From the NCBI GenBank assembly GCA_017456585.1, contig JAFTJD010000016.1:1-64000 (forward strand): a DNA stretch of 64,000 nucleotides. Reading direction: 5' to 3'. Below are positions 1-64,000 of the stretch, piece after piece. Within the stretch, counting starts at the first letter, position 1; each line of letters starts with the position of its first letter. Source of the DNA: Lachnospiraceae bacterium. Lineage in GTDB: Bacteria; Bacillota; Clostridia; Lachnospirales; Lachnospiraceae. The position numbers and the translations under genes are program-made. The notes beneath the pieces were generated by a model. That model made no database searches. It was given only the letters and a program-made list of their open reading frames with translations, and had not been told where the DNA came from.

Positions 1-294
<294 letters not shown>

Positions 295-340
295 TTTTCG
301 GGTGAATAATATTTAATTAATCTCGAAAGGAGGCAGGACC

Positions 341-843
341 TTGGGAAGAATATTTGAGCTGGACGCTCAGCTGTTGTTTGATACGATTGTTATAGCGATA
401 AATGTTTTTATTCTTTTTACGGTTTGTTCGTACTTGTTCTTCGAACCTGTGCGTGCGATGCTTGATAAAAGACGCGACAAGATTAAATCAGACATAGAAG
501 ATGCGTTACAGAATAAAGAAGATGCTAAGGCTCTTAAAGAAGAATATGAGCTTAAACTTAATGAAGTAGGTAAAGAAGCAGAAGAGATACTTGGTGCTGC
601 TCGTAAGAAGGCTCTCAAGAGAGAAGAGGAAATCATTGCAGAAGCTAAGGCAGAGGCAGAGAAGATACGAGAACGTGCACGTAAAGAGTTAGAGCTTGAA
701 AAGAAACAGGCGATTGATGATATGAAGCTCGAAATGATAGAACTTGCCAAGCTTATGGCAGGCAGTGTAATCGCCAAGTCGGTAGATGTTCAGGTTCAGG
801 ACAAGCTTATCGAAGATGCTTTGAAAGAAATGGGTGATGGCAC

Positions 844-856
<13 letters not shown>
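341..856 (+). CDS. atpF: ATP synthase subunit b
   Basis: This is the peripheral-stalk subunit b, which connects the membrane part of the ATP synthase to the F1 head. The 171-residue protein has one membrane segment near residues 13-33 and then a long, highly charged helix rich in Ala, Glu and Lys, the usual dimeric coiled coil. The start is TTG at 341, with an AAAGGAGG site at 326-332 eight bases upstream. The gene overlaps atpH by 13 bases, so the two are probably translationally coupled. The TTG start is the only unusual point. Confidence 0.95.
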
Positions 857-2923
<2,067 letters not shown>

Positions 2924-2960
2924 TTTTTCAGAGACAGGGAAGAAAGAAGGGTGATATTTC

Positions 2961-3824
2961 GTGGCATCGATGCGAGACATAAAAAGACGTAAGTCCAGCA
3001 TTCAAAGCACCGGTCAGATTACAAAAGCCATGAAGCTCGTTTCCACAGTTAAGTTGCAGAAAGCCAAGTCCAGAGCGGAACAGGCAAGACCATATTCGTC
3101 ATATATGTATGAGGCGATGGTTGATATGCTCTCACGTACTAAGAATATCAATCATCCATATCTCATAGACAGTGACAACCCGAAGAAAGCAGTTATTATG
3201 ATTACTTCTAACAGAGGTCTTGCAGGAGGTTACAATAACAATGTTGTGAAGCTTTTGCTCGGTGGGGAGTTGGCTGCCTCGAAGGAAGATGTGCTTGTGT
3301 ATGCCATAGGCCGTAAGGGTAAGGATGCCGTGGCAAGGCGTGGATATGAGATAAAAGCAGATTACTCAGATGTAATCAATGAACCGGAATATGCAGATGC
3401 TAGGGCTATTGGAGAAGCAGTTCTTAAAGAATATATAGACGGTAATATAGGAGAAATCTATCTCGCCTATACTTCTTTTAAGAATACTGTAAGCCATGAG
3501 CCAAAGCTTATTAAGCTGTTGCCGATAAATGTTGAGGATAATGGAGAAGAGGTCAATACTAAAGAGGCCTTGATGACATTCGAACCGGATGAGGAAGAGA
3601 TTCTTGATGCGATTATTCCGAAATACATTAACAGCCTGATATATGGTGCACTTGTGGAGGCAGTTGCCAGCGAGAATGGTGCGAGAATGCAGGCGATGGA
3701 TTCAGCGACGAGCAATGCAGAAGAAATGATAGCGGATTTATCATTGAAATATAATAGAGCAAGACAAGGCGCCATAACTCAAGAGTTAACCGAGATTATA
3801 GCGGGTGCTGACGCAATCAGCTAG
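2961..3824 (+). CDS. atpG: ATP synthase subunit gamma
   Basis: Gamma subunit, the central rotating shaft of F1. The 287-residue protein shows the conserved N-terminal helix MASMRDIKRR and ITKAMKLVSTVKLQKA, the central TSNRGLAGGYN strand region and the conserved C-terminal SEN-ARMQAMDSATSNAEEMI helix with NRARQGAITQELTEI. The start is GTG at 2961 behind a GAAAGAAGG site. A later in-frame ATG at 2970 would remove the first three residues of the conserved start and is less likely. Confidence 0.95.
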   Translation: MASMRDIKRRKSSIQSTGQITKAMKLVSTVKLQKAKSRAEQARPYSSYMYEAMVDMLSRTKNINHPYLIDSDNPKKAVIMITSNRGLAGGYNNNVVKLLLGGELAASKEDVLVYAIGRKGKDAVARRGYEIKADYSDVINEPEYADARAIGEAVLKEYIDGNIGEIYLAYTSFKNTVSHEPKLIKLLPINVEDNGEEVNTKEALMTFEPDEEEILDAIIPKYINSLIYGALVEAVASENGARMQAMDSATSNAEEMIADLSLKYNRARQGAITQELTEIIAGADAIS

Positions 3825-3834
3825 TAACAAGTAA

Positions 3835-5238
<1,404 letters not shown>

Positions 5239-5246
5239 GTGATTGT

Positions 5247-5651
5247 ATGGCAGACTTCTTTAACGTAAAGATTGTTACACCGGACAGAGTGTTATATGAA
5301 GGTCAGGCAAACATGATTGAAATGAATACTGCTGATGGTGAAATCGGTGTATATGCGAAGCATATTCCGCTTACAACAACCTTGGAACCCGGAATAGTAA
5401 CTATACATGAGGAAGAGGGTGCGAGATTTGCAGTAGTACACTCCGGATTCGTGGTTATCATGCCGGATGAGGTTACACTTATGGCTGAGATAGCAGAATG
5501 GCCTGATGAGATAGATGTTGAACGAGCAAGAGCCGCTGAGGATCGTGCAAGGAAGCGTTTGACAGAAAGCTCAGGCGATATTGATACAGTACGTGCAGAA
5601 CTTGCACTTAGACGAGCATTGGCACGTATTGAAGCAACGGAAAGACTATAG
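5247..5651 (+). CDS. atpC: ATP synthase subunit epsilon
   Basis: Epsilon subunit, which sits at the foot of the gamma shaft and can inhibit ATP hydrolysis. The 134-residue protein has the N-terminal beta-sandwich (FNVKIVTPDRVLYEGQANMIEMNT, GEIGVYAKHIPL) followed by the two-helix C-terminal region from about residue 90 (ERARAAEDRARKRL and LRRALARIEA). It starts 8 bases after atpD and closes the operon; a strong hairpin follows its stop codon. Confidence 0.95.
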   Translation: MADFFNVKIVTPDRVLYEGQANMIEMNTADGEIGVYAKHIPLTTTLEPGIVTIHEEEGARFAVVHSGFVVIMPDEVTLMAEIAEWPDEIDVERARAAEDRARKRLTESSGDIDTVRAELALRRALARIEATERL

Positions 5652-5661
5652 ATAGGGTAAG

Positions 5662-5690
5662 GAGGCTGTCGCAGCTTTGCGGCAGCCTCT
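5662..5690 (+). terminator. Hairpin ending the atp operon
   Basis: A 12-bp stem with one G-U pair (GAGGCTGTCGCA at 5662-5673 and TGCGGCAGCCTC at 5678-5689) has a 4-base loop and begins 11 bases after the atpC stop. The tail is CTTGCGCG, not a T-run, so it may stop transcription weakly or act as a 3-prime stability hairpin. Confidence 0.6.
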
Positions 5691-5702
5691 TGCGCGTTTG
5701 CA

Positions 5703-5834
5703 ATGAGCCATGTACAAAATATGCATAAATCAAATGAGTGAGCTCGCTCATATCATTTGATTTGTGCATATTTTTATACGGCGAATGCCGCGACAACGAG
5801 CAAGCCTGCTTGCGAGTATGTCGGCATGGCTCAT
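5703..5834. repeat. Long nested intergenic hairpin
   Basis: AAAATATGCATAAATC... at 5716-5737 pairs with 5753-5774 (22 bp, one wobble). Inside it TGAGC and GCTCA (5739-5750) pair further, leaving a 2-base loop. Outside it, ATGAGCCATG at 5703-5712 is repeated in inverted form as CATGGCTCAT at 5825-5834, beyond the first 76-bp repeat. The right arm runs into TTTTT, so the structure could terminate transcription. Confidence 0.6.
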
Positions 5835-5990
5835 TATTGAGGAATAAAAATATACGGCGAATGCCGCGACAACGAGCAAGCTTGCTTGCGAGTATGTCGG
5901 CATGGCTTATTATTGAGGGATAAAAATATACGGCGAATGCCGCGACAACGAGCAAGCCTGCTTGCGAGTATGTCGGCATGGCTCATTATG
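5775..5990. repeat. Three tandem 76-bp repeats
   Basis: Units begin at 5775, 5851 and 5927 with TATACGGCGAATGCCGCGAC; the third is shortened at its end. The units differ at only a few bases (for example AAGCCTGCTTG against AAGCTTGCTTG). Each unit holds GGC-GAAT-GCC and GCAAGC-CT-GCTTGC mini-hairpins inside a looser TGCCG...CGGCA pairing. No reading frame with a ribosome site crosses them; they look like non-coding intergenic repeats. Confidence 0.75.
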
Positions 5991-6330
5991 TTATTATGGC
6001 TGGAGATAGAGCGGTATTTGACACTTGTATAGATTATTTCATCCAGAAATTATCATATTTACCTTTCTAGCTGTCGTAATTTTGAAGAAAAATTGGCAGA
6101 TTTCATCTAGGAATTAAGATATTCAATAATCTATCCGTAAAAACATATTGAAAAATAGATAAAACAAGCTTATAAAAGGGAAAAAATGAGTTTTTTTGCA
6201 GATAGATTTGATTAAATGAAAGTTTCTAGATGATAAGAGGATAAGATGATGGTTAGTTTTGTACGGATAGAACATTGTAAAAACAAGATTCTAGAGGATA
6301 TTGCCTTGTTCAAAGTGATAGAGATATGAT
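5991..6330. other. AT-rich spacer without recognisable gene
   Basis: About 340 bases between the 76-bp repeats and the 16-bp repeats. A TTGACA occurs at 6018-6023 but no matching -10 box was found at the usual distance. No open frame with a credible ribosome site and no strong hairpin was recognised. A promoter for the HAD gene downstream must be somewhere here or within the repeats. Confidence 0.4.
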
Positions 6331-6538
6331 AAGATAGAGACATATTGAGATAGAGACATATTGAGATAGAGACATATTAAGATAGAGACATATTGAGATA
6401 GAGACATATTGAGATTGAGACATATTGAGATTGAGACATATTAAGATAGAGATATATTAAGATAGAGACATATTAAGATAGAGATATATTGAGATTGAGA
6501 TATGTTAAGACAGAGGCATATTAAGACAGAGGTGTATT
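6331..6538. repeat. Thirteen 16-bp tandem repeats
   Basis: The unit is (G/A)AGATAGAGACATATT, exactly 16 bp, repeated 13 times without a break in register (208 bases). Degeneration increases toward the downstream gene: GATTGAGA, GATATATT, GACAGAGG variants. A partial unit (GATAGAGATATGAT) precedes the array. The last unit contains AGAGGTG at 6527-6533, which is the only ribosome-site-like sequence for the ATG at 6542. Copy number is therefore likely to affect the leader length of that gene. Confidence 0.9.
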
Positions 6539-6541
6539 GAT

Positions 6542-7225
6542 ATGATTAAAGCCGTAATATTTGACATGTTCGAAACCCTAATAACTCATTATGAAAGTCC
6601 ATTATATATGGGAAAACAGATAGCCGGAGATATTGGGATAAGCGAACAGAGATTTAGAGAAATATGGGACACGACTGACGATGACAGAACCCTGGGTAAG
6701 AAAACCTTTGAAGAAGTGATAGAGGAATCGTTAAGGGTAAATAACTGTTATTCTGATGACTTGCTTGAGAAAATAGTAAGTAAAAGAAGAATGTCCAAAA
6801 TAGAGTGTTTCAAACATATGCATCCGGAAATAGTGCCGATGTTCAGAAGCCTCAAAGAAATGAATATTAAGATTGGCTTGATTACAAATTGCTATTATGA
6901 GGAAAGAGATGCTATAATGAATAGCATATTATTTGATTATTTCGATGTAGTATGTATGTCATGCGAATTAGGAATGAAGAAGCCGGAAGAGGAAATTTTC
7001 CAAAGGTGTGTAAGAGAACTGTCGGTAGTACCTCGGGAATGTCTGTATGTTGGGGATGGCGGTAGCTTGGAGCTGGAAGCAGCTCGCTCTCTTAATATGC
7101 ATCCTATTCAGGCTGCATGGTACTTTAAGGATGGAGTAAATCAGCAGACAAAAAGGAAAACAGAGTTTGTGCAAGCGGAATCGCCGATGGATGTTATTAG
7201 TGAAATCAGAAAGCATGAACAATAG
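6542..7225 (+). CDS. HAD-superfamily hydrolase
   Basis: Predicted phosphatase or dehalogenase-like hydrolase of the HAD superfamily (subfamily IA), 227 residues, cytoplasmic. The nucleophile motif is FDMFETL with Asp8; the usual second Asp of motif I is replaced by Phe10, a variant seen in other HAD-IA proteins. Motif II is LITNC, motif III a lysine in GMKKPEEEIF, and motif IV YVGDGGSLELEAA. The helical cap lies around residues 15-90. The substrate cannot be read from the sequence. The start ATG directly abuts the 16-bp repeat array, whose last unit gives the ribosome site. Confidence 0.85.
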   Translation: MIKAVIFDMFETLITHYESPLYMGKQIAGDIGISEQRFREIWDTTDDDRTLGKKTFEEVIEESLRVNNCYSDDLLEKIVSKRRMSKIECFKHMHPEIVPMFRSLKEMNIKIGLITNCYYEERDAIMNSILFDYFDVVCMSCELGMKKPEEEIFQRCVRELSVVPRECLYVGDGGSLELEAARSLNMHPIQAAWYFKDGVNQQTKRKTEFVQAESPMDVISEIRKHEQ

Positions 7226-7308
7226 GATGTCTAATATCTGTTGAGTGGCGCCCATTCAGAGTGGAATGATAAAAGGGATTCATAGCATGAAAGGAAAATT
7301 AGGTTTAT

Positions 7309-8064
7309 ATGATTACATGGAATACTAGACAGACCAAACATTTTGTGTTTTACACTATGGATAATTCTTATGCCGATGCTAATATAGAAAAAATTATGCA
7401 GGAACAGGAGAGTCGAATAGAAGAAATCTTGTGTTGCTTTCCGATAAAGATTCCTGTTAAAATAAAGTATTGGTTATGCAATACAAGAGAAGAAGTTGGA
7501 GAGATGACAAACGATGCACCATCCAATGCGATGTTCGTCTGGGATGATGACAATACAGAAGATGTCAGTATCTATGCAGTTTATAGCGAGGACATGCAGT
7601 GCACAGGATATCACGAGGAAACACATGCAGTTATGCACTTTTTGAATGAACCGTTGTCTACGGCGTTATCAGAAGGTGTTGCTGTATACATGGAGAGATT
7701 ATGGTGGGGCATAGAGAATGACTTATGCGCCTATTTGTACATAGATAAAGGATGCTATGTTTCGGTGGAACAGCTCATATGCGAGAAACAGAAAAATGAA
7801 GTGGAATATTTTTATGCGGTGAAAGAAAGTGTTTCCTATCCTACGATGGGAGCATTTGTTGGATTCTTGCTTTCCAAAGACGAGAACGGACAGGAAAACT
7901 TTTTAAAAATATACCAATATCAGGGGGAAGATTGGAGAGAAGAGTTCCAAAGGATTTATCAATGCAGTCTAGGTGAATTGGAGAATCAGTTTTTAGATTA
8001 TATCAAGAATCGTATTTATTCCCAAAATGAAATAATGTATGGAGAGAAGCGATTGGGATTGTAG
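7309..8064 (+). CDS. Putative zinc metallopeptidase-like protein
   Basis: A 251-residue protein with a gluzincin-type zinc signature: His102-Glu-Glu-Thr-His106 followed by Glu122 in LSEGVAVYME, the arrangement of the peptidase MA clan. No signal peptide or membrane segment is visible, so it should be cytoplasmic. The C-terminal part (GAFVGFLLSK, FLKIYQYQGEDWREEFQRIYQCSLGELENQFLDYI) resembles the region after the active site in similar bacterial MA-like proteins. The ribosome site is weak (AAAGGA at 7290-7295). No specific family was recognised; peptidase activity is an inference from the motif. Confidence 0.6.
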   Translation: MITWNTRQTKHFVFYTMDNSYADANIEKIMQEQESRIEEILCCFPIKIPVKIKYWLCNTREEVGEMTNDAPSNAMFVWDDDNTEDVSIYAVYSEDMQCTGYHEETHAVMHFLNEPLSTALSEGVAVYMERLWWGIENDLCAYLYIDKGCYVSVEQLICEKQKNEVEYFYAVKESVSYPTMGAFVGFLLSKDENGQENFLKIYQYQGEDWREEFQRIYQCSLGELENQFLDYIKNRIYSQNEIMYGEKRLGL

Positions 8065-8105
8065 ATATATTGAACTTGTGGAGGGGGATTAATGGTTAAA
8101 AGATT

Positions 8106-8189
8106 GCTATTATTCAAAAGCAGATACTTTATGACAAAGCTGAAGAGGATAGGCTTATAGAAGAGCGTGGAATGATAAGAAGAAAATAG
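8106..8189 (+). pseudogene. Decayed gene fragment
   Basis: This frame reads AIIQKQILYDKAEEDRLIEE then RGMIRRK and a stop, with a protein-like charged composition, but is cut off upstream by a stop after a few codons. A GGAGGGGG site and ATG at 8092 open a different frame that ends after 22 codons. Together they look like the end of a gene whose front part is lost or frameshifted. The family was not recognised. Confidence 0.3.
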
Positions 8190-8211
8190 TAAATTTGAAG
8201 GTGGAGATAAA

Positions 8212-8287
8212 ATGATAAATTTGAAACCTGTTACACAGGATAATTATTTTGAATGAAGTTGTAGAGGTAGATGAAAATGAAGTATAG
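8212..8287 (+). pseudogene. Frameshifted start of a GNAT-like gene
   Basis: A good AGGTGGAGA site precedes an ATG encoding MINLKPVTQDNYFE and a stop. Shifting by one base at about 8251 continues as NEVVEVDENEV and then stops. MINLKPVTxDNxxEV is a common opening of GNAT acetyltransferases, so this looks like the broken start of such a gene. It overlaps the start of the intact GNAT gene that follows. Confidence 0.4.
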
Positions 8288-8771
8288 AAACTTATCTAAA
8301 ACCGAAGCCGAAAAGTTTTGGGAATTGATGAACCAATTGGATTACGAAACAAAATATATGTTATACGAACCGGGAGAACGGACAAAGAATCTTTCCAGAA
8401 TTGAGTCTTTAATACAAAATTCGGTAGAGGGAGAGGACTTTCTTCTTGTTGCTGAAGCAGATGATAGAATCGTTGGGTATATATCGGCACAAAAAGGCGG
8501 CTTGAATCGAATTGCTCATTCGGCATATATTGTCGTTGGAATATTAAAGGATTATCGAGGAAAAGGGATTGGAACTGATTTTTTTAATCGATTGGATATA
8601 TGGGCAGAGGAAAAGCATGTTAAACGTTTAGAATTAACGGTAGTTTGTGAAAATGAAGTTGCTAAACATTTATATGAAAAAAGTGGATTCGAAATAGAAG
8701 GTATTAAGCGAAAGTCAGTATTGGTCAACGGAGAATATTTGGATGAGTATTACATGGCTAAAATTAAATAA
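8271..8771 (+). CDS. GNAT family N-acetyltransferase
   Basis: A 166-residue acetyltransferase of the GNAT fold. The acetyl-CoA-binding strand and loop are seen in SAYIVVGILKDYRGKGIGTDFF (the RGKGIG pyrophosphate loop, about residues 97-102), followed by LELTVVCENEVAKHLYEKSGFEIEG, the usual C-terminal signature. The acceptor is unknown; the match to the RimJ/RimL-like group is general. The start at 8271 (or ATG 8277) follows GAGGT at 8263-8267. It lies directly behind fragments of another GNAT-like gene. Confidence 0.85.
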   Translation: MKMKYRNLSKTEAEKFWELMNQLDYETKYMLYEPGERTKNLSRIESLIQNSVEGEDFLLVAEADDRIVGYISAQKGGLNRIAHSAYIVVGILKDYRGKGIGTDFFNRLDIWAEEKHVKRLELTVVCENEVAKHLYEKSGFEIEGIKRKSVLVNGEYLDEYYMAKIK

Positions 8772-8819
8772 TACCCATTTATAATTCTCTTGGGCTTGAA
8801 CTTGTGGGGGCGAAATACA

Positions 8820-9185
8820 ATGAAATTAAGAAATGTTTTGATAGTTGTGAAGGATATTGAAAAATCAAAGCAGTTTTACCATGACCTGTTTGGTTTGGAA
8901 ATGGTGCTCGATAATGATGGTAACATGATTTTGACAGAAGGTCTTGTGCTCCAGGATGAGGAAATTTGGAAAAAGTTTCTGGGAAAGGATGTAATTCCGA
9001 AGAATAATTCCTGCGAACTGTATTTTGAAGAAGATGATATAGAAGCATTTGCCAGGAAACTGGAGAAGCTATACCCCTCAATCCAATATGTTAACAGACT
9101 TATGACGCATAGCTGGGGACAAAAAGTAATTCGTTTTTATGATTTGGACGGCAATTTGATTGAGGTTGGAACTCCGATTTTTTAG
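8820..9185 (+). CDS. VOC (glyoxalase/bleomycin-resistance) family protein
   Basis: A 121-residue protein of the vicinal-oxygen-chelate fold, seen in the opening MKLRNVLIVVKDIEKSKQFY, GLEMVLDNDGNMILTEGLVLQ and the C-terminal strand VIRFYDLDGNLIEVGTP. Family members bind a metal and act as isomerases, dioxygenases or antibiotic-binding proteins; which applies here cannot be told. An earlier in-frame TTG at 8790 is rejected because the conserved fold begins at ATG 8820 and a GGGGG site lies just ahead. Confidence 0.8.
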   Translation: MKLRNVLIVVKDIEKSKQFYHDLFGLEMVLDNDGNMILTEGLVLQDEEIWKKFLGKDVIPKNNSCELYFEEDDIEAFARKLEKLYPSIQYVNRLMTHSWGQKVIRFYDLDGNLIEVGTPIF

Positions 9186-9258
9186 GAATATGTACCTTGG
9201 TAATACATCTTTTAGGATTTAGTACAGGCTTCATTTTAGGGTTTGTAGTGAAGAAGTT

Positions 9259-9287
9259 AGAACCACAGTGATTGTGGTTCTTTTTTT
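9259..9287 (+). terminator. Rho-independent terminator
   Basis: A perfect 9-bp stem (AGAACCACA at 9259-9267, TGTGGTTCT at 9273-9281), a 5-base loop and a 7-T run. It separates the VOC gene from the TetR promoter. The stretch just before it (about 9203-9270) can be read as LVIHLLGFSTGFILGFVVKK plus a few residues, possibly a remnant membrane segment, but without a ribosome site. Confidence 0.9.
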
Positions 9288-9290
9288 GGC

Positions 9291-9339
9291 TTGACAGCTA
9301 ATTCAAATTAGCTTATAATAAGGCTAATTTGAATTAGCC
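9291..9339 (+). promoter_or_regulatory. Promoter with two TetR-type operators
   Basis: TTGACA (9291-9296) and TATAAT (9314-9319) are both perfect and are separated by exactly 17 bases. A palindrome GCTAATTCAAATTAGC (9297-9312) fills the spacer, and the same sequence in inverted orientation (core GCTAATTTGAATTAGC at 9323-9338) lies just after the -10 box. The centres are 26 bp apart. Binding of the TetR-type protein encoded immediately downstream would block RNA polymerase; self-regulation is inferred from position. Confidence 0.9.
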
Positions 9340-9350
9340 AAGGAGAAGAT

Positions 9351-9962
9351 ATGGATACAAAGCGAAAAATTTTGGATGTTGCATTAACACTATTTTCTGA
9401 AAAAGGATACGGAAAAGTTTTCGTTGGACAGATAGCAGATGGTGTAGGGATTAAAGCGCCGTCTCTATATAAACATTACAAGAGCAAGCAGGATATTTTT
9501 GAGGCAATACTTGAAGAGATGCGAAATAGATATAATAAAGAAGTCTCCTTTTTGAGTTTCAATGGAAGTGATTTTCAAGCGGATTCAGATTTTTTTGGAA
9601 AGCTTTCCGAGGATGAATTGGTAAAACTGGGGATTGGATTGTTTCATTTCTTTTTGCATGATGAATACGAATGCAAATTTAGAAAGATGCTTACAATAGA
9701 GCAGTTTTCCAATAAAGAGCTTGCAGAGTTGTTTTCCAATCAGTATTTTAATGAGCCATTAAAATATCAGGGCGGATTGCTTCGAATGATGATAGCACAA
9801 GGACAGATGAAAAAAGAAGATGAACAAATTATGGCATTGCATTTTTATGCCCCGATGTATTTGCTGCTAACCGTATGCGACAGAGAACCACAAAGAGAGG
9901 CAGAGGCATTACAGGTATTAGAAAAGCATATTAAACAATTCAACAGAATATACAAGGAGTAG
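9351..9962 (+). CDS. TetR family transcriptional regulator
   Basis: A 203-residue repressor-type regulator. Residues 1-55 form the TetR helix-turn-helix (KILDVALTLFSEKGYGKVFV, then GVGIKAPSLYKHYKSKQDIF); the rest is the helical ligand-binding domain. It is the first gene of a two-gene unit with a flavodoxin-like reductase 5 bases downstream, and its promoter carries two copies of a palindrome that is the likely operator. The ligand is unknown. The start follows an AAGGAG site at 9340-9345. Confidence 0.9.
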   Translation: MDTKRKILDVALTLFSEKGYGKVFVGQIADGVGIKAPSLYKHYKSKQDIFEAILEEMRNRYNKEVSFLSFNGSDFQADSDFFGKLSEDELVKLGIGLFHFFLHDEYECKFRKMLTIEQFSNKELAELFSNQYFNEPLKYQGGLLRMMIAQGQMKKEDEQIMALHFYAPMYLLLTVCDREPQREAEALQVLEKHIKQFNRIYKE

Positions 9963-9967
9963 AAAAG

Positions 9968-10660
9968 ATGAAAATTGTAATGATACACGGACAAAATCAT
10001 AAGGGAAGTACCTATAATATTGGCAGGATGATAGCAAATAAAATTAGTAGAGAAGATATAGTTGAGTTTTTCCTGCCCAAAGATTTGAATCATTTTTGCC
10101 TGGGATGTTATACATGCATAGATGATGTCACAAAATGTCCGTTTTATGAAGAGAAGAATATAATTATGAGTGCGGTAGAAGCTGCGGACGTCTTAATTTT
10201 TACGACGCCAACATATTGTTTGAGAGCATCTGCGCCCATGAAGAGTTTTATTGATTTGACATTTAATTACTGGATGTCACATAGACCAAGAAAATGTATG
10301 TTTAGTAAAAAAGCTATTGTAGTGTCAACGGCAGCAGGGTGTGGAGCGAAAACAGCTGTCAAGGATATAACAGATGCCTTATTCTATTGGGGTATTCCAT
10401 GCATATTGCCATACGGCATTAGTATTCAGGCTATGAATTGGAACGGAGTAAATGATAAGAAAAAACAAAAAATTGAAAGGGATACTACAAAGATTGCGAA
10501 TAAAGTATTAAAGAAAAAGAATGTTAAAGTTGGACTTAAAACAAAAGCCATGTTTATGCTGATGCGAATGATGCAGAAAGCGGACTTTGGCTCGGGCGAG
10601 GCAGATAGAGCGTATTGGGAGAAAAATGGTTGGTTAGATAGGGAAAGACCTTGGAGATAA
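9968..10660 (+). CDS. Flavodoxin-fold NAD(P)H-dependent oxidoreductase
   Basis: A 230-residue protein of the NADPH-dependent FMN reductase / flavodoxin-like fold. The N-terminal strand and FMN phosphate loop are MKIVMIHGQNHKGSTYNIGR; CLGCYTCIDDVTKCPF near residues 42-58 is the cysteine-rich segment common in this group, and LIFTTPTYCLRASAPMKSFID is the FMN-ring contact region. It follows the TetR gene by 5 bases and is surely co-transcribed, so it probably detoxifies or reduces the compound that releases the repressor. The substrate is unknown. Confidence 0.8.
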   Translation: MKIVMIHGQNHKGSTYNIGRMIANKISREDIVEFFLPKDLNHFCLGCYTCIDDVTKCPFYEEKNIIMSAVEAADVLIFTTPTYCLRASAPMKSFIDLTFNYWMSHRPRKCMFSKKAIVVSTAAGCGAKTAVKDITDALFYWGIPCILPYGISIQAMNWNGVNDKKKQKIERDTTKIANKVLKKKNVKVGLKTKAMFMLMRMMQKADFGSGEADRAYWEKNGWLDRERPWR

Positions 10661-10810
10661 AAAACTTTCCATACTGGCAAAGTTGGGGTCAAAGTTGGAA
10701 ATGCTGGGTTTAGTGAAAAATAGTGTAAAAATAGTGAAAATTTAATGGAATTTTTGGCGCGAATGAGGTATACTGTTTCTGAGGATAACTTTGATGAAGA
10801 GGTGATATTC

Positions 10811-11911
10811 ATGATAAAAGTCACATTAACCAACGACATATTGAAGAAAATATCATCGATTGACGAAAATAGGTTTTCGTTAAGTGCGATAGAGTTACCA
10901 CCTATGACGAAAAATAGATTGCGCAAGAATTCTAAGAAGAAGAGTTCTTATGCCTCAAATAAGATTGAGGGCAATCCTCTTACGGAGAGACAGGCAGATG
11001 AAGCGATTGAGAGAGACGAGCATAAGCACTTTTTGAAACCAGAGCAGGAGATTAGAAATTATTTTCTTGCTTTGAATCTGCTTGAGGAAAAGTTGAAGAG
11101 GAAAGAAGCTTTTTCGAAAGCAATGATTCTTGAAGTGCAGGCGATGGTTGAAAAAGGCGCATCAAAAGAAAAGATAGGTCTCAGAGGTCCGATGCCTCCG
11201 GGTGTGTTATTCGCAGTATATGATGCAACCACAGGAACTCCGGATTATATTCCGCCTGAATACTCAGATATTCCAAAGCTGTTGGATGAATTGGTCGATT
11301 ATGTAAATGCAACAGACGACCATCCGCTTATTATTGCGGCAGTAGTTCATTATCAATTGGTTACTATTCATCCTTTTGAAGACGGAAATGGAAGAACTGC
11401 GAGACTTATGTCCGGATATATCTTAGATTTCTATGGCTATGGATTCAATGGAATCGGTTCTTTGGAGGAATATTTTGCCTATGATCCGGATGAGTATTAT
11501 GAGTCGCTTCAGATGGGGCTTCCGGTATTGTATTATTCGGGAAGAGAAAATCCGCCACATCCTGAAATCTGGGTGAATTATTTCTTGCGTATGATGGAAT
11601 TATATTCAAAAAAAGTTTGCGAATTGTCAAAGGATGTTCAGGCAGATGATTTGGATGGCAGCTTGTCCTATTTGAATGCAAGGGAGAAGGATTTGTTGGT
11701 ATTTCTTTTAAAAAAGAGAATACTGGAGTTTACGCCAATTGATGTGAGTAAGATGATTGGCGTAACCAATAAGACAATTATCAACCGGTGTGCGAAACTT
11801 ACTAATAATGGCTTTTTAGTTCCTAATATAGTGAGTCAAAGAATTCGTTCATATTCGTTGAGTGAGTTTGCAAAGCGGAATGAAAAGAATATTATTTCGA
11901 AGATTGGGTGA
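10811..11911 (+). CDS. Fic family protein (class II) with winged helix
   Basis: A 366-residue Fic-domain protein; the family transfers AMP (or related groups) to hydroxyl side chains of target proteins. The catalytic motif HPFEDGNGRTAR begins at His187. The autoinhibitory motif of class II Fic proteins is present at the N-terminal side: Ser49-x-x-x-Glu53-Gly-Asn. The C-terminal 70 residues (LLVFLLKKRILEFTPIDVSK, GVTNKTIINRCAKLTNNGFL) look like a winged helix. The ATG at 10811 is chosen because AGAGGTG lies at 10798-10804; an earlier ATG at 10745 has no ribosome site. Targets are unknown and no antitoxin gene is adjacent. Confidence 0.88.
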   Translation: MIKVTLTNDILKKISSIDENRFSLSAIELPPMTKNRLRKNSKKKSSYASNKIEGNPLTERQADEAIERDEHKHFLKPEQEIRNYFLALNLLEEKLKRKEAFSKAMILEVQAMVEKGASKEKIGLRGPMPPGVLFAVYDATTGTPDYIPPEYSDIPKLLDELVDYVNATDDHPLIIAAVVHYQLVTIHPFEDGNGRTARLMSGYILDFYGYGFNGIGSLEEYFAYDPDEYYESLQMGLPVLYYSGRENPPHPEIWVNYFLRMMELYSKKVCELSKDVQADDLDGSLSYLNAREKDLLVFLLKKRILEFTPIDVSKMIGVTNKTIINRCAKLTNNGFLVPNIVSQRIRSYSLSEFAKRNEKNIISKIG

Positions 11912-11966
11912 AGTGGAGTTAACAAGTTTTTGCTCGTCGGGATATATATGAGAGGAGACAATAAAT

Positions 11967-12437
11967 ATGAACAACGATTATGTAACCCTTACCATAGGTA
12001 GGCAGAAGAACATCGCGCTTATTGCGCATGATGGCAAGAAAGCAGAACTTATTGAGTGGTGTAGAGAAAACTACGACATACTGAAGAATCATTTCTTGTG
12101 TGGAACCGGAACAACGGCAAGAATGATTACAGATAAGACAGGCCTTCCTGTTAGAGGATATAACAGCGGCCCTCTTGGTGGTGACCAGCAGATTGGCGCG
12201 AAGATTGTTGAAGGTCAGGTTGACTTTGTAATATTCTTCTCTGATCCGCTTACAGCGGCACCGCATGACCCTGATGTTAAGGCACTTCTTAGAATTGCAC
12301 AGGTATATGATATCCCTATGGCAAACAATAAGGCGACAGCGGACTTTCTTATTAACTCAACGTATATGGATAAGGAATATGACCATAACGTGATGAATTT
12401 TAAGAAGAATGTCGAGAACCGAGCAAATTCATTATAA
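11967..12437 (+). CDS. mgsA: Methylglyoxal synthase
   Basis: Converts dihydroxyacetone phosphate to methylglyoxal and phosphate, a bypass of lower glycolysis used under phosphate limitation or sugar excess. The 156-residue protein has the family motifs IALIAHDGKK, CGTGTTARMI (phosphate binding), SGPLGGDQQIGAKI with the catalytic Asp, and FFSDPLTAAPHDPDVKALLR. Length is standard. The start ATG follows GAGAGGAGA. It stands alone downstream of the Fic gene. Confidence 0.95.
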   Translation: MNNDYVTLTIGRQKNIALIAHDGKKAELIEWCRENYDILKNHFLCGTGTTARMITDKTGLPVRGYNSGPLGGDQQIGAKIVEGQVDFVIFFSDPLTAAPHDPDVKALLRIAQVYDIPMANNKATADFLINSTYMDKEYDHNVMNFKKNVENRANSL

Positions 12438-12538
12438 ATGTGTGTAAATGCATAGTTGCGCATATACACTTCTGATAATTGATAAGATGTTAAAGAATAG
12501 ATATAATGATGAAATATAAATTTGAGGGGAGTAATAAG

Positions 12539-12928
12539 ATGGCAGACGAGAGAGGCGATGAAATGAAAGACGAGAGAAAAGTTGAAATAGCAGATGAGAA
12601 AACAGTTGAACTCGAAGGCGAAAGAAAATTTGAAATCGAGGACACAACTAAGCCTGAAAATGAGAAAGAGATTACAGGGAGTGTAGAGAACAACGACAAA
12701 ACTCAACCGATGTGGATGCCTGTTTGTATGTGTATCGGGCTTAGCATTGGTATGAGTATTGGAAGTTTAATCTTTGATAATATGGCTGTCGGTATGTGCA
12801 TAGGTATGTCTATGGGACTTGCAGTAGGAAGCATAATTGATGCGAAGAACAGGGCAAAGAATGCGGCGAACCAACAAACATCAAGCGAACCCGATGAGAA
12901 TGAAAAAAATAATGCTACAAACGAGTAG
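12539..12928 (+). CDS. Small glycine-zipper membrane protein
   Basis: A 129-residue protein of unknown function. Residues 1-50 are almost wholly charged and contain loose repeats of the type DERKVEI / GERKFEIED. Residues about 58-102 form two short hydrophobic segments (MPVCMCIGLSIGMSIGSLIF and MAVGMCIGMSMGLAVGSIID) full of GxxxG spacing, as in glycine-zipper proteins that oligomerise in membranes. A polar tail follows. The start at 12539 is preferred because GGGGAG lies 7 bases upstream; the ATG at 12506 lacks a site. No family was recognised. Confidence 0.65.
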   Translation: MADERGDEMKDERKVEIADEKTVELEGERKFEIEDTTKPENEKEITGSVENNDKTQPMWMPVCMCIGLSIGMSIGSLIFDNMAVGMCIGMSMGLAVGSIIDAKNRAKNAANQQTSSEPDENEKNNATNE

Positions 12929-13190
12929 TGGGCTGAAAAAAATATCAGTTAGTTAAGCATATACATTTTGAGTATGTAAGTAAACTCCGGCAAATATATC
13001 TAGTAAAAACTTTATATGCCATGGAGATGAGACTCTAAAATTATCGAAGCCGTTGCTGAGATAATTTTTGATTTATGAGGCTCATCGAAATGCTTGGCAT
13101 ATCGTTTTGACCAGATATATTTGCCGGAGTTTACTTATATAGATTAGCTATAGTATGCTTAACTAACTGATATATTTTTTTCAGCCCACT
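12927..13190. repeat. 264-bp palindromic element between convergent genes
   Basis: Left and right arms mirror each other over the entire gap. AGTGGGCTGAAAAAAATAT on the left is matched by TATTTTTTTCAGCCCACT on the right; then CAGTTAGTTAAGCATA, TAAGTAAACTCCGGCAAATA and TATGCCA also pair, and the centre has GATGAG...CTCATC and AAATTATC...GATAATTT. The outer stem alone has the form of a bidirectional terminator. Its subterminal TTAGTTAA and CATTTTG are shared with the elements at 35449, 45886 and 58767, although the interior differs. No gene is inside. Confidence 0.85.
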
Positions 13191-13201
13191 TGATTAAGTG
13201 T

Positions 13202-13879
13202 TTAGTCTTCTACAAGTCTAAGACCCGCTGTGTCAGTTACAGGTAATGAGAAGGCAATGGATTTTGCCTTGCTGTCAAGCCCTGCTTCAGTCATGATTGC
13301 TTTCATTATATCATTCTTCTTATTCGTCTTGGTAACGATAAAAATAATCTCTTTCTCTGCTGCAATGGATACACCCATGAATTTCTCAGCGGCTGCGATA
13401 CCTGTTCCTTTGGCGTGTATAACTGTTCCGCCGTAGGCACCTGCACCTCTTGCAGCATCCATAATTAAATTGGTATATCCCTGTTCTGCTATAACGATAA
13501 TCAACTCGTGAGTAGTGTTTTGCAAGGTTGATTCCTCCTCTTTTCTATAATCCTGATTCTCTAAAAGGTACCAAAGCGGTTTCTTGCCGCCGATGCTGCT
13601 TAGCGGTATGGTGAAAGCAATTCCGCCGCCGGGGGCATCAATCTGTAATTCTTTCTGAAGTCCTTTCTTTGTATCCTGCCAGGAATTATCATCAAGAACT
13701 GAAAAGAAAACAGCCTTCTCATTACTCTCGAGACCGAGATAGTCCAGAATCTCATTTGCTACAGTACCATAACCGAGAGATATAAACATGACGTTTTTCC
13801 CTTTGGATTCATAAAAATCAATATATTTTTTTGCTATTTTTCTATCGACGATAGTCGTCATCATATATAAATTTCCCAT
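13202..13879 (-). CDS. Double PII-like regulatory protein
   Basis: A 225-residue protein that appears to contain two PII-like ferredoxin-fold domains. The second (from about residue 122) is clear: ELIIVIAEQGYTNLIMDAAR then GGTVIHAKGTG, FMGVSIAAEKEIIFIVTK, matching the conserved core of PII signalling proteins. The first (MTTIVDRKIAKKYIDFYESK to about residue 105) has a similar order of elements but is more divergent. It is encoded 21 bases after the DUF1538 membrane protein in the same direction, so it probably gates or senses the state of that protein. GAGG precedes the ATG. The ligand is unknown. Confidence 0.75.
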   Translation of the reverse strand: MGNLYMMTTIVDRKIAKKYIDFYESKGKNVMFISLGYGTVANEILDYLGLESNEKAVFFSVLDDNSWQDTKKGLQKELQIDAPGGGIAFTIPLSSIGGKKPLWYLLENQDYRKEEESTLQNTTHELIIVIAEQGYTNLIMDAARGAGAYGGTVIHAKGTGIAAAEKFMGVSIAAEKEIIFIVTKTNKKNDIMKAIMTEAGLDSKAKSIAFSLPVTDTAGLRLVED

Positions 13880-13900
13880 AAGCGCCTCATTTCTATACTT

Positions 13901-15448
13901 TTACAATTCGATAATTTCCATATCGTCGTAAGCATCCCAAGAGGTGAATGTCTTTTCCAACTCTGCTGCCTTGTGAAGTTTGTTCTCTTTTAACTTGAAT
14001 ACAAGGCCCATTATCTGAATAGTTATAAGAGGTGTCATAGCTACCATGGCTACGATACCGAATGCATCTGTGATAACATTACCGCCAAGTGCCTCGCATG
14101 CTCCCATTGCTAACGGAAGAAGGAAGGTTGCAGTCATAGGACCGGAAGCAACACCACCGGAGTCGAATGCAATAGCTGTAAATATCTTTGGAACAAAAAA
14201 TGTTAAAATAAGTGCAATCGCATAACCCGGAATCAAGAGCCAGAGAATTGAAATGCCTGTAAGAACACGAAGCATCGCAAGTCCTACTGACGCTGATACA
14301 CCGATTGATAAGCTTAAGCCCATCGCCTTGGCAGATATTGCTCCTGATGTCATTTCCTCTACCTGTCTGGTAAGAACGAATACCGCAGGCTCTGCAAGTA
14401 CGATGAAATAACCGATAATCATGCCAATAGGAATAATAATCCATGCATAAGGAAGTCCGGCAAGTGTCTGTCCGAGGAAGTTACCTGCAGGCATGAAACC
14501 TACATTAACACCTGTTAAGAAAAGTACAAGACCGATGTATGTATATGCAAGACCGATGCCAATTCTTATTAATGTTCTTTTGTTTATATCTCTTGCGATT
14601 AATTGCATTATTCCGAAGATTGCTACTATCGGAAAAAGAGAAAAAGCTATTTCTTTAATGTAGGCAGGTAACTCGTGCATAAAGAGCTGCCACATATCTA
14701 CAGTATTATCGACTATCGGAATGGACTCGGATACCTGCTCTGCCTGACCGGGATTGAAAATCATGCCGAGAATCAGTACGGCAAGAATAGGACCGATGGA
14801 ACACATGGATACAAGACCAAAGCTATCGTCTGCGGCATGTTTATCGCTTCGGATGGCAGATATACCGATACCGAAAGCCATAATAAAAGGTACTGTCATC
14901 GGACCGGTAGTAACTCCGCCGGAGTCAAAGGCTATGGCAAGGAAGTCCTTAGGTACAAATATAGTTAAACCAAAAATGATTAAGTAAAAGATTACAAGTA
15001 AATATGATAAAGGTATACCAAAAAGCATACGGAGTATTGCGAACACCAAAAAAGCAGCAACACCAAGCGCTACGGCAAGGATAAGTACTATGTTGGGTAC
15101 AGACGGAACCTGTTGTGCAAGAACCTGTAAATCAGGTTCTGATATGGTGATGACAAAACCCATGGCAAAGCTTATCAAAATTACTAAGAATACATTTTTG
15201 GATTTAGTCATGATGGAGCCGGCACGTTCGCCCATAGGAGTCATGGACAACTCTACACCGACATTAAAAAAGAGCATTCCTACAATTAGTAGAACTGCAC
15301 CTATAAGGAATGTCATAAGGATGCTGGGCGGTATCGGTGCTATGGTAAAGCACAGAATCATTACTATTGCCAGTATCGGAAAGACAGCCTTTAGGGTTTC
15401 TGATAATTTTTCCCTAAATTTAGAATTAAGTGATGACAATGATAACAA
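13901..15448 (-). CDS. DUF1538 family membrane protein
   Basis: A 515-residue integral membrane protein with about a dozen hydrophobic segments, recognised as DUF1538. It is internally duplicated: AFDSGGVTTGPMT in the first half is repeated as AFDSGGVASGPMT in the second, each following a segment ending in FVPK. Such inverted or direct repeats are typical of transporters, but the substrate is not known. The start is uncertain: TTG at 15448 lies only 4 bases from AAAGGA, while a TTG three codons later is better spaced. It is transcribed first, followed by the double-PII protein. Confidence 0.8.
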   Translation of the reverse strand: MLSLSSLNSKFREKLSETLKAVFPILAIVMILCFTIAPIPPSILMTFLIGAVLLIVGMLFFNVGVELSMTPMGERAGSIMTKSKNVFLVILISFAMGFVITISEPDLQVLAQQVPSVPNIVLILAVALGVAAFLVFAILRMLFGIPLSYLLVIFYLIIFGLTIFVPKDFLAIAFDSGGVTTGPMTVPFIMAFGIGISAIRSDKHAADDSFGLVSMCSIGPILAVLILGMIFNPGQAEQVSESIPIVDNTVDMWQLFMHELPAYIKEIAFSLFPIVAIFGIMQLIARDINKRTLIRIGIGLAYTYIGLVLFLTGVNVGFMPAGNFLGQTLAGLPYAWIIIPIGMIIGYFIVLAEPAVFVLTRQVEEMTSGAISAKAMGLSLSIGVSASVGLAMLRVLTGISILWLLIPGYAIALILTFFVPKIFTAIAFDSGGVASGPMTATFLLPLAMGACEALGGNVITDAFGIVAMVAMTPLITIQIMGLVFKLKENKLHKAAELEKTFTSWDAYDDMEIIEL

Positions 15449-15693
15449 ATCCTTTCATAAAATCTACTATCTAGTATATCATAGCAAAAATTTTTTTTAA
15501 TTACAACAGCGTTAAGAATTTGTTAAAAATATAGGTGTAAAACCGGAATATAGCCTTAAATCTATCCACAAATAACGACTGACAGAAATGTGTTAACTTA
15601 ATAGAGCATAATACGATTGACAATATTTTATTATGTCTTAAACTAATAAAGTATGATATAATATTTGCATGACTAATTAAGGAGATAAATAGT

Positions 15694-16332
15694 ATGAAGA
15701 AGATAAAAATTTTGATGGTGTTGTTGTGTCTTGTTATGTTAGGTTGCAATAAGAAACCGGAGGATATATTAATTACGGAAGAACTTAAATTTGATGCTAC
15801 GGAAGCAACTACAAGTGAAATAGTTACTACAGAAGCGGACAAAGAATCAACTTCGTCCACTGTTACTGAGGAGAGCACAGAGAAGAAGGCTTATGTTCTT
15901 AAATTTGAATCTACTAATCTGGACGGAGAAAAAGTTACTTCGGATTGTTTCACTAATTCAAAGCTTACGATGATTAATGTATGGGGAACATATTGCTCGC
16001 CATGCCTCGGAGAAATGCCGGATCTTGGAGAGATTGCCAACGAATATGATAAAGCAGATTTTCAGCTTATAGGTGTCGTTTGCGATGTAGAAGAAGGCGC
16101 AAGTAAAGAACAGGTTGATTATGTGAAATCTTTGGTAGAGAAGACAAAAGCGAATTACACACATCTGCTTCTTAGCGAATCCCTTCTTAATAAGCTCGTT
16201 TCAGCAGTATATTATGTGCCTACCACCTTTTTCTTTAACCAGGACGGAGAACTCATTGGTTATGTAGAGAGCGCATATAGAAAGGATGTATGGAAGGACA
16301 TCATAGACGGCCTTTTGGAGGATATGCAATGA
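15694..16332 (+). CDS. TlpA/ResA-like thioredoxin lipoprotein
   Basis: An extracytoplasmic thiol-disulfide protein of 212 residues. A lipoprotein signal ends at Cys18 (VMLGC); residues 30-70 are a Thr/Ser/Glu-rich linker; the thioredoxin fold follows, with the active site Cys101-Ser-Pro-Cys104 in WGTYCSPCLGEMP and the cis-proline region YVPTTFFFNQDGELIGY. TATAAT at 15657-15662 gives a likely -10 box; the start follows AAGGAG. The stop overlaps the next ATG (ATGA), linking it to a CXXC mini-protein and an Fe-S membrane protein that could supply electrons. Confidence 0.88.
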   Translation: MKKIKILMVLLCLVMLGCNKKPEDILITEELKFDATEATTSEIVTTEADKESTSSTVTEESTEKKAYVLKFESTNLDGEKVTSDCFTNSKLTMINVWGTYCSPCLGEMPDLGEIANEYDKADFQLIGVVCDVEEGASKEQVDYVKSLVEKTKANYTHLLLSESLLNKLVSAVYYVPTTFFFNQDGELIGYVESAYRKDVWKDIIDGLLEDMQ

Positions 16333-16466
16333 AAAAAGCACCATGGTGGATTATAGGAGTTATGGTAGGAATTGTTTTTCTGATTATAGGTTTCGGTAGA
16401 GAACAATTTGATGACATATATAATAAAGCTATAATGATATGTCTTGAATGTATAGGTATCGGATAG
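16329..16466 (+). CDS. CD1871A-like CXXC mini-protein
   Basis: A 45-residue protein: one membrane helix (WWIIGVMVGIVFLIIGFG, residues 6-23) followed by a short polar stretch and the C-terminal motif Cys38-Leu-Glu-Cys41-IGIG. This matches the small CD1871A family with a CXXC motif close to the C-terminus. Its ATG overlaps the stop of the thioredoxin lipoprotein gene, and the Fe-S membrane protein gene follows 20 bases later, so the three are one operon. The CXXC pair could pass reducing equivalents between its neighbours (inference). Confidence 0.8.
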   Translation: MKKAPWWIIGVMVGIVFLIIGFGREQFDDIYNKAIMICLECIGIG

Positions 16467-16486
16467 CCGAAGCAACGGAGAGAATT

Positions 16487-17362
16487 ATGAGAAGATTCAC
16501 ATTTGCCAGAATAAGATTGTTTTTTCAAATATTATATACAATTGTGACTAATGGATATGCTTACGGATATCTAAACGGTAAAATATATAAGGGATCGCTA
16601 AAATATGCCTGTGTTCCGGGGCTTAATTGTTATTCCTGCCCGGGGGCAGTCGGTTCGTGCCCTATCGGAGCTTTGCAGGCTGCGCTTAATGAGCACAAGA
16701 TAGAAGTTCCTTTTGCTGTAATAGGCTTTTTGTTTGTTTTTGGAAGTCTGTTCGGAAGATTTGTCTGCGGATGGTTGTGTCCGTTTGGATTACTTCAGGA
16801 TTTGCTTCATAAGATACCGCTTTTTAAAAAGAGAAAGCAGCTTCCGTATCACAATGTATTAAAGTATGGTAAATACCTCGTACTCATAGGACTTGTGATT
16901 GTGGGCTCATCCTTTTTGTTTGGCGGTTTTGTAAAGGTTCCGGCTTTTTGTAAATATTTGTGTCCGTCCGGAACATTTATGGGAGCTATTCCGCTTATTA
17001 GTGCTAATGCTAATCTGCAGATGCAGGTTGGAGGATTATTCTATTGGAAGCTAGGTGTACTTATTACACTCATAATATTATCGATAAAAATATACAGACC
17101 GTTTTGCCAGTATTTGTGTCCGCTTGGCGCTGTATACGGCTTGTTTAATCGTTTTAGTCTGGTACAGATTCGCTGGACAAAAGAAGAGTGTACTTCGTGC
17201 GGAGCCTGTCAGAGGGCATGCCCTGTTAATTTGCCGCCGGAGAAGATTTCGGTTTCGCCGGAATGCATTAAGTGCGGCAAATGCGTAGATGCCTGTCCGA
17301 CAGACTGTCTGCACTTCTGTAAAAAAACTAACAATCGCCAAGTAAAAGAGATAAAAAGATAA
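16487..17362 (+). CDS. NapH/CcoG-like 4Fe-4S membrane protein
   Basis: A 291-residue membrane protein with about five helices and two C-terminal 4Fe-4S sites, CTSCGACQRACPVN and CIKCGKCVDACPTDCL. Additional cysteine motifs lie at membrane edges: NCYSCPGAVGSCPIGA, CGWLCPFGLLQD, CKYLCPSGTF and CQYLCPLGAVYG, the NapH/MauN pattern. Such proteins move electrons across or along the membrane. The ATG at 16487 is chosen because CGGAG lies just upstream; the frame is open further but lacks a site. Partner genes upstream suggest delivery of electrons to the thioredoxin lipoprotein. Confidence 0.88.
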   Translation: MRRFTFARIRLFFQILYTIVTNGYAYGYLNGKIYKGSLKYACVPGLNCYSCPGAVGSCPIGALQAALNEHKIEVPFAVIGFLFVFGSLFGRFVCGWLCPFGLLQDLLHKIPLFKKRKQLPYHNVLKYGKYLVLIGLVIVGSSFLFGGFVKVPAFCKYLCPSGTFMGAIPLISANANLQMQVGGLFYWKLGVLITLIILSIKIYRPFCQYLCPLGAVYGLFNRFSLVQIRWTKEECTSCGACQRACPVNLPPEKISVSPECIKCGKCVDACPTDCLHFCKKTNNRQVKEIKR

Positions 17363-17364
17363 GA

Positions 17365-17550
17365 TTATTTCCTTTTGTTTGTTGGAACCGGAGGAAGATA
17401 AGGATAAAGTTCTTCATAGTTTTCTGCTTCGTCTTCGTTCTGTGGAGCGGAAGGAATTAACCCTGTACAGTCATGTGAAGATGCGGCAGTAAGGAAATCT
17501 TCATCTTTTATACCGTAAGAATTGATATGCAATTTTTCGTTTTTTTTCAT
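17365..17550 (-). CDS. Small CTGLIP-motif protein
   Basis: A 61-residue soluble protein with a strong AAAGGAGC site at 17557-17564, so it is very likely translated. Features: a basic start (MKKNEK), a central DCTGLIPSAPQNEDEAENYE stretch with the only cysteine at residue 28, an aromatic/proline-rich end (ELYPYLPPVP) and a basic tail TNKRK. It has no membrane segment or leader. It converges on the Fe-S protein gene with only 2 bases between stops. I do not recognise a characterised family; a modified-peptide precursor is possible but no maturation enzyme is nearby. Confidence 0.65.
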   Translation of the reverse strand: MKKNEKLHINSYGIKDEDFLTAASSHDCTGLIPSAPQNEDEAENYEELYPYLPPVPTNKRK

Positions 17551-17727
17551 AAGAAGCTCCTTTTGATATTTGATTATGCTAAGAGATTATTGGTAAAGAA
17601 TATTATGCGCAATTTTAAGAAAAAAATTATATATTTAATGTAAACATAATGTGATATTCGTTGACAAAAGCAAGGTTTTTTAGGTAAGCTTATATATAGA
17701 ACAGTAAATGCGAAAGGCGGGGGTAAC

Positions 17728-18336
17728 ATGAGAATTATTACAGTAAGTCGAGAATTCGGAAGCGGAGGCAGAGAGGTAGGAAAGCGTCTTGCAGATGAAC
17801 TTGGATTTGCATATTATGACAGGGAGATTGTTACAGAAATAGCAAGTAAACATGAGCTTGATGAAAGTTATGTAGAAGAGACTCTTAACAGGGGAATTCT
17901 AAAGAGTATTCCTATTCATTTTGGTCGCACATTTTCATATGCGCCTGCGGCTATATCCAATAGCCTCAATCTTTTTGTTGAGCAACATAGAATTATTAAG
18001 GAGCTCGCAAAGAAGGGCGATTGTATTATAGTAGGACGTGCTGCTGACATAATACTTAAGGATTACAAACCATTCAATCTTTTTGTCTATGCTGATATGA
18101 AGGCTAAGATTGAGCGTTGTCGTAGAAGAGCTTCAGAGAACGAGAAGTTAAGTGAACGTGATTTGGAGAAGCAGATTAAGAAAATAGATGCTGAACGTGC
18201 ACAGTACTATGAATTCTTCTCTAACACACCTTGGGGAGATAAGGCAGGATATCATTTGTGTGTAAATACAACTGATGTTGAGATTAAAGAAATTGTACCC
18301 GGGATAGCAGAATATGCGAAAAAATTTTGGAAGTAA
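17728..18336 (+). CDS. Cytidylate kinase-like family protein
   Basis: A 202-residue P-loop protein resembling cytidylate kinase. The nucleotide-binding loop is SREFGSGGREVGKRLADELG (residues 7-26), where the Walker A is the GSGGREVG form typical of this branch; YYDREIV, IIVGRAADIIL and the lid region RCRRRASENEKLSERDLEKQ follow. The family is abundant in gut Clostridia and is often not the housekeeping cmk, so the substrate is uncertain. The start follows GGCGGGGG. It is monocistronic; 430 bases of regulatory leader separate it from the next gene. Confidence 0.8.
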   Translation: MRIITVSREFGSGGREVGKRLADELGFAYYDREIVTEIASKHELDESYVEETLNRGILKSIPIHFGRTFSYAPAAISNSLNLFVEQHRIIKELAKKGDCIIVGRAADIILKDYKPFNLFVYADMKAKIERCRRRASENEKLSERDLEKQIKKIDAERAQYYEFFSNTPWGDKAGYHLCVNTTDVEIKEIVPGIAEYAKKFWK

Positions 18337-18430
18337 TAACTATTCATAGATGATAAAGCACATAAATGCGTGGCAATTGCGCGAGTTTATACATAATTTC
18401 AAGGCATTTTCGAAAAATATAAAAAAGATA

Positions 18431-18459
18431 TTGACAATACGAGGAGAGTGTGATAGTAT
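18431..18459 (+). promoter_or_regulatory. Promoter of the riboswitch leader
   Basis: TTGACA at 18431-18436 and TAGTAT at 18454-18459 are separated by 17 bases. Transcription would begin near 18466, a few bases before the manganese riboswitch. Confidence 0.75.
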
Positions 18460-18473
18460 ACTCACATACACAT

Positions 18474-18570
18474 AAGAGGGAGTAGCAAACACATAGCGCG
18501 CATGTGTTGTAAAACATCGTCAGGACGATAATTTTTAATTATCCGTGTTTTATTAGATTGCAAGACTTTT
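18474..18570 (+). ncRNA. yybP-ykoY manganese riboswitch
   Basis: The segment matches the yybP-ykoY aptamer in order and pairing: AAGAG GGAGTAGC (L1) then a 7-bp hairpin AACACAT/ATGTGTT, then TAAAACA pairing with TGTTTTA around the metal-binding internal loop TCGTCAGGACG / CCG, which is capped by ATAATT/AATTAT, and finally TGCAAGAC with CTTTT closing P1 against AAGAG. The well-studied Bacillus yybP leader has the same GGGAGTAGC, CGTCANNNCG, CCG and GCAAGAC blocks. The family senses Mn2+. The P1 3-prime strand is shared with the terminator that follows, so Mn2+ should turn expression on. Confidence 0.9.
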
Positions 18571-18610
18571 ATTGTAGCTGTTAGTAACAGCTCCGATAAG
18601 AGTCTTTTTT
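18562..18610 (+). terminator. Riboswitch-controlled terminator
   Basis: AAGACTTTTATTG (18562-18574) pairs with CGATAAGAGTCTT (18594-18606) through wobble pairs, around an inner AGCTGTT/AACAGCT hairpin, followed by TTTTTT. The left arm includes the GCAAGACTTTT strand of the aptamer P1, making the two structures mutually exclusive. Confidence 0.85.
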
Positions 18611-18663
18611 ATTTTAATCATAAAACTTTTATCAATCAGGAGTTGTTATTAGCAGAAAAAAAT

Positions 18664-18737
18664 GTTATGCTTATACGCGAGGGTTAAGCTGAAAATCAAC
18701 GTTTAATTCGGCTTACATAACGCTAAGGGGCGTATAA
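18664..18737 (+). ncRNA. Candidate structured leader with interleaved helices
   Basis: Between the riboswitch terminator and hflK three complementary pairs occur: GTTATG (18664-18669) with CATAAC (18716-18721); TTATACGC (18671-18678) with GCGTATAA (18730-18737); and TAAGCTGAA (18685-18693) with TTCGGCTTA (18707-18715). The first two pairs are interleaved, so they form a pseudoknot or two alternative folds. It does not match a leader class I know. Confidence 0.4.
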
Positions 18738-18767
18738 TAATTAGTTACATAGAAAGGTGGAAAAAGA

Positions 18768-19721
18768 ATGGGAACAACTTATGAATTTAACCCGGAACAA
18801 GAAAAGAAAATGAAAAAATTAACTAGCATGGTTAAGCTTGTAATAGCTGTCATTGTTGTATTGGTACTGGCATTGAGCTCAGTATATACTATCGGTGAGC
18901 AGGAACAGGCGGTACTCACAACATTTGGTAAGGCAAGCCCGGTAACAGAATCAGGACTTCACTTTAAGATACCTTTTATACAGAAGGTAGAGAAGGTTAA
19001 TACAACAATCCAGGGATTTGCTATCGGATATGATTCAACCAGTGGAGTAACTATTGAGAACGAATCACTTATGATTACATCAGATTACAATTTTGTAAAT
19101 GTTGATTTCTATGTGGAATACCGTTTCGCAGATCCGGTAAAGGCTGTATATAGTGCAGATGATCCGGTTGCAGTGCTTAAGACAATAACACAGAGCTGTA
19201 TTCGTACAGTTGTAGGTAACTATGATGTCGACAGTGTACTTACAAGCGGAAAGACTGAGATTCAGTCAGCAATTCGTCAGATGATAGTGGATAAGCTTAC
19301 TGTATATGATGTAGGTATTCAGCTTGTTAATATTACAATTCAGGATTCTGAGCCACCGACCACACAGGTTATGGAAGCGTTTAAGGCGGTAGAATCAGCT
19401 AAGCAGGGTAAAGAGACAGCAATCAATAATGCTAATAAATATCGTAATGAGAAGCTTCCTGCTGCAGAGGCAGAGGTAGACAGAATTCTTCAGGATGCAG
19501 AAGCAACTAAGGCTGAGCGTGTAAATGAGGCTGTTGGTCAGGTTGCAAGATTTAATGCAATGTATAATGAATATGTGAAGTATCCAAAGGTTACTAAGCT
19601 TAGAATGTTCTATGAGACCATGGAGGACGTTCTTCCTAACATGAAGATTATAATTGATGGAACAGACGGAAGCTCAGTAGAGATGATGTATCCGTTAGAC
19701 AGCTTTAACGGCACTAATTAA
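18768..19721 (+). CDS. hflK: SPFH/band-7 protein, HflK-like
   Basis: A 317-residue membrane-anchored SPFH-domain protein related to HflK, which with HflC forms large cage-like assemblies around FtsH in other bacteria. One membrane helix lies at about residues 22-42 (MVKLVIAVIVVLVLALSSVY); the SPFH domain follows (IGEQEQAVLTTFGKASPVTE to about residue 215) and then a long helical, Ala/Glu-rich region (NNANKYRNEKLPAAEAEVDR). It starts after GAAAGGTGG and is followed by the HflC-like gene at 14 bases. A manganese riboswitch is upstream. An FtsH gene is present about 24 kb downstream. Confidence 0.82.
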   Translation: MGTTYEFNPEQEKKMKKLTSMVKLVIAVIVVLVLALSSVYTIGEQEQAVLTTFGKASPVTESGLHFKIPFIQKVEKVNTTIQGFAIGYDSTSGVTIENESLMITSDYNFVNVDFYVEYRFADPVKAVYSADDPVAVLKTITQSCIRTVVGNYDVDSVLTSGKTEIQSAIRQMIVDKLTVYDVGIQLVNITIQDSEPPTTQVMEAFKAVESAKQGKETAINNANKYRNEKLPAAEAEVDRILQDAEATKAERVNEAVGQVARFNAMYNEYVKYPKVTKLRMFYETMEDVLPNMKIIIDGTDGSSVEMMYPLDSFNGTN

Positions 19722-19735
19722 GGAGGATATATAAT

Positions 19736-20605
19736 ATGAAAAAAGTTGGAAAAGTTTTAGCTATAATCGTATTGGTTTTAGCTGTAATAGCATTAGGTTC
19801 TTCCATTGTTGTTACACAGGAAGATGAATATAAATTAGTTCGTCAGTTTGGTAAAATCGACAGAGTAATCACAGAGCCGGGACTTAGTTTTAAGATTCCG
19901 TTCCTTGAAACTACAACGGTTCTTCCAAAGAAGATGTTACATTATGACCTTGCAGAGTCAGATGTTATTACTGCTGACAAGAAGACAATGATTACAGACA
20001 GTTATGTTCTTTGGGAGATAACTTCTCCGCTTGATTTCGCTAAGACACTTAACTCTTCAGTGGCAAATGCAGAAAATCGTATCGATGCAGTTGTATATAA
20101 TGCAATTAAGAATGTAATTGGTACAATCGAACAGAATGAGGTAATTACCAGTCGTGATGGTGAGCTTACAGAGCAGATAATGGCAGCTGTCGGCACATCA
20201 ATGGATCAGTATGGTATCAAGATACTTACAGTTGAAACTAAGAGATTTGATTTGCCTGCAGACAATAAGACAAGTGTATATGAGAGAATGATTTCAGAGC
20301 GTGATAAGATAGCAGCAACATATATTGCAGAGGGTGATGCTGAGGCTCAGATTATTATAAACGCTACAGATAAGGAAATTGCAATTATGCTTGCGGAAGC
20401 AACAGCACAGGCAGAGCAACTTGTAGCAGCAGGTGAGGCAGAGTACATGCAGATTCTTTCAGATGCATATTCAAGTGAAGAAAAGGCAGAATTCTACTCA
20501 TTCGTTCGTTCACTTGATGCGGCAAAGGTTTCGCTTTCAGGCGACCAGAATACACTGATACTTCCTAAGGACTCACCTATAGCAGAGATATTCCTTACAA
20601 AATAA
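19736..20605 (+). CDS. hflC: SPFH/band-7 protein, HflC-like
   Basis: A 289-residue partner of the preceding HflK-like protein. An N-terminal signal-anchor (residues 5-25) is followed by the SPFH domain (VVTQEDEYKLVRQFGKIDRV, EPGLSFKIPF, MLHYDLAESDVITADKKTM) and a helical C-terminal region (ISERDKIAATYIAEGDAEAQ, then AEATAQAEQLVAAGEAEYMQ). The order hflK-hflC and the GRIDRVxxEPGLxFKxPF form match HflC. The start follows AAGGAGG. Both proteins should face outside the membrane, regulating membrane proteolysis (family knowledge). Confidence 0.82.
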   Translation: MKKVGKVLAIIVLVLAVIALGSSIVVTQEDEYKLVRQFGKIDRVITEPGLSFKIPFLETTTVLPKKMLHYDLAESDVITADKKTMITDSYVLWEITSPLDFAKTLNSSVANAENRIDAVVYNAIKNVIGTIEQNEVITSRDGELTEQIMAAVGTSMDQYGIKILTVETKRFDLPADNKTSVYERMISERDKIAATYIAEGDAEAQIIINATDKEIAIMLAEATAQAEQLVAAGEAEYMQILSDAYSSEEKAEFYSFVRSLDAAKVSLSGDQNTLILPKDSPIAEIFLTK

Positions 20606-20760
20606 GCGCGAAACGGAAAACCAAGCGACGCGATAGCGGCATTTGGTTTTCCGACGCGGTATGAGCAAGCAATCTGCAAAGCAGATTATAGAGCACGGAG
20701 TGCGTGCTTGTGAGTAAAAAAAGGTGATAGGGAAACCAAGCGACGCGATAGCGCCACTAG
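20606..20760. repeat. Intergenic palindromes with an 18-bp direct repeat
   Basis: GGAAAACCAA (20615-20624) pairs with TTGGTTTTCC (20643-20652). AATCTGC/GCAGATT (20671-20687) forms a second hairpin inside CAAGC (20666-20670) and GCTTG (20706-20710). CCAAGCGACGCGATAGCG occurs exactly at 20621-20638 and again at 20736-20753, so the left half of the first hairpin was duplicated. No T-run follows, so a simple terminator role is not obvious. Confidence 0.7.
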
Positions 20761-20780
20761 AAAATGAGAGGAGAAGGCTT

Positions 20781-21401
20781 GTGATTAAATTAGAAAGAAC
20801 ATCTGTAATGAATCTTGAGAATGCTATGAGAGGAGCACGTAATCCGCTTAACAGTTGGGATAAGATGGATAGTAGCTATGATTCAGAAGGCAATTATGTA
20901 CTCGGACCTAATGATTTAGGACTTGGCTCCAGACTTGCAAAAGCAGGCAGCGACCATCGTAAATTTATCAGACAGATTTTTGTGTCTGTAGATATTACGG
21001 CACCATTATATTGGTGGAAAGAATTTGATACATATAAGGTGGGAACAGTTGCTAATTCAACAAGTACCATGCACAAAATTCATTCAAAACCAATTGTGAT
21101 GGAGGATTTCAGCTTCGATAAGCTGACACCTGAATCAGAAGCATTTGCTAAAGGAATGGTTGATTATATTGAGTCGGTAAGACTTAAATATATGGAGAAT
21201 AAAGATAAAGCATATTGGTGGGATTTAATTCAGCTTCTGCCATCAAGCTACAATCAGATGAGAACCTGCACGATGAATTATGAGAATCTTTCTAACATGT
21301 ATGCGGCAAGACGTAATCATAAGCTGGATGAGTGGCATGTATTCTGTGACTGGATTAAAACATTGCCATATGCAGAAGAATTTATTATAAGAGGCGAATA
21401 G
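20781..21401 (+). CDS. Hypothetical protein
   Basis: A 206-residue soluble protein that I cannot assign. Notable segments are GARNPLNSWDKMDS, RLAKAGSDHRKFIRQIFVSV, ITAPLYWWKEFDTYKVGTVA and NSTSTMHKIHSKP, rich in Trp, Tyr and His. It has no membrane segment. Related-looking proteins occur in phages and gut Firmicutes by my recollection, and the arrangement faintly recalls flavin-dependent thymidylate synthase, but the ThyX signature is absent. The start is taken as GTG 20781, after GAGAGGAGAAGG; the open frame upstream runs through the palindromic repeat and has no site. Confidence 0.6.
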   Translation: MIKLERTSVMNLENAMRGARNPLNSWDKMDSSYDSEGNYVLGPNDLGLGSRLAKAGSDHRKFIRQIFVSVDITAPLYWWKEFDTYKVGTVANSTSTMHKIHSKPIVMEDFSFDKLTPESEAFAKGMVDYIESVRLKYMENKDKAYWWDLIQLLPSSYNQMRTCTMNYENLSNMYAARRNHKLDEWHVFCDWIKTLPYAEEFIIRGE

Positions 21402-21463
21402 TTGTATTATAACAAATAATCATGTCAATACTTCTGATAAGCATTTGCTTATCGGAGGTATGC

Positions 21464-22213
21464 ATGAAGACAAATATTAAATGGTTAAGTATTGGAATAG
21501 CTATTCTGGTTATTAGTATTATTATAATGGTTGTGTTCCGGAAGGATGAAGAAGTCATACTTACGGATGCGATGAAGATAATGACTATGCAGGATAGCTA
21601 TATTTCTACTTCGGGAGAGATTAGGGCTGCTGCTTATTATGGTGGCATGAATATGACAAGTTACGAGAAAAAGGGACTTCTAAAAAAGCTTGCCAAGGGG
21701 CTTGGGATTACAGAATATTCCTTTGAGGCATCCTGGGATATGGGAAGAGATACGATATGCATCAAAAAGGACGGTGAATATGCTGCTACACTTATTAGTC
21801 TGGTGACGATTGAGGATGAAAATGCATGTGCACAGTACATTATGTATGAGCTTAATATAGAAGATTCACCTGAAAGTGTATGTCATTATGCCGATATAAT
21901 AAGAAATGAATTAAGAAACCTTGGGTTAGATGATGATGTTACAGTTACCTTGGTATCGAATTATGAAGGGACATTTGACATTGATGCTAAAAACAAGCTT
22001 GCGGACGAGGTGCTTAAGTGCTTTGAATCCGATATAGTTACTGAGAACAGAACTGATGAACTCTTTAGTATTTATGCATATGTTGAGGGTATGTCACAGG
22101 GAATCAAGGTAGGCGATAAAGAAATTAATTTCAACATAGCGATTAATCACAATGAAGAAACTAATCAAACAAGAGTGTATCTTGCTGCACCGATAATAGA
22201 AATGGAATATTAG
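21464..22213 (+). CDS. YwmB-like (DUF1779) exported protein
   Basis: A 249-residue protein with one N-terminal hydrophobic segment (residues 5-25, WLSIGIAILVISIIIMVVF) and an extracytoplasmic domain resembling YwmB/DUF1779, a TATA-box-binding-protein-like fold of unknown role in Firmicutes (MKIMTMQDSYISTSGEIRAA, then YEGTFDIDAKNKLADEVL and EGMSQGIKVGDKEINFNIAI). The ATG at 21464 has GGAGG at 21454-21458. A 7-bp hairpin GATAAGC/GCTTATC (21436-21453) abuts this ribosome site, which may modulate translation. An ABC transporter pair follows after 12 bases. Confidence 0.6.
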   Translation: MKTNIKWLSIGIAILVISIIIMVVFRKDEEVILTDAMKIMTMQDSYISTSGEIRAAAYYGGMNMTSYEKKGLLKKLAKGLGITEYSFEASWDMGRDTICIKKDGEYAATLISLVTIEDENACAQYIMYELNIEDSPESVCHYADIIRNELRNLGLDDDVTVTLVSNYEGTFDIDAKNKLADEVLKCFESDIVTENRTDELFSIYAYVEGMSQGIKVGDKEINFNIAINHNEETNQTRVYLAAPIIEMEY

Positions 22214-22225
22214 GAGGTACAAGAG

Positions 22226-23086
22226 ATGGATATAGTTAAGATAAATCATCTTGCTAAGAGTTATGGCAAGTCAAGAGGTATTGTTGATGTTAGCTTTGGA
22301 ATAGGACAAGGAGAATTCTTTGGATTTATCGGACCGAACGGTGCCGGTAAATCTACTACAATAAGAATTCTTCTCGGACTGATATCTGCAGATTCGGGTG
22401 AAGCATTTGTATTAGGTAAGCCATTAAGTAAGGCATCGGAATATCTTGCTGATATAGGATATCTTCCTTCGGAAGCAAACTTTTATAATGCTATGAAGGT
22501 AGACGAGCTTATAAAATACTCAGCGAAGCTTCGAGGCAAGGAATGTGATAAAGAAGCTAAGGAATTATGTGATAGATTAGAACTTGATACAAAGAAAAAA
22601 ATAAGCGAATTATCTCTTGGCAATCGTAAAAAAGTAGGGATTGTATGTGCAATGCAGCATAAACCTCAGTTGTACATAATGGACGAACCAACCAGCGGTC
22701 TTGATCCGCTTATGCAGAATGAATTTTTTTCGTTATTGAATGAAAGAAGAAAAGAAGGAGCAACTGTATTCTTTTCTTCGCATGTTTTATCTGAGGTACA
22801 GCAGAATTGTACACGCGCAGCGATTATCCGTGAGGGAAATATTGTTGCGGTAGATAGTATAGAGAATCTTTCAAAAACAAGAGCAAAGAGAGTTATATTA
22901 CATGGAATTAATTCTCTTCCTGATGCTATACAGGCGAAATCTGTTGAGGCCACCAATACTTCAGTTGCATTTTTGTATCAGGGCGATATCAAAAATCTTA
23001 TATTGGAAATAGGACGCTTGCCGATAACAGATATGACTATAACTGAACCTAAGTTGGAAGAAATATTCATGCATTACTATGAATAA
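22226..23086 (+). CDS. ABC transporter ATP-binding protein
   Basis: A 286-residue ATPase of the drug/export ABC-2 group. Walker A is GPNGAGKST (about residue 36), the signature is LSLGNRKKVGI (a slight variant of LSGGQ), and Walker B with the catalytic Glu is LYIMDEPTSGLDPL. The C-terminal 80 residues form the extension typical of this group. It follows the YwmB-like gene by 12 bases and precedes the membrane subunit by 23 bases, so all three are likely one transcript. The substrate is unknown. Confidence 0.9.
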   Translation: MDIVKINHLAKSYGKSRGIVDVSFGIGQGEFFGFIGPNGAGKSTTIRILLGLISADSGEAFVLGKPLSKASEYLADIGYLPSEANFYNAMKVDELIKYSAKLRGKECDKEAKELCDRLELDTKKKISELSLGNRKKVGIVCAMQHKPQLYIMDEPTSGLDPLMQNEFFSLLNERRKEGATVFFSSHVLSEVQQNCTRAAIIREGNIVAVDSIENLSKTRAKRVILHGINSLPDAIQAKSVEATNTSVAFLYQGDIKNLILEIGRLPITDMTITEPKLEEIFMHYYE

Positions 23087-23109
23087 CCGGGGATGGGAGG
23101 ACGAAAGAT

Positions 23110-23904
23110 ATGAAAATGCCTGTATTGTATAAAGAATTACGAAAAGGATTAAAAGGTTTTATAATTTGGACAGCGATTATCACGTTTATGATATTGGTAT
23201 GCGTATTCATGTATCCTGAGATGAAGACTCAAATGGATGGTATGAATGATTTGTTTGCAAACATGGGTATGTTTACATCTGCATTTGGAATGGATAAGCT
23301 TAATTTCGGAACGCTTATAGGCTTCTATGGTGTTGAATGTGGTAATATGTTGGGGCTTGGAGGAGGCTTCTTTGCCGCTTTCCTTGGAATATCGATGCTT
23401 GCAAAAGAGGAAAAGGAGCATACGGCAGAATTCTTGTTGACACATCCTATTAAGAAAAGCTCGGTAGTGCTTCAAAAGCTTTGTGCAGTTGTTATACAGA
23501 TAGTTGCTTTGAATGTTATCGTTGTATTGGCCAGTGCTGCATCGATAGCAATGATTGGTGAAGATATTCCGATGAAGGAATTTCTACTTATTCATGTAGG
23601 ATATTTTTTGTTGCAGCTGGAAATTGCAGTGATTTGCTTTGGAATTTCTGCATTTATGAGTAATTCAGGTATCGCAATGGGACTTGGAGTAGCAGTGATT
23701 TTCTATTTTATGAATATAATCTGTAATCTTAGCGAGAAGGCAGAATTTCTTAAATATATTACACCATATGCGTATGCGGAACCGGCAGATATTGTTGCGA
23801 ATAAATGTCTTGGTGGTTTGTCGATAGCACTTGGAATGTTGTATATGATAGTAGTTCTTTTGATAGGATTCACAAAATACACTAAAAAGGATATTGCGGC
23901 ATAG
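23110..23904 (+). CDS. ABC-2 type transporter permease
   Basis: A 264-residue membrane protein with six hydrophobic segments: near residues 16-35, 78-95, 120-145, 155-178, 185-205 and 238-258. The cytoplasmic segment KEEKEHTAEFLLTHPIKKSS after the second helix is typical of ABC-2 permeases of the bacitracin/NatB kind. It pairs with the ATPase just upstream. The start follows GGGAGGA. A bidirectional terminator follows. Confidence 0.85.
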   Translation: MKMPVLYKELRKGLKGFIIWTAIITFMILVCVFMYPEMKTQMDGMNDLFANMGMFTSAFGMDKLNFGTLIGFYGVECGNMLGLGGGFFAAFLGISMLAKEEKEHTAEFLLTHPIKKSSVVLQKLCAVVIQIVALNVIVVLASAASIAMIGEDIPMKEFLLIHVGYFLLQLEIAVICFGISAFMSNSGIAMGLGVAVIFYFMNIICNLSEKAEFLKYITPYAYAEPADIVANKCLGGLSIALGMLYMIVVLLIGFTKYTKKDIAA

Positions 23905-23958
23905 AATAAAAGAATTAATCTGATATAAGCTGTGTCACAGCAAATTGAGCGTATTGAA

Positions 23959-23999
23959 AATGCTCCGGGAAGTTGTAATCAACTTTCCGGAGCATTTTG
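23959..23999. terminator. Bidirectional terminator
   Basis: A 17-bp stem with one wobble (AATGCTCCGGGAAGTTG at 23959-23975, CAACTTTCCGGAGCATT at 23980-23996), loop TAAT, then TTTG. It lies between the convergent ABC permease and CNNM-type genes. Confidence 0.85.
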
Positions 24000-24015
24000 T
24001 TATAGAAATAATATA

Positions 24016-25347
24016 TTAATCATCTTCTTCTGAGTCGTCAGAAGCTATTTCGACTACTTCGACAGTAACCTCGTGAGCCATGAGTTCATCAGCTTTGGTG
24101 ATATTTATAACAAGGTTCTCATAATTGAATGATGAACCCTGCTCAGGAATATCTCCGATCTGCTCAATAATCCATCCGTTAATGGTAGTGGCCTCAGTTT
24201 CTTCATCAGAATCAAGAGAGAAGAATTCAAAGAAATCCTCAATGTTTGCTGAACAAAGAACACGATATTTATCCTTTTCAAGCTCAACAAAATTCTCGAT
24301 AGCTTCATCTCGCTCGTCCCAAATCTCACCAACGATTTCTTCGAGAATATCCTCCATTGTAACGATACCGGCAGTTTCGCCGTATTCGTTTATAACTACT
24401 ACAATGTGGTTATGCTCCTTCTGCATATCCTTGAAAAGAACATCCAGATGAGCTGTTTCCGGAACAAATGTAGGCTGGAACATTACATCTTCAAGCTTGA
24501 AATCCGGGCGTGTATACTTGAGTAAGAAATCACGCGCATAAAGGATTCCTATGATGTTGTCTGTAGTATCTGCATAAACAGGGATTCTTGAATAACCTTC
24601 TGTTCCGATAAGCTCAAGAATCTCTTCTTTAGTTGCGTCCTGCGGAATAAGAATGATAGATCTTCGAGGAGTCATAACATCTTCGGCAGTCATACCGTCG
24701 AGCTTGAGAACATTTTTTATGTATTCAATGTCATTCTGGTTAAAACTTCCTTCATCAGCACCTGCATCCAACATAAGGACGATATCTTCTTCTGATACAG
24801 GATCCTTCTTCTCGTGAGGATCAATTCCAAAAAGTCTGAGCACTCCGTTTGTTGATACTGTCAACAGCCAAATGATTGGCTTGAGGATGAGTGCGAGTGT
24901 TGATATTGAACCACACACAGCCTCTGCGAACTTCTCTTTATGCTTCATAGCTACACGCTTTGGAACAAGCTCACCGAGAACAAGAGTGAAGAATGAAAGT
25001 ATAATTGTAATTGCGATAACCGCTACAGTGTTAATCAATTCAACATGTGATGCGGAAATGTTAAAGGCTTTAACTATAAATCCGGAAAGTTTCTCTGCAA
25101 AATTATCTGCAGCAAAAGCGGAACCTAAGAATCCGGCGAGAGTGATACCTATCTGAATGGTTGAGAGGAAGCGAGTCGGCTCGTCAATCATCTTTAACAT
25201 TCTTAAGGCTTTCTTGTCACCATCATCTGCACGTGCCTTTAATTTCTTCTCGTTAAGAGAAATAACGGCTATCTCTGTCGCAGCAAAGAAAGCATTGACC
25301 AAAATGAGTATAAATTGTAATAATAGTTGTCCTGCTATATCAGGCAT
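24016..25347 (-). CDS. CNNM/CorC-type (HlyC) transporter
   Basis: A 443-residue protein of the hemolysin C / CNNM group, linked to magnesium or related cation efflux. Order: DUF21 membrane domain (residues 1-190, QFILILVNAFFAATEIAVIS and ELVPKRVAMKHKEKFAEAV), a CBS pair (about 210-330, VMTPRRSIILIPQDATKEEI, then EYGETAGIVTMEDILEEIVG) and the CorC_HlyC domain to the end. The ATG at 25347 has GGAGG at 25356-25360; the frame extends upstream without a site. A very acidic tail (SDDSEEDD) is present. Confidence 0.88.
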   Translation of the reverse strand: MPDIAGQLLLQFILILVNAFFAATEIAVISLNEKKLKARADDGDKKALRMLKMIDEPTRFLSTIQIGITLAGFLGSAFAADNFAEKLSGFIVKAFNISASHVELINTVAVIAITIILSFFTLVLGELVPKRVAMKHKEKFAEAVCGSISTLALILKPIIWLLTVSTNGVLRLFGIDPHEKKDPVSEEDIVLMLDAGADEGSFNQNDIEYIKNVLKLDGMTAEDVMTPRRSIILIPQDATKEEILELIGTEGYSRIPVYADTTDNIIGILYARDFLLKYTRPDFKLEDVMFQPTFVPETAHLDVLFKDMQKEHNHIVVVINEYGETAGIVTMEDILEEIVGEIWDERDEAIENFVELEKDKYRVLCSANIEDFFEFFSLDSDEETEATTINGWIIEQIGDIPEQGSSFNYENLVINITKADELMAHEVTVEVVEIASDDSEEDD

Positions 25348-25471
25348 TTTAATAACCTCCAAAATAAAATAAATGTGTTTGTCGTGTAGTATCAATAATA
25401 AGTATCAGTAAATAAGCATCAGTTCAGATTCACTACAGAGAAGCGAAATCTGTCTACGAAAACACAAATCT

Positions 25472-25534
25472 TTAATCTTGAAGGCATTCGTATAGGAATA
25501 TCTTCGCTACTACTTCGAGGAAGCGTATCCACAC
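25472..25534 (-). CDS. Possible 20-codon leader ORF
   Basis: On the minus strand an AAAGGAG site six bases before GTG at 25534 opens a 20-codon frame (MWIRFLEVVAKIFLYECLQD) ending 124 bases before the CNNM-type gene. It may be a leader peptide or an accident; there is no further support. Confidence 0.25.
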   Translation of the reverse strand: MWIRFLEVVAKIFLYECLQD

Positions 25535-25576
25535 AACCAACTCCTTTCTGTATACAAAAAATCAAGTATATGATAC

Positions 25577-25613
25577 TATAAAAGCGCCCTACAGTCAATA
25601 AGGCGCTTTTATA
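25577..25613 (-). terminator. Terminator after the aldo-keto reductase
   Basis: A perfect 12-bp stem (TATAAAAGCGCC at 25577-25588, GGCGCTTTTATA at 25602-25613) with a 13-base loop. Read on the minus strand the right arm ends CGCTTTTATA, giving a short T-rich tail just after the aldo-keto reductase stop. Confidence 0.75.
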
Positions 25614-25634
25614 TTTATAAATTCTTAATACTTG

Positions 25635-26747
25635 TTATTCAAAAACTTCTGCTATATTCTTGAGCCATGTAGTTATATCGATGTGCTGTGGGCAATGCTC
25701 CATACACTGACCACATTCGATACAGTCTGATGCCTTGCCTGATTTCTCGGTGAGGCGTTTGTACTGTCCGGGAGCTGCTTGAGCAGGGATACCCGGGAAT
25801 TTCTTTGTGTTGTTAAATATCTTAAAAATCTCAGGAATGTTAATCTGCATAGGGCAGCCGTCAGTACAATAGCGGCAAGCAGTACAAGGAACTGCGATGG
25901 CGTTCTTAATTATGTCGGTTGCTTCTGAGATAAGTCCCTGTTCCGTCTCATTAAGAGGAACAAAGTCTTTCATGTAGCTTAAGTTATCAAGCATCTGTTC
26001 TTCGTTACTCATTCCGCTAAGAACCATAACTACATTATCAAGAGATGCCACGTATCTTACAGCCCATGAAGCGATAGAAGCATCGTTGTTATAATTCTTT
26101 AATAATGCTTCTGCTTTCTCCGGAAGAACTGCAAGGCTTCCGCCCTTAATAGGCTCCATTACTATGACAGGCTTGTTGTGCTTAAGGCAGACTTCATAGC
26201 ATTTGCGACCTTCAACATTCTTGTCGTCCCAGTCAATATAATTAATCTGAAGCTGTACATATTCAATCTCAGGGTGCTCAGAAAGAATCTCATCAAGTAC
26301 GGCAGCGCTGTCATGGAAGGAAAAACCAATATGTTTTATCTTTCCCTCTGTCTTCATTCTTGATACAAATTCAAAAGCGTGTACCTGCTTGCAATATTCA
26401 TAACGTTCATGATCCATTGCGTGTAAAAGATAATAATCAAAATAGTCTACACCGCAACGGCTTAACTGCTCATTAAAGATATCCTGCATACCTTCTTCGG
26501 TAGGTTTATTAAAAATAGGCATCTTATCGGTTATGGTATATGCCTCTCTTGGGTAGCGCTCTACAACTGCTTCACGAAATGCCGATTCGCTCATTCCACC
26601 ATGATAAGGGTAAGCGGTATCGAAATATGTAAAGCCGGCACCGATGAATTCATCTACCATTTTTTTGACAGTTGTCATGTCGATGTCTTTGCCGTTACCG
26701 GGTGTGTTAAGCGGTAATCGCATAAGACCAAATCCAAGTTTCTTCAT
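25635..26747 (-). CDS. Aldo/keto reductase with C-terminal 4Fe-4S sites
   Basis: A 370-residue oxidoreductase. Residues 1-270 form the aldo-keto reductase barrel with the catalytic Asp and Tyr in FDTAYPYHGG, Lys in ITDKMP and His in LLHAMDH. The C-terminal 90 residues carry two cysteine sets, CTACRYCTDGCPMQI and CIECGQCMEHCPQHI, for two 4Fe-4S clusters. This fusion is common in anaerobic Clostridia; the electron partner and substrate are unknown. It is monocistronic, and a terminator follows. Confidence 0.9.
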   Translation of the reverse strand: MKKLGFGLMRLPLNTPGNGKDIDMTTVKKMVDEFIGAGFTYFDTAYPYHGGMSESAFREAVVERYPREAYTITDKMPIFNKPTEEGMQDIFNEQLSRCGVDYFDYYLLHAMDHERYEYCKQVHAFEFVSRMKTEGKIKHIGFSFHDSAAVLDEILSEHPEIEYVQLQINYIDWDDKNVEGRKCYEVCLKHNKPVIVMEPIKGGSLAVLPEKAEALLKNYNNDASIASWAVRYVASLDNVVMVLSGMSNEEQMLDNLSYMKDFVPLNETEQGLISEATDIIKNAIAVPCTACRYCTDGCPMQINIPEIFKIFNNTKKFPGIPAQAAPGQYKRLTEKSGKASDCIECGQCMEHCPQHIDITTWLKNIAEVFE

Positions 26748-26896
26748 AGTTGTATCCCTCCAATCATTATATAGAGTATATCATCTGTAAGATAGGCATG
26801 TCAAATTTATTTGAAGCGGATAAGTAGCAAAAAAAGTATCAAGGAATACACTAATATAAAATGATATTCATTGTATTGAAAATGGTGGGATTATGT

Positions 26897-27730
26897 GTGA
26901 AATTTGTAAAGATGCATGGACTCGGAAATGATTATATATACATTGATGATCGTAAAAATGAAATAAATGAATATGCTAAGCTTGTTCCTATGCTAAGTAA
27001 CAGACATTTTGGCATAGGAGGCGACGGAGTTATACTTATTAGAGAGTCAAAACTCGCAGATTTCAAAATGGATATGTATAATGCAGACGGAACACAGAGT
27101 GAAATGTGCGGTAATGGAATAAGATGCGTGGGAAAATATGTATATGATTATGGACTTAAAAAAAGTAAAAGGCTACTTATAGAAACTCTGGCAGGGATAA
27201 AAAGTCTGGAACTTATCATAGAAAATGACAGGGTGCTTGAGGTATGTGTGGATATGGGAAAGCCTATCCTTGAGCCGGAGCTTATACCGGTTAAGCTCGA
27301 TGGAGAAAAAATAGTCAGAAGAAAAGTTGAGATACAGAATAATGTATTTGAAATTACATGCGTGTCCATGGGGAATCCGCATGTCGTAATTGTGGTAGAT
27401 AATCTGGATGAGTATGATGTGGCAAAATACGGAGCGATGATCGAAAAGGACGAACTTTTTCCAAGAAGAACCAATGTTGAATTCGTGGAAATTATCGGAG
27501 AAGATGAGATAAAAATGAGAGTCTGGGAGAGAGGTACGGGAGAGACGCTGGCTTGCGGAACGGGAGCATGTGCTGCAGTCGTTGCTATGAAATTAGGTGG
27601 ATACATTAATAAGAAAGATGTGCTTGTAAGACTTCCGGGAGGAAGGCTTGATATATGCTGGGAAGAGGGTAAAAGTGTAATGATGCAAGGGGCTGCTACC
27701 AAGGTGTTTGAGGGAATGTGGGAGAAATAG
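26897..27730 (+). CDS. dapF: Diaminopimelate epimerase
   Basis: Interconverts LL- and meso-diaminopimelate in the lysine and cell-wall pathway. The 277-residue protein has both catalytic cysteine motifs, Cys71 in EMCGNGIRC and the later one in TLACGTGACAAV, plus the opening MKFVKMHGLGNDYIYID. The start GTG at 26897 matches this conserved opening and has GGTGGGA six bases upstream; the frame is open back to 26861 but without conserved residues. No other lysine genes are adjacent. Confidence 0.95.
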   Translation: MKFVKMHGLGNDYIYIDDRKNEINEYAKLVPMLSNRHFGIGGDGVILIRESKLADFKMDMYNADGTQSEMCGNGIRCVGKYVYDYGLKKSKRLLIETLAGIKSLELIIENDRVLEVCVDMGKPILEPELIPVKLDGEKIVRRKVEIQNNVFEITCVSMGNPHVVIVVDNLDEYDVAKYGAMIEKDELFPRRTNVEFVEIIGEDEIKMRVWERGTGETLACGTGACAAVVAMKLGGYINKKDVLVRLPGGRLDICWEEGKSVMMQGAATKVFEGMWEK

Positions 27731-27894
27731 AAATTATTTATTAAGAAGTAGTACATTTTCTTGCAAGAGTTACTAATTTAAGGTATGCTATATTTGTTAA
27801 GTTTATTCTATGATAAAGTGCATTATGCGTAAATATGTCAGAGTATTTGTGACTATAAAGTGTTACTATAAAACATAAGAAACGGGAGAATAAT

Positions 27895-29859
27895 ATGCAG
27901 CTTCAGATTGATAAAAAAATGGGTGTAGCCATCAATGATGGGATGATAGGATTATTTTTTGAAGACATTAATTATGCGGCAGACGGCGGACTGTACGCAG
28001 AGATGATAGAGAACAGGGCATTCGAATTCCTTAGGGCAGAGGGAGACGCGAAGGATTATTACACAGAGTACGATGGCGGCTATGCGTGGAGTCCGTATCC
28101 GGCAGCGGAGAAAGTGGGCTTAAGAACAGTTATGGGAAGTCCGCACTGTGAAGAGAATCCGCATTATATGCGTGTTAAAGCCAATGAGGCTATGAGTGGT
28201 CTTTCAAATAAGGCATATGATGGTATCTGTCTAAAAAAGGATATGGAGTATAAGGTATCATTCTTTGCCAGAAACGTAAAATTTAGCGAAGATTTCGTTG
28301 TATGGGTAGAAAAAGATGGTAAGGCTTATACAGACAAGGTAAGAATAAATGTGAATGAAGGAACTGATGAGACATATAATTTCTTTAAGAAATACGAGCT
28401 TACACTTAAGGCTATGGAGGAGGTCAGAGGAGCTTCTTTTGTTTTGTGTCTTTCAGAACCGGGAGTAGTAGAGTTTGATTATATATCAATGTTTCCGGAG
28501 GATGCGGTTGCAGGGATATTCAGAAAAGATCTTTTTGAAAAATTAAAGGAGCTTAAACCCGGATTTATCAGATTCCCGGGTGGTTGTATAGTCGAAGGAA
28601 ATACTCTTGATAACAGATATAGATTTAAAGACAGCCTTAAACCATCATGGCAGCGTAAGAATAATTGGAACCGTTGGGCAGTGCATGGTAACAATGAAGC
28701 GAACGGATATTGCGGAGAGTACAGTCACTATAACCAGACATTGGGACTTGGCTATTATGAGTATTTTCTTCTTTGTGAGCTCATAGGAGCTAAGCCCTTG
28801 CCTGTGCTTAATGTTGGTTTTGCGTGCCAGTACCAGTCTGAAGAAATGGTTGGAATAGACAGCGAGGAATTTAAAGGATTCCTTCAGGATGCAATAGATC
28901 TTATAGAATTTGCAAACGGCAGCGTAGATTCAAAGTGGGGAGCAGTGCGTGCACAGATGGGACATGCTAAGCCGTTTAAGCTTCAGATGATTGGAGTTGG
29001 CAATGAACAGTGGCAGACTGATAAGGCAGATTTCTTTGAACGATATGTGGAGTTCGAGAAGGTAATTCATGAATATGATTCTGACATAAAGCTCATCGGC
29101 TCTGCGGGACCGGATATAACTTCCGAGAGATATACAATGGCATGGGATTTTTACAAAAACAGAAAAGAAGCTAAAAACTTCGTATATGCCGTTGATGAGC
29201 ATTATTATGTGAAGCCGGAATGGTTGCTTTCACATGTGGATTTTTATGACAATTATGAACGTGACGTGAAGGTTTTCTCAGGTGAATATGCGGCGCATCC
29301 TACAAGCGGAATGAACAAACCGGAAGCCAACTCTCTCTGGGGAGCTTTGGCAGAAGCGGCATTTCTTACAGGTGTTGAACGTAATGCGGATGTTGTTGTG
29401 CTGGCATCTTATGCTCCGCTTTTTGCGAAGCTCGGATATGCACAGTGGTCACCGGATATGATATGGTTTGATGGGGCTGAGTCTTACGGGACACCGAGCT
29501 ATTATGTGCAGCAGATGTATGCTGATAATATGGGTACCATGACAATTGATACATTAGGAAAAGAAAAAGAAGCAGCCAAAGAAGGTATATACTATTCACT
29601 CAGTTTTTGCGAGCGAACAGGTGATATCATTGTTAAGGCTGTTAACGCAACGGATGAAGATAAAACAGTAGAACTTGTTTTGGATGAGGCGTGGGGCGTT
29701 AAAGAGAAGATTAGAATAACTACACTTGGCGGACAGGATAAGCTGCTCGGTAATACAATTTCAGAGCCTTCAAGATTTGTTCCTGTTGTAAGTACACTCA
29801 AGGCTTGTAATGAAATTAAGGTGCCTGCTAATTCCTTTGTTGTTGCACGCATCAGCTAG
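27895..29859 (+). CDS. GH51 alpha-L-arabinofuranosidase
   Basis: A 654-residue glycoside hydrolase releasing arabinose from plant polysaccharides. The N-terminal region has FFEDINYAADGGLYAEMIEN, the GH51 hallmark; a beta-sandwich insertion spans about 90-200; the barrel carries the acid/base Glu371 in GVGNEQW and the nucleophile Glu464 in FSGEYAAH; a C-terminal beta domain closes the protein. No signal peptide is seen, so it acts on imported oligosaccharides in the cytoplasm. The start follows ACGGGAG. No other carbohydrate genes are near it. Confidence 0.93.
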   Translation: MQLQIDKKMGVAINDGMIGLFFEDINYAADGGLYAEMIENRAFEFLRAEGDAKDYYTEYDGGYAWSPYPAAEKVGLRTVMGSPHCEENPHYMRVKANEAMSGLSNKAYDGICLKKDMEYKVSFFARNVKFSEDFVVWVEKDGKAYTDKVRINVNEGTDETYNFFKKYELTLKAMEEVRGASFVLCLSEPGVVEFDYISMFPEDAVAGIFRKDLFEKLKELKPGFIRFPGGCIVEGNTLDNRYRFKDSLKPSWQRKNNWNRWAVHGNNEANGYCGEYSHYNQTLGLGYYEYFLLCELIGAKPLPVLNVGFACQYQSEEMVGIDSEEFKGFLQDAIDLIEFANGSVDSKWGAVRAQMGHAKPFKLQMIGVGNEQWQTDKADFFERYVEFEKVIHEYDSDIKLIGSAGPDITSERYTMAWDFYKNRKEAKNFVYAVDEHYYVKPEWLLSHVDFYDNYERDVKVFSGEYAAHPTSGMNKPEANSLWGALAEAAFLTGVERNADVVVLASYAPLFAKLGYAQWSPDMIWFDGAESYGTPSYYVQQMYADNMGTMTIDTLGKEKEAAKEGIYYSLSFCERTGDIIVKAVNATDEDKTVELVLDEAWGVKEKIRITTLGGQDKLLGNTISEPSRFVPVVSTLKACNEIKVPANSFVVARIS

Positions 29860-29935
29860 TGTATTCATGCTTGATTAACTTGAGGCTTAACGCAAAATAT
29901 GATAAACTATACGCGTCAAAGGAGCGGTTTGTGTT

Positions 29936-31099
29936 ATGAATGATATGGAAAAATTAAACGATAAACTTATAAGCATATTGAATGAAGATATGGTAAGCAT
30001 AATTCTTAGTAATCCCAAGAAAAAGACAGGTGTTACTAAGGTAAAGGTGCGTCCTTTGGAAATGAAGGGTGAGATAGGTTTTCAGTTTACAAGATATGAG
30101 GGAACACAGGTATTTCATGAGAATATTGCTAAAGATAAGGCTTTACATATGCTTATGGAATATATTGCAAATGATTTTAAACAGGCTCAGATTATTACGG
30201 TTAATGAAACTATAACTGTGCTTTCGGGCGGTAAAGGTAATATAACTATGATTGCCAGAAAGGTAAAGAGTGAGAGAAAAATGCCGCTTTCACATAACCG
30301 TCAAAAGACTTATGTACTTCCGGAGGGACAACCGGTTCCTTTTCTTATTGACCTCGGGGTTATGACGAAGGAAGGCAAAATTGTTCAGAAGAAATATGAT
30401 AAATTCCGTCAGATAAACAGATTTCTGGAATTTGTTGAAGATATACTTACAGAGCTTCCGAAGAATAGGGAAGTAACTATACTTGATTTTGGCTGTGGTA
30501 AATCATATCTTACATTTGCCATGTACTATTATCTTAAGGTGATGAATGGTTACAATGTTAAGATGACAGGACTTGATCTTAAAGAGGATGTAATTGATAA
30601 TTGTAATAAGCTTAGTGAAAAATATGGCTATAGTGAAGGGCTTAAGTTCCTTAAGGGTGATATAGCTGATTATAACGGTACTGATAAAGTGGACATGGTA
30701 GTTACCTTACATGCTTGTGATACAGCAACGGATTATGCACTTTATAAGGCGGTTAAGTGGGGAGCAAAGGTTATTCTTTCAGTGCCATGTTGTCAGCATG
30801 AGATTAATGCGCAGATTAAGAACGAACTTCTTGCACCGGTATTTCAGTATGGAATAATAAAGGAAAGAATGTCTGCACTTCTGACAGATGCATTAAGAGC
30901 ACAGTATCTCGAGGAACAGGGATATAGAACACAGATACTTGAATTCATAGATATGGAGCACACACCAAAGAATCTGCTTATCAGAGGTGTTTTAAAGAAG
31001 GAAGCTGCTTCTGTACCGGATAATGCAGAGAAGATAAGCAGCATTGAGAACTTTTTTGAAATTAACCCTACACTCAGAAGACTTCTCAAAGATAACTAG
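29936..31099 (+). CDS. SAM-dependent methyltransferase (PF13679-like)
   Basis: A 387-residue methyltransferase. An N-terminal region of about 130 residues precedes the Rossmann domain, whose SAM-binding loop is LDFGCGKSYLTFAMYYYL starting at Leu183. The later LHACDTATDYAL and SVPCCQHEIN motifs are those of the Methyltransf_32 group, often annotated as RNA or small-molecule methyltransferases of unknown target. AAAGGAGCGG precedes the ATG. It lies in one direction with its neighbours but with 76 bases upstream and 62 downstream. Confidence 0.8.
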   Translation: MNDMEKLNDKLISILNEDMVSIILSNPKKKTGVTKVKVRPLEMKGEIGFQFTRYEGTQVFHENIAKDKALHMLMEYIANDFKQAQIITVNETITVLSGGKGNITMIARKVKSERKMPLSHNRQKTYVLPEGQPVPFLIDLGVMTKEGKIVQKKYDKFRQINRFLEFVEDILTELPKNREVTILDFGCGKSYLTFAMYYYLKVMNGYNVKMTGLDLKEDVIDNCNKLSEKYGYSEGLKFLKGDIADYNGTDKVDMVVTLHACDTATDYALYKAVKWGAKVILSVPCCQHEINAQIKNELLAPVFQYGIIKERMSALLTDALRAQYLEEQGYRTQILEFIDMEHTPKNLLIRGVLKKEAASVPDNAEKISSIENFFEINPTLRRLLKDN

Positions 31100-31161
31100 C
31101 AGATACTTAATAGCATAGTTTTGTAAATGCCTAAAAATAACAAATATGTGAGGATTCTATT

Positions 31162-33693
31162 TTGAAGAAAATACTTTGGTATGTATCCGGATTAATAATA
31201 ATATTTATAGCGGTTGTGGGAATTATGCTTTTTAATAAGCATAAGAAACCGAAGGAGAACCAGCCCGCTGTTGAGATGTTGATGGGAGACGCAACATTAC
31301 CGATGGTGCATTTTTGGTGCGGTGATGTACAAATGAATACTTTACACGGTTATGTGGATGATATAGATATTATGTCGACCAGAGATACGATTACGCCGCT
31401 TGGTGAGGAGCGCAAGTTAAGACTTTCGATAGATACCTATGGAACAAAGGTGACGGGAATATCGTATGAGATAAGAAGCCTTGACATGACAAGGGTGTTG
31501 GAGAAGACCTCGGTGGAAGCATATGAAGAGGCTGATGAGGTCATTGATGTGACATTTAATATCGACAATCTTATGAATGTGGGTGAAGATTACCATCTGA
31601 TAATCATACTCTCACTTGAGGATGGAAGAACAGCGAACTACTACACAAGACTTATCATGGGAATAGATAATGCGGCGGAAAAGGTTGCGTATGTAAGCGA
31701 TTTTCATGAGAGAACCTTTGATAAAGACGCTGCACTTGAACTGGTACGCTATCTGGAATCGGGCTCTAAGGGTGATAATACTAATTATGGTAAGGTAAAT
31801 ATTTATTCCAGCTTTAATCAGATTACATGGGGTAATCTTGATGTGGAGAGGATAGGTAAGCCACAGATTTCCCTTAAGGAAATAAATGGAAATATATCTT
31901 ATTTTACCGTGGATTATATGGTTAGTTTCAGTAATATGTACGGAACGAAGGAAACTTATAAGGTTAAAGAGTATTACAGAACCAAATTTACATCTACAAG
32001 AACCTATCTTCTTGATTTCGAAAGAACCATGGAGCAGTATTTTGAACCGGTTTCAGAAAATATGTACACCAATAACATTAATGTGGGCATAACGGCAGAT
32101 TTGGACGCAGCGATACATGATGTACTTGAGGATACTTCGGGACAAAGAGTATGTTTCGTAAGAAACGGAGAACTTTGGGAATATTATGCCAAGGAACATA
32201 GGCTTATCAGAATCTTTTCATTCAGGGATGAAGAAATGGATGTCCGCTGTGCATTGCAGGAGCACGACATAAGAATTGCCAAGATAGACGACGAAGGTAA
32301 TGTGACATTTATAGTATATGGATATATGAACAGAGGCCAACATGAGGGCTGTGTCGGAATGTCCGTATTTAAATATATTGAGGCAGAAAACCGTATAGAG
32401 GAGGTTATGTATATTCCGTATGATCAGTCGTTTGATATGTTGCAGGGAACGGTTGGAGAGATTTGTTATCTTAATCCAAGTAATTGGTTATATTTTGTAA
32501 TGGATGAGAAATTATACTCGGTTGACCTTACCAGTAAGGAATATGTAGTGGTTCTGGAGGGTCTTAAGAAAGGCAATTATGTAACCAATAAAGCCGGTAA
32601 TACACTTGTGTGGAAACAGAATGCGGGAGATAGCACACAAGAGCTTACCATTATGGACTTGGAAGCCAATAGTGAGAAACATATAAAATGCGGTGCTGAT
32701 GATGTTGTAGAGCTGTTTGATTACATGGATGAAGATATAGTATATGGTGTAGCAAGGAAAGCAGATGCGGTGCAACAGATAAACGGCACACAGCAATATT
32801 ATTTTTATAAAATCTGTATAATAGATGGAGATGCTACACAAGTCGGTATATACGAAAAAGAGAATATCTATATAAAGGATATAACTATTTCGGATAGAAT
32901 GATTACTCTTGACAGATATCAGAAGGATGAAACAGGTGAATTTAAGCCCATAGAGGTTGATTATCTTACACGAAATACATCTACCGGAAATGAAATTTTA
33001 GGCATAAGAAATGTAGCTACGGAGCTTAAGAAAAAGGAAGCTGTACTAACTATTTCTGCAACTGTAAAGGAGAGCAAACCGGAGGTTATTAAGGTAAGTA
33101 ATGTTCATTTTACCGGGGAAGAGTTTGCCTTTGATGTTAAGGAGAATTCGGAAGCCGGCTATTATGTATATGCAAAAGGTGAGTACCTCGGAAGCTATGT
33201 TGATTTACCGAAAGCGATAGAAACAGCTGATGCCAATATGGGAATCGTAGTCGATGATGAATGGCGTTATATATGGAAGCGAGGTAATACGTACAGCAGC
33301 ATCAATTTATCTGATATATCGGTTCAGGTAAATGAAGATAATACAATGGTAGCATGTATAGATGCGATGCTTAAAAAAGCAGGAGTAGTCACTATAAGCG
33401 CGAGCCTTTTTAAGGAAGGCAAGAATGTTGAAGAAATAATTACCGCTACCGGTGAGCTTAAATATCTTTCATTTGCAGGATTGAGCCTTGATAAGATATT
33501 TTACAGTATTAATGAAGGACGTCCTGTTGTAGGAAAGCTTTCAGCAGATGAATATGTTCTTATAACCGGTTATGACAGTAAGAATATTACTCTGTATAGT
33601 GCATTAACGGGAACCCGTTCGAAGTTAAGTATAACGGATGCAACTAAGAAATTTGAGGAACAAGGTAATATTTTTTTCGGATATATTGATTAA
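31162..33693 (+). CDS. Large membrane-anchored extracellular protein with C39-like tail
   Basis: An 843-residue protein starting with TTG at 31162 (GTGAGG upstream). A single helix (residues 5-25, WYVSGLIIIFIAVVGIMLF) anchors a long extracellular region with many short beta-strand stretches, WYFVMDEKLYSVDL-like segments around 430-600 suggesting a propeller-like fold. The last 115 residues resemble a papain-like C39 domain (ACIDAML, LSLDKIFYSINEGRPVVGKL, EYVLITGYD), but the position of the usual catalytic His is Glu797 and the Cys732 is out of its normal register, so catalysis is unlikely. The function is unknown. Confidence 0.6.
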   Translation: MKKILWYVSGLIIIFIAVVGIMLFNKHKKPKENQPAVEMLMGDATLPMVHFWCGDVQMNTLHGYVDDIDIMSTRDTITPLGEERKLRLSIDTYGTKVTGISYEIRSLDMTRVLEKTSVEAYEEADEVIDVTFNIDNLMNVGEDYHLIIILSLEDGRTANYYTRLIMGIDNAAEKVAYVSDFHERTFDKDAALELVRYLESGSKGDNTNYGKVNIYSSFNQITWGNLDVERIGKPQISLKEINGNISYFTVDYMVSFSNMYGTKETYKVKEYYRTKFTSTRTYLLDFERTMEQYFEPVSENMYTNNINVGITADLDAAIHDVLEDTSGQRVCFVRNGELWEYYAKEHRLIRIFSFRDEEMDVRCALQEHDIRIAKIDDEGNVTFIVYGYMNRGQHEGCVGMSVFKYIEAENRIEEVMYIPYDQSFDMLQGTVGEICYLNPSNWLYFVMDEKLYSVDLTSKEYVVVLEGLKKGNYVTNKAGNTLVWKQNAGDSTQELTIMDLEANSEKHIKCGADDVVELFDYMDEDIVYGVARKADAVQQINGTQQYYFYKICIIDGDATQVGIYEKENIYIKDITISDRMITLDRYQKDETGEFKPIEVDYLTRNTSTGNEILGIRNVATELKKKEAVLTISATVKESKPEVIKVSNVHFTGEEFAFDVKENSEAGYYVYAKGEYLGSYVDLPKAIETADANMGIVVDDEWRYIWKRGNTYSSINLSDISVQVNEDNTMVACIDAMLKKAGVVTISASLFKEGKNVEEIITATGELKYLSFAGLSLDKIFYSINEGRPVVGKLSADEYVLITGYDSKNITLYSALTGTRSKLSITDATKKFEEQGNIFFGYID

Positions 33694-33723
33694 AGCTTAA
33701 ATATTTGTAAGTACTCTGGGGAC

Positions 33724-33767
33724 AATAAAGTTATGGTAGTAATAAACTTCCATAACTTTATTTTTTT
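33724..33767 (+). terminator. Rho-independent terminator
   Basis: AATAAAGTTATGG (33724-33736) pairs perfectly with CCATAACTTTATT (33750-33762), followed by a T-rich run. It separates the large anchored protein gene from the oligopeptide-binding protein gene. Confidence 0.88.
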
Positions 33768-33785
33768 ATTCAGAAGGAGAGGGCA

Positions 33786-35444
33786 ATGAAAAAAAGAATA
33801 CTTACAATATTTATGGTGGTTATTGTCATGGCATCGCTGTTGGCATGCGGAAAAAAGGATAATGGCAGTGGCTCAGAGGGCTCCATGGGTACACTGGTAA
33901 TAGGAACAGGAGCATTTAATGGTGTGTTTTCACCGTTTTTTTATCAGACAGCATATGATGCGCAGGCTATGGAATTGATATTTGTCAGCGTATGTGAGCT
34001 TGATGAAAATAATGAACTTAAGGATAAAGCAGGTCATATTGAAACTGAAGTGATTGAAAATGATTCTAAACAGCAGACGAAGTATACTATTAAGCTTAAT
34101 GAAGGGATGACGTTCTCGGATGGTGAGGCAGTTACCATAGATGATTTGATTTTTGCTTACTATGTATATTGTGATCCTAATTATGATGGGATGAGTACAT
34201 TTGCAACTTCGCTTGATATTGTGGGGCTTGAGGAGTATCGTGAAGGTAATGCGGAAACCATAAGCGGAATCACGAGGGTTGATGAGCTTACATGTACCGT
34301 GCTTGTGGATGGCGTAAACATTATAGGTGACAGACTTCTCGGACTTGTTCAGCTTGTTCCGAAACATTATTATGGGGAAGATTATGTGAAGGGGGATTTG
34401 GCAGGAGTAAAGGATAAGTCTTCTGCACCGCTTGGTTCAGGACCTTTTATTTTTGAAAGCTACAAAAATAATATCGTTACCGTAAAGGCTAACGAGAATT
34501 ATTTTCTTGGTGCCCCACACATTTCATTTGTGAAGTACCAGGTTATAGATGAGGAACAAAAAATCAGTGCGATAATCAAAGGGGATATAGATATTACGGA
34601 TCCGGCAGCCTCACTTGAGGTTATAGATGAGCTTGAAGATGAAGAGATACCATATTCACTTACAGGATATCCAGGATATGGATATATAGCTATAAGCGCA
34701 AAAAGAATTCCTGACATAAAAGTAAGAGAAGGACTTATGCATCTTATGACAAGGTCTCAGGCGATAAGAACTTATTATGGGGATCTTGCAGAAATTATCG
34801 AAAGACCTATGACACCCACTCTTGCAGAATATCCCGATGATGCAGGTGAATACTGGGGCTACGACCCACAGAAGGCGCTTCAGTGCTTCAAGGAAGCAGG
34901 ATATGAGCAGATAAACGGTAAGCTTATGAAAGACGGCAAACAGTTGGTGGTAGAGGTTGGCATAGGCAAAGCAGAATCCCATCCGTCTACACCTATTCTT
35001 ACACAGATGGCAAATGATTTAAGGGCTATGGGTGGCGAGCTTATAATAAGCGATATGGAATTTAGTCTCCTTACTAATCGCGTACAAAGAGATGATATTG
35101 ATATGTGGATTATGAGCTGGGGAAATGTAACTGATTGCGATATGACACAGTTATACGGAAGCGAATATGTAAAAGCAGGAGGCTCTAATCGTACATGGAT
35201 TCAGGATGCCGAGCTTGATGCACTCATGGTAGAAATAACTAAGACACTTGATTTTGCAGAAAGAAAGCAACTTGTCGCAGAAGCACTTGACAGAGTTATG
35301 AGTTGGGCAACCATGCTTCCCGTTTATCAGCGAAAAGACATGATTATATACAATCCCGACACAATCGACATGTCGACCATACCTGAGAATACCTCGACTT
35401 ACTATAGCTATGTCAACGAAATCGAGAAGCTAAAACTTAAGTAG
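33786..35444 (+). CDS. oppA: Oligopeptide-type ABC substrate-binding lipoprotein
   Basis: A 552-residue extracellular binding protein of family SBP_bac_5. The lipoprotein signal ends at Cys21 (SLLAC) and is followed by a Gly/Ser linker. The fold is recognised from LNEGMTFSDGEAVTIDDLIF (the family signature), LGSGPFIFESYKNN and the C-terminal VYQRKDMIIYNPDTID. It should deliver peptides to the OppBCDF machinery encoded from 38588, but a long palindrome and a convergent P-type ATPase gene lie between. The start follows GAAGGAGAGG. Confidence 0.9.
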   Translation: MKKRILTIFMVVIVMASLLACGKKDNGSGSEGSMGTLVIGTGAFNGVFSPFFYQTAYDAQAMELIFVSVCELDENNELKDKAGHIETEVIENDSKQQTKYTIKLNEGMTFSDGEAVTIDDLIFAYYVYCDPNYDGMSTFATSLDIVGLEEYREGNAETISGITRVDELTCTVLVDGVNIIGDRLLGLVQLVPKHYYGEDYVKGDLAGVKDKSSAPLGSGPFIFESYKNNIVTVKANENYFLGAPHISFVKYQVIDEEQKISAIIKGDIDITDPAASLEVIDELEDEEIPYSLTGYPGYGYIAISAKRIPDIKVREGLMHLMTRSQAIRTYYGDLAEIIERPMTPTLAEYPDDAGEYWGYDPQKALQCFKEAGYEQINGKLMKDGKQLVVEVGIGKAESHPSTPILTQMANDLRAMGGELIISDMEFSLLTNRVQRDDIDMWIMSWGNVTDCDMTQLYGSEYVKAGGSNRTWIQDAELDALMVEITKTLDFAERKQLVAEALDRVMSWATMLPVYQRKDMIIYNPDTIDMSTIPENTSTYYSYVNEIEKLKLK

Positions 35445-35448
35445 AAAA

Positions 35449-35754
35449 GCTATGCGGGATATAAGTCTATTTAGTTAATGCACATTTTGTATCAAACACA
35501 TATGATTGATGATGTTTCCCTCTAAGACACGCTCTCGCTTGGTGAAAAACGTAACAGTACTAAACTCAGAAAACCAAATGAGGAGTAATGCAATACAGAT
35601 AATCTCAAAACAATTGATTTATCTGATAAGCATTACTCCTCATTTTCTTCGTTAAGTGCTGACGTTTTTCAACAGTCTTAACGGGAATACATCATCAATC
35701 ATATGTGTAATTTACAGACTTGTTTTAACTAAATAGACTTATATCCCGCATAGC
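35449..35754. repeat. 306-bp palindromic element (long-arm-left copy)
   Basis: The outer stem GCTATGCGGGATATAAGTCT is perfectly mirrored at 35735-35754. Then TTTAGTTAA and, more loosely, CACATATGATTGATGATG-like blocks pair. The left arm carries an extra block (ACGCTCTCGCTTGG..., AGTACTAAACTCAGAAAA) that is absent on the right, where CTGACG and TTAACGAAG-type sequence is found instead. The centre ATGAGGAGTAATGC pairs with GCATTACTCCTCAT around CAGATAA/TTATCTG. It fills the whole gap between the convergent oppA and P-ATPase genes, and contains no gene. Confidence 0.9.
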
Positions 35755-35762
35755 CTTCCTGT

Positions 35763-38399
35763 TTATGATTTGTGTGCTTTCCTTTGAATGAGTTTGACAA
35801 TTTCTACAATCGGGATAACGAGTACGCCGAGTAAGATGGCAACGATGTAGTTTGATAAACCTACGCTGGCGAAGCCGAATGCCTTGGCAAGGAAAGGTAC
35901 CTCACATACAAGCGTTGTAGCAATAAGTGTGAATACTGACGCACCGAGTAACATCTTATTATGGGTTCCGAGCTTGAAGAGACTGCTACGCTGTGAACGC
36001 ATGTTAAAGCTGTGGAATATCTCAGCTACGGACATGGTAAGGAATGCCATAGTCATTCCATCAGCACTTTCAGCAATTTCCCATACACCTGATTCCATAA
36101 AGTGTCCGATGAAATATGAAGCCAATACAAGAACTGATACCATTAAGCCCTGATAAGCAATATCGATGCCCATACCATCAGAGAAGATGCCTGCTTTGGC
36201 TTTTCGAGGTTTACGGGACATGATATCACGCTCTGCTTTTTCCATACCAAGTGCAAGAGCAGGGAAACAGTCAGTTACAAGGTTAATCCAAAGAAGATGA
36301 ACCGGTTTCAAAATAGTAAAGCCTAAAAGTGTGGCTATAAATATACTTAATACCTCACTCATGTTTGAGCCTAAGAGGAACTGGATAGCTTTACGGATGT
36401 TGTCGTATATACGACGGCCTTCTTCTACAGCACCAACTATGGTTGCAAAGTTGTCGTCTGTAAGAACCATGTCAGCAACATTCTTAGTAACGTCTGTTCC
36501 TGTTATACCCATACCGACGCCGATATCGGCTGACTTGATGGAAGGAGCATCGTTAACACCATCACCTGTCATGGCTGTTACATAGCCGGCATCTCTCCAC
36601 GCATTTACTATACGGGTTTTGTGTTCGGGCTGTACACGCGCATATACCGCGATGGACCGGAATTCCTTTTTGAAGGTTTCGTCATCCATGGCATCAAGCT
36701 GTGAACCTGTAATGGCTTTCTTATCGCCTTTAAGAATACCAAGTTCTTTGGCAATCGCGATAGCTGTATCAATGTGGTCACCTGTAATCATGATAGCTGT
36801 AATTCCGGCATGATTACATTCTTCAATAGCTAATTTGACCTCCGGACGAACAGGGTCAATCATACCGCTGAGACCAACGAAGCAAAGGTCTTTTTCGAGG
36901 TCATCTGCTTCATAGGAAGCAGGCTCATTGTCATAAGTTCTCTGCGCACAAGCAAGGACACGAAGTGCTTTATCAGCCATTGCTTTGTTGCTCTTAATAA
37001 TGCTTTGACGGTATTCCTCTGTCATAGGAACAGGTTTGCCGTCTTTAAGGTATGTTGTACATCTGTCTAAGATTACATCCGGTGCACCCTTAGTAAATTG
37101 GATGAAGCCTTCTGTAACTCGATGTACGGTTGACATTAATTTTCTTCCTGAATCAAAAGGAGCCTCACCACTTCTTGGGAAATCCTTTTTGAGATTATAT
37201 TTTTGAAGATTAAGCTTTGCCGCCCATGCAACTAAAGCAGCCTCAGTAGGTTCGCCTGTTACTTCACCATCTTCGCTAAGCTCTGCATCACAGCAAAGAG
37301 CCATAGCGCGTGCAATATAGTTCTCATCTTCTCCGAAGAAATCTACTACAGTCATCTTATTCTGTGTAAGAGTTCCTGTTTTGTCTGAACAGATTATCTG
37401 TGCACAACCCAAGGTTTCAACGGCTGTGAGCTTACGGATGATGGCATTACGCTTAGACATATTGGTAACACCGATTGAAAGAACAACGGTTACAACGGCA
37501 GCAAGACCCTCGGGGATAGCTGCAACTGCAAGTGAAACTGCCACCATAAAGGAACTAAGAACTGTTTCAAGTTCAAAACCGCCTGCACGGATAATCTGTA
37601 CACCGAAAATAATAGCACAGATAACAAGAACAAGCCATGTAAGTACTTTGGAAAGCTGGCTAAGCTTAAGCTGTAAAGGTGTCTGACCTTCCTTAGCATT
37701 AGCAAGGGCATCTGCAATCTTACCCATTTCTGTATCCATGCCGGTTGCAGTGATAACAGCTTTACCACGGCCATATACTACGGTTGAACCCATGTATACC
37801 ATGTTCTTACGGTCACCGAGAGGTATATCCTGGGCAGATTCCTTAAGATTAATAATATCTATAAACTTGGTTACGGGAACGGATTCACCGGTGAGAGCCG
37901 CTTCCTCGATCTTTAAACTGGCATTCTCTATCAATCTACCGTCTGCCGGAACTGCATCTCCTGCTTCCAGTACAACGATGTCGCCAACTACAAGGTCTTC
38001 GCTTGGAATGGATACCAGTTTGCCGTCTCTTATAACCTTAGAGGTTGCTGCGGACATCTCCTGCAACGCTTCGATAGCTTTCTCTGCTTTGTTTTCCTGA
38101 TATACACCAAGAACCGCATTAATAATTACAACGGCGAGGATGATAATAACATCAGCAAAGCTTTCATTCTCGATTACAGCAAGTACACCACTTATGGCAG
38201 CTGCGGCAAGAAGAATGATAATCATAGGATCCATGAGCTGGTTAACAAAACGTTTAAGTAAAGAATCCTTCTTTGCTTCTGCAAGTCTGTTTTTGCCGTT
38301 TGCCTCAAGGCGTTTAACTGCTTCGCCGGAGGAAAGACCGTCTGCTGAGGCATTGATTTCACCTAGTACGGCATCAATGTTTTCGCAATAATATTTCAT
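35763..38399 (-). CDS. Calcium-type P-type ATPase
   Basis: An 878-residue cation pump of the SERCA/PMCA-like P2 group. Phosphorylation site DKTGTLT begins at Asp339; the actuator has ALTGES; the nucleotide domain has KGAPDVIL; the hinge is MTGDGVNDAPSIK. Membrane ligands match calcium pumps: PEGLAAVV in M4, SNMSEVLS in M5 (Asn and Glu) and NLVTDCFPALALGME in M6 (Asn and Asp). AAAGGAGC precedes the ATG. A hairpin TTTAAGGATT/AATCCTTAAA lies upstream of the start (about 38427-38457). The gene sits between oppA and oppBCDF in the opposite direction. Confidence 0.92.
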   Translation of the reverse strand: MKYYCENIDAVLGEINASADGLSSGEAVKRLEANGKNRLAEAKKDSLLKRFVNQLMDPMIIILLAAAAISGVLAVIENESFADVIIILAVVIINAVLGVYQENKAEKAIEALQEMSAATSKVIRDGKLVSIPSEDLVVGDIVVLEAGDAVPADGRLIENASLKIEEAALTGESVPVTKFIDIINLKESAQDIPLGDRKNMVYMGSTVVYGRGKAVITATGMDTEMGKIADALANAKEGQTPLQLKLSQLSKVLTWLVLVICAIIFGVQIIRAGGFELETVLSSFMVAVSLAVAAIPEGLAAVVTVVLSIGVTNMSKRNAIIRKLTAVETLGCAQIICSDKTGTLTQNKMTVVDFFGEDENYIARAMALCCDAELSEDGEVTGEPTEAALVAWAAKLNLQKYNLKKDFPRSGEAPFDSGRKLMSTVHRVTEGFIQFTKGAPDVILDRCTTYLKDGKPVPMTEEYRQSIIKSNKAMADKALRVLACAQRTYDNEPASYEADDLEKDLCFVGLSGMIDPVRPEVKLAIEECNHAGITAIMITGDHIDTAIAIAKELGILKGDKKAITGSQLDAMDDETFKKEFRSIAVYARVQPEHKTRIVNAWRDAGYVTAMTGDGVNDAPSIKSADIGVGMGITGTDVTKNVADMVLTDDNFATIVGAVEEGRRIYDNIRKAIQFLLGSNMSEVLSIFIATLLGFTILKPVHLLWINLVTDCFPALALGMEKAERDIMSRKPRKAKAGIFSDGMGIDIAYQGLMVSVLVLASYFIGHFMESGVWEIAESADGMTMAFLTMSVAEIFHSFNMRSQRSSLFKLGTHNKMLLGASVFTLIATTLVCEVPFLAKAFGFASVGLSNYIVAILLGVLVIPIVEIVKLIQRKAHKS

Positions 38400-38587
38400 A
38401 TAATAGCTCCTTTCTTTTTTAAGTTTTTAAGGATTACTCAGTGAGAATCCTTAAAATATATATATATTATATTTTTTAAATATATACAGAAATTATACGT
38501 GTTGTATTTTGCGAATCAATGTTTTAATTATTAAAAATGAATAAATAATGAATAAAGAGGAAACCTAAAAAAGAACGGAGGAATAAC

Positions 38588-39556
38588 ATGAAACAATATG
38601 TAATAAGAAGAATTCTGACAAGCCTGGTTGTTTTATTAGGAGTATCTTTTCTTATATATGCAATGCTTAGGATGATGCCCGGTGATTTTGTGGAGCAGAT
38701 GACATCAGGAAATCCTACTGTTACTGCTGAACAAAAAGAGAAGCTAAGGGAACTCTATGGCCTTAACAAGGGTATAGTTGAGGGATATGTACAGTGGTTA
38801 TCAGACGCGCTCAGGGGAGATTTTGGTGTGTCATTTACATACCAAAGACCGGTTACGGAAGTGATAGGCAGTAAGATGTGGATTTCATTTTCACTGGCTG
38901 CGTCAGCTTTTGTGATTGAACTTCTTATTGCTATCCCTTTGGGAATTGCCGCTGCAAGAAGACAATATAGTAAACGTGATTACCTGATAATGTTTCTGGC
39001 GTTGGCGGGTATATCTCTGCCGTCTTTTTTCTTTGCTGCGGTTTTGCAAAGAATTTTTGCTGTGGGACTGGGATGGCTTCCGCTTTCCGGAATGGTAAGT
39101 GCAAGAGAGGATTACACAGGTTTTCGTCTGGTGCTTGATATAGCATATCATTTTATTTTGCCTGTGACGGTTTTTGTAATAACCGGTATAGGTGGCTGGC
39201 TTAGATATGTTCGTACTAATATGTTAGAGGTCCTGAATGCGGATTATGTAAGAACTGCAAGGGCAAAAGGACTTCCGGAGAGCAAGGTTGTAGGCAAACA
39301 TGCTTTCAGAAATACGCTCATTCCCATTATAACTTTTATAGGAGGAAGCATTCCGGGTTTGTTCGCGGGTGCCATAATTACTGAGGGAATATTTGCAATA
39401 GACGGGCTTGGAAAAACTGCACTGGATGCTGTAAATAACAAGGATTTTCCCTTCCTTATGACATATCTGATGTTTATGGCGGTTCTGACCTTGCTCGGGA
39501 CGTTAATCTCGGATATTTTATATGGACTTGCAGATCCGAGAGTAAGATTCAGATAA
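38588..39556 (+). CDS. oppB: Oligopeptide ABC transporter permease OppB
   Basis: A 322-residue permease with six predicted helices and the family opening YVIRRILTSLVVLLGVSFLI, LRMMPGDF, and the conserved cytoplasmic loop YVRTARAKGLPESKVVGKHA that contacts the ATPases. EGIFAIDGLGKTALDAVNNK near the end is also typical. The start follows CGGAGGAA. It begins the four-gene oppBCDF run; its binding protein gene lies 3 kb upstream beyond the P-ATPase. Confidence 0.92.
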   Translation: MKQYVIRRILTSLVVLLGVSFLIYAMLRMMPGDFVEQMTSGNPTVTAEQKEKLRELYGLNKGIVEGYVQWLSDALRGDFGVSFTYQRPVTEVIGSKMWISFSLAASAFVIELLIAIPLGIAAARRQYSKRDYLIMFLALAGISLPSFFFAAVLQRIFAVGLGWLPLSGMVSAREDYTGFRLVLDIAYHFILPVTVFVITGIGGWLRYVRTNMLEVLNADYVRTARAKGLPESKVVGKHAFRNTLIPIITFIGGSIPGLFAGAIITEGIFAIDGLGKTALDAVNNKDFPFLMTYLMFMAVLTLLGTLISDILYGLADPRVRFR

Positions 39557-39569
39557 CTAGATTCTAAAC

Positions 39570-39626
39570 ATTTGCGAAACTATATTACAAATTTCATCTT
39601 GAGATTTGTAGTATAGTTTCGCAAAT
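39570..39626 (+). promoter_or_regulatory. Hairpin between oppB and oppC
   Basis: ATTTGCGAAACTATAtTACA on the left pairs with TGTAgTATAGTTTCGCAAAT on the right over about 23 bp with a single mismatch. It could attenuate or process the mRNA so that oppB and oppCDF are produced in different amounts; no long T-run follows, only ATATATA. Confidence 0.7.
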
Positions 39627-39663
39627 ATATATAATTAGATTCAGATAGTGAGGAAGTAAAATA

Positions 39664-40620
39664 ATGGATAGTGCAGATAATAAAAAGATAATGTCGCCCG
39701 GACAACTTGTGCTAAGGAGGTTCCTTAAAAATAAACTTGCAATCGCAGGTCTTGTTATTATATGCCTGTCGGTAGTTTTTTGCATTGTCGGCCCGTTGTT
39801 TTCGCCTTATGGAGAATATGAGATTTTCTATATTGATACCAACACGGGTGAAGAGATAAGTATGTATGATACAGAGGCGCTTAAAAGACCGGGGGTAGGT
39901 GTCAATGTTAAAGCACCTATATCAGCTAAACACTGGTTGGGGACAGATGCTGATGGTAGGGATGTTTTTACAAGACTTATGTATGGCGGACAAATCTCGT
40001 TACAGTTCGGAGTGGCAGTTACACTTATAGAACTGGTGATAGGTGTACTTCTAGGAGCTGTAGCCGGATATTACGGCGGAGTGGTGGATATGATTATTAT
40101 GCGCCTTGTGGAAGTGTTCTACTGTATTCCTTTTCTTCCTATGATGCTTATTGTGTCAGCATTTATGATGACTCTTGGAGTACGTCCGGAGGATAAGATA
40201 TATTATCTGATGATTTTTATGGGAATATTTAACTGGGCAGGAGTAGCGAGAATGGTGAGGGCGCAGATGCTTTCCATAAGAGAGACTGAATATATGTATG
40301 CGGCTAAAGCGGCAGGGCTTAGTGTTGCAAGACAGATTTTTAAGCATATGTTGCCTAATGCCATTCCTATTATCATTGTTATGGCTACCATGGATTTGGG
40401 AGGCTTCATTCTTACAGAGTCTACACTGACTTATCTTGGAGTTGGTTTGGCTTTTCCCTATGCATCGCTTGGTAACATGGTAAATGCGGTTAATAAATCC
40501 GTAATTATGAGAAACTATCTTAATATATGGTTACCGCCCGGACTTTTTATTCTTGCTATAGTTATGGCATTCAATTTTATCGGGGATGGTCTTAGGGATG
40601 CTTTTGATCCTAAAAAGTGA
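39664..40620 (+). CDS. oppC: Oligopeptide ABC transporter permease OppC
   Basis: A 318-residue permease partner of OppB. Features are LRRFLKNKLAIAGLVIICLS at the start, the periplasmic block KAPISAKHWLGTDADGRDVF with TRLMYGGQISLQFG, and the ATPase-contact loop YAAKAAGLSVARQIFKHMLP. Six helices are predicted. The ATG follows GAGGAAG. It is separated from oppB by a strong hairpin but from oppD by only about 20 bases. Confidence 0.92.
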   Translation: MDSADNKKIMSPGQLVLRRFLKNKLAIAGLVIICLSVVFCIVGPLFSPYGEYEIFYIDTNTGEEISMYDTEALKRPGVGVNVKAPISAKHWLGTDADGRDVFTRLMYGGQISLQFGVAVTLIELVIGVLLGAVAGYYGGVVDMIIMRLVEVFYCIPFLPMMLIVSAFMMTLGVRPEDKIYYLMIFMGIFNWAGVARMVRAQMLSIRETEYMYAAKAAGLSVARQIFKHMLPNAIPIIIVMATMDLGGFILTESTLTYLGVGLAFPYASLGNMVNAVNKSVIMRNYLNIWLPPGLFILAIVMAFNFIGDGLRDAFDPKK

Positions 40621-40641
40621 TATTTGGAAAGGCGGATGTGT

Positions 40642-41703
40642 ATGTGGTTTAAGAACAGAGAAAAAGCACCGATAGCGGCAGAGGCATCTGCTAATATGAA
40701 GGATAGCAGTAATGTGCTTGAGATAGATGACCTTAAAGTGCATTTTTTTACGGATGACGGAGTAGTGAAGGCGGTAGATGGCATAAGCCTTGATATTCCG
40801 AAGAATACTACGGTGGGGATAGTCGGAGAATCCGGTTGCGGTAAGTCTGTCACCAGCATGAGTATTATGCGCCTTTTGCAGGAGCCTCCGGCATCTATAG
40901 TAGGCGGAGAAATCAGGCTTAATCTTGGAGATGATGCACTTGATCTTGCCAAAATGAATAAGGATTCGATGAGAAGGATAAGAGGTAAAGAGGTGGCGAT
41001 GATTTTTCAGGAGCCGATGACAAGCCTTAATCCGGTTTTTACGATAGGGGAGCAGCTTATGGAGGGGATTCTGGTTCACAGACCTGATATAGGTAATGCT
41101 GAACTGAAAGGTAAGGTTATTGAACTTCTTAAAATGGTAGGAATATCAAGATCGGAGGAGATTGTTAAAAGCTATCCGCATGAGCTTTCGGGAGGAATGA
41201 AGCAAAGAGTGGTTATAGCAATGGCACTTTCATGTGAGCCGAGGCTTATCATAGCGGATGAACCGACTACTGCACTTGATGTGACAATCCAGGCACAGGT
41301 TCTGGAGCTGATGAGAGAGCTTAAGGATAGGATTCATACATCAATTATGTTAATTACACATGACCTCGGTGTAGTGGCAGAAATGGCGGAAATGGTTGTG
41401 GTAATGTATGCCGGACGAATTGTTGAGCAGGGAACGGTGTATGAGATATTCGAAAATCCGCTGCATCCTTATACCAGAGGGCTTATGAAAGCACGTCCGA
41501 CAAAAGATAATAAGAGTAAGAGGTTATATTCAATAGAGGGAAATGTGCCAAGTCCCGTTGGTTTGCCGGATTACTGTTATTTCCACAACCGATGTGAGGA
41601 AAGCGAAGAGGATTGTAAGAATGAATATCCTACACTCGTTAGTGTGACACCTACGCATAAGGTGAGCTGTTATGTGGCAAATAAGGAGAACAAAAATGCC
41701 TGA
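40642..41703 (+). CDS. oppD: Oligopeptide ABC transporter ATPase OppD
   Basis: A 353-residue ATP-binding subunit. Walker A is GESGCGKS, the signature LSGGMKQRV, Walker B LIIADEPTTALD, and the C-terminal oligopeptide-transporter extension holds the cysteine set in CYFHNRCEESEEDC...SCYVA, which in this family can bind an Fe-S cluster. The ATG at 40642 is chosen because AGGCGG ends six bases before; TTG 40624 and ATG 40636 overlap or touch the site. It overlaps oppF by 8 bases. Confidence 0.9.
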   Translation: MWFKNREKAPIAAEASANMKDSSNVLEIDDLKVHFFTDDGVVKAVDGISLDIPKNTTVGIVGESGCGKSVTSMSIMRLLQEPPASIVGGEIRLNLGDDALDLAKMNKDSMRRIRGKEVAMIFQEPMTSLNPVFTIGEQLMEGILVHRPDIGNAELKGKVIELLKMVGISRSEEIVKSYPHELSGGMKQRVVIAMALSCEPRLIIADEPTTALDVTIQAQVLELMRELKDRIHTSIMLITHDLGVVAEMAEMVVVMYAGRIVEQGTVYEIFENPLHPYTRGLMKARPTKDNKSKRLYSIEGNVPSPVGLPDYCYFHNRCEESEEDCKNEYPTLVSVTPTHKVSCYVANKENKNA

Positions 41704-42673
41704 TAATAACATTCTTGTAGTTGAAGAACTGAAAAAATATTATCCCCTTAAGGGTGGAATTATAAAGCATACTGTCAAATATGTGAAGTCGGTAGATGGT
41801 GTTTCATTTTCTGTAGGAAGAGGGAAGACATTCGCACTTGTGGGTGAATCCGGCTGCGGAAAAACAACTGTGGGAAGAACGATTTTGAGACTGACTGAAC
41901 CGACAGGAGGAAGAGCGTATCTTGACGGACAGGATATTTTTAGGATGAGGCAAAAGGAGCTTGCGAAGAATATAAGGCCTAAGATGCAGATGATATTTCA
42001 GGACCCGTTCGCATCACTTAATCCGAGAATTCCTGTCGGAGAAGCGATAAAGGAGCCGGTGCGCGCTCATAGACTTGTGCCTAAAGAGGAGCTTATGGAA
42101 TATACACTTGATATAATGAAGCATTGTGGACTTCCTTCATATTTCGCCGGAAGATATCCACATGAATTTTCAGGAGGACAAAGACAGAGAATATGCATAG
42201 CGAGGGCGCTTGCAATGAAGCCTGCTCTTATTATTGCGGATGAACCTGTGTCGGCACTCGATGTATCCATACAGGCACAGATAATTAATCTTATGAAGGA
42301 TTTGCAGGAGGAGTACGGATTATCATATCTGTTTATATCGCATGATTTGTCCGTAGTAGAGTATCTTGCAGACGAAGTGGGAGTAATGTATCTGGGAAGT
42401 ATAGTGGAGCATGCCGATAAGGAGGAGCTGTTTCGTAACCCTATGCACCCTTATACGAGGGCGCTTCTGAGTGCGGTGCCGATAGCTGATCCATATAGAA
42501 AAATGAAAAGAATTGTGCTCGGAAGTGACATACCTTCGCCGTCTAATCCGCCGAGAGCGTGTAAATTTCATACAAGATGTCCGCATGCCATGCCTATTTG
42601 TTCTGAGATTGCGCCTAAATATAAGGATTACGGCGGCGGACACTGCGTGGCGTGTCACCTATATCCGCAGTAG
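41696..42673 (+). CDS. oppF: Oligopeptide ABC transporter ATPase OppF
   Basis: A 325-residue second ATPase of the transporter. It shows LKKYYPLKGGI, Walker A GESGCGKT, QMIFQDPFASLNPR, signature FSGGQRQRI, Walker B LIIADEPVSALD, and the cysteine-containing tail CKFHTRCPHAMPIC. The ATG at 41696 has AAGGAGAA upstream inside the end of oppD. It ends the opp run; a GNAT gene converges on it with 6 bases between the stop codons. Confidence 0.92.
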   Translation: MPDNNILVVEELKKYYPLKGGIIKHTVKYVKSVDGVSFSVGRGKTFALVGESGCGKTTVGRTILRLTEPTGGRAYLDGQDIFRMRQKELAKNIRPKMQMIFQDPFASLNPRIPVGEAIKEPVRAHRLVPKEELMEYTLDIMKHCGLPSYFAGRYPHEFSGGQRQRICIARALAMKPALIIADEPVSALDVSIQAQIINLMKDLQEEYGLSYLFISHDLSVVEYLADEVGVMYLGSIVEHADKEELFRNPMHPYTRALLSAVPIADPYRKMKRIVLGSDIPSPSNPPRACKFHTRCPHAMPICSEIAPKYKDYGGGHCVACHLYPQ

Positions 42674-42679
42674 GTTGTA

Positions 42680-43564
42680 TTACGGAAGATACCAGTAATC
42701 AAATTGAGAGGTCACGGTAAAACCTAGAGAATCGTACAAGTGCTTGGCGGGAAGATTATTGCCGCTAACCTGTAACATTATCTGTTTGCCGTAGGAGAGG
42801 GCATATTTGGATATAAGCTGCAACATCATATTTCTGCCAAGTCCTTTGCCCTGGTGACTCGGGGATATGGATACTCCGAGAATGATAAGGCTGTCTGTTA
42901 CGGATTCATCTATATAACAGCTTCCAAGTATTTCTGAAGAAGTCTTGTCGTATAGGGAAAAAGGTTTGATGCTGTTGTCGTTAAAGAGCGCTGAAACAAA
43001 ATCGGCAGCATCATTATATTCGATGTCAAAAGCCCGATGGTGAAGGTCAATATGCGCAGAAAGAGATTCGGCTGGTGCGGGCCAAAGCTCGTAGCCGTTG
43101 TCTTTTAATGCGTCGCAGAGAAGCTTTGGGGCATTAAATGTCATAAAGTATTCAGAATTATATTTGACAGCTTCGAGACTCTTAAGAACATAACTAAATG
43201 CCTTGCCGTTTGGCTCAGTTACAAATGTTATGTTATTGATGCCGTATTCGTCCAAAAGGTCAAATGCTTCATCTAAGAGCATGTTACAAAAACCTTGAAG
43301 TCTGTGCTCGGGATGAGTGCATACGGAAATCTCAGCTTCATCCTCGGCCGGAATAAAAACGGATAAAAATGCGGATAAGAAATTGTTTTCATACAGTAGC
43401 ATAAAACAGGGAAAGTTAGGATATTCATTAAGCTCTGAGGACAGGAAAAGACTGCCTGTAAGATTCTCGTTCTTGCGGCAGAGGGCTTCAAGCTCTTTGA
43501 CGGCAAGAAGCTGTTTGGCATCGAGTGTGTCGGTCTTAATTATTCTGATAGCTGATGCGTTCAT
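42680..43564 (-). CDS. GNAT family acetyltransferase, two-domain
   Basis: A 294-residue protein with two GNAT-like halves. The second half is a clear GNAT domain (GVSISPSHQGKGLGRNMMLQ, then QIMLQVSGNNLPAKHLYDSL). The first half carries EISVCTHPEHRLQGFCNMLL, with a weaker pyrophosphate loop. This resembles tandem-GNAT proteins such as mycothiol-synthase-like enzymes, but the substrate is unknown. The start at 43564 has GGAGGTAT upstream; the longer frame to 43597 lacks a site. Confidence 0.78.
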   Translation of the reverse strand: MNASAIRIIKTDTLDAKQLLAVKELEALCRKNENLTGSLFLSSELNEYPNFPCFMLLYENNFLSAFLSVFIPAEDEAEISVCTHPEHRLQGFCNMLLDEAFDLLDEYGINNITFVTEPNGKAFSYVLKSLEAVKYNSEYFMTFNAPKLLCDALKDNGYELWPAPAESLSAHIDLHHRAFDIEYNDAADFVSALFNDNSIKPFSLYDKTSSEILGSCYIDESVTDSLIILGVSISPSHQGKGLGRNMMLQLISKYALSYGKQIMLQVSGNNLPAKHLYDSLGFTVTSQFDYWYLP

Positions 43565-43734
43565 AAAGATACCTCCGTATGATATATCAATATCCAAGTA
43601 TTACTGTATGAATATTTGTTACCGCATTTCATGCAGTTTTTTTTGTAAGGCTTATTATAGCATATACGGTGCATTTAACAAGAAAAATTTACAGAACTTT
43701 CACAAATGTATAGATTTTTTTCACAATATCAATA

Positions 43735-43763
43735 TTGATTTTTAGTAAGACTAAATCTATAAT
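43735..43763 (+). promoter_or_regulatory. ftsH promoter with palindromes
   Basis: TTGATT (43735-43740), 17 bases, TATAAT (43758-43763). The palindrome TTTAGTaagACTAAA occupies 43741-43755 in the spacer, and GGATATA-TATAC-TATATCC lies downstream at 43771-43789. Either could bind a repressor; neither matches an operator I know. Confidence 0.7.
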
Positions 43764-43818
43764 ATAGTTTGGATATATATACTATATCCGATATGTATTA
43801 GATGTTTAGGAGGAAAAG

Positions 43819-45864
43819 ATGAACAACAAGGGAGATAAAAAGAACCCTAAGAATAAGCAGATTATTATAATTGCGATACTTGCGGGTTTGTTTATGGTCT
43901 TTGCTATAAGTCTCATGAATTCATGGATTACAAGCATGACTCAGAAAGAGATTTCATATAATAACTTTATTAAGATGCTCGAGGCAGGAGAAGTATCTGT
44001 TGTGTACAAGCAAGAGGATTGCATCGTAATTAAGCCTAAGGGACAGGAAAATTCACTTCTTGAGGTGGTTTATTACACAGGTATAATGGAAGATGATGAT
44101 GCCCTGCAGACAAGACTTCAGGCGGCAAATGAGAAATATGGTCTTGAGTACGGCGCAGAGATACCGGACTCGGGTTCAGCCTTTCTTGATTTTATATTGG
44201 TATGGGTAGTGCCTATAGTGCTTATGTATCTGCTTCTTGGACTTTTCGTCAGAAAGTCAAGTGGTGGCGGTGGTATTATGGGTGTTGGTAAGTCTAATGC
44301 CAAAATATACGGACAGAAGGAGACAGGAGTAACATTTAAGGATGTTGCCGGTCAGGATGAAGCGAAAGAATCTATGACAGAGATAGTTGATTTCCTTCAT
44401 AATCCGGGAAGATACGCCAAAATCGGTGCTAAGCTTCCTAAGGGAGCGCTTCTTGTAGGACCTCCCGGAACAGGTAAGACTCTTCTTGCTAAGGCAGTTG
44501 CAGGTGAAGCTAAGGTTCCGTTCTTCTCACTTTCCGGTTCGGATTTTGTTGAAATGTTCGTTGGTGTAGGTGCTTCCAGAGTTAGAGATCTTTTTAAACA
44601 GGCTCAGAGCAGTGCGCCATGTATTATATTTATAGATGAGATTGACGCCATAGGTAAATCAAGAGATTCACGTTATGGTGGCGGCAATGATGAAAGAGAG
44701 CAGACACTTAATCAGCTTCTTGCTGAAATGGATGGTTTTGATACCTCGAAGGGTATATTTATTCTCGCAGCGACTAACAGACCTGATGTGCTTGATAAGG
44801 CACTTCTTCGTCCGGGACGTTTCGATAGAAGAATTATCGTAGATAAGCCAGACCTTAAGGGAAGAGTAGAGATACTTAAGGTTCATTCCAAAGATGTACT
44901 TATGGATGATACCGTTGATTTGGATGAGATTGCACTCGCTACTTCCGGAGCAGTAGGTTCCGACCTTGCTAATATGATCAACGAAGCTGCTATTTTAGCA
45001 GTTAAGCAGGGAAGAAACGTTGTGTCTCAGGCAGATTTATTTGAATCTGTAGAAGTTGTAATTGCTGGAAAAGAAAAGAAGGATCGAATTCTCGGTAAGG
45101 AAGAGAAGAAGACCGTTGCTTATCATGAGGTAGGTCATGCACTTGTTACTGCACTTCAGAAGGATGCAGAGCCGGTTCAGAAGATTACCATTGTTCCAAG
45201 AACCATGGGTTCACTCGGATATGTTATGCAGGTTCCTGAGGAAGAGAAATATCTCATGACTAAGGATGAACTCGTAGCTAGACTTGTAACTCTTCTCGGT
45301 GGTCGTGCTGCGGAAGAGATAACATTTAAAACAGTTACAACCGGAGCTTCAAACGATATTGAGAAAGCAACCAAGCTTGCAAGAGCTATGATTACACAGT
45401 ATGGTATGTCGGATAAATTCGGTCTTATGAGTTTGGAAAGTCTTGAGAACCGCTATCTTGATGGTCGTGCCGTTATGACTTGCGGTGAGGCAACAGCTGC
45501 CGAGATAGATGCAGAAGTTATGTCACTTTTGAAGGAATGCCATGAGAAAGCAATAACACTTCTCACCGAGAATAAAGAGGTTCTTGATAAGATATCTGAA
45601 TATCTCTTTGAGAAAGAGACTATTACAGGTAAAGAATTCATGAAGATATTCCGCGAGGTTAAGGGAATCGAGGAACCTTCCGAAGAAACGGATGAGGCTA
45701 AAGAAGCTGATAAAACAGACGACGCAGCACCAGCTTCGGAGAATTCTACACCCGACACTGTAGAAGCTGAAACACAGGTCTCACAGGAGAATCCTGTATC
45801 CGATATTGTGGAAGCTGAATCAGAATCCGCAGAGAATCCTGCAACATCAGATGCCGAAAATTAA
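43819..45864 (+). CDS. ftsH: ATP-dependent zinc metalloprotease FtsH
   Basis: A 681-residue membrane AAA+ protease that degrades membrane and regulatory proteins. Two N-terminal helices (about residues 15-35 and 118-138) flank an extracytoplasmic loop. Walker A GPPGTGKT is at 214-221, the pore loop is in [19 protein letters not shown], the SRH region is [18 protein letters not shown], and the zinc site is His436-Glu-Val-Gly-His440 (Val in place of the common Ala). The last 70 residues are an acidic, Ser/Ala/Glu-rich tail with loosely repeated blocks ([30 protein letters not shown]). HflK/C-like proteins are encoded at 18.8-20.6 kb. Confidence 0.96.
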
Positions 45865-45885
45865 GCCCCGTAAAGATATTTTCAC

Positions 45886-46330
45886 AAATATCCTTTAGTT
45901 GATGGCAGACTGTAGATAGCACATATTATTGATGATGTATTCCTGTTAAGACACTTGGAGACGTAAGAATTAATATCCTTTAGTTACAGAAAGAGTTATA
46001 CTTTACACACATTAAATGATAGATTCCTGTTAAGACACTTGAAAAACGTCAGCACTTAACGAAGAAAAATAAGGACATTGCACGCAGATAAATCAATTTA
46101 GAGATTATCTGTATGCAATGTCCTTATTTGATTTTCTGAGTTTAGTACTGCTACGTTTTTCACGTAGCGAGAGCGTGTCTTAGAAGGAACTATCATTTAA
46201 TGTGTGTATGACATAAAGTTCTTCGTAACTAAAGGATAATAATTCTTACGAAGCGAGAGCGTGCCTTAGAGGGAAACCTCATCAATCATATGTGTTTAAT
46301 ACAAGATGTGCCATAACTAAATGATATCAT
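45886..46330. repeat. Nested palindromic elements (element within element)
   Basis: An outer element (TTTAGTTG at 45894 paired with TAACTAAA at 46313-46321) has arms ending in CGTAAGAATTA / TAATTCTTACG. In its loop sits a second complete element, 45979-46233, again bounded by TTTAGTTA and TAACTAAA. The inner copy is in opposite orientation to those at 35449 and 58767: its short arm is on the left and its long arm (CACGTAGCGAGAGCGTG) on the right. Its central stem is ATAAGGACATTGC paired with GCAATGTCCTTAT. The right end reaches the stop codon of the converging gene. Confidence 0.88.
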
Positions 46331-46614
46331 ATCTCTTCGAAACGTCCATAGAACTTATGCTTGCCGCATACGTGGCGGTCTCCGTCGCCCTCAGTAATTA
46401 TGTAATCGCCTTCTCTGATAAAGGAAAGCCCTCTTTTAGTTGTTATGTACGGACAGATAATTATACCGTCCTCACGTGTTATCTGGACAAGCTCATCTGT
46501 TGAATACCAACCATGTGTGACTATATCCGTCCACGGAATAAAACCATCTTCCATACCTTTGCCGTACTCATATTGAACTGCATTGACTTCAAAAGAAACT
46601 CTTTTGTACAACAT
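46327..46614 (-). CDS. PGDYG-like small protein
   Basis: A 95-residue soluble protein. LSFIREGDYIITEGDGDRHV followed by CGKHKFYGRFEE resembles the GDYI(I/V)xGxxGExYxCKPDIF motif of the PGDYG domain found in phage and bacterial small proteins of unknown function. The N-terminal half (VSFEVNAVQYEYGKGMEDGF) is a common partner segment. The ATG has CGGAGGTGAT upstream, an excellent ribosome site. It is convergent with ftsH, with the nested palindrome between them. Confidence 0.7.
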   Translation of the reverse strand: MLYKRVSFEVNAVQYEYGKGMEDGFIPWTDIVTHGWYSTDELVQITREDGIIICPYITTKRGLSFIREGDYIITEGDGDRHVCGKHKFYGRFEEI

Positions 46615-46766
46615 ATAATCACCTCCGAATCATATAGATAATGATGAATGCAGTTGAGGATATACATCATTTCTTCTGATTATATTATAACACATAAATA
46701 TGTAAGGTGAAAAGCTTTTTGTGCAACATTATGATTAATAAATAATAAAAAATTAGAAATCATACA

Positions 46767-47639
46767 TTAAAACGCAACACTTATCAGAATTCCGGCAATG
46801 ACAACCGAGGCGCAGAGTAGTTTATAGCCGATATTTTTCTCATGAAATACGAATTTGCCGCCAAGTATAGTCATAATACAACCGGATTGTTTAATGAGAG
46901 TCATAACTGTTACTTCGCTTTCGGCGATGCCGTTTGCGATAAATAATGCTTTATCTGCAAGGACAAAAAGTACGCTTAAAGCGATAATCCAGTAGTTTTT
47001 AATTAAGGTCTTGAAATTAAGCTTTACTCGTTTGATCAGTATATATATCAAGTAGTAAAGCACAAGGAAGAGCATATACCAGAACTGCAATTGGGTAGAG
47101 GTCATGCTTTTCATAAGAACTTTATCCATAGTGCCGGAAACTGCATTCAATATACAGGATAGCAAGGTTAAAAGAATGTATATAAGAGCAACACTTTCGC
47201 TTTTGCCATGTTGCTTATCCGCTGACTTCTTGCTGCCGGGTTTGAATTTTAACATCATAAGACCGGCAAGAACAAAGATAAGACCTATTATTTTGGGAAG
47301 GGTCATATTTTCTCCAAGTATCACTACACCAAGTAATGTGGAGAAAAGAACTCTTGACAAATCAAGTACGCCTATAAGACTTATGGGCATTTTTTCAATG
47401 GCTTTAAAGCTGGCAAGCCATGCGATGAAAATGACAAATGACTTAACCGCTACGACCGCGAGCATCTTCAGAGGAAGACCGCCTGCGTTACCGGCAGTCG
47501 GTACTACTAATAAAAAGGACACGAAGGTATATACAATAAGGACCTCTATAACAGTATTGCGTTCAAGAGCTTTTTTCTTAAAGATTTCCCTGACACCCTT
47601 TGCGAGTCCGTAAAATAAAACCAATAATATCCAAAGCAT
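46767..47639 (-). CDS. DMT/EamA family transporter
   Basis: A 290-residue membrane protein with about ten hydrophobic segments and the two-repeat EamA organisation. The first repeat contains ISLIGVLDLSRVLFSTLLGV then GENMTLPKIIGLIFVLAGLM; the second contains SEVTVMTLIKQSGCIMTILG followed by HEKNIGYKLLCASVVIAGIL. The family exports or imports small metabolites; the substrate is unknown. The start at 47639 is chosen because AAGGAG lies upstream; a GTA-ATG-like extension to 47660 has none. Confidence 0.82.
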   Translation of the reverse strand: MLWILLVLFYGLAKGVREIFKKKALERNTVIEVLIVYTFVSFLLVVPTAGNAGGLPLKMLAVVAVKSFVIFIAWLASFKAIEKMPISLIGVLDLSRVLFSTLLGVVILGENMTLPKIIGLIFVLAGLMMLKFKPGSKKSADKQHGKSESVALIYILLTLLSCILNAVSGTMDKVLMKSMTSTQLQFWYMLFLVLYYLIYILIKRVKLNFKTLIKNYWIIALSVLFVLADKALFIANGIAESEVTVMTLIKQSGCIMTILGGKFVFHEKNIGYKLLCASVVIAGILISVAF

Positions 47640-47661
47640 AAAATAACTCCTTGTAAACATG

Positions 47662-47694
47662 AAAAAGTGCTACAATGCTTAGATTGTAGCACTT
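47662..47694 (-). terminator. Terminator of the trigger-factor-like gene
   Basis: A perfect 12-bp stem, AAGTGCTACAAT (47665-47676) and ATTGTAGCACTT (47683-47694), loop GCTTAG. On the minus strand it is followed by TTTTTC, just after the stop of the gene at 47718. Confidence 0.9.
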
Positions 47695-47717
47695 ATAATC
47701 TGATGAAACAGTAAGAT

Positions 47718-48659
47718 TTACTGTACCGGAAGAGTCTCTGCCAAATGATCGATTACTTCATAATTAGCAGCGATCTGTCTAAGGTATGGCATTCCATAAT
47801 CGGCAATACATGTATCAATACCTGTTGAAGACTCCTCATAACCAAGTGAGAAAATAACCTCGTTAATGTCTTCATTTGTAATCTCTAAACCTAAATCCTC
47901 ATAGATGTACTGGAATACGAGGTTCTCTTTAACGATAGCCTTAGAAGTTTCTTCTACCATATTCTTATACTCTTTCTTAGTAAGAGCAGGTGGTGTTACG
48001 CCCGGTTCAACTTTGCCTGCGTTATAAACTGCACCATAGTACTCTAAATAAGATGTGTAAGGATAGCTGCCTGTGTAAGAAGCTATCATTTCGTTATAAT
48101 AGTTGAACTGTAAAATATACTGGTTGTCCGTATTCTTCTTAACATCCTTAAGATAGTTCTTAGGATAAGATGTTACTGTACTGTTAGTAAGAATGTATTC
48201 ATTAAGATAATTCTCAACTTTGGATCTCTGTGCTTCATCTTTAACGTAAGCTATATATTCGTCTACTGTAGAAGCAACATCACCGTAATTCTTAGCAATG
48301 ATCTCGTCTGTAAGCTCTTCAACAGAGAGTGCGGAGAGAACTTCATCAAGATGAGTTGAAAGCTCTTCTTCAGTCATCGCAACTTCATCTTTAGGAATAA
48401 CTATATTAGCGTAATCACAAACATCTACATAATCGGCAACGTCTATTCCGACAATCTTACCTTCACCGTCAAGACCTGCAATATAGTTGATCTCAAGTGA
48501 GTATGTCTTCTTACTAAGGGCAGCTACAGCAATCATTGCTATAATTACTAAGCAAGGGATTGCAATTATGCCTGCTATTTTAATTTTCTTAGCTAATTCA
48601 GCTCTTTTTTTGGCTTCAGCCTTCTTAGCTCTGGCGTCAGCTCTGTTTTCTCTTTTCAT
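47718..48659 (-). CDS. Membrane-anchored trigger-factor-like protein
   Basis: A 313-residue protein with a highly basic start (about 28 residues of Lys/Arg/Ala), one membrane helix at residues 29-49 and a mainly helical extracytoplasmic domain. VDVCDYANIVIPKDEVAMTE and the closing YKNMVEETSKAIVKENLVFQ, YIYEDLGLEITNEDINEVI resemble the region before and the C-terminal arms of trigger factor, suggesting a secreted-protein chaperone in the manner of SurA. It lacks the peptidyl-prolyl isomerase core. The start has GGAGG upstream. Function is inferred only from this resemblance. Confidence 0.6.
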   Translation of the reverse strand: MKRENRADARAKKAEAKKRAELAKKIKIAGIIAIPCLVIIAMIAVAALSKKTYSLEINYIAGLDGEGKIVGIDVADYVDVCDYANIVIPKDEVAMTEEELSTHLDEVLSALSVEELTDEIIAKNYGDVASTVDEYIAYVKDEAQRSKVENYLNEYILTNSTVTSYPKNYLKDVKKNTDNQYILQFNYYNEMIASYTGSYPYTSYLEYYGAVYNAGKVEPGVTPPALTKKEYKNMVEETSKAIVKENLVFQYIYEDLGLEITNEDINEVIFSLGYEESSTGIDTCIADYGMPYLRQIAANYEVIDHLAETLPVQ

Positions 48660-48777
48660 AATAACCTCCGAAAAATATTCTTTTGAAATATACTTGCCGA
48701 GTTAGTATAACACATATTTTAAATAAGCAAAAGAGGTATTTTGAAAAAATAACAGAAAAGACACAAAAAAATTTTAC

Positions 48778-48829
48778 TTGACAAATGATATACGCATGAT
48801 ATAATGCTGATAGGTTATCACTGATAACC
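48778..48829 (+). promoter_or_regulatory. Fatty-acid operon promoter with palindromic operator
   Basis: TTGACA (48778-48783), a 16-base spacer and TATAAT (48800-48805) form a near-ideal promoter. A perfect palindrome GGTTATC-ACT-GATAACC spans 48813-48829, over the expected transcription start. It is likely a repressor site controlling fatty-acid synthesis, but it does not match the FapR site, and no regulator gene lies upstream. Confidence 0.85.
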
Positions 48830-48863
48830 AAAAAACTATAAAATATTTTTGGAGGACAAAAAA

Positions 48864-49088
48864 ATGGTATTTGAAGCTATTGCAGAATTAATCGCAGACC
48901 ACAATGATTGTGATCCATCAGAGATCAAGATGGAGACAACTTTCCAGGAGTTAGGAATTGACTCACTTGACACTGTAGAAATGATCATGCAGTTAGAAGA
49001 TAAGCTTGACAAAGAAATCGAGTTAGATACAAAAGTTGAAACAGTTGGCGATTTAGTTAAGTTTGTTGAAGAGAAATGTGGGGAATAA
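48864..49088 (+). CDS. acpP: Acyl carrier protein
   Basis: A 74-residue acyl carrier that holds the growing fatty acid on a phosphopantetheine arm attached to Ser34 in GIDSLDTVEM. The fold is four helices with the typical acidic composition; the loop before Ser34 has TTFQELGID. The start ATG 48864 follows GGAGG at 48851-48855. It is the first gene of the operon, 3 bases before fabK. Confidence 0.95.
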   Translation: MVFEAIAELIADHNDCDPSEIKMETTFQELGIDSLDTVEMIMQLEDKLDKEIELDTKVETVGDLVKFVEEKCGE

Positions 49089-49091
49089 TAC

Positions 49092-50036
49092 ATGCTCCAG
49101 TCAAAAATATGTGATCTAATCGGAATTAAATATCCACTCTTTCAGGGTGGTATGGCGTGGATTGCAGATGGTAAGCTTGCCGCCGCCGTATCCAACGGCG
49201 GTGGTCTTGGTATCATCGCAGCAGGTAATGCGCCGGGAGAATATGTAAGAGAACAGATTCGCATCGCGGCAGAATTAACAGATAAGCCGTTCGGTGTTAA
49301 TATTATGTTATTAAGTCCGTTTGTAGAAGAGGTTGCTGCAGTAGTAGCAGAAGAGAAGGTAGCTGTTGTTACAACAGGTGCAGGTAACCCGGGCAAGTAC
49401 ATGGAGAGCTGGAAGGCAGCCGGAATCAAGGTTATTCCTGTTGTTGCTTCAGTAGCTATGGCTAAGCTTATGACAAGACTCGGAGCTTCAGCGCTTATTG
49501 CTGAAGGCGGCGAGAGTGGCGGACATGTAGGAGATACGACAACAATGGCTCTGGTACCACAGATATGTGATGCTACAGATTTGCCGGTTCTTGCGGCAGG
49601 CGGTATCGCAGACGGAAGGGGCGCGGCTGCATCATTCATGCTTGGAGCATGCGGAGTGCAGATGGGAACGCGTTTCCTGGTAGCAGAGGAATGTAACATA
49701 CACAGGGAGTATAAAGATAAAATTTTAAAAGCGAATGACATTTCAACTATCGTAACAGGTAAGAGACTTGGTCATCCTGTAAGAAGTATCAAGACACCTT
49801 TTTCAAAGGAATACTTCAAAGCAGAGTACAGCCAGATGCCGGATGATGAGTTAGAGGCATTCGCAGCAGGAGCACTTAGACTTGCCGTACAGGAAGGTGA
49901 CGTTAAGAAGGGTTGCTTCCTTGCAGGTCAGATTGCAGGCATGGTTAATGAGGAAATGCCGGCAGCACAGATTATTAAAGAAGTCATGGAAGAGGCTGAG
50001 GTTATTTTGAAAGGAGCTTCCAAATGGGTAAAATAG
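49092..50036 (+). CDS. fabK: Enoyl-ACP reductase II (FMN-dependent)
   Basis: A 314-residue nitronate-monooxygenase-fold reductase that carries out the last step of each elongation cycle, using FMN and NAD(P)H. The sequence shows YPLFQGGMAWIADGKLAAAV, PFGVNIMLL, VTTGAGNP, EGGESGGHVGDTTTMALVPQ and VLAAGGIADGRG, all typical of FabK. This organism thus uses FabK instead of, or in addition to, FabI (no FabI here). The gene overlaps fabD by 13 bases. Confidence 0.93.
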   Translation: MLQSKICDLIGIKYPLFQGGMAWIADGKLAAAVSNGGGLGIIAAGNAPGEYVREQIRIAAELTDKPFGVNIMLLSPFVEEVAAVVAEEKVAVVTTGAGNPGKYMESWKAAGIKVIPVVASVAMAKLMTRLGASALIAEGGESGGHVGDTTTMALVPQICDATDLPVLAAGGIADGRGAAASFMLGACGVQMGTRFLVAEECNIHREYKDKILKANDISTIVTGKRLGHPVRSIKTPFSKEYFKAEYSQMPDDELEAFAAGALRLAVQEGDVKKGCFLAGQIAGMVNEEMPAAQIIKEVMEEAEVILKGASKWVK

Positions 50037-50941
50037 CATTTGTTTTTGCCGGACAGGGTGCCCAGTATTCCGGCATGGGAAAAGAGTTATATGATAATAT
50101 AGAAGCAAGCAGAGGCATATTTGATAATGCAGAGAGTAAGAAGCCGGGGCTTCTTAGAATGTGTTTTCAGGGAAGTGATGAGGAGCTTGCTGAGACAAAG
50201 AACACACAGCCATGTATGTTTGTAATGGAGATGGCAGCAGCTAAGGCGTTGACAGACAGGGGAGTTAAGCCGCAAGCAGTTGCAGGATTTTCGCTTGGGG
50301 AGATAGCGGCAGTTACATTTGCAGGTTGTGTATCCTTTGAAGAAGGCCTTGAGCTTGTGTCTCTCAGAGGTAAATTCATGCAAGAGGATATAACCAAGCA
50401 TGACAGCGGAATGGTGGCAGTAGTTAAGCTTTCACCGGATAAGGTTGACGAGTTATGTGCGAAATATGAGAAAGTTTTTCCTGTGAATTATAACGGACCT
50501 GCACAGGTAAGTGTTGCGGGACTTAAAGATCAGCTTGATGAATTTGCCAAGGACGTAAAAGAGGCAGGAGGAAGAGCACTTCCGATTAAGGTTAGAGGTG
50601 GCTTCCACTCTGAATTCGTAGAAGATGCAGCTAATAATTTTGGCAAGGCACTTGAGAATGTAAGCATTAATGAGCCTAAGGTTACAGTATATTCAGATTA
50701 TACAGGAGTTCCTTATGAAGGGGATTATAAGAAGCTTCTCTCTAATCAGATATGTAATCCGGTAAGATGGCATAATATCGTAGTAGATATGATTGAAAAA
50801 GGTTTCGATACATTTGTTGAAATCGGACCTGGTAAGACACTTTCAGGGCTTATCTCAAAGATTGACAGTAGCGTGACATGTCTTCAGGTTGAGGACATAG
50901 CAAGTCTTACAAAAACACTGGAAGTTCTTGGAGTAGAGTAA
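50024..50941 (+). CDS. fabD: Malonyl-CoA:ACP transacylase
   Basis: A 305-residue enzyme that moves malonyl units from CoA to ACP. It begins IAFVFAGQGAQYSGMG, and the active-site serine is in GFSLGEIAAVTFAG; GGFHSEFVEDAA contains the catalytic His. The start lies within the end of fabK, indicating coupling. Length is standard. The following gap of 47 bases holds only the fabG ribosome site. Confidence 0.94.
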   Translation: MGKIAFVFAGQGAQYSGMGKELYDNIEASRGIFDNAESKKPGLLRMCFQGSDEELAETKNTQPCMFVMEMAAAKALTDRGVKPQAVAGFSLGEIAAVTFAGCVSFEEGLELVSLRGKFMQEDITKHDSGMVAVVKLSPDKVDELCAKYEKVFPVNYNGPAQVSVAGLKDQLDEFAKDVKEAGGRALPIKVRGGFHSEFVEDAANNFGKALENVSINEPKVTVYSDYTGVPYEGDYKKLLSNQICNPVRWHNIVVDMIEKGFDTFVEIGPGKTLSGLISKIDSSVTCLQVEDIASLTKTLEVLGVE

Positions 50942-50988
50942 ACCATTCATAAGGGTTATGAAGTAATAACAAGGAAGGTAATATATAT

Positions 50989-51726
50989 ATGCTTAAAGGG
51001 AAAAAAGCACTTGTGACAGGAGCTTCACGCGGAATAGGCAGAGCTATAGCTGTAGAATTCGCCAAGCAGGGAGCTGATGTAGCTATAATCTATGCGGGTA
51101 ATGAAGCAGCTGCTGAGGAAACCAAAGCAGAGTGTGAGAAATACGGCGTTAATGCGATTACATACAAATGTAATGTAGCTGATTTTGAAGTATCTAAGGA
51201 TGTAGTTACACAGGTAAAGAAGGAATTCGGCACTATAGATATTCTTGTCAATAATGCAGGAGTTACAAGAGATGGTCTTGTAGCCATGATGAAAGAAACA
51301 GATTTTGATGAGGTTATTGATACTAACCTCAAGGGTACATTTAACATGATTAGACATTGTACACCTATATTTATCCGTAACAGAGGAGGAAGAGTTATTA
51401 ATATTTCTTCTGTGTCAGGAATTATGGGTAATGCAGGTCAGGCTAATTATTCAGCATCAAAGGCCGGTGTAATCGGACTTACTAAGGCTGTAGCAAGAGA
51501 ACTTGCAGCAAGAAATGTTACTTGTAATGCAATTGCTCCGGGATTTATAACAACAGATATGACAAAAGGTCTTAGCGAAGATAATAATGCTTTGATAGGA
51601 AACATCCCGCTTGGACGCGTGGGTGAGCCACAGGATATAGCCGATATGGCAGCATTCTTGGCAAGCGATAAAGCTTCCTACATCACAGGCGAAGTTATTC
51701 GCGTAGACGGCGGAATGGCGATATAG
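50989..51726 (+). CDS. fabG: 3-oxoacyl-ACP reductase
   Basis: A 245-residue short-chain dehydrogenase that reduces the 3-keto group of the growing chain. The NADP loop is TGASRGIGRAIA, the NNAGVTRD motif is present, and the catalytic Ser and Tyr-Lys are in ISSVSGIMGNAGQANYSASK; the C-terminus ends ITGEVIRVDGGMAI. It is closed at its stop by a palindromic spacer that separates it from fabF. Confidence 0.95.
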   Translation: MLKGKKALVTGASRGIGRAIAVEFAKQGADVAIIYAGNEAAAEETKAECEKYGVNAITYKCNVADFEVSKDVVTQVKKEFGTIDILVNNAGVTRDGLVAMMKETDFDEVIDTNLKGTFNMIRHCTPIFIRNRGGRVINISSVSGIMGNAGQANYSASKAGVIGLTKAVARELAARNVTCNAIAPGFITTDMTKGLSEDNNALIGNIPLGRVGEPQDIADMAAFLASDKASYITGEVIRVDGGMAI

Positions 51727-51923
51727 CGTTAAACAACGAGCCAAGTATTAGCGAGGTCATGCTTGCATGAAACCTCGCTAATATTTGGCGAGTGTCCGGT
51801 ATGAGTAACGAGAGCGATAGCTCGAAGTTACGAATAGCGCGGATGCGAGAGCAGCCGGTTTAACGCGTCGAAGACCGGAGCGCGGATGCGAGAGCGATAG
51901 CTCGAAGTTACGAATAGCGCGGA
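51726..51923. repeat. Palindromic repeat cluster between fabG and fabF
   Basis: A strong hairpin (left arm 51740-51762, right arm 51765-51789; core TATTAGCGAGGT / ACCTCGCTAATA) is followed by two copies of a unit of about 34 bases, 51809-51843 and 51889-51923, each containing GAGCGATAGCTC inside GTAAC...GTTAC pairing (the second lacks the GTAAC half). GCGTTAAAC at 51726-51734, starting in the fabG stop codon, is inverted at 51858-51866. It is non-coding and could modulate the level of fabF and the acc genes relative to acpP-fabG. Confidence 0.8.
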
Positions 51924-51953
51924 AAAAATTTATTTGAAAGGATTATTTGGAGA

Positions 51954-53183
51954 ATGAGAAGAGTAGTCGTAACAGGAATGGGCGTTATCAGCCCTATCGG
52001 CAACAATCTTGAAGAATTTTGGAATAGCCTTGTAGAAGGAAAGTGTGGAATCGGTCCTATTACAAGATTTGATACAACAGAATATAAAGCAAAATATGGC
52101 GCAGAGGTTAAAGATTTTAACGCAAGAGAGTACATGGAAAAGGCAGAGATGCTTAGAAGTGATTTATATGCACAGTACGGTCTTGCAAGCGCATGTCAGG
52201 CTGTTGAAGACAGTAAGATTATCGGTACTGTAGACCCTGAGAGAATCGGTGTATACTATGGTAGTGGTATCGGTGGTATGGATACATTCATGATAGAGCA
52301 TGGTAAGCTCCGTGATAAAGGACCAAAGAGAGTATCACCTTACTTCGTACCTATGATGATTGCTAATATGGCAAGTGGTATGATTGCTATCAGATTTAAC
52401 TGTCAGGGTGCTGCTATGCCTTCAGTTACAGCTTGTGCATCAGGAAGTAACGCTATCGGTGAGGCATTAAGAGCTATTCGTCACGGATATCTTGATGCAG
52501 TTATCACAGGTGGTTCAGAGGCTCCTATTAACGAGTGTGGTGTAGCAGGTTTCGTTAACATGCAGGCACTTTCAACAGCTGAGACAGCTGATACGGCTTC
52601 TTTACCATTCGATAGCCGTAGATGCGGTTTCGTTATTGGTGAGGGTGCAGGTGCACTTGTACTTGAGGAGTATGAGCATGCAGTAGCAAGAGGTGCTCAC
52701 ATCTATGGTGAGGTATGTGGATATGGTTCTACATGTGATGCTCATCATATTACAGCTCCAAGACCTGATGGTGCAGGCGGTGCAAGAGCTATGTCTGATG
52801 CACTTAAAGAGGCAGGATATACAGGAGAAGAGTCAGTATACGTTAATGCACATGGTACAGGAACTCCTCTTAATGATGTTATTGAGACAGCAGCTGTTAA
52901 GATGGCTTTTGGTGAGGAAAACGCTAAGAAGCTTCTTATGAGCTCAACTAAGTCTATGACAGGACATATGCTCGGAGCAGCAGGTGCAGTAGAGGCTATA
53001 GCGTGTCTTAAGGCACTTGAGACAGGAATCGTTCCTCCGACAATTAATCTTTTATCACAGGATGAGAAATGTGATCTTAATTATGTGCCTAACAAGGCAG
53101 TTAAAAAGCAGATTGATCTTGCAGTATCTAATTCACTTGGTTTTGGCGGACATAATGCAAGCCTTGCTTTTAGAAGAGTGTAG
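51954..53183 (+). CDS. fabF: 3-oxoacyl-ACP synthase II
   Basis: A 409-residue condensing enzyme that extends acyl-ACP by two carbons. The active-site cysteine is in PSVTACASGSNAIGEA, and the two catalytic histidines are in NAHGTGTPLND and SMTGHMLGAAG. It begins RRVVVTGMGVISPIGN. Since no fabH lies in this operon, priming must be done by an enzyme encoded elsewhere or by FabF. The GGATTATTTGGAGA region gives the ribosome site. It is followed by accB at 9 bases. Confidence 0.95.
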   Translation: MRRVVVTGMGVISPIGNNLEEFWNSLVEGKCGIGPITRFDTTEYKAKYGAEVKDFNAREYMEKAEMLRSDLYAQYGLASACQAVEDSKIIGTVDPERIGVYYGSGIGGMDTFMIEHGKLRDKGPKRVSPYFVPMMIANMASGMIAIRFNCQGAAMPSVTACASGSNAIGEALRAIRHGYLDAVITGGSEAPINECGVAGFVNMQALSTAETADTASLPFDSRRCGFVIGEGAGALVLEEYEHAVARGAHIYGEVCGYGSTCDAHHITAPRPDGAGGARAMSDALKEAGYTGEESVYVNAHGTGTPLNDVIETAAVKMAFGEENAKKLLMSSTKSMTGHMLGAAGAVEAIACLKALETGIVPPTINLLSQDEKCDLNYVPNKAVKKQIDLAVSNSLGFGGHNASLAFRRV

Positions 53184-53192
53184 GAGGTTCTT

Positions 53193-53690
53193 ATGAACAC
53201 AGCAAACATCAAGAACTACGCAAAGATAATGAAAGAGATGGAGCTTACTGCTCTTGAAATAAGCGATGCCGACGGAACTACCATTCGTCTTGAAAGAATG
53301 GTGCAGCAGGTAACAGCACCGGTTGTACAGCAGCCGGCTCAGGGTGCAAGTGTTATAGCACCTGCTACCGCAAATGTTGCAGCAACAGAGGCTTCTGTAA
53401 AAGCAGCACCGGCAACATCTACAGCGTCAGCAACAGATGTAATAGCTAATCTGATTCCCGTTACATCTCCGATGGTGGGAGTATTCTATACATCACCGAG
53501 TGAAAATGCGGCACCATATGTGTCGGTAGGAGATAGAGTAAAGAAGGGCGATGTGCTCTGTATTATTGAATCAATGAAGCTTATGAATGAGATTACTGCA
53601 GAAGAAGACGGTATTATCGAAGAAGTATGCGTAAGTAACGGTCAGGTAGTTGATTTCGGACATGTAATATTCAGAATGAGTAAAGCATAA
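53193..53690 (+). CDS. accB: Biotin carboxyl carrier protein
   Basis: A 165-residue carrier of the acetyl-CoA carboxylase complex. An N-terminal helical part (residues 1-35) is joined through a Pro/Ala/Thr/Val-rich flexible linker (about 40-90) to the biotinyl domain, with the biotin attached to Lys129 in IESMKLMNEI; here Ser replaces the more usual Ala before Met-Lys. The closing FGHVIFRM is normal. Confidence 0.93.
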   Translation: MNTANIKNYAKIMKEMELTALEISDADGTTIRLERMVQQVTAPVVQQPAQGASVIAPATANVAATEASVKAAPATSTASATDVIANLIPVTSPMVGVFYTSPSENAAPYVSVGDRVKKGDVLCIIESMKLMNEITAEEDGIIEEVCVSNGQVVDFGHVIFRMSKA

Positions 53691-53714
53691 AATATACAGA
53701 GAGGTTGTACATAT

Positions 53715-54131
53715 ATGAACCAGAAAGAAATTATGGAGATATTACCTCATCGCGACAATATGCTTCTTGTAGACGAGGCGTATATGGAAGGCGATGTAGC
53801 GCATGGAAAATATCATGTAAAAGGCGACGAGTTCTTTTTGAAAGGACATTTTCCGGGTAATCCGGTAGTGCCGGGAGTTATTCTTTGTGAGATTCTCGCA
53901 CAGTCTTCATGTGTTCTTCTCAAAGACACTATGACAGAAGGTAAATTACCGTTTTATACAGGACTTAATAATGTCAGATTTAAGAATCCGGTTAAACCGG
54001 GAGATATATTTGAAACAGAGTGCAGAATTACGAAAGCTAAGCCTCCGTTCTATTTTGCAGAAGGTAAAGGCTTTGTAGATGGCAAGCTCTGCATAAAGGG
54101 CGAGTTTTCTTTCGCGATTATGGGAGAATAA
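53715..54131 (+). CDS. fabZ: 3-hydroxyacyl-ACP dehydratase
   Basis: A 138-residue hot-dog-fold dehydratase that makes the trans-2-enoyl intermediate. The opening ILPHRDNMLLVDEAYM, the catalytic His in GHFPGNPVVPGVI and the catalytic Glu in LCEILAQSSC are all in place. It lies between accB and accC, the common arrangement in Clostridia. The start follows AGAGAGG. Confidence 0.93.
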   Translation: MNQKEIMEILPHRDNMLLVDEAYMEGDVAHGKYHVKGDEFFLKGHFPGNPVVPGVILCEILAQSSCVLLKDTMTEGKLPFYTGLNNVRFKNPVKPGDIFETECRITKAKPPFYFAEGKGFVDGKLCIKGEFSFAIMGE

Positions 54132-54134
54132 TAT

Positions 54135-55439
54135 ATGTTTTCAAAGATATTAGTTGCAAATAGAGGAGAGATAGCAGTAAGAATCATCCGTGCATGTAAG
54201 GAAATGGGAATCCGTACAGTTGCCGTGTATTCGATGGCTGACGCGGAGGCATTACATGTGGCACTTGCAGATGAGGCAGTGTGCATCGGTAAAGCCGAAG
54301 CAGCAGACAGCTATCTCAATGAAGAGAGGGTTGTAAGCGCTGCCCTTGTAACAGGCGCGCAGGCTATACATCCCGGATATGGCTTTTTGTCTGAAAATGC
54401 ACATTTTGCGAAAATGTGTCAGGATAATGGAATAGTTTTTATCGGTCCAAGTCTTGAAAACATGGATTTGTTAAGTGATAAGGAGAAGATAAAGCGTTCT
54501 ATGATAGAGGCCGAGCTTCCGGTTATTCCGGGAAGTGAAGTGCTTGAAAGCATTGAGGATGCCAAGAAAGCCGCCAAGAAAATAGGCTATCCGGTTATGG
54601 TTAAAGCCAGAAGCGGTGGCGGCGGCAGAGGTATCAGACTTGTAAAAACAGCAGATGAACTTGAGAATGCATATCATTCTGCAGTGGCAGAGGGAACAGC
54701 AGCGTTTGGTGACGGTGCCGTATATATGGAAAAATATATCAATCCTGCCAAGCACATTGAGATGCAGGTTATAGCGGATGAATTCGGAAATGTTGTGTGT
54801 CTCGGAGAAAGAGATTGTTCAATACAGAAGAACAATCAGAAGCTTATTGAGGAATCTACTTCACCTGTTGTTAGTAAAGAGCAAAGAGATAAGCTTATCG
54901 AGCAGGTAACAAGGGCAGTTAAGCATGTAAATTATCTTGGTGTGGGAACACTGGAATTTTTACTCGATACGGAAGGAAACTTCTATTTTATGGAAATGAA
55001 TGTAAGGCTTCAGGTTGAACACACTGTTACAGAAGCACTTACAGGATATGACCTTGTGAAATGGCAGATAAGAGTAGCTGCCGGAATAGAACTTAATTTC
55101 ACACAGAAAGATGTTGATTTTACAGGTTCTTCTATAGAATGTCGTATTAATGCTAAGGCACCGGGTAATCTTAAGTTTTTGCATGTGCCGGGTGGCCCTT
55201 TTGTCAGATTTGATACATTCCTTGTTACAGGAATGACGGTTTCACCCTATTATGATTCGCTTCTTGGAAAGCTTATCGTATTTGCAGGAACAAGAGAGGA
55301 AGCTATCAGAAAGATGAAGGCGGCACTTTGTGAGCTTGTTATCGATGGTATTCCGAACAATATAGAGGAACAGATAGAATATGTAAGTGATCCGCGTTTT
55401 GTGGACGGAACATACAATCTGAATTTTTTTAAAAAATAA
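54135..55439 (+). CDS. accC: Biotin carboxylase
   Basis: Carboxylates the biotin of AccB using ATP and bicarbonate. The 434-residue protein shows FSKILVANRGEIAVRIIRAC, HPGYGFLSENAHFA, the glycine-rich ATP loop KARSGGGGRGIR, ERDCSIQKNNQKLIEESTSP, and EMNVRLQVEHTVTE. It is slightly shorter than the usual ~447 residues at the C-terminus but keeps all motifs. It begins 3 bases after fabZ. Confidence 0.94.
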   Translation: MFSKILVANRGEIAVRIIRACKEMGIRTVAVYSMADAEALHVALADEAVCIGKAEAADSYLNEERVVSAALVTGAQAIHPGYGFLSENAHFAKMCQDNGIVFIGPSLENMDLLSDKEKIKRSMIEAELPVIPGSEVLESIEDAKKAAKKIGYPVMVKARSGGGGRGIRLVKTADELENAYHSAVAEGTAAFGDGAVYMEKYINPAKHIEMQVIADEFGNVVCLGERDCSIQKNNQKLIEESTSPVVSKEQRDKLIEQVTRAVKHVNYLGVGTLEFLLDTEGNFYFMEMNVRLQVEHTVTEALTGYDLVKWQIRVAAGIELNFTQKDVDFTGSSIECRINAKAPGNLKFLHVPGGPFVRFDTFLVTGMTVSPYYDSLLGKLIVFAGTREEAIRKMKAALCELVIDGIPNNIEEQIEYVSDPRFVDGTYNLNFFKK

Positions 55440-55489
55440 AGTTGCGGTTTCCTGAATGAGGTAAATTGTGGCGGAAGCGGAGGTTTAGC

Positions 55490-56371
55490 GTGCCATTTAT
55501 TCAATTTATACATAAAGCTAAGAATGAACTTGAAGAGGGCGGCAGACAGTCAGCTATGATAGCTGACGAGAACGAGCCCACTAAACCATGCCCGAATTGT
55601 AGAAGACAAGTGGCTCTCAGTGAGTTATGGGCAAATAATAACACATGTGGCTGCGGACACCATTTCAGAATGAACGCGCGACAGAGAATGAAGTTCATAA
55701 CAGATGAAGGTTCGTTCAATGAGATGTGGCAGGAGATAGTTGCTAAGGATATACTCAAGTTTCCGGGATATGTAAAGAAGCTTGAAAGTGCCAATAATGC
55801 CTGTGATGAGAAGGAAGCTGTTATTTGCGGAACTGCCAAAATCGGTGGCGAGGAGTGCGCACTTTTTATAATGGAGCCGTACTTTATGATGGGAAGTATG
55901 GGATGTGCGGTTGGCGAAAAGATAACAAGATTATTCGAGTATGCTACCGAGAACAGATTACCTGTTGTGGGATATACTGTTTCAGGCGGTGCCAGAATGC
56001 AGGAGGGAATTCTTTCTCTTATGCAGATGGCAAAGACCAGTGGTGCAGTAAAACGTCATAGTGAAGCAGGATTGTTCTACCTTACTATTCTTACTGACCC
56101 TACCACAGGCGGAGTAATGGCGAGCTTTGCAATGGAAGGCGATATTATTCTTGCAGAACCGGGTGCAACAGCGGGCTTTGCCGGTGCCAGAGTAATAGAG
56201 CAGACTACAAGAAAGAAGCTGCCACAGGATTTCCAAAAAGCAGAATTTTTGTTGGATAAAGGTTTTGCTGATGCAATTGTGCCGAGATTTAAGCAAAAAG
56301 AAACGGTTGCATATCTTTTAAAGATGCATAATGGAGGTAGCACAGATGGCAACAGCGAAGAAACCTTATGA
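55490..56371 (+). CDS. accD: Acetyl-CoA carboxylase carboxyltransferase beta
   Basis: A 293-residue carboxyltransferase subunit. The N-terminal zinc ribbon is CPNC at about residues 33-36 and then a second cysteine pair in [10 protein letters not shown], where the spacing is CxC instead of the usual CxxC. The crotonase-like part has [46 protein letters not shown]. Start GTG 55490 follows AAGCGGAGGT; the frame upstream to 55466 has no site. It overlaps accA by 26 bases. Confidence 0.92.
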
Positions 56372-57134
56372 TATAGTAAAGATGGCACGTGCTAATGCAC
56401 GACCTACAGGACTTGATTATATCAATAATGTATTTGAGGATTTTTTTGAACTGCACGGAGACAGAAGATTTGCTGACGACGAAGCTATAGTTGGCGGAAT
56501 AGCCAAGCTTAACGGACGTCCTGTAACGGTTATTGCAATAGAAAAAGGACATAATTCCAAAGAAAGAATGGAACACAATTTTGGTGCACCTAATCCTGAG
56601 GGTTATAGAAAAGCACTTCGTCTTATGAAGCAGGCGGAGAAGTTTAAAAGACCTGTAATTTGTCTTGTAGATACCTCCGGTGCATTCTGTGGAATCGGAG
56701 CGGAGGAACGTGGACAGGGACAGGCTATTGCAGAAAATCTCATGGAAATGATGGTCTTAAAGACCCCTATCATATCTATTTTAATTGGCGAAGGCGGAAG
56801 CGGTGGAGCATTAGCTCTTGCGGTAGCTGACAGAGTGTGGATGCTTGAGAATTCCATATATTCTGTAATTTCTCCTGAGGGATGTGCAAGTATCCTTTGG
56901 AAAGATGCTGCAAAGGCGGAAGAAGCAGCTAACAGCCTTAAGCTTACGGCACAGGATGCACTTGAGCTTAAAGTAATAGAGAGAATCATCCCTGAAGCGG
57001 GAATAGGCACAGATGCATTTTTTAAGAGAGTGCAAAGACTTATCGACAAGCAGTTGGCTGTCTTTGATAAGCATCCAATTGATAAAATTCTCGATAAGCG
57101 ATATAACCGTTTCAGAAAGTTGGGAGCACAATAA
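56346..57134 (+). CDS. accA: Acetyl-CoA carboxylase carboxyltransferase alpha
   Basis: A 262-residue partner of AccD. It contains [60 protein letters not shown]-type core ([13 protein letters not shown]), [20 protein letters not shown] and [20 protein letters not shown]. The ATG 56346 has GGAGGT seven bases upstream, within the end of accD. It is shorter than E. coli AccA (about 319) but normal for Firmicutes. Its stop overlaps the next ATG (TAATG). Confidence 0.93.
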
Positions 57135-58765
57135 TGAGCATTTACCAGAAATTTTGTACAGAAGAGTTTGACGAAAAGGGAAGACTTGTTAAATTTGAGT
57201 TAGATTATCCGGAGAATTTTAACTACGGATATGATGTTGTAGATAGCATTGCAGATGCGACACCTGATAAGAGGGCGATTGTATGGTGCAATACAGAAGG
57301 TGCTGAGAGAATTTTTACATTTGGCGAGATGAAAGCACTTAGTAACAGAGCGGCTAATGTATTGTTGAACTCAGGAATCAAGAAGGGTGACAGGGTACTC
57401 GTATTACTTAAGCGACACTATGAATATTGGATAGTGGCAGTTGCGCTTCATAAGATTGGAGCAGTACTTATACCATCAACACACATGCTTACCGAAAATG
57501 ATATGGTTTACAGATTCAAGTGTGCGGATGTAAAAGCTGTAGTTACTACAGCCGATGGAGATGTTCATGAAAGAGTTCGTGAAGCTGTAAAAGAGACCGG
57601 TTTAGATATTAAACTTTGGTCAGTGCAGAAGGACATAGAAGGTTTCAGAAATCTTAATACCGATATGGATGCGGCTAGTCCTGAACTTGAACGTCAGGAT
57701 ACACATTCACTTGAGCCGATGCTTATGTATTTTACATCGGGAACCACAGGATATCCTAAGGGAGTAATTCACAATCATACATATCCGCTTGCACATATTA
57801 TTACTGCAAAGCATTGGCAGCAGACAGTAGACGGCGGACTTCATTTTACTGTAGCAGAGACAGGCTGGGCTAAAGGCTCATGGGGAAAGATATACGGCCA
57901 GTGGCTTACAGAAAGTGCAGTTATGGTATTTGATTTCGATAATTTTGACCCTAAGCAGCTGATTACAATAATCAACCGTTATGAGGTTACCACATTCTGT
58001 GCACCTCCTACGGTATATCGTTATCTTGTAAAGAAGGGTGTATCACCTATGCCAAGCCTTAGACATGCATGTACTGCAGGTGAGGCGCTTAATCCGGAAG
58101 TGTTTAAGAGATTTGAAGAAAAGACAGGTCTTCAGATAGCAGAGGGCTTTGGACAGTCTGAGTCAACTCTTATTCTCGGTAATTTAGTAGGTGGTGACTT
58201 TAAACCGGGTTCAATGGGTAAAGAGACTCCTTTTTATAAAGTTGGCGTAGTGCGTGAGGATGGTACTGAAGCAGACGCTAATGAAGTCGGAGAATTGGTA
58301 GTTATTCCACCGGAAGGCAAGAGTCAGGTCGGTATATTCTGTGAATATCTTGACAACGAAGCGATGTACAAGCATGTATGGCGCGGAGGAGTATATCATA
58401 CAGGAGATACTGTCTGGAAAGACGAGGAAGGTTACTTCTGGTTTAACGGAAGAATTGATGACGTAATTAAGACGGGCGGATTCCGAGTAGGACCGTTTGA
58501 GATAGAAAATGTTGCCATGCAGCATGAAGCTGTAATGGAGTGCGCGGCAGTAGGTATTCCTGATACCTTAAGAGGTCAGGCTATTAAGCTGGTTGTAATG
58601 GTTGCACCGGGACATGAAGCAACAAACGAGCTTGCGAAGGAGATTAAAGACTTCTGCAACAAGAAGCTTGCGGAATACAAATGGGTAAGGCATGTCGAGT
58701 TCGTAGATGAAATGCCTAAGACATTCAGTGGTAAGATTCGTAAAGTAGAACTCAAAAAAGACTAG
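57134..58765 (+). CDS. Acyl-CoA synthetase (AMP-forming)
   Basis: A 543-residue adenylate-forming enzyme that activates a carboxylic acid to its CoA thioester. Motifs are YFTSGTTGYPKGVIHNH (P-loop), EGFGQSESTLILGNLVGG, YHTGDTVWKDEEGYFWFNGR, the hinge IDDVIKTGGFRVGPFEIEN and the catalytic lysine in FSGKIRKVELKKD. Overall it resembles medium-chain acyl-CoA synthetases. It is translationally coupled to accA, so it is a true last member of the fatty-acid operon. It may activate exogenous or recycled fatty acids or branched primers (inference). Confidence 0.9.
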   Translation: MSIYQKFCTEEFDEKGRLVKFELDYPENFNYGYDVVDSIADATPDKRAIVWCNTEGAERIFTFGEMKALSNRAANVLLNSGIKKGDRVLVLLKRHYEYWIVAVALHKIGAVLIPSTHMLTENDMVYRFKCADVKAVVTTADGDVHERVREAVKETGLDIKLWSVQKDIEGFRNLNTDMDAASPELERQDTHSLEPMLMYFTSGTTGYPKGVIHNHTYPLAHIITAKHWQQTVDGGLHFTVAETGWAKGSWGKIYGQWLTESAVMVFDFDNFDPKQLITIINRYEVTTFCAPPTVYRYLVKKGVSPMPSLRHACTAGEALNPEVFKRFEEKTGLQIAEGFGQSESTLILGNLVGGDFKPGSMGKETPFYKVGVVREDGTEADANEVGELVVIPPEGKSQVGIFCEYLDNEAMYKHVWRGGVYHTGDTVWKDEEGYFWFNGRIDDVIKTGGFRVGPFEIENVAMQHEAVMECAAVGIPDTLRGQAIKLVVMVAPGHEATNELAKEIKDFCNKKLAEYKWVRHVEFVDEMPKTFSGKIRKVELKKD

Positions 58766-58766
58766 A

Positions 58767-59080
58767 GCAATTCAGGTGTCGCACTAACATCATTTAGTTA
58801 AAGCTAAGTTGTGAATTACACATATGATAGATGGTGTTTTCCTATAAGACACGCTCTCGCTTCGTGAAAAACGTAGCAGTACTAAACTCAGAAAACCAAA
58901 TGAGGAGTAATGCAATACAGATAATTTCAATGATTAATTTATCTGATATGCATTACTCCTCATTTTTCTTCGCTAAGTGCTGACGTTTTTCAAGAGTCTT
59001 AACGGGAATACACCATCAATCATATGTGTAGTTCGAAGTGCTGATCTAACCAAATGGTATGGTGTCGACACCTGAATTGC
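58767..59080. repeat. 314-bp palindromic element (long-arm-left copy)
   Basis: The outer stem GCAATTCAGGTGTCG is mirrored by CGACACCTGAATTGC ending at 59080. CATTTAGTTA (58791-58800) pairs with TAACCAAATG. The left arm contains the long block (ACGCTCTCGCTTCGTGAAAA, AGTACTAAACTCAGAAAA), the right arm the short block (CTTCGCTAAGTGCTGACG). The centre ATGAGGAGTAATGC pairs with GCATTACTCCTCAT. It begins one base after the synthetase stop, and a perfect promoter begins one base after its end. Confidence 0.9.
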
Positions 59081-59081
59081 G

Positions 59082-59110
59082 TTGACAAAAAGATAGAAAT
59101 TGAATATAAT
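59082..59110 (+). promoter_or_regulatory. Promoter of the TetR gene
   Basis: TTGACA (59082-59087) and TATAAT (59105-59110), both perfect, with a 17-base spacer. Downstream (about 59118-59146) TGTTACG occurs twice and a TAAC-TGAT-GTTA palindrome lies at 59112-59123; these may be binding sites of the regulator. Confidence 0.88.
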
Positions 59111-59176
59111 ATAACTGATGTTACGAAACGAATGTTATGTTACGTGTGTTATGCTATGGTAGAAAGGGAATGGGCC

Positions 59177-59785
59177 ATGCCACCAAAAGCAAAATATACA
59201 AGAGAAGAGATTATTGAAATAGGGTTTCAGATGGCAAGAGAGCAGGGGATAGATGCTGTTGTTGCAAGGGAGCTTGGAAAGAAACTGGGGACATCATCAT
59301 CACCGATTTTTACTGCTTTTAAGAATATGGAAGAGTTGCAGATAGAGATTCGTAATAAGGCGATGAAGGAATTTGAAAGCTATGTGAAGGATGCTTTGAA
59401 TTATACCCCGGCATTTAAGCATGTAGGTATTAAACTAATTCAATTTGCTGTGGAAGAACCTAATCTGTTTCGCCTTTTATACATGAGAGAGTATGAGGCA
59501 AGCCAAAGCTTTGAAGAGATGGTTGGATGGCTTGGTGACACGGTAACAGTTTGTGTAGAGGTCATAGAGAATGATTATGGCCTTACAAACGAAGAGGCCA
59601 AGAGGCTGTTTAGGCAGGTATGGCTTTATACATTTGGAATATCTGCACTTTTGGCGAATAAGGTGTGTCATTTTAAACCTGAAGAAATATCTGAGATGCT
59701 AAGTCATGAATTTCAGGGAGCACTTATGCTTATAAAGAGTAAAGGATTTAAGACGATTCCGGTAACTGAAAAAGATAATAATTAA
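59177..59785 (+). CDS. TetR/AcrR family regulator
   Basis: A 202-residue regulator with an N-terminal TetR helix-turn-helix (KYTREEIIEIGFQMAREQGI, then LGKKLGTSSSPIFTAFKNME) and a helical effector domain with several Trp and Phe residues. The start ATG 59177 (MPPKAKYTREEI) is typical of the family, with AAAGGGA seven bases upstream; the frame extends back into the promoter and cannot be coding there. Its position after the fatty-acid operon makes it a candidate for that operon's regulator, though its own promoter lacks the GGTTATC palindrome. Confidence 0.85.
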   Translation: MPPKAKYTREEIIEIGFQMAREQGIDAVVARELGKKLGTSSSPIFTAFKNMEELQIEIRNKAMKEFESYVKDALNYTPAFKHVGIKLIQFAVEEPNLFRLLYMREYEASQSFEEMVGWLGDTVTVCVEVIENDYGLTNEEAKRLFRQVWLYTFGISALLANKVCHFKPEEISEMLSHEFQGALMLIKSKGFKTIPVTEKDNN

Positions 59786-59835
59786 ATAAATATATAATAA
59801 TGCAAAGGAAAATATAATTCCGGAAAGGGGCACTT

Positions 59836-61359
59836 ATGAACGAGAACAGTATGCTGAGAAAAAATGAAAAAGAAGCCAGTTCAATTGTAGCAAAGGTTAT
59901 GCTTATTACCTTTATTATCTTTATTTTGGTATACATATTGAATTTGGTTGACGTGTTTATTGTGGAAGATAGCATTATGACAATTGCTTTTGTCAGTGGT
60001 AGTATCTTTTTGCTTTTGCCAACGCTTATTACCAATATTTTAAAAGTGCAAAAGGATTTTTTGAAGTATCTGTATGTAATATGTGCGGTAATATTCGTTA
60101 CACTTTTGAGTACAACGCTTACCTTTCACGTAGTTGTAATCTATGTGTATCCGATTGCGATTGCGAGCCTTTATTTTTCTAAGAAATTAAATGTCATAGC
60201 GACAAGTCTTACTGTAGTGGGCGTTTCAGTGGGACAGCTTCTGGCCTTTTTCTTGCAGACTTTGCAGGATGATAACTTTACTGACTTAAGGGGAGTAATT
60301 ATCTTTGGAATTATTCCGAGAGCGCTTATTTTAGTTGCCATAGCAGCTATTTTTACAATGCTTACTTCAAGAACAGCAGCGATGCTTTCTAACCTGATGG
60401 GCGCAGAAGAACAAAAAGAAATGCTTGAGCGCATGAACCAGATGAAGAGCAGTGCTTCAAAGACCTCTGATACATTATTCGGTATGGTAAACGGATTGGC
60501 TGATATTACGGAGAAGTCACTTAGTGCAAACCAGAGTATTGCCAATGAGTCCGGAAGGCTTTTACAGGGTTCATTGGAGAATACGGATGCGATAGAAAAT
60601 GCTAATGAACGAATGGAAATGATTGTAGAGCAGTTGGCAGGACTTAGTGAGATGAATCACACTGCATCAGTACTTACAGAACAGATAGCTGAGAATATTA
60701 ATGATAATCAGAAGCGGATGGAAGAAGCAACTGAGAATATGGAGCAGATTAGCCGTAGTACAGAGGTGTGTAGGGAACTTATAGTTAATCTTGGTGAAGA
60801 ATCAAAGGAAATCATTGGAATCGTTGGTACTATCAAGTCAATATCCGGCAGAACTAATATTCTGGCACTCAATGCGAGTATCGAGGCTGCAAGAGCCGGA
60901 GAACAGGGCAAGGGCTTTGCGGTTGTTGCAGAAGAAATTCAGCAGCTTGCTGAGCAGACAAAGGTTGCAGTTGAAAACATCGGAAGTATAGTTAATCAGG
61001 TAGTAAGTAACACAGAAGAAGTTGTCGTAGCCATGAAAGAAAATGTACTGTGCACCGAAAATGGTATGGCAAGTATTCAAAAAGCTAATGAATCTGCAAC
61101 ATTAATCACTTCCTCAAATAAAGAGCTTGAACAGAAAATTCATTCTATCGATGAAGTGACCGGCAAGATAAAGCTGAGCAGTGATGAAATCGCAGGCAGA
61201 ATGAAGCAAATTAATGATAATACACAGCAGAATTGTACTGCAGTAGAGCAGGTTACAGCTTCTGCACAGGAGAATACCGCCGGCGCAGAAACACTTGCTG
61301 ACATTGTAGAGCAGATTAAGGTGCTGTCAGAAGAACTCAATAATGTAGTGCAGGGATAA
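59836..61359 (+). CDS. Methyl-accepting chemotaxis protein
   Basis: A 507-residue chemoreceptor. The first about 185 residues contain six hydrophobic segments with little outside the membrane; no periplasmic ligand domain and no HAMP domain is apparent. The cytoplasmic coiled coil follows, with the conserved hairpin tip [20 protein letters not shown] and [20 protein letters not shown]. This suggests it senses a membrane or internal signal. GGAAAGGGG precedes the ATG. A duplicated tail of a receiver gene lies right after its stop codon. Confidence 0.88.
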
Positions 61360-61372
61360 GGGGCATTACTGA

Positions 61373-61435
61373 AAGGGATTTGCCGTGAAACCATTCGCGG
61401 CAGAGGATTTACTGGCGCATGTAAAAAGTATATAA
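61373..61435 (+). pseudogene. Duplicated 3-prime end of a receiver-domain gene
   Basis: The 63 bases encode KGFAVKPFAAEDLLAHVKSI and a stop. They are nearly identical to the end of the HTH-receiver gene at about 62405-62467 (KGFVAKPFAAEDLLAHVRSM). Only the last 20 codons remain, including the conserved Lys of receiver domains; upstream sequence is unrelated. It is best read as a leftover of a duplicated or displaced response-regulator gene that once followed the chemoreceptor. Confidence 0.85.
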
Positions 61436-61460
61436 GCATTATGTACATATTGTAAATAAT

Positions 61461-61524
61461 AGAATCCTTTTAAGAACGATGCGTGTTTGTTTGGTAACAA
61501 CAAAGCCGGTCTTAAAGGGATTCT
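61461..61524 (+). terminator. Hairpin after the chemoreceptor region
   Basis: AGAATCCTTTTAAGA (61461-61475) pairs with TCTTAAAGGGATTCT (61510-61524), 15 bp with one wobble, around a 34-base loop. It lies after the receiver remnant and may end the chemoreceptor transcript, though only GTCATTTAG follows. Between 61525 and 61716 there is a direct repeat of TCTTAATCTTCTGAAA and a small TTCTGG/CCAGAA hairpin but no gene. Confidence 0.55.
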
Positions 61525-61716
61525 GTCATTTAGAAAGTGTGTGGGGAAATAATATCACTGACTATAGCGTGAATGTACATTTTATCCGGCTTAGATATAT
61601 CTTAATCTTCTGAAATCTTAATCTTCTGAAATTTTCTGGTTTCATCCAGAAACTGCGATATGCAAGAATCTATCTGATTTATCCCACCACTAATTGCTAG
61701 TACAATTGTCAATTGA

Positions 61717-61745
61717 GTGACAGGTTGCACGGACTGTGATAGAAT
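61717..61745 (+). promoter_or_regulatory. Putative promoter of the HTH-receiver gene
   Basis: GTGACA (61717-61722), a 17-base spacer and TAGAAT (61740-61745) form a moderate promoter about 60 bases upstream of the start codon. Confidence 0.45.
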
Positions 61746-61804
61746 AAAATCACAAAGTTGATCAGCTTATGTAAATGTACGGTGTATGAGGAGGGAATGC
61801 ATCT

Positions 61805-62467
61805 ATGATGATTGGTGCGATAATAAAGAAACGAAGAACAGCCATGAAGCTTACCCAGGAGGAATTGGCGGATAAACTTAATGTGACTCCGCAAGCAGTA
61901 TCCCGTTGGGAAAATGAAATTTCGCTCCCGGATATTACATTAGTATCGAGAATAAGCGAGGTGTTGAATATGTCATGTGATACATTGTTAAAGACTAAAG
62001 AGGAACGTTCTATACATTATGCACGTGTGGGAGTAACTATTGATACAGCAGAATTGTTGATTCAAAATGATATTGATGTCATTTTTGATTTCCAAAAAGT
62101 GGAAGAGAGTAAAGATTGCAGAAGAGTGTTACATGCTGATGATTCTGAATTCCTTCGAACGGTGGTAAATCAGATGTTATCTGCGCAGGGATATGAGGTG
62201 CTTGGAGCAAAAGACGGGACAGAATGTATGGATATACTTTCGAAAGAAAAGATAGATATTCTGCTACTTGATATTGATATGCCGGGATATAACGGCTTTG
62301 AGGTTCTGGAAAAAGTAAGTGCTGAATATCCGGATTTGCAGGTGCTTATGCTTTCTGCAATGGCTGATGAAAAGACAGTGCAGAAGACAAAGGAGCTCGG
62401 TGCCAAGGGATTTGTTGCGAAACCATTCGCGGCAGAGGATTTACTGGCGCATGTAAGAAGTATGTAA
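61805..62467 (+). CDS. HTH (XRE)-receiver fusion regulator
   Basis: A 220-residue protein with the domains in an unusual order. Residues 4-62 are an XRE/Cro-type helix-turn-helix (IGAIIKKRRTAMKLTQEELA, VTPQAVSRWENEISLPD); residues 63-105 are a linker; residues 107-220 are a CheY-like receiver with acidic pair Asp112-Asp113, phosphate acceptor Asp156 in LLDIDMPGYNG, Ser184 and Lys206. It should bind DNA in a phosphorylation-dependent manner (inference). The ATG pair at 61805 follows GAGGAGGG at 61788-61795. No histidine kinase gene is nearby. Confidence 0.85.
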   Translation: MMIGAIIKKRRTAMKLTQEELADKLNVTPQAVSRWENEISLPDITLVSRISEVLNMSCDTLLKTKEERSIHYARVGVTIDTAELLIQNDIDVIFDFQKVEESKDCRRVLHADDSEFLRTVVNQMLSAQGYEVLGAKDGTECMDILSKEKIDILLLDIDMPGYNGFEVLEKVSAEYPDLQVLMLSAMADEKTVQKTKELGAKGFVAKPFAAEDLLAHVRSM

Positions 62468-62510
62468 AAGGTATATAAAGTGTATATGAGAAGTTTATAA
62501 AAGTGCGAAA

Positions 62511-62565
62511 AAGAGGCATTCACGATAATTTGGTGTTGGTTTCACCTTATATCGGCATGCCTCTT
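62511..62565. terminator. Bidirectional terminator
   Basis: AAGAGGCAT (62511-62519) and ATGCCTCTT (62557-62565) form the base of a longer nested hairpin (inner TGGTG/CACC). It is preceded by A-rich and followed by CTTTG sequence, between the convergent HTH-receiver and M56 genes. Confidence 0.8.
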
Positions 62566-62592
62566 CTTTGTTAGTGATTGAAAAAATGATAA

Positions 62593-64000
62593 TTAGTTTT
62601 TGATCCAATCAGAGCGTGTTAATCTCTGGCTCGTGATCGAATTCTTTAACTGTTCATCGAACACCGCTTTATCAACTTCATGTCCGTCAATTGTATAATA
62701 TGGACAAGGGTCAGTGCTGCTTTCATCTATCAATTCCTCGCGTGCAAAGAAAGTGGAGAGGGTTTCTGTTTCTCCGTTGGGTAGGTATTGGAAAACAGTA
62801 TAGGAACGTGTGCCATTAAAGTCATACTGTCTCACCATTGTACCATTCGTAAGAGGATAATCGCGTCCGCTCATTTCCATTGCATCGCTGTTCCAGCAAA
62901 ACAGTTCTCCGTTCTCATAATTAAATACTCCGTTATACCCTTCAGGGCTATCTACCATCTGGATAAGTAATTCCAAAACATTATCCCCGTCCAAATCCAT
63001 ATAAGTATACTCGTACTCAAGAACTCCGTCTTGAAAATCAGGTATCCACCACATTGCCGCCTGTTCACTATTAAGGAGTGTTCTGTCTCCGGAAAGTAGA
63101 TTGTTAAAAGCTTCTAACTCCAACTTCGTATCAATTTGCGGGAGGTCTTTGTTTGTCAACGCATCGCTCCAATGATAAAAACATTCTCCGTCCTTGATTT
63201 TCACATAGATAAAGTTAGAAGAATCTTCTGCAAGGAATACGAGATTTCGTCCGTCGAGTCTAAAGTGATTTACTAAAGGATAGCCTACGTTATCGTCGTC
63301 AGTAAGTGTGATGATATCACCTTCTTGAACCCAGGAGCCTATACCTAAGTAGCTACTGTACCAACCTTCATAATAAGTGAATGTGCCATTTTCGTAGAGC
63401 GTGATTGTAAAGTTATTGGGAAATCCTTCATTCTCATAGATGTAGGTTGTGCCTGTATCTGTATTTGTATTTATATTTGTATTTGTGTCCGAAACTTGAG
63501 TAGGTTGCGGTTCGCCGTTAAGTGGATTAGTTAAGAAACACACCGCAACAATTACACAGGTAATAACTGCCAGAACAATAATCCAGAAAGCAGGTTTTTT
63601 GTAATTCATAACAGATTTTACTCTATCCTTTACACCAACCTCGCCAAATGCAAGAGGACAAGCGGCAATCACCTTACGATTAACGCTGCAGGTTACAAGA
63701 GCCTGAGTATAATTTGCGCGCTGTTCATTATCAAGCTTCTTAATAACTTTTTCATCACAGGCAAGCTCAATATCACGACACAGCAGTATGTAAGCCAACC
63801 ACATCAGAGGATTAAACCAATGGATTGTCAGTAAGAGAAAGCCAAGGGGCTTCCACCAATGGTCTCTCCGCTGAATGTGTGCGCGCTCATGGGCGACAAC
63901 ATGTTCCAAATCCTGTCCTTCCAGCTTGAATGGTATATATATTCTTGGCCTGAGGACGCCAAGAACAAACGGAGAAACGACATTCTCACTCTGGAATACA
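62593..64000 (-). CDS. M56 (BlaR1-like) metallopeptidase, truncated by window end
   Basis: The C-terminal part of a membrane metallopeptidase of family M56, at least 469 residues, continuing past position 64000 in an open frame. The zinc motif is His-Glu-Arg-Ala-His in VVAHERAHIQRRDHWWKPLG, followed by HWFNPLMWLAY and DIELACDEKVIKKL, preceded by PRIYIPFKLEG in the last bases of the window. One further helix (FWIIVLAVITCVIVAVCFLT) leads to an extracellular domain of about 330 residues, not a penicillin-binding sensor as far as can be seen. A partner BlaI-type repressor would be expected beyond the window. Confidence 0.85.
   Translation of the reverse strand, partial: VFQSENVVSPFVLGVLRPRIYIPFKLEGQDLEHVVAHERAHIQRRDHWWKPLGFLLLTIHWFNPLMWLAYILLCRDIELACDEKVIKKLDNEQRANYTQALVTCSVNRKVIAACPLAFGEVGVKDRVKSVMNYKKPAFWIIVLAVITCVIVAVCFLTNPLNGEPQPTQVSDTNTNINTNTDTGTTYIYENEGFPNNFTITLYENGTFTYYEGWYSSYLGIGSWVQEGDIITLTDDDNVGYPLVNHFRLDGRNLVFLAEDSSNFIYVKIKDGECFYHWSDALTNKDLPQIDTKLELEAFNNLLSGDRTLLNSEQAAMWWIPDFQDGVLEYEYTYMDLDGDNVLELLIQMVDSPEGYNGVFNYENGELFCWNSDAMEMSGRDYPLTNGTMVRQYDFNGTRSYTVFQYLPNGETETLSTFFAREELIDESSTDPCPYYTIDGHEVDKAVFDEQLKNSITSQRLTRSDWIKN

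Follow-up and report, generated by a model that had tools for sequence, protein, structure and literature searches.

The hflK-hflC locus and its leader

The sequence studied is a window of 64,000 nt (the whole stretch of DNA that was analysed) on contig JAFTJD010000016.1 (GCA_017456585.1) of a gut Lachnospiraceae bacterium. Judged from its sequence features, a manganese-class riboswitch is located directly 5' of an hflK-hflC gene pair, and the same predicted pairing is recurrent among many relatives. The features of the locus are as follows.

18431-18459, + strand: sigma-70-type promoter, TTGACA-17 nt-TAGTAT with an extended TG before the -10 element (10/12 matches)
18468-18576, + strand: yybP-ykoY (manganese) aptamer in its three-way-junction form (model R3, 66.2 bits; model R1, 80.3 bits; covariation)
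18473-18478, + strand: 5' strand of the switch helix P1, UAAGAG, pairing with 18566-18571 (97% of alignment cells paired, 91 distinct sequences)
18479-18486, + strand: 5' strand of L1 and GC clamp, GGAGTAGC (GGGAGTA in 129/130 matches)
18488-18508, + strand: P2 hairpin (all 6 model pairs vary on both sides)
18510-18552, + strand: P3/P3.2 arm (from the sequence and alignment A2)
18519-18526, + strand: metal-binding loop L3, GUCAGGAC (from the sequence and alignment A2; binding role assigned by class)
18560-18566, + strand: GCAAGAC, 3' side of the clamp, L1 and start of the P1 3' strand
18562-18610, + strand: intrinsic terminator, its 5' arm holding the P1 3' strand (18566-18571), ending in a T tract
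18768-19721, + strand: hflK-type SPFH protein, 317 aa (Pfam Band_7, 5.5e-28; TIGR01933, 235.5 bits)
19736-20605, + strand: hflC-type SPFH protein, 289 aa (Pfam Band_7, 1.3e-27; TIGR01932, 164.5 bits)

The hflC gene starts 14 nt past hflK. Both proteins score above the NCBIfam equivalog cut-offs (159 bits for TIGR01933 and 134 bits for TIGR01932), in agreement with an earlier, sequence-only reading of this DNA that had named an SPFH pair as the next genes. In their adjacency and in these scores they resemble the HflK/HflC modulators of FtsH. FtsH is modulated by HflKC, without which some proteins become less stable (PMC12005517). A conserved small gene between the terminator and hflK, considered in the earlier reading as a possible true target, is absent; the only frame there has 14 codons and is not conserved, and in a congener the gap from terminator to hflK is only about 40 nt. 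Within the spacer of the window (18616-18767), a stretch of some 100 nt contains inverted repeats, TTATACGC...GCGTATAA; it has no ORF, is single-copy in the genome and is missing from the congener. As a candidate second switch, the region 18612-18770 was rejected (fold z -0.9, no other copy in the genome, absent from the congener). Another intergenic stretch rich in inverted repeats, CGGAAAACCAA...TTGGTTTTCCG, lies 3' of hflC at 20606-20760 and is single-copy in a DNA search of the genome.

Promoter and terminator accompany the aptamer in most matches of its family. A promoter with at least 10/12 matches was found within 75 nt upstream of 112/130 family matches, compared with 0/129 shuffled sequences. 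The terminator hairpin of the window comprises 45 nt (18562-18606) and folds with -22.9 kcal/mol (z -7.2). P1 and the terminator are mutually exclusive because 18566-18571 serves both; the terminator strand that the sequence-only reading described as shared with the aptamer is the 3' strand of P1, inside the terminator 5' arm. A predicted hairpin that starts in AGAC-P1' and ends at the T run follows 122/130 matches and 5/130 when the downstream sequence is shuffled, and a terminator sharing P1 is present in 19/19 SPFH-linked cases. The mechanism of the class has been measured in L. lactis (PMC11087558, PMC6754395), where P1.1 becomes more stable with Mn2+ and the terminator overlapping it is prevented (PMC11087558); by analogy, the leader in the window is presumed to set P1 against its terminator in the same way.

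Structure and class of the aptamer

The core of the aptamer, GGGAGTAGC...CGTCA-GGACG-P3.2-CCG...GCAAGAC, has a single occurrence in the window, between the promoter and the terminator hairpin. Both sequence hallmarks of the yybP-ykoY class are present, GGGAGUA at 18478-18484 and GUCA at 18519-18522, and both are conserved across relatives. After UAAGAG the leader continues as GGAGUAGC, which makes up L1 and the clamp. The P3 strands are 18510-18518 and 18545-18552, with P3.2 at 18527-18543. The L3 adenine that discriminates Mn in this class (PMC6754395) has its counterpart in A18522. The GCAAGAC strand is kept in relatives as GC[A/G]AGAC, or as AGUGAGAC with a compensated clamp. The P4 arm is missing, the P3 3' strand leading to GCAAGAC through 7 nt with no P4 hairpin. 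P4 is not obligatory for class membership, because S. pneumoniae mgtA has a described three-way-junction form (Martin et al. 2019, as cited in PMC9495176).

With L. lactis yoaB and the RF00080 class the window shares L1 (GGGGAGUA), the GUCA core of L3, the clamp and the GCAAGAC strand, together with a weak P1 that shares its 3' strand with a terminator and exporter-type targets in sister copies. It differs from that class in that it lacks P4, is unrecognised by the RF00080 model and precedes an SPFH pair instead of a transporter. The S. pneumoniae mgtA switch (Martin et al. 2019, as cited in PMC9495176) and the streptococcal RNA SSRC10 resemble the window in the three-way junction, the terminator platform and the order CGUCA..ACG..CCG..GCGAGAC, whereas the mgtA switch controls a Ca/Mn P-type ATPase.

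The structure was evaluated in alignment A2 of 93 leaders, whose fitting to that structure inflates the absolute figures: 86% of cells pair, 501 cells are changed on both sides compared with 185 ± 13 after shuffling, and the covariation score is 0.475 compared with 0.176 for shuffled sequences and ≤ 0.12 with slid partners. Changes on both sides are seen in 21/27 pairs, and taken together the helices P1, P2 and P3 have strong covariation support. The clamp pair beside L1 is G-C in 68 sequences and A-U in 23, with no exception. P1 barely varies, as expected for a helix that doubles as terminator sequence. The element of the window is conserved in the congener with compensatory changes, P2 being rebuilt there from different sequence. 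Simple folding gave the aptamer alone no stability excess over shuffles, the result to be expected when a fold is tertiary and depends on metal.

HflK homologues were collected both from relatives and from named genome contigs; in about 16/110 loci the same aptamer core was found 5' of the gene. Model R1, built from 15 hflK-type leaders including that of the window, matches 142/397 Lachnospiraceae genomes and gives its 80.3 bits on a site that is part of its own training. Since R1 and R2 both contain the window sequence and would be circular, the class claim rests on R3, which was built from 44 leaders of P-type ATPases and Na/Ca exchangers only, with zero SPFH loci. R3 matches the window at 18468-18576 with 66.2 bits (E 1.2e-11), its sole match in the 64 kb. 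This demonstrates homology to the exporter-linked copies of the class, and the aptamer that the sequence-only reading had placed at 18474-18570 is real. R3 also recognises all 27 SPFH-linked leaders supplied and matches 0/9 of the included hflK loci judged switch-free.

The Rfam model RF00080 (curated cut-off 45 bits), by which the sequence-only reading proposed to verify the aptamer, gave no match in the window or the genome, and none at E=10 on 391 bases. It was over its cut-off in 0/98 relatives and, as a sensitivity control, found 0/20 Lachnospiraceae leaders that precede P-type cation ATPases. Because these ATPase-linked copies are missed too, the miss is judged to be a limit of the detection model in Lachnospiraceae, neither a refutation nor the failure of a defining RNA feature. 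Sites in relatives that RF00080 scores below its cut-off are matched by R1, R2 and R3 in 8/8 cases, and the SPFH-linked leaders are therefore of the same class as RF00080's own matches; in 557 kb from other loci, R2 matched the RF00080 sites and nothing else. In practical terms, the Rfam model overlooks a riboswitch across a major gut family (142/397 genomes by R1; 0/98 relatives by RF00080). The nearest Rfam family to the window is RF02617 (SSRC10, cut-off 56 bits), whose match falls below significance (16.6 bits, E 0.55). RF02617 was over its cut-off in 0/150 relatives and at E ≤ 0.001 in 12/150. This family is typed as an sRNA and looks like a streptococcal three-way-junction member of the yybP-ykoY class. 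No other Rfam cis-regulator was found 5' of 20 switch-free hflK loci.

Target genes and distribution of the pairing

The first gene after each of the 130 best-scoring family matches was recorded. The SPFH share of these counts is inflated, R1 having been built on SPFH leaders; each SPFH case given to R3 was confirmed.

P-type cation ATPase, 49/130
HflK-type SPFH protein, 14/130
uncharacterised small protein, 14/130
Na/Ca exchanger, 11/130
OadB, a Na+-pump subunit, 9/130 (L129, L188, L190 and others)
flotillin-type SPFH protein, 4/130
CNNM/CorC protein, 3/130 (L213, L223, L240)
YccF, 2/130
another SPFH protein, 1/130
others, 20/130; no gene in reach, 3/130

The earlier statement that this class normally controls exporters holds for the 49 P-type ATPases and 11 Na/Ca exchangers, and has to be widened to take in SPFH genes, which form a regular minority of the targets in this family. 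Among new matches outside the family, the strongest are P-type ATPases, Na/Ca exchangers and OadB. In four genomes (G182, G217, G288, G409) an SPFH gene and a P-type ATPase each have the switch. The genome of the window has a second switch, with an L3 of the canonical AGUCAACAUCCUGG type, at G000:C27:8092-8193 (L285:193-294; 40.5 bits), which precedes a Na/Ca exchanger (PF01699). The predicted occurrence of one switch class before both a cation exchanger and hflKC in one genome is the most direct link between the two kinds of target. On these computations the RNA class, the antitermination-type platform and the hflK-hflC target all find support, the assignment of class and target being well supported. 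A known RNA class thereby appears to have a new, recurrent kind of target, the SPFH genes.

Some further observations concern the targets. A P-type cation ATPase, a target typical of the family, is encoded in the window at 35763-38399 on the - strand and is here without a switch (one R3 match in the window). A KUP-type K+ transporter follows the switch in one case (L207). The uncharacterised small protein has about 145 aa, gave no Pfam match in the two representatives tested, and is directly followed by YccF (PF03733) in 13/14 loci, a second non-transporter operon behind a Mn switch. Loci of this type are L138, L144, L170, L171, L191, L199, L215, L218, L224, L229, L233, L239 and L248.

The distribution of the switch was mapped on an HflK tree of 103 protein rows, of which 25 bear a switch and 78 are coded without one; two of the latter are doubtful (L206, with a switch farther upstream, and L046, where the contig is cut). 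The mapping needs 11 changes, at least 8 of them on well-supported branches. As read from this tree, the switch is one that was gained and/or lost repeatedly at hflK loci, the majority of which lack it. With 78/103 rows switch-free, control by the switch is not essential to HflKC. The association with hflKC, which the sequence-only reading suggested following into related genomes, recurs in several distinct branches of the HflK tree and extends to other SPFH subfamilies. L206 (256-600) retains a remnant of the YccF-partner protein between the switch and hflK, which suggests replacement of the target behind one switch. At the other HflK loci the switch lies about 80-350 nt before hflK with no intervening gene.

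Proposed control of hflK-hflC and other explanations

It is very probable, on the combined sequence evidence, that a transcription-controlling yybP-ykoY manganese riboswitch drives the two-gene hflK-hflC unit and is ON with Mn2+. The class and anatomy of the aptamer, the promoter, the shared terminator strand, the target genes and the recurrence are read from the sequence; Mn2+ as the ligand, the ON direction in vivo and the physiological purpose are presumed. Transcription would start just 5' of the aptamer. With no ligand, the P1 3' strand would be drawn into the strong intrinsic terminator and transcription would stop. Mn2+ would bind between L1 and L3 and stabilise P1, the terminator would be blocked and hflK-hflC transcribed. 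The cell would thus make the SPFH pair at high cytoplasmic Mn2+, along with the cation exchanger under the second switch copy of the genome. In Mn overload the pair would probably serve FtsH-linked quality control of membrane proteins or membrane scaffolding.

Production of HflKC at high Mn2+ is plausible as membrane quality control in view of the literature on FtsH, TerC proteins and YqgP. In B. subtilis, MeeY (YkoY, a target of the Mn riboswitch) and the pair YqgP-FtsH connect FtsH-dependent membrane quality control with Mn2+ (PMC10550928, PMC7231995). FtsH is essential in B. subtilis without its Mn-handling TerC proteins, with which flotillins co-purify (PMC10550928), and YqgP and FtsH act under Mn excess (PMC7231995). 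B. subtilis differs in that its switch controls a TerC protein, YqgP is a protein Mn2+ sensor, and no riboswitch-linked SPFH gene is reported. The literature searched yielded no case of metal-dependent hflKC control, nor any report joining yybP-ykoY with SPFH proteins, or a riboswitch and Mn2+ with HflK; yybP-ykoY and a flotillin occurred in the same paper for the co-purification only (PMC10550928). An SPFH target appears to be unreported in the literature searched, and an earlier mention in the 2015/2019 primary papers on the class is possible.

The recurrent pairing suggests that hflK-hflC membrane scaffold genes are switched on by manganese. Whether the Lachnospiraceae switch heads a wider Mn2+-induced membrane-maintenance regulon of HflKC, flotillin-type and other SPFH proteins and the YccF-operon protein is evenly balanced on the predicted targets. 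Such a regulon would tie SPFH function in Lachnospiraceae to metal overload. What HflKC and other SPFH proteins do physiologically in bacteria is described as unclear (PMC12005517), and a ligand-specific switch offers a concrete, testable inducer for their genes. The pairing of switch and SPFH genes agrees with the B. subtilis data on Mn2+, TerC proteins and FtsH (PMC10550928, PMC7231995).

Three other explanations were weighed against manganese control of hflK-hflC. With the same class and platform, the SPFH-linked copies might answer mainly to Ca2+, to alkaline pH with Mn2+ or to another transition metal. The three-way relative of S. pneumoniae is reported to have a higher affinity for Ca2+ than for Mn2+, although Mn2+ activates transcription more (PMC9495176); the mntP and alx switches of E. 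coli need alkaline pH with Mn2+ for their full response (PMC9603457), and Na+ pumps and exchangers (OadB, Na/Ca exchanger) are among the targets found. Such a change of signal is nevertheless unlikely, given that L1 and the discriminating L3 adenine (GUCA) are conserved in exactly the same way in SPFH-linked and exporter-linked copies and that the exporter-trained R3 recognises the SPFH-linked ones.

The linkage could instead be due to chance or inheritance, hflKC having been placed later behind a switch that once belonged to another gene, as the remnant of another target (the U protein) in L206 and the mostly switch-free state of hflK loci would allow. Coincidence is unlikely because the pairing recurs with three SPFH subfamilies; together with the at least 8 changes in switch presence these point to repeated recruitment, and at the other HflK loci no gene lies in the roughly 80-350 nt between switch and hflK, which makes this history highly improbable. 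Least probable is an explanation of the leader as a short terminated RNA like Streptococcus SSRC10, which is a discrete RNA on Northern blots (PMC3675131) and, typed as an sRNA, is the best Rfam match of the window at a score not significant alone, or else a constitutive attenuator, ligand control of hflKC being incidental: SSRC10 itself is immediately followed by a calcium transporter gene (PMC3675131), which fits a riboswitch, P1 and terminator share a strand in 122/130 leaders, and the genes that follow on the same strand consistently encode cation transporters and SPFH proteins.
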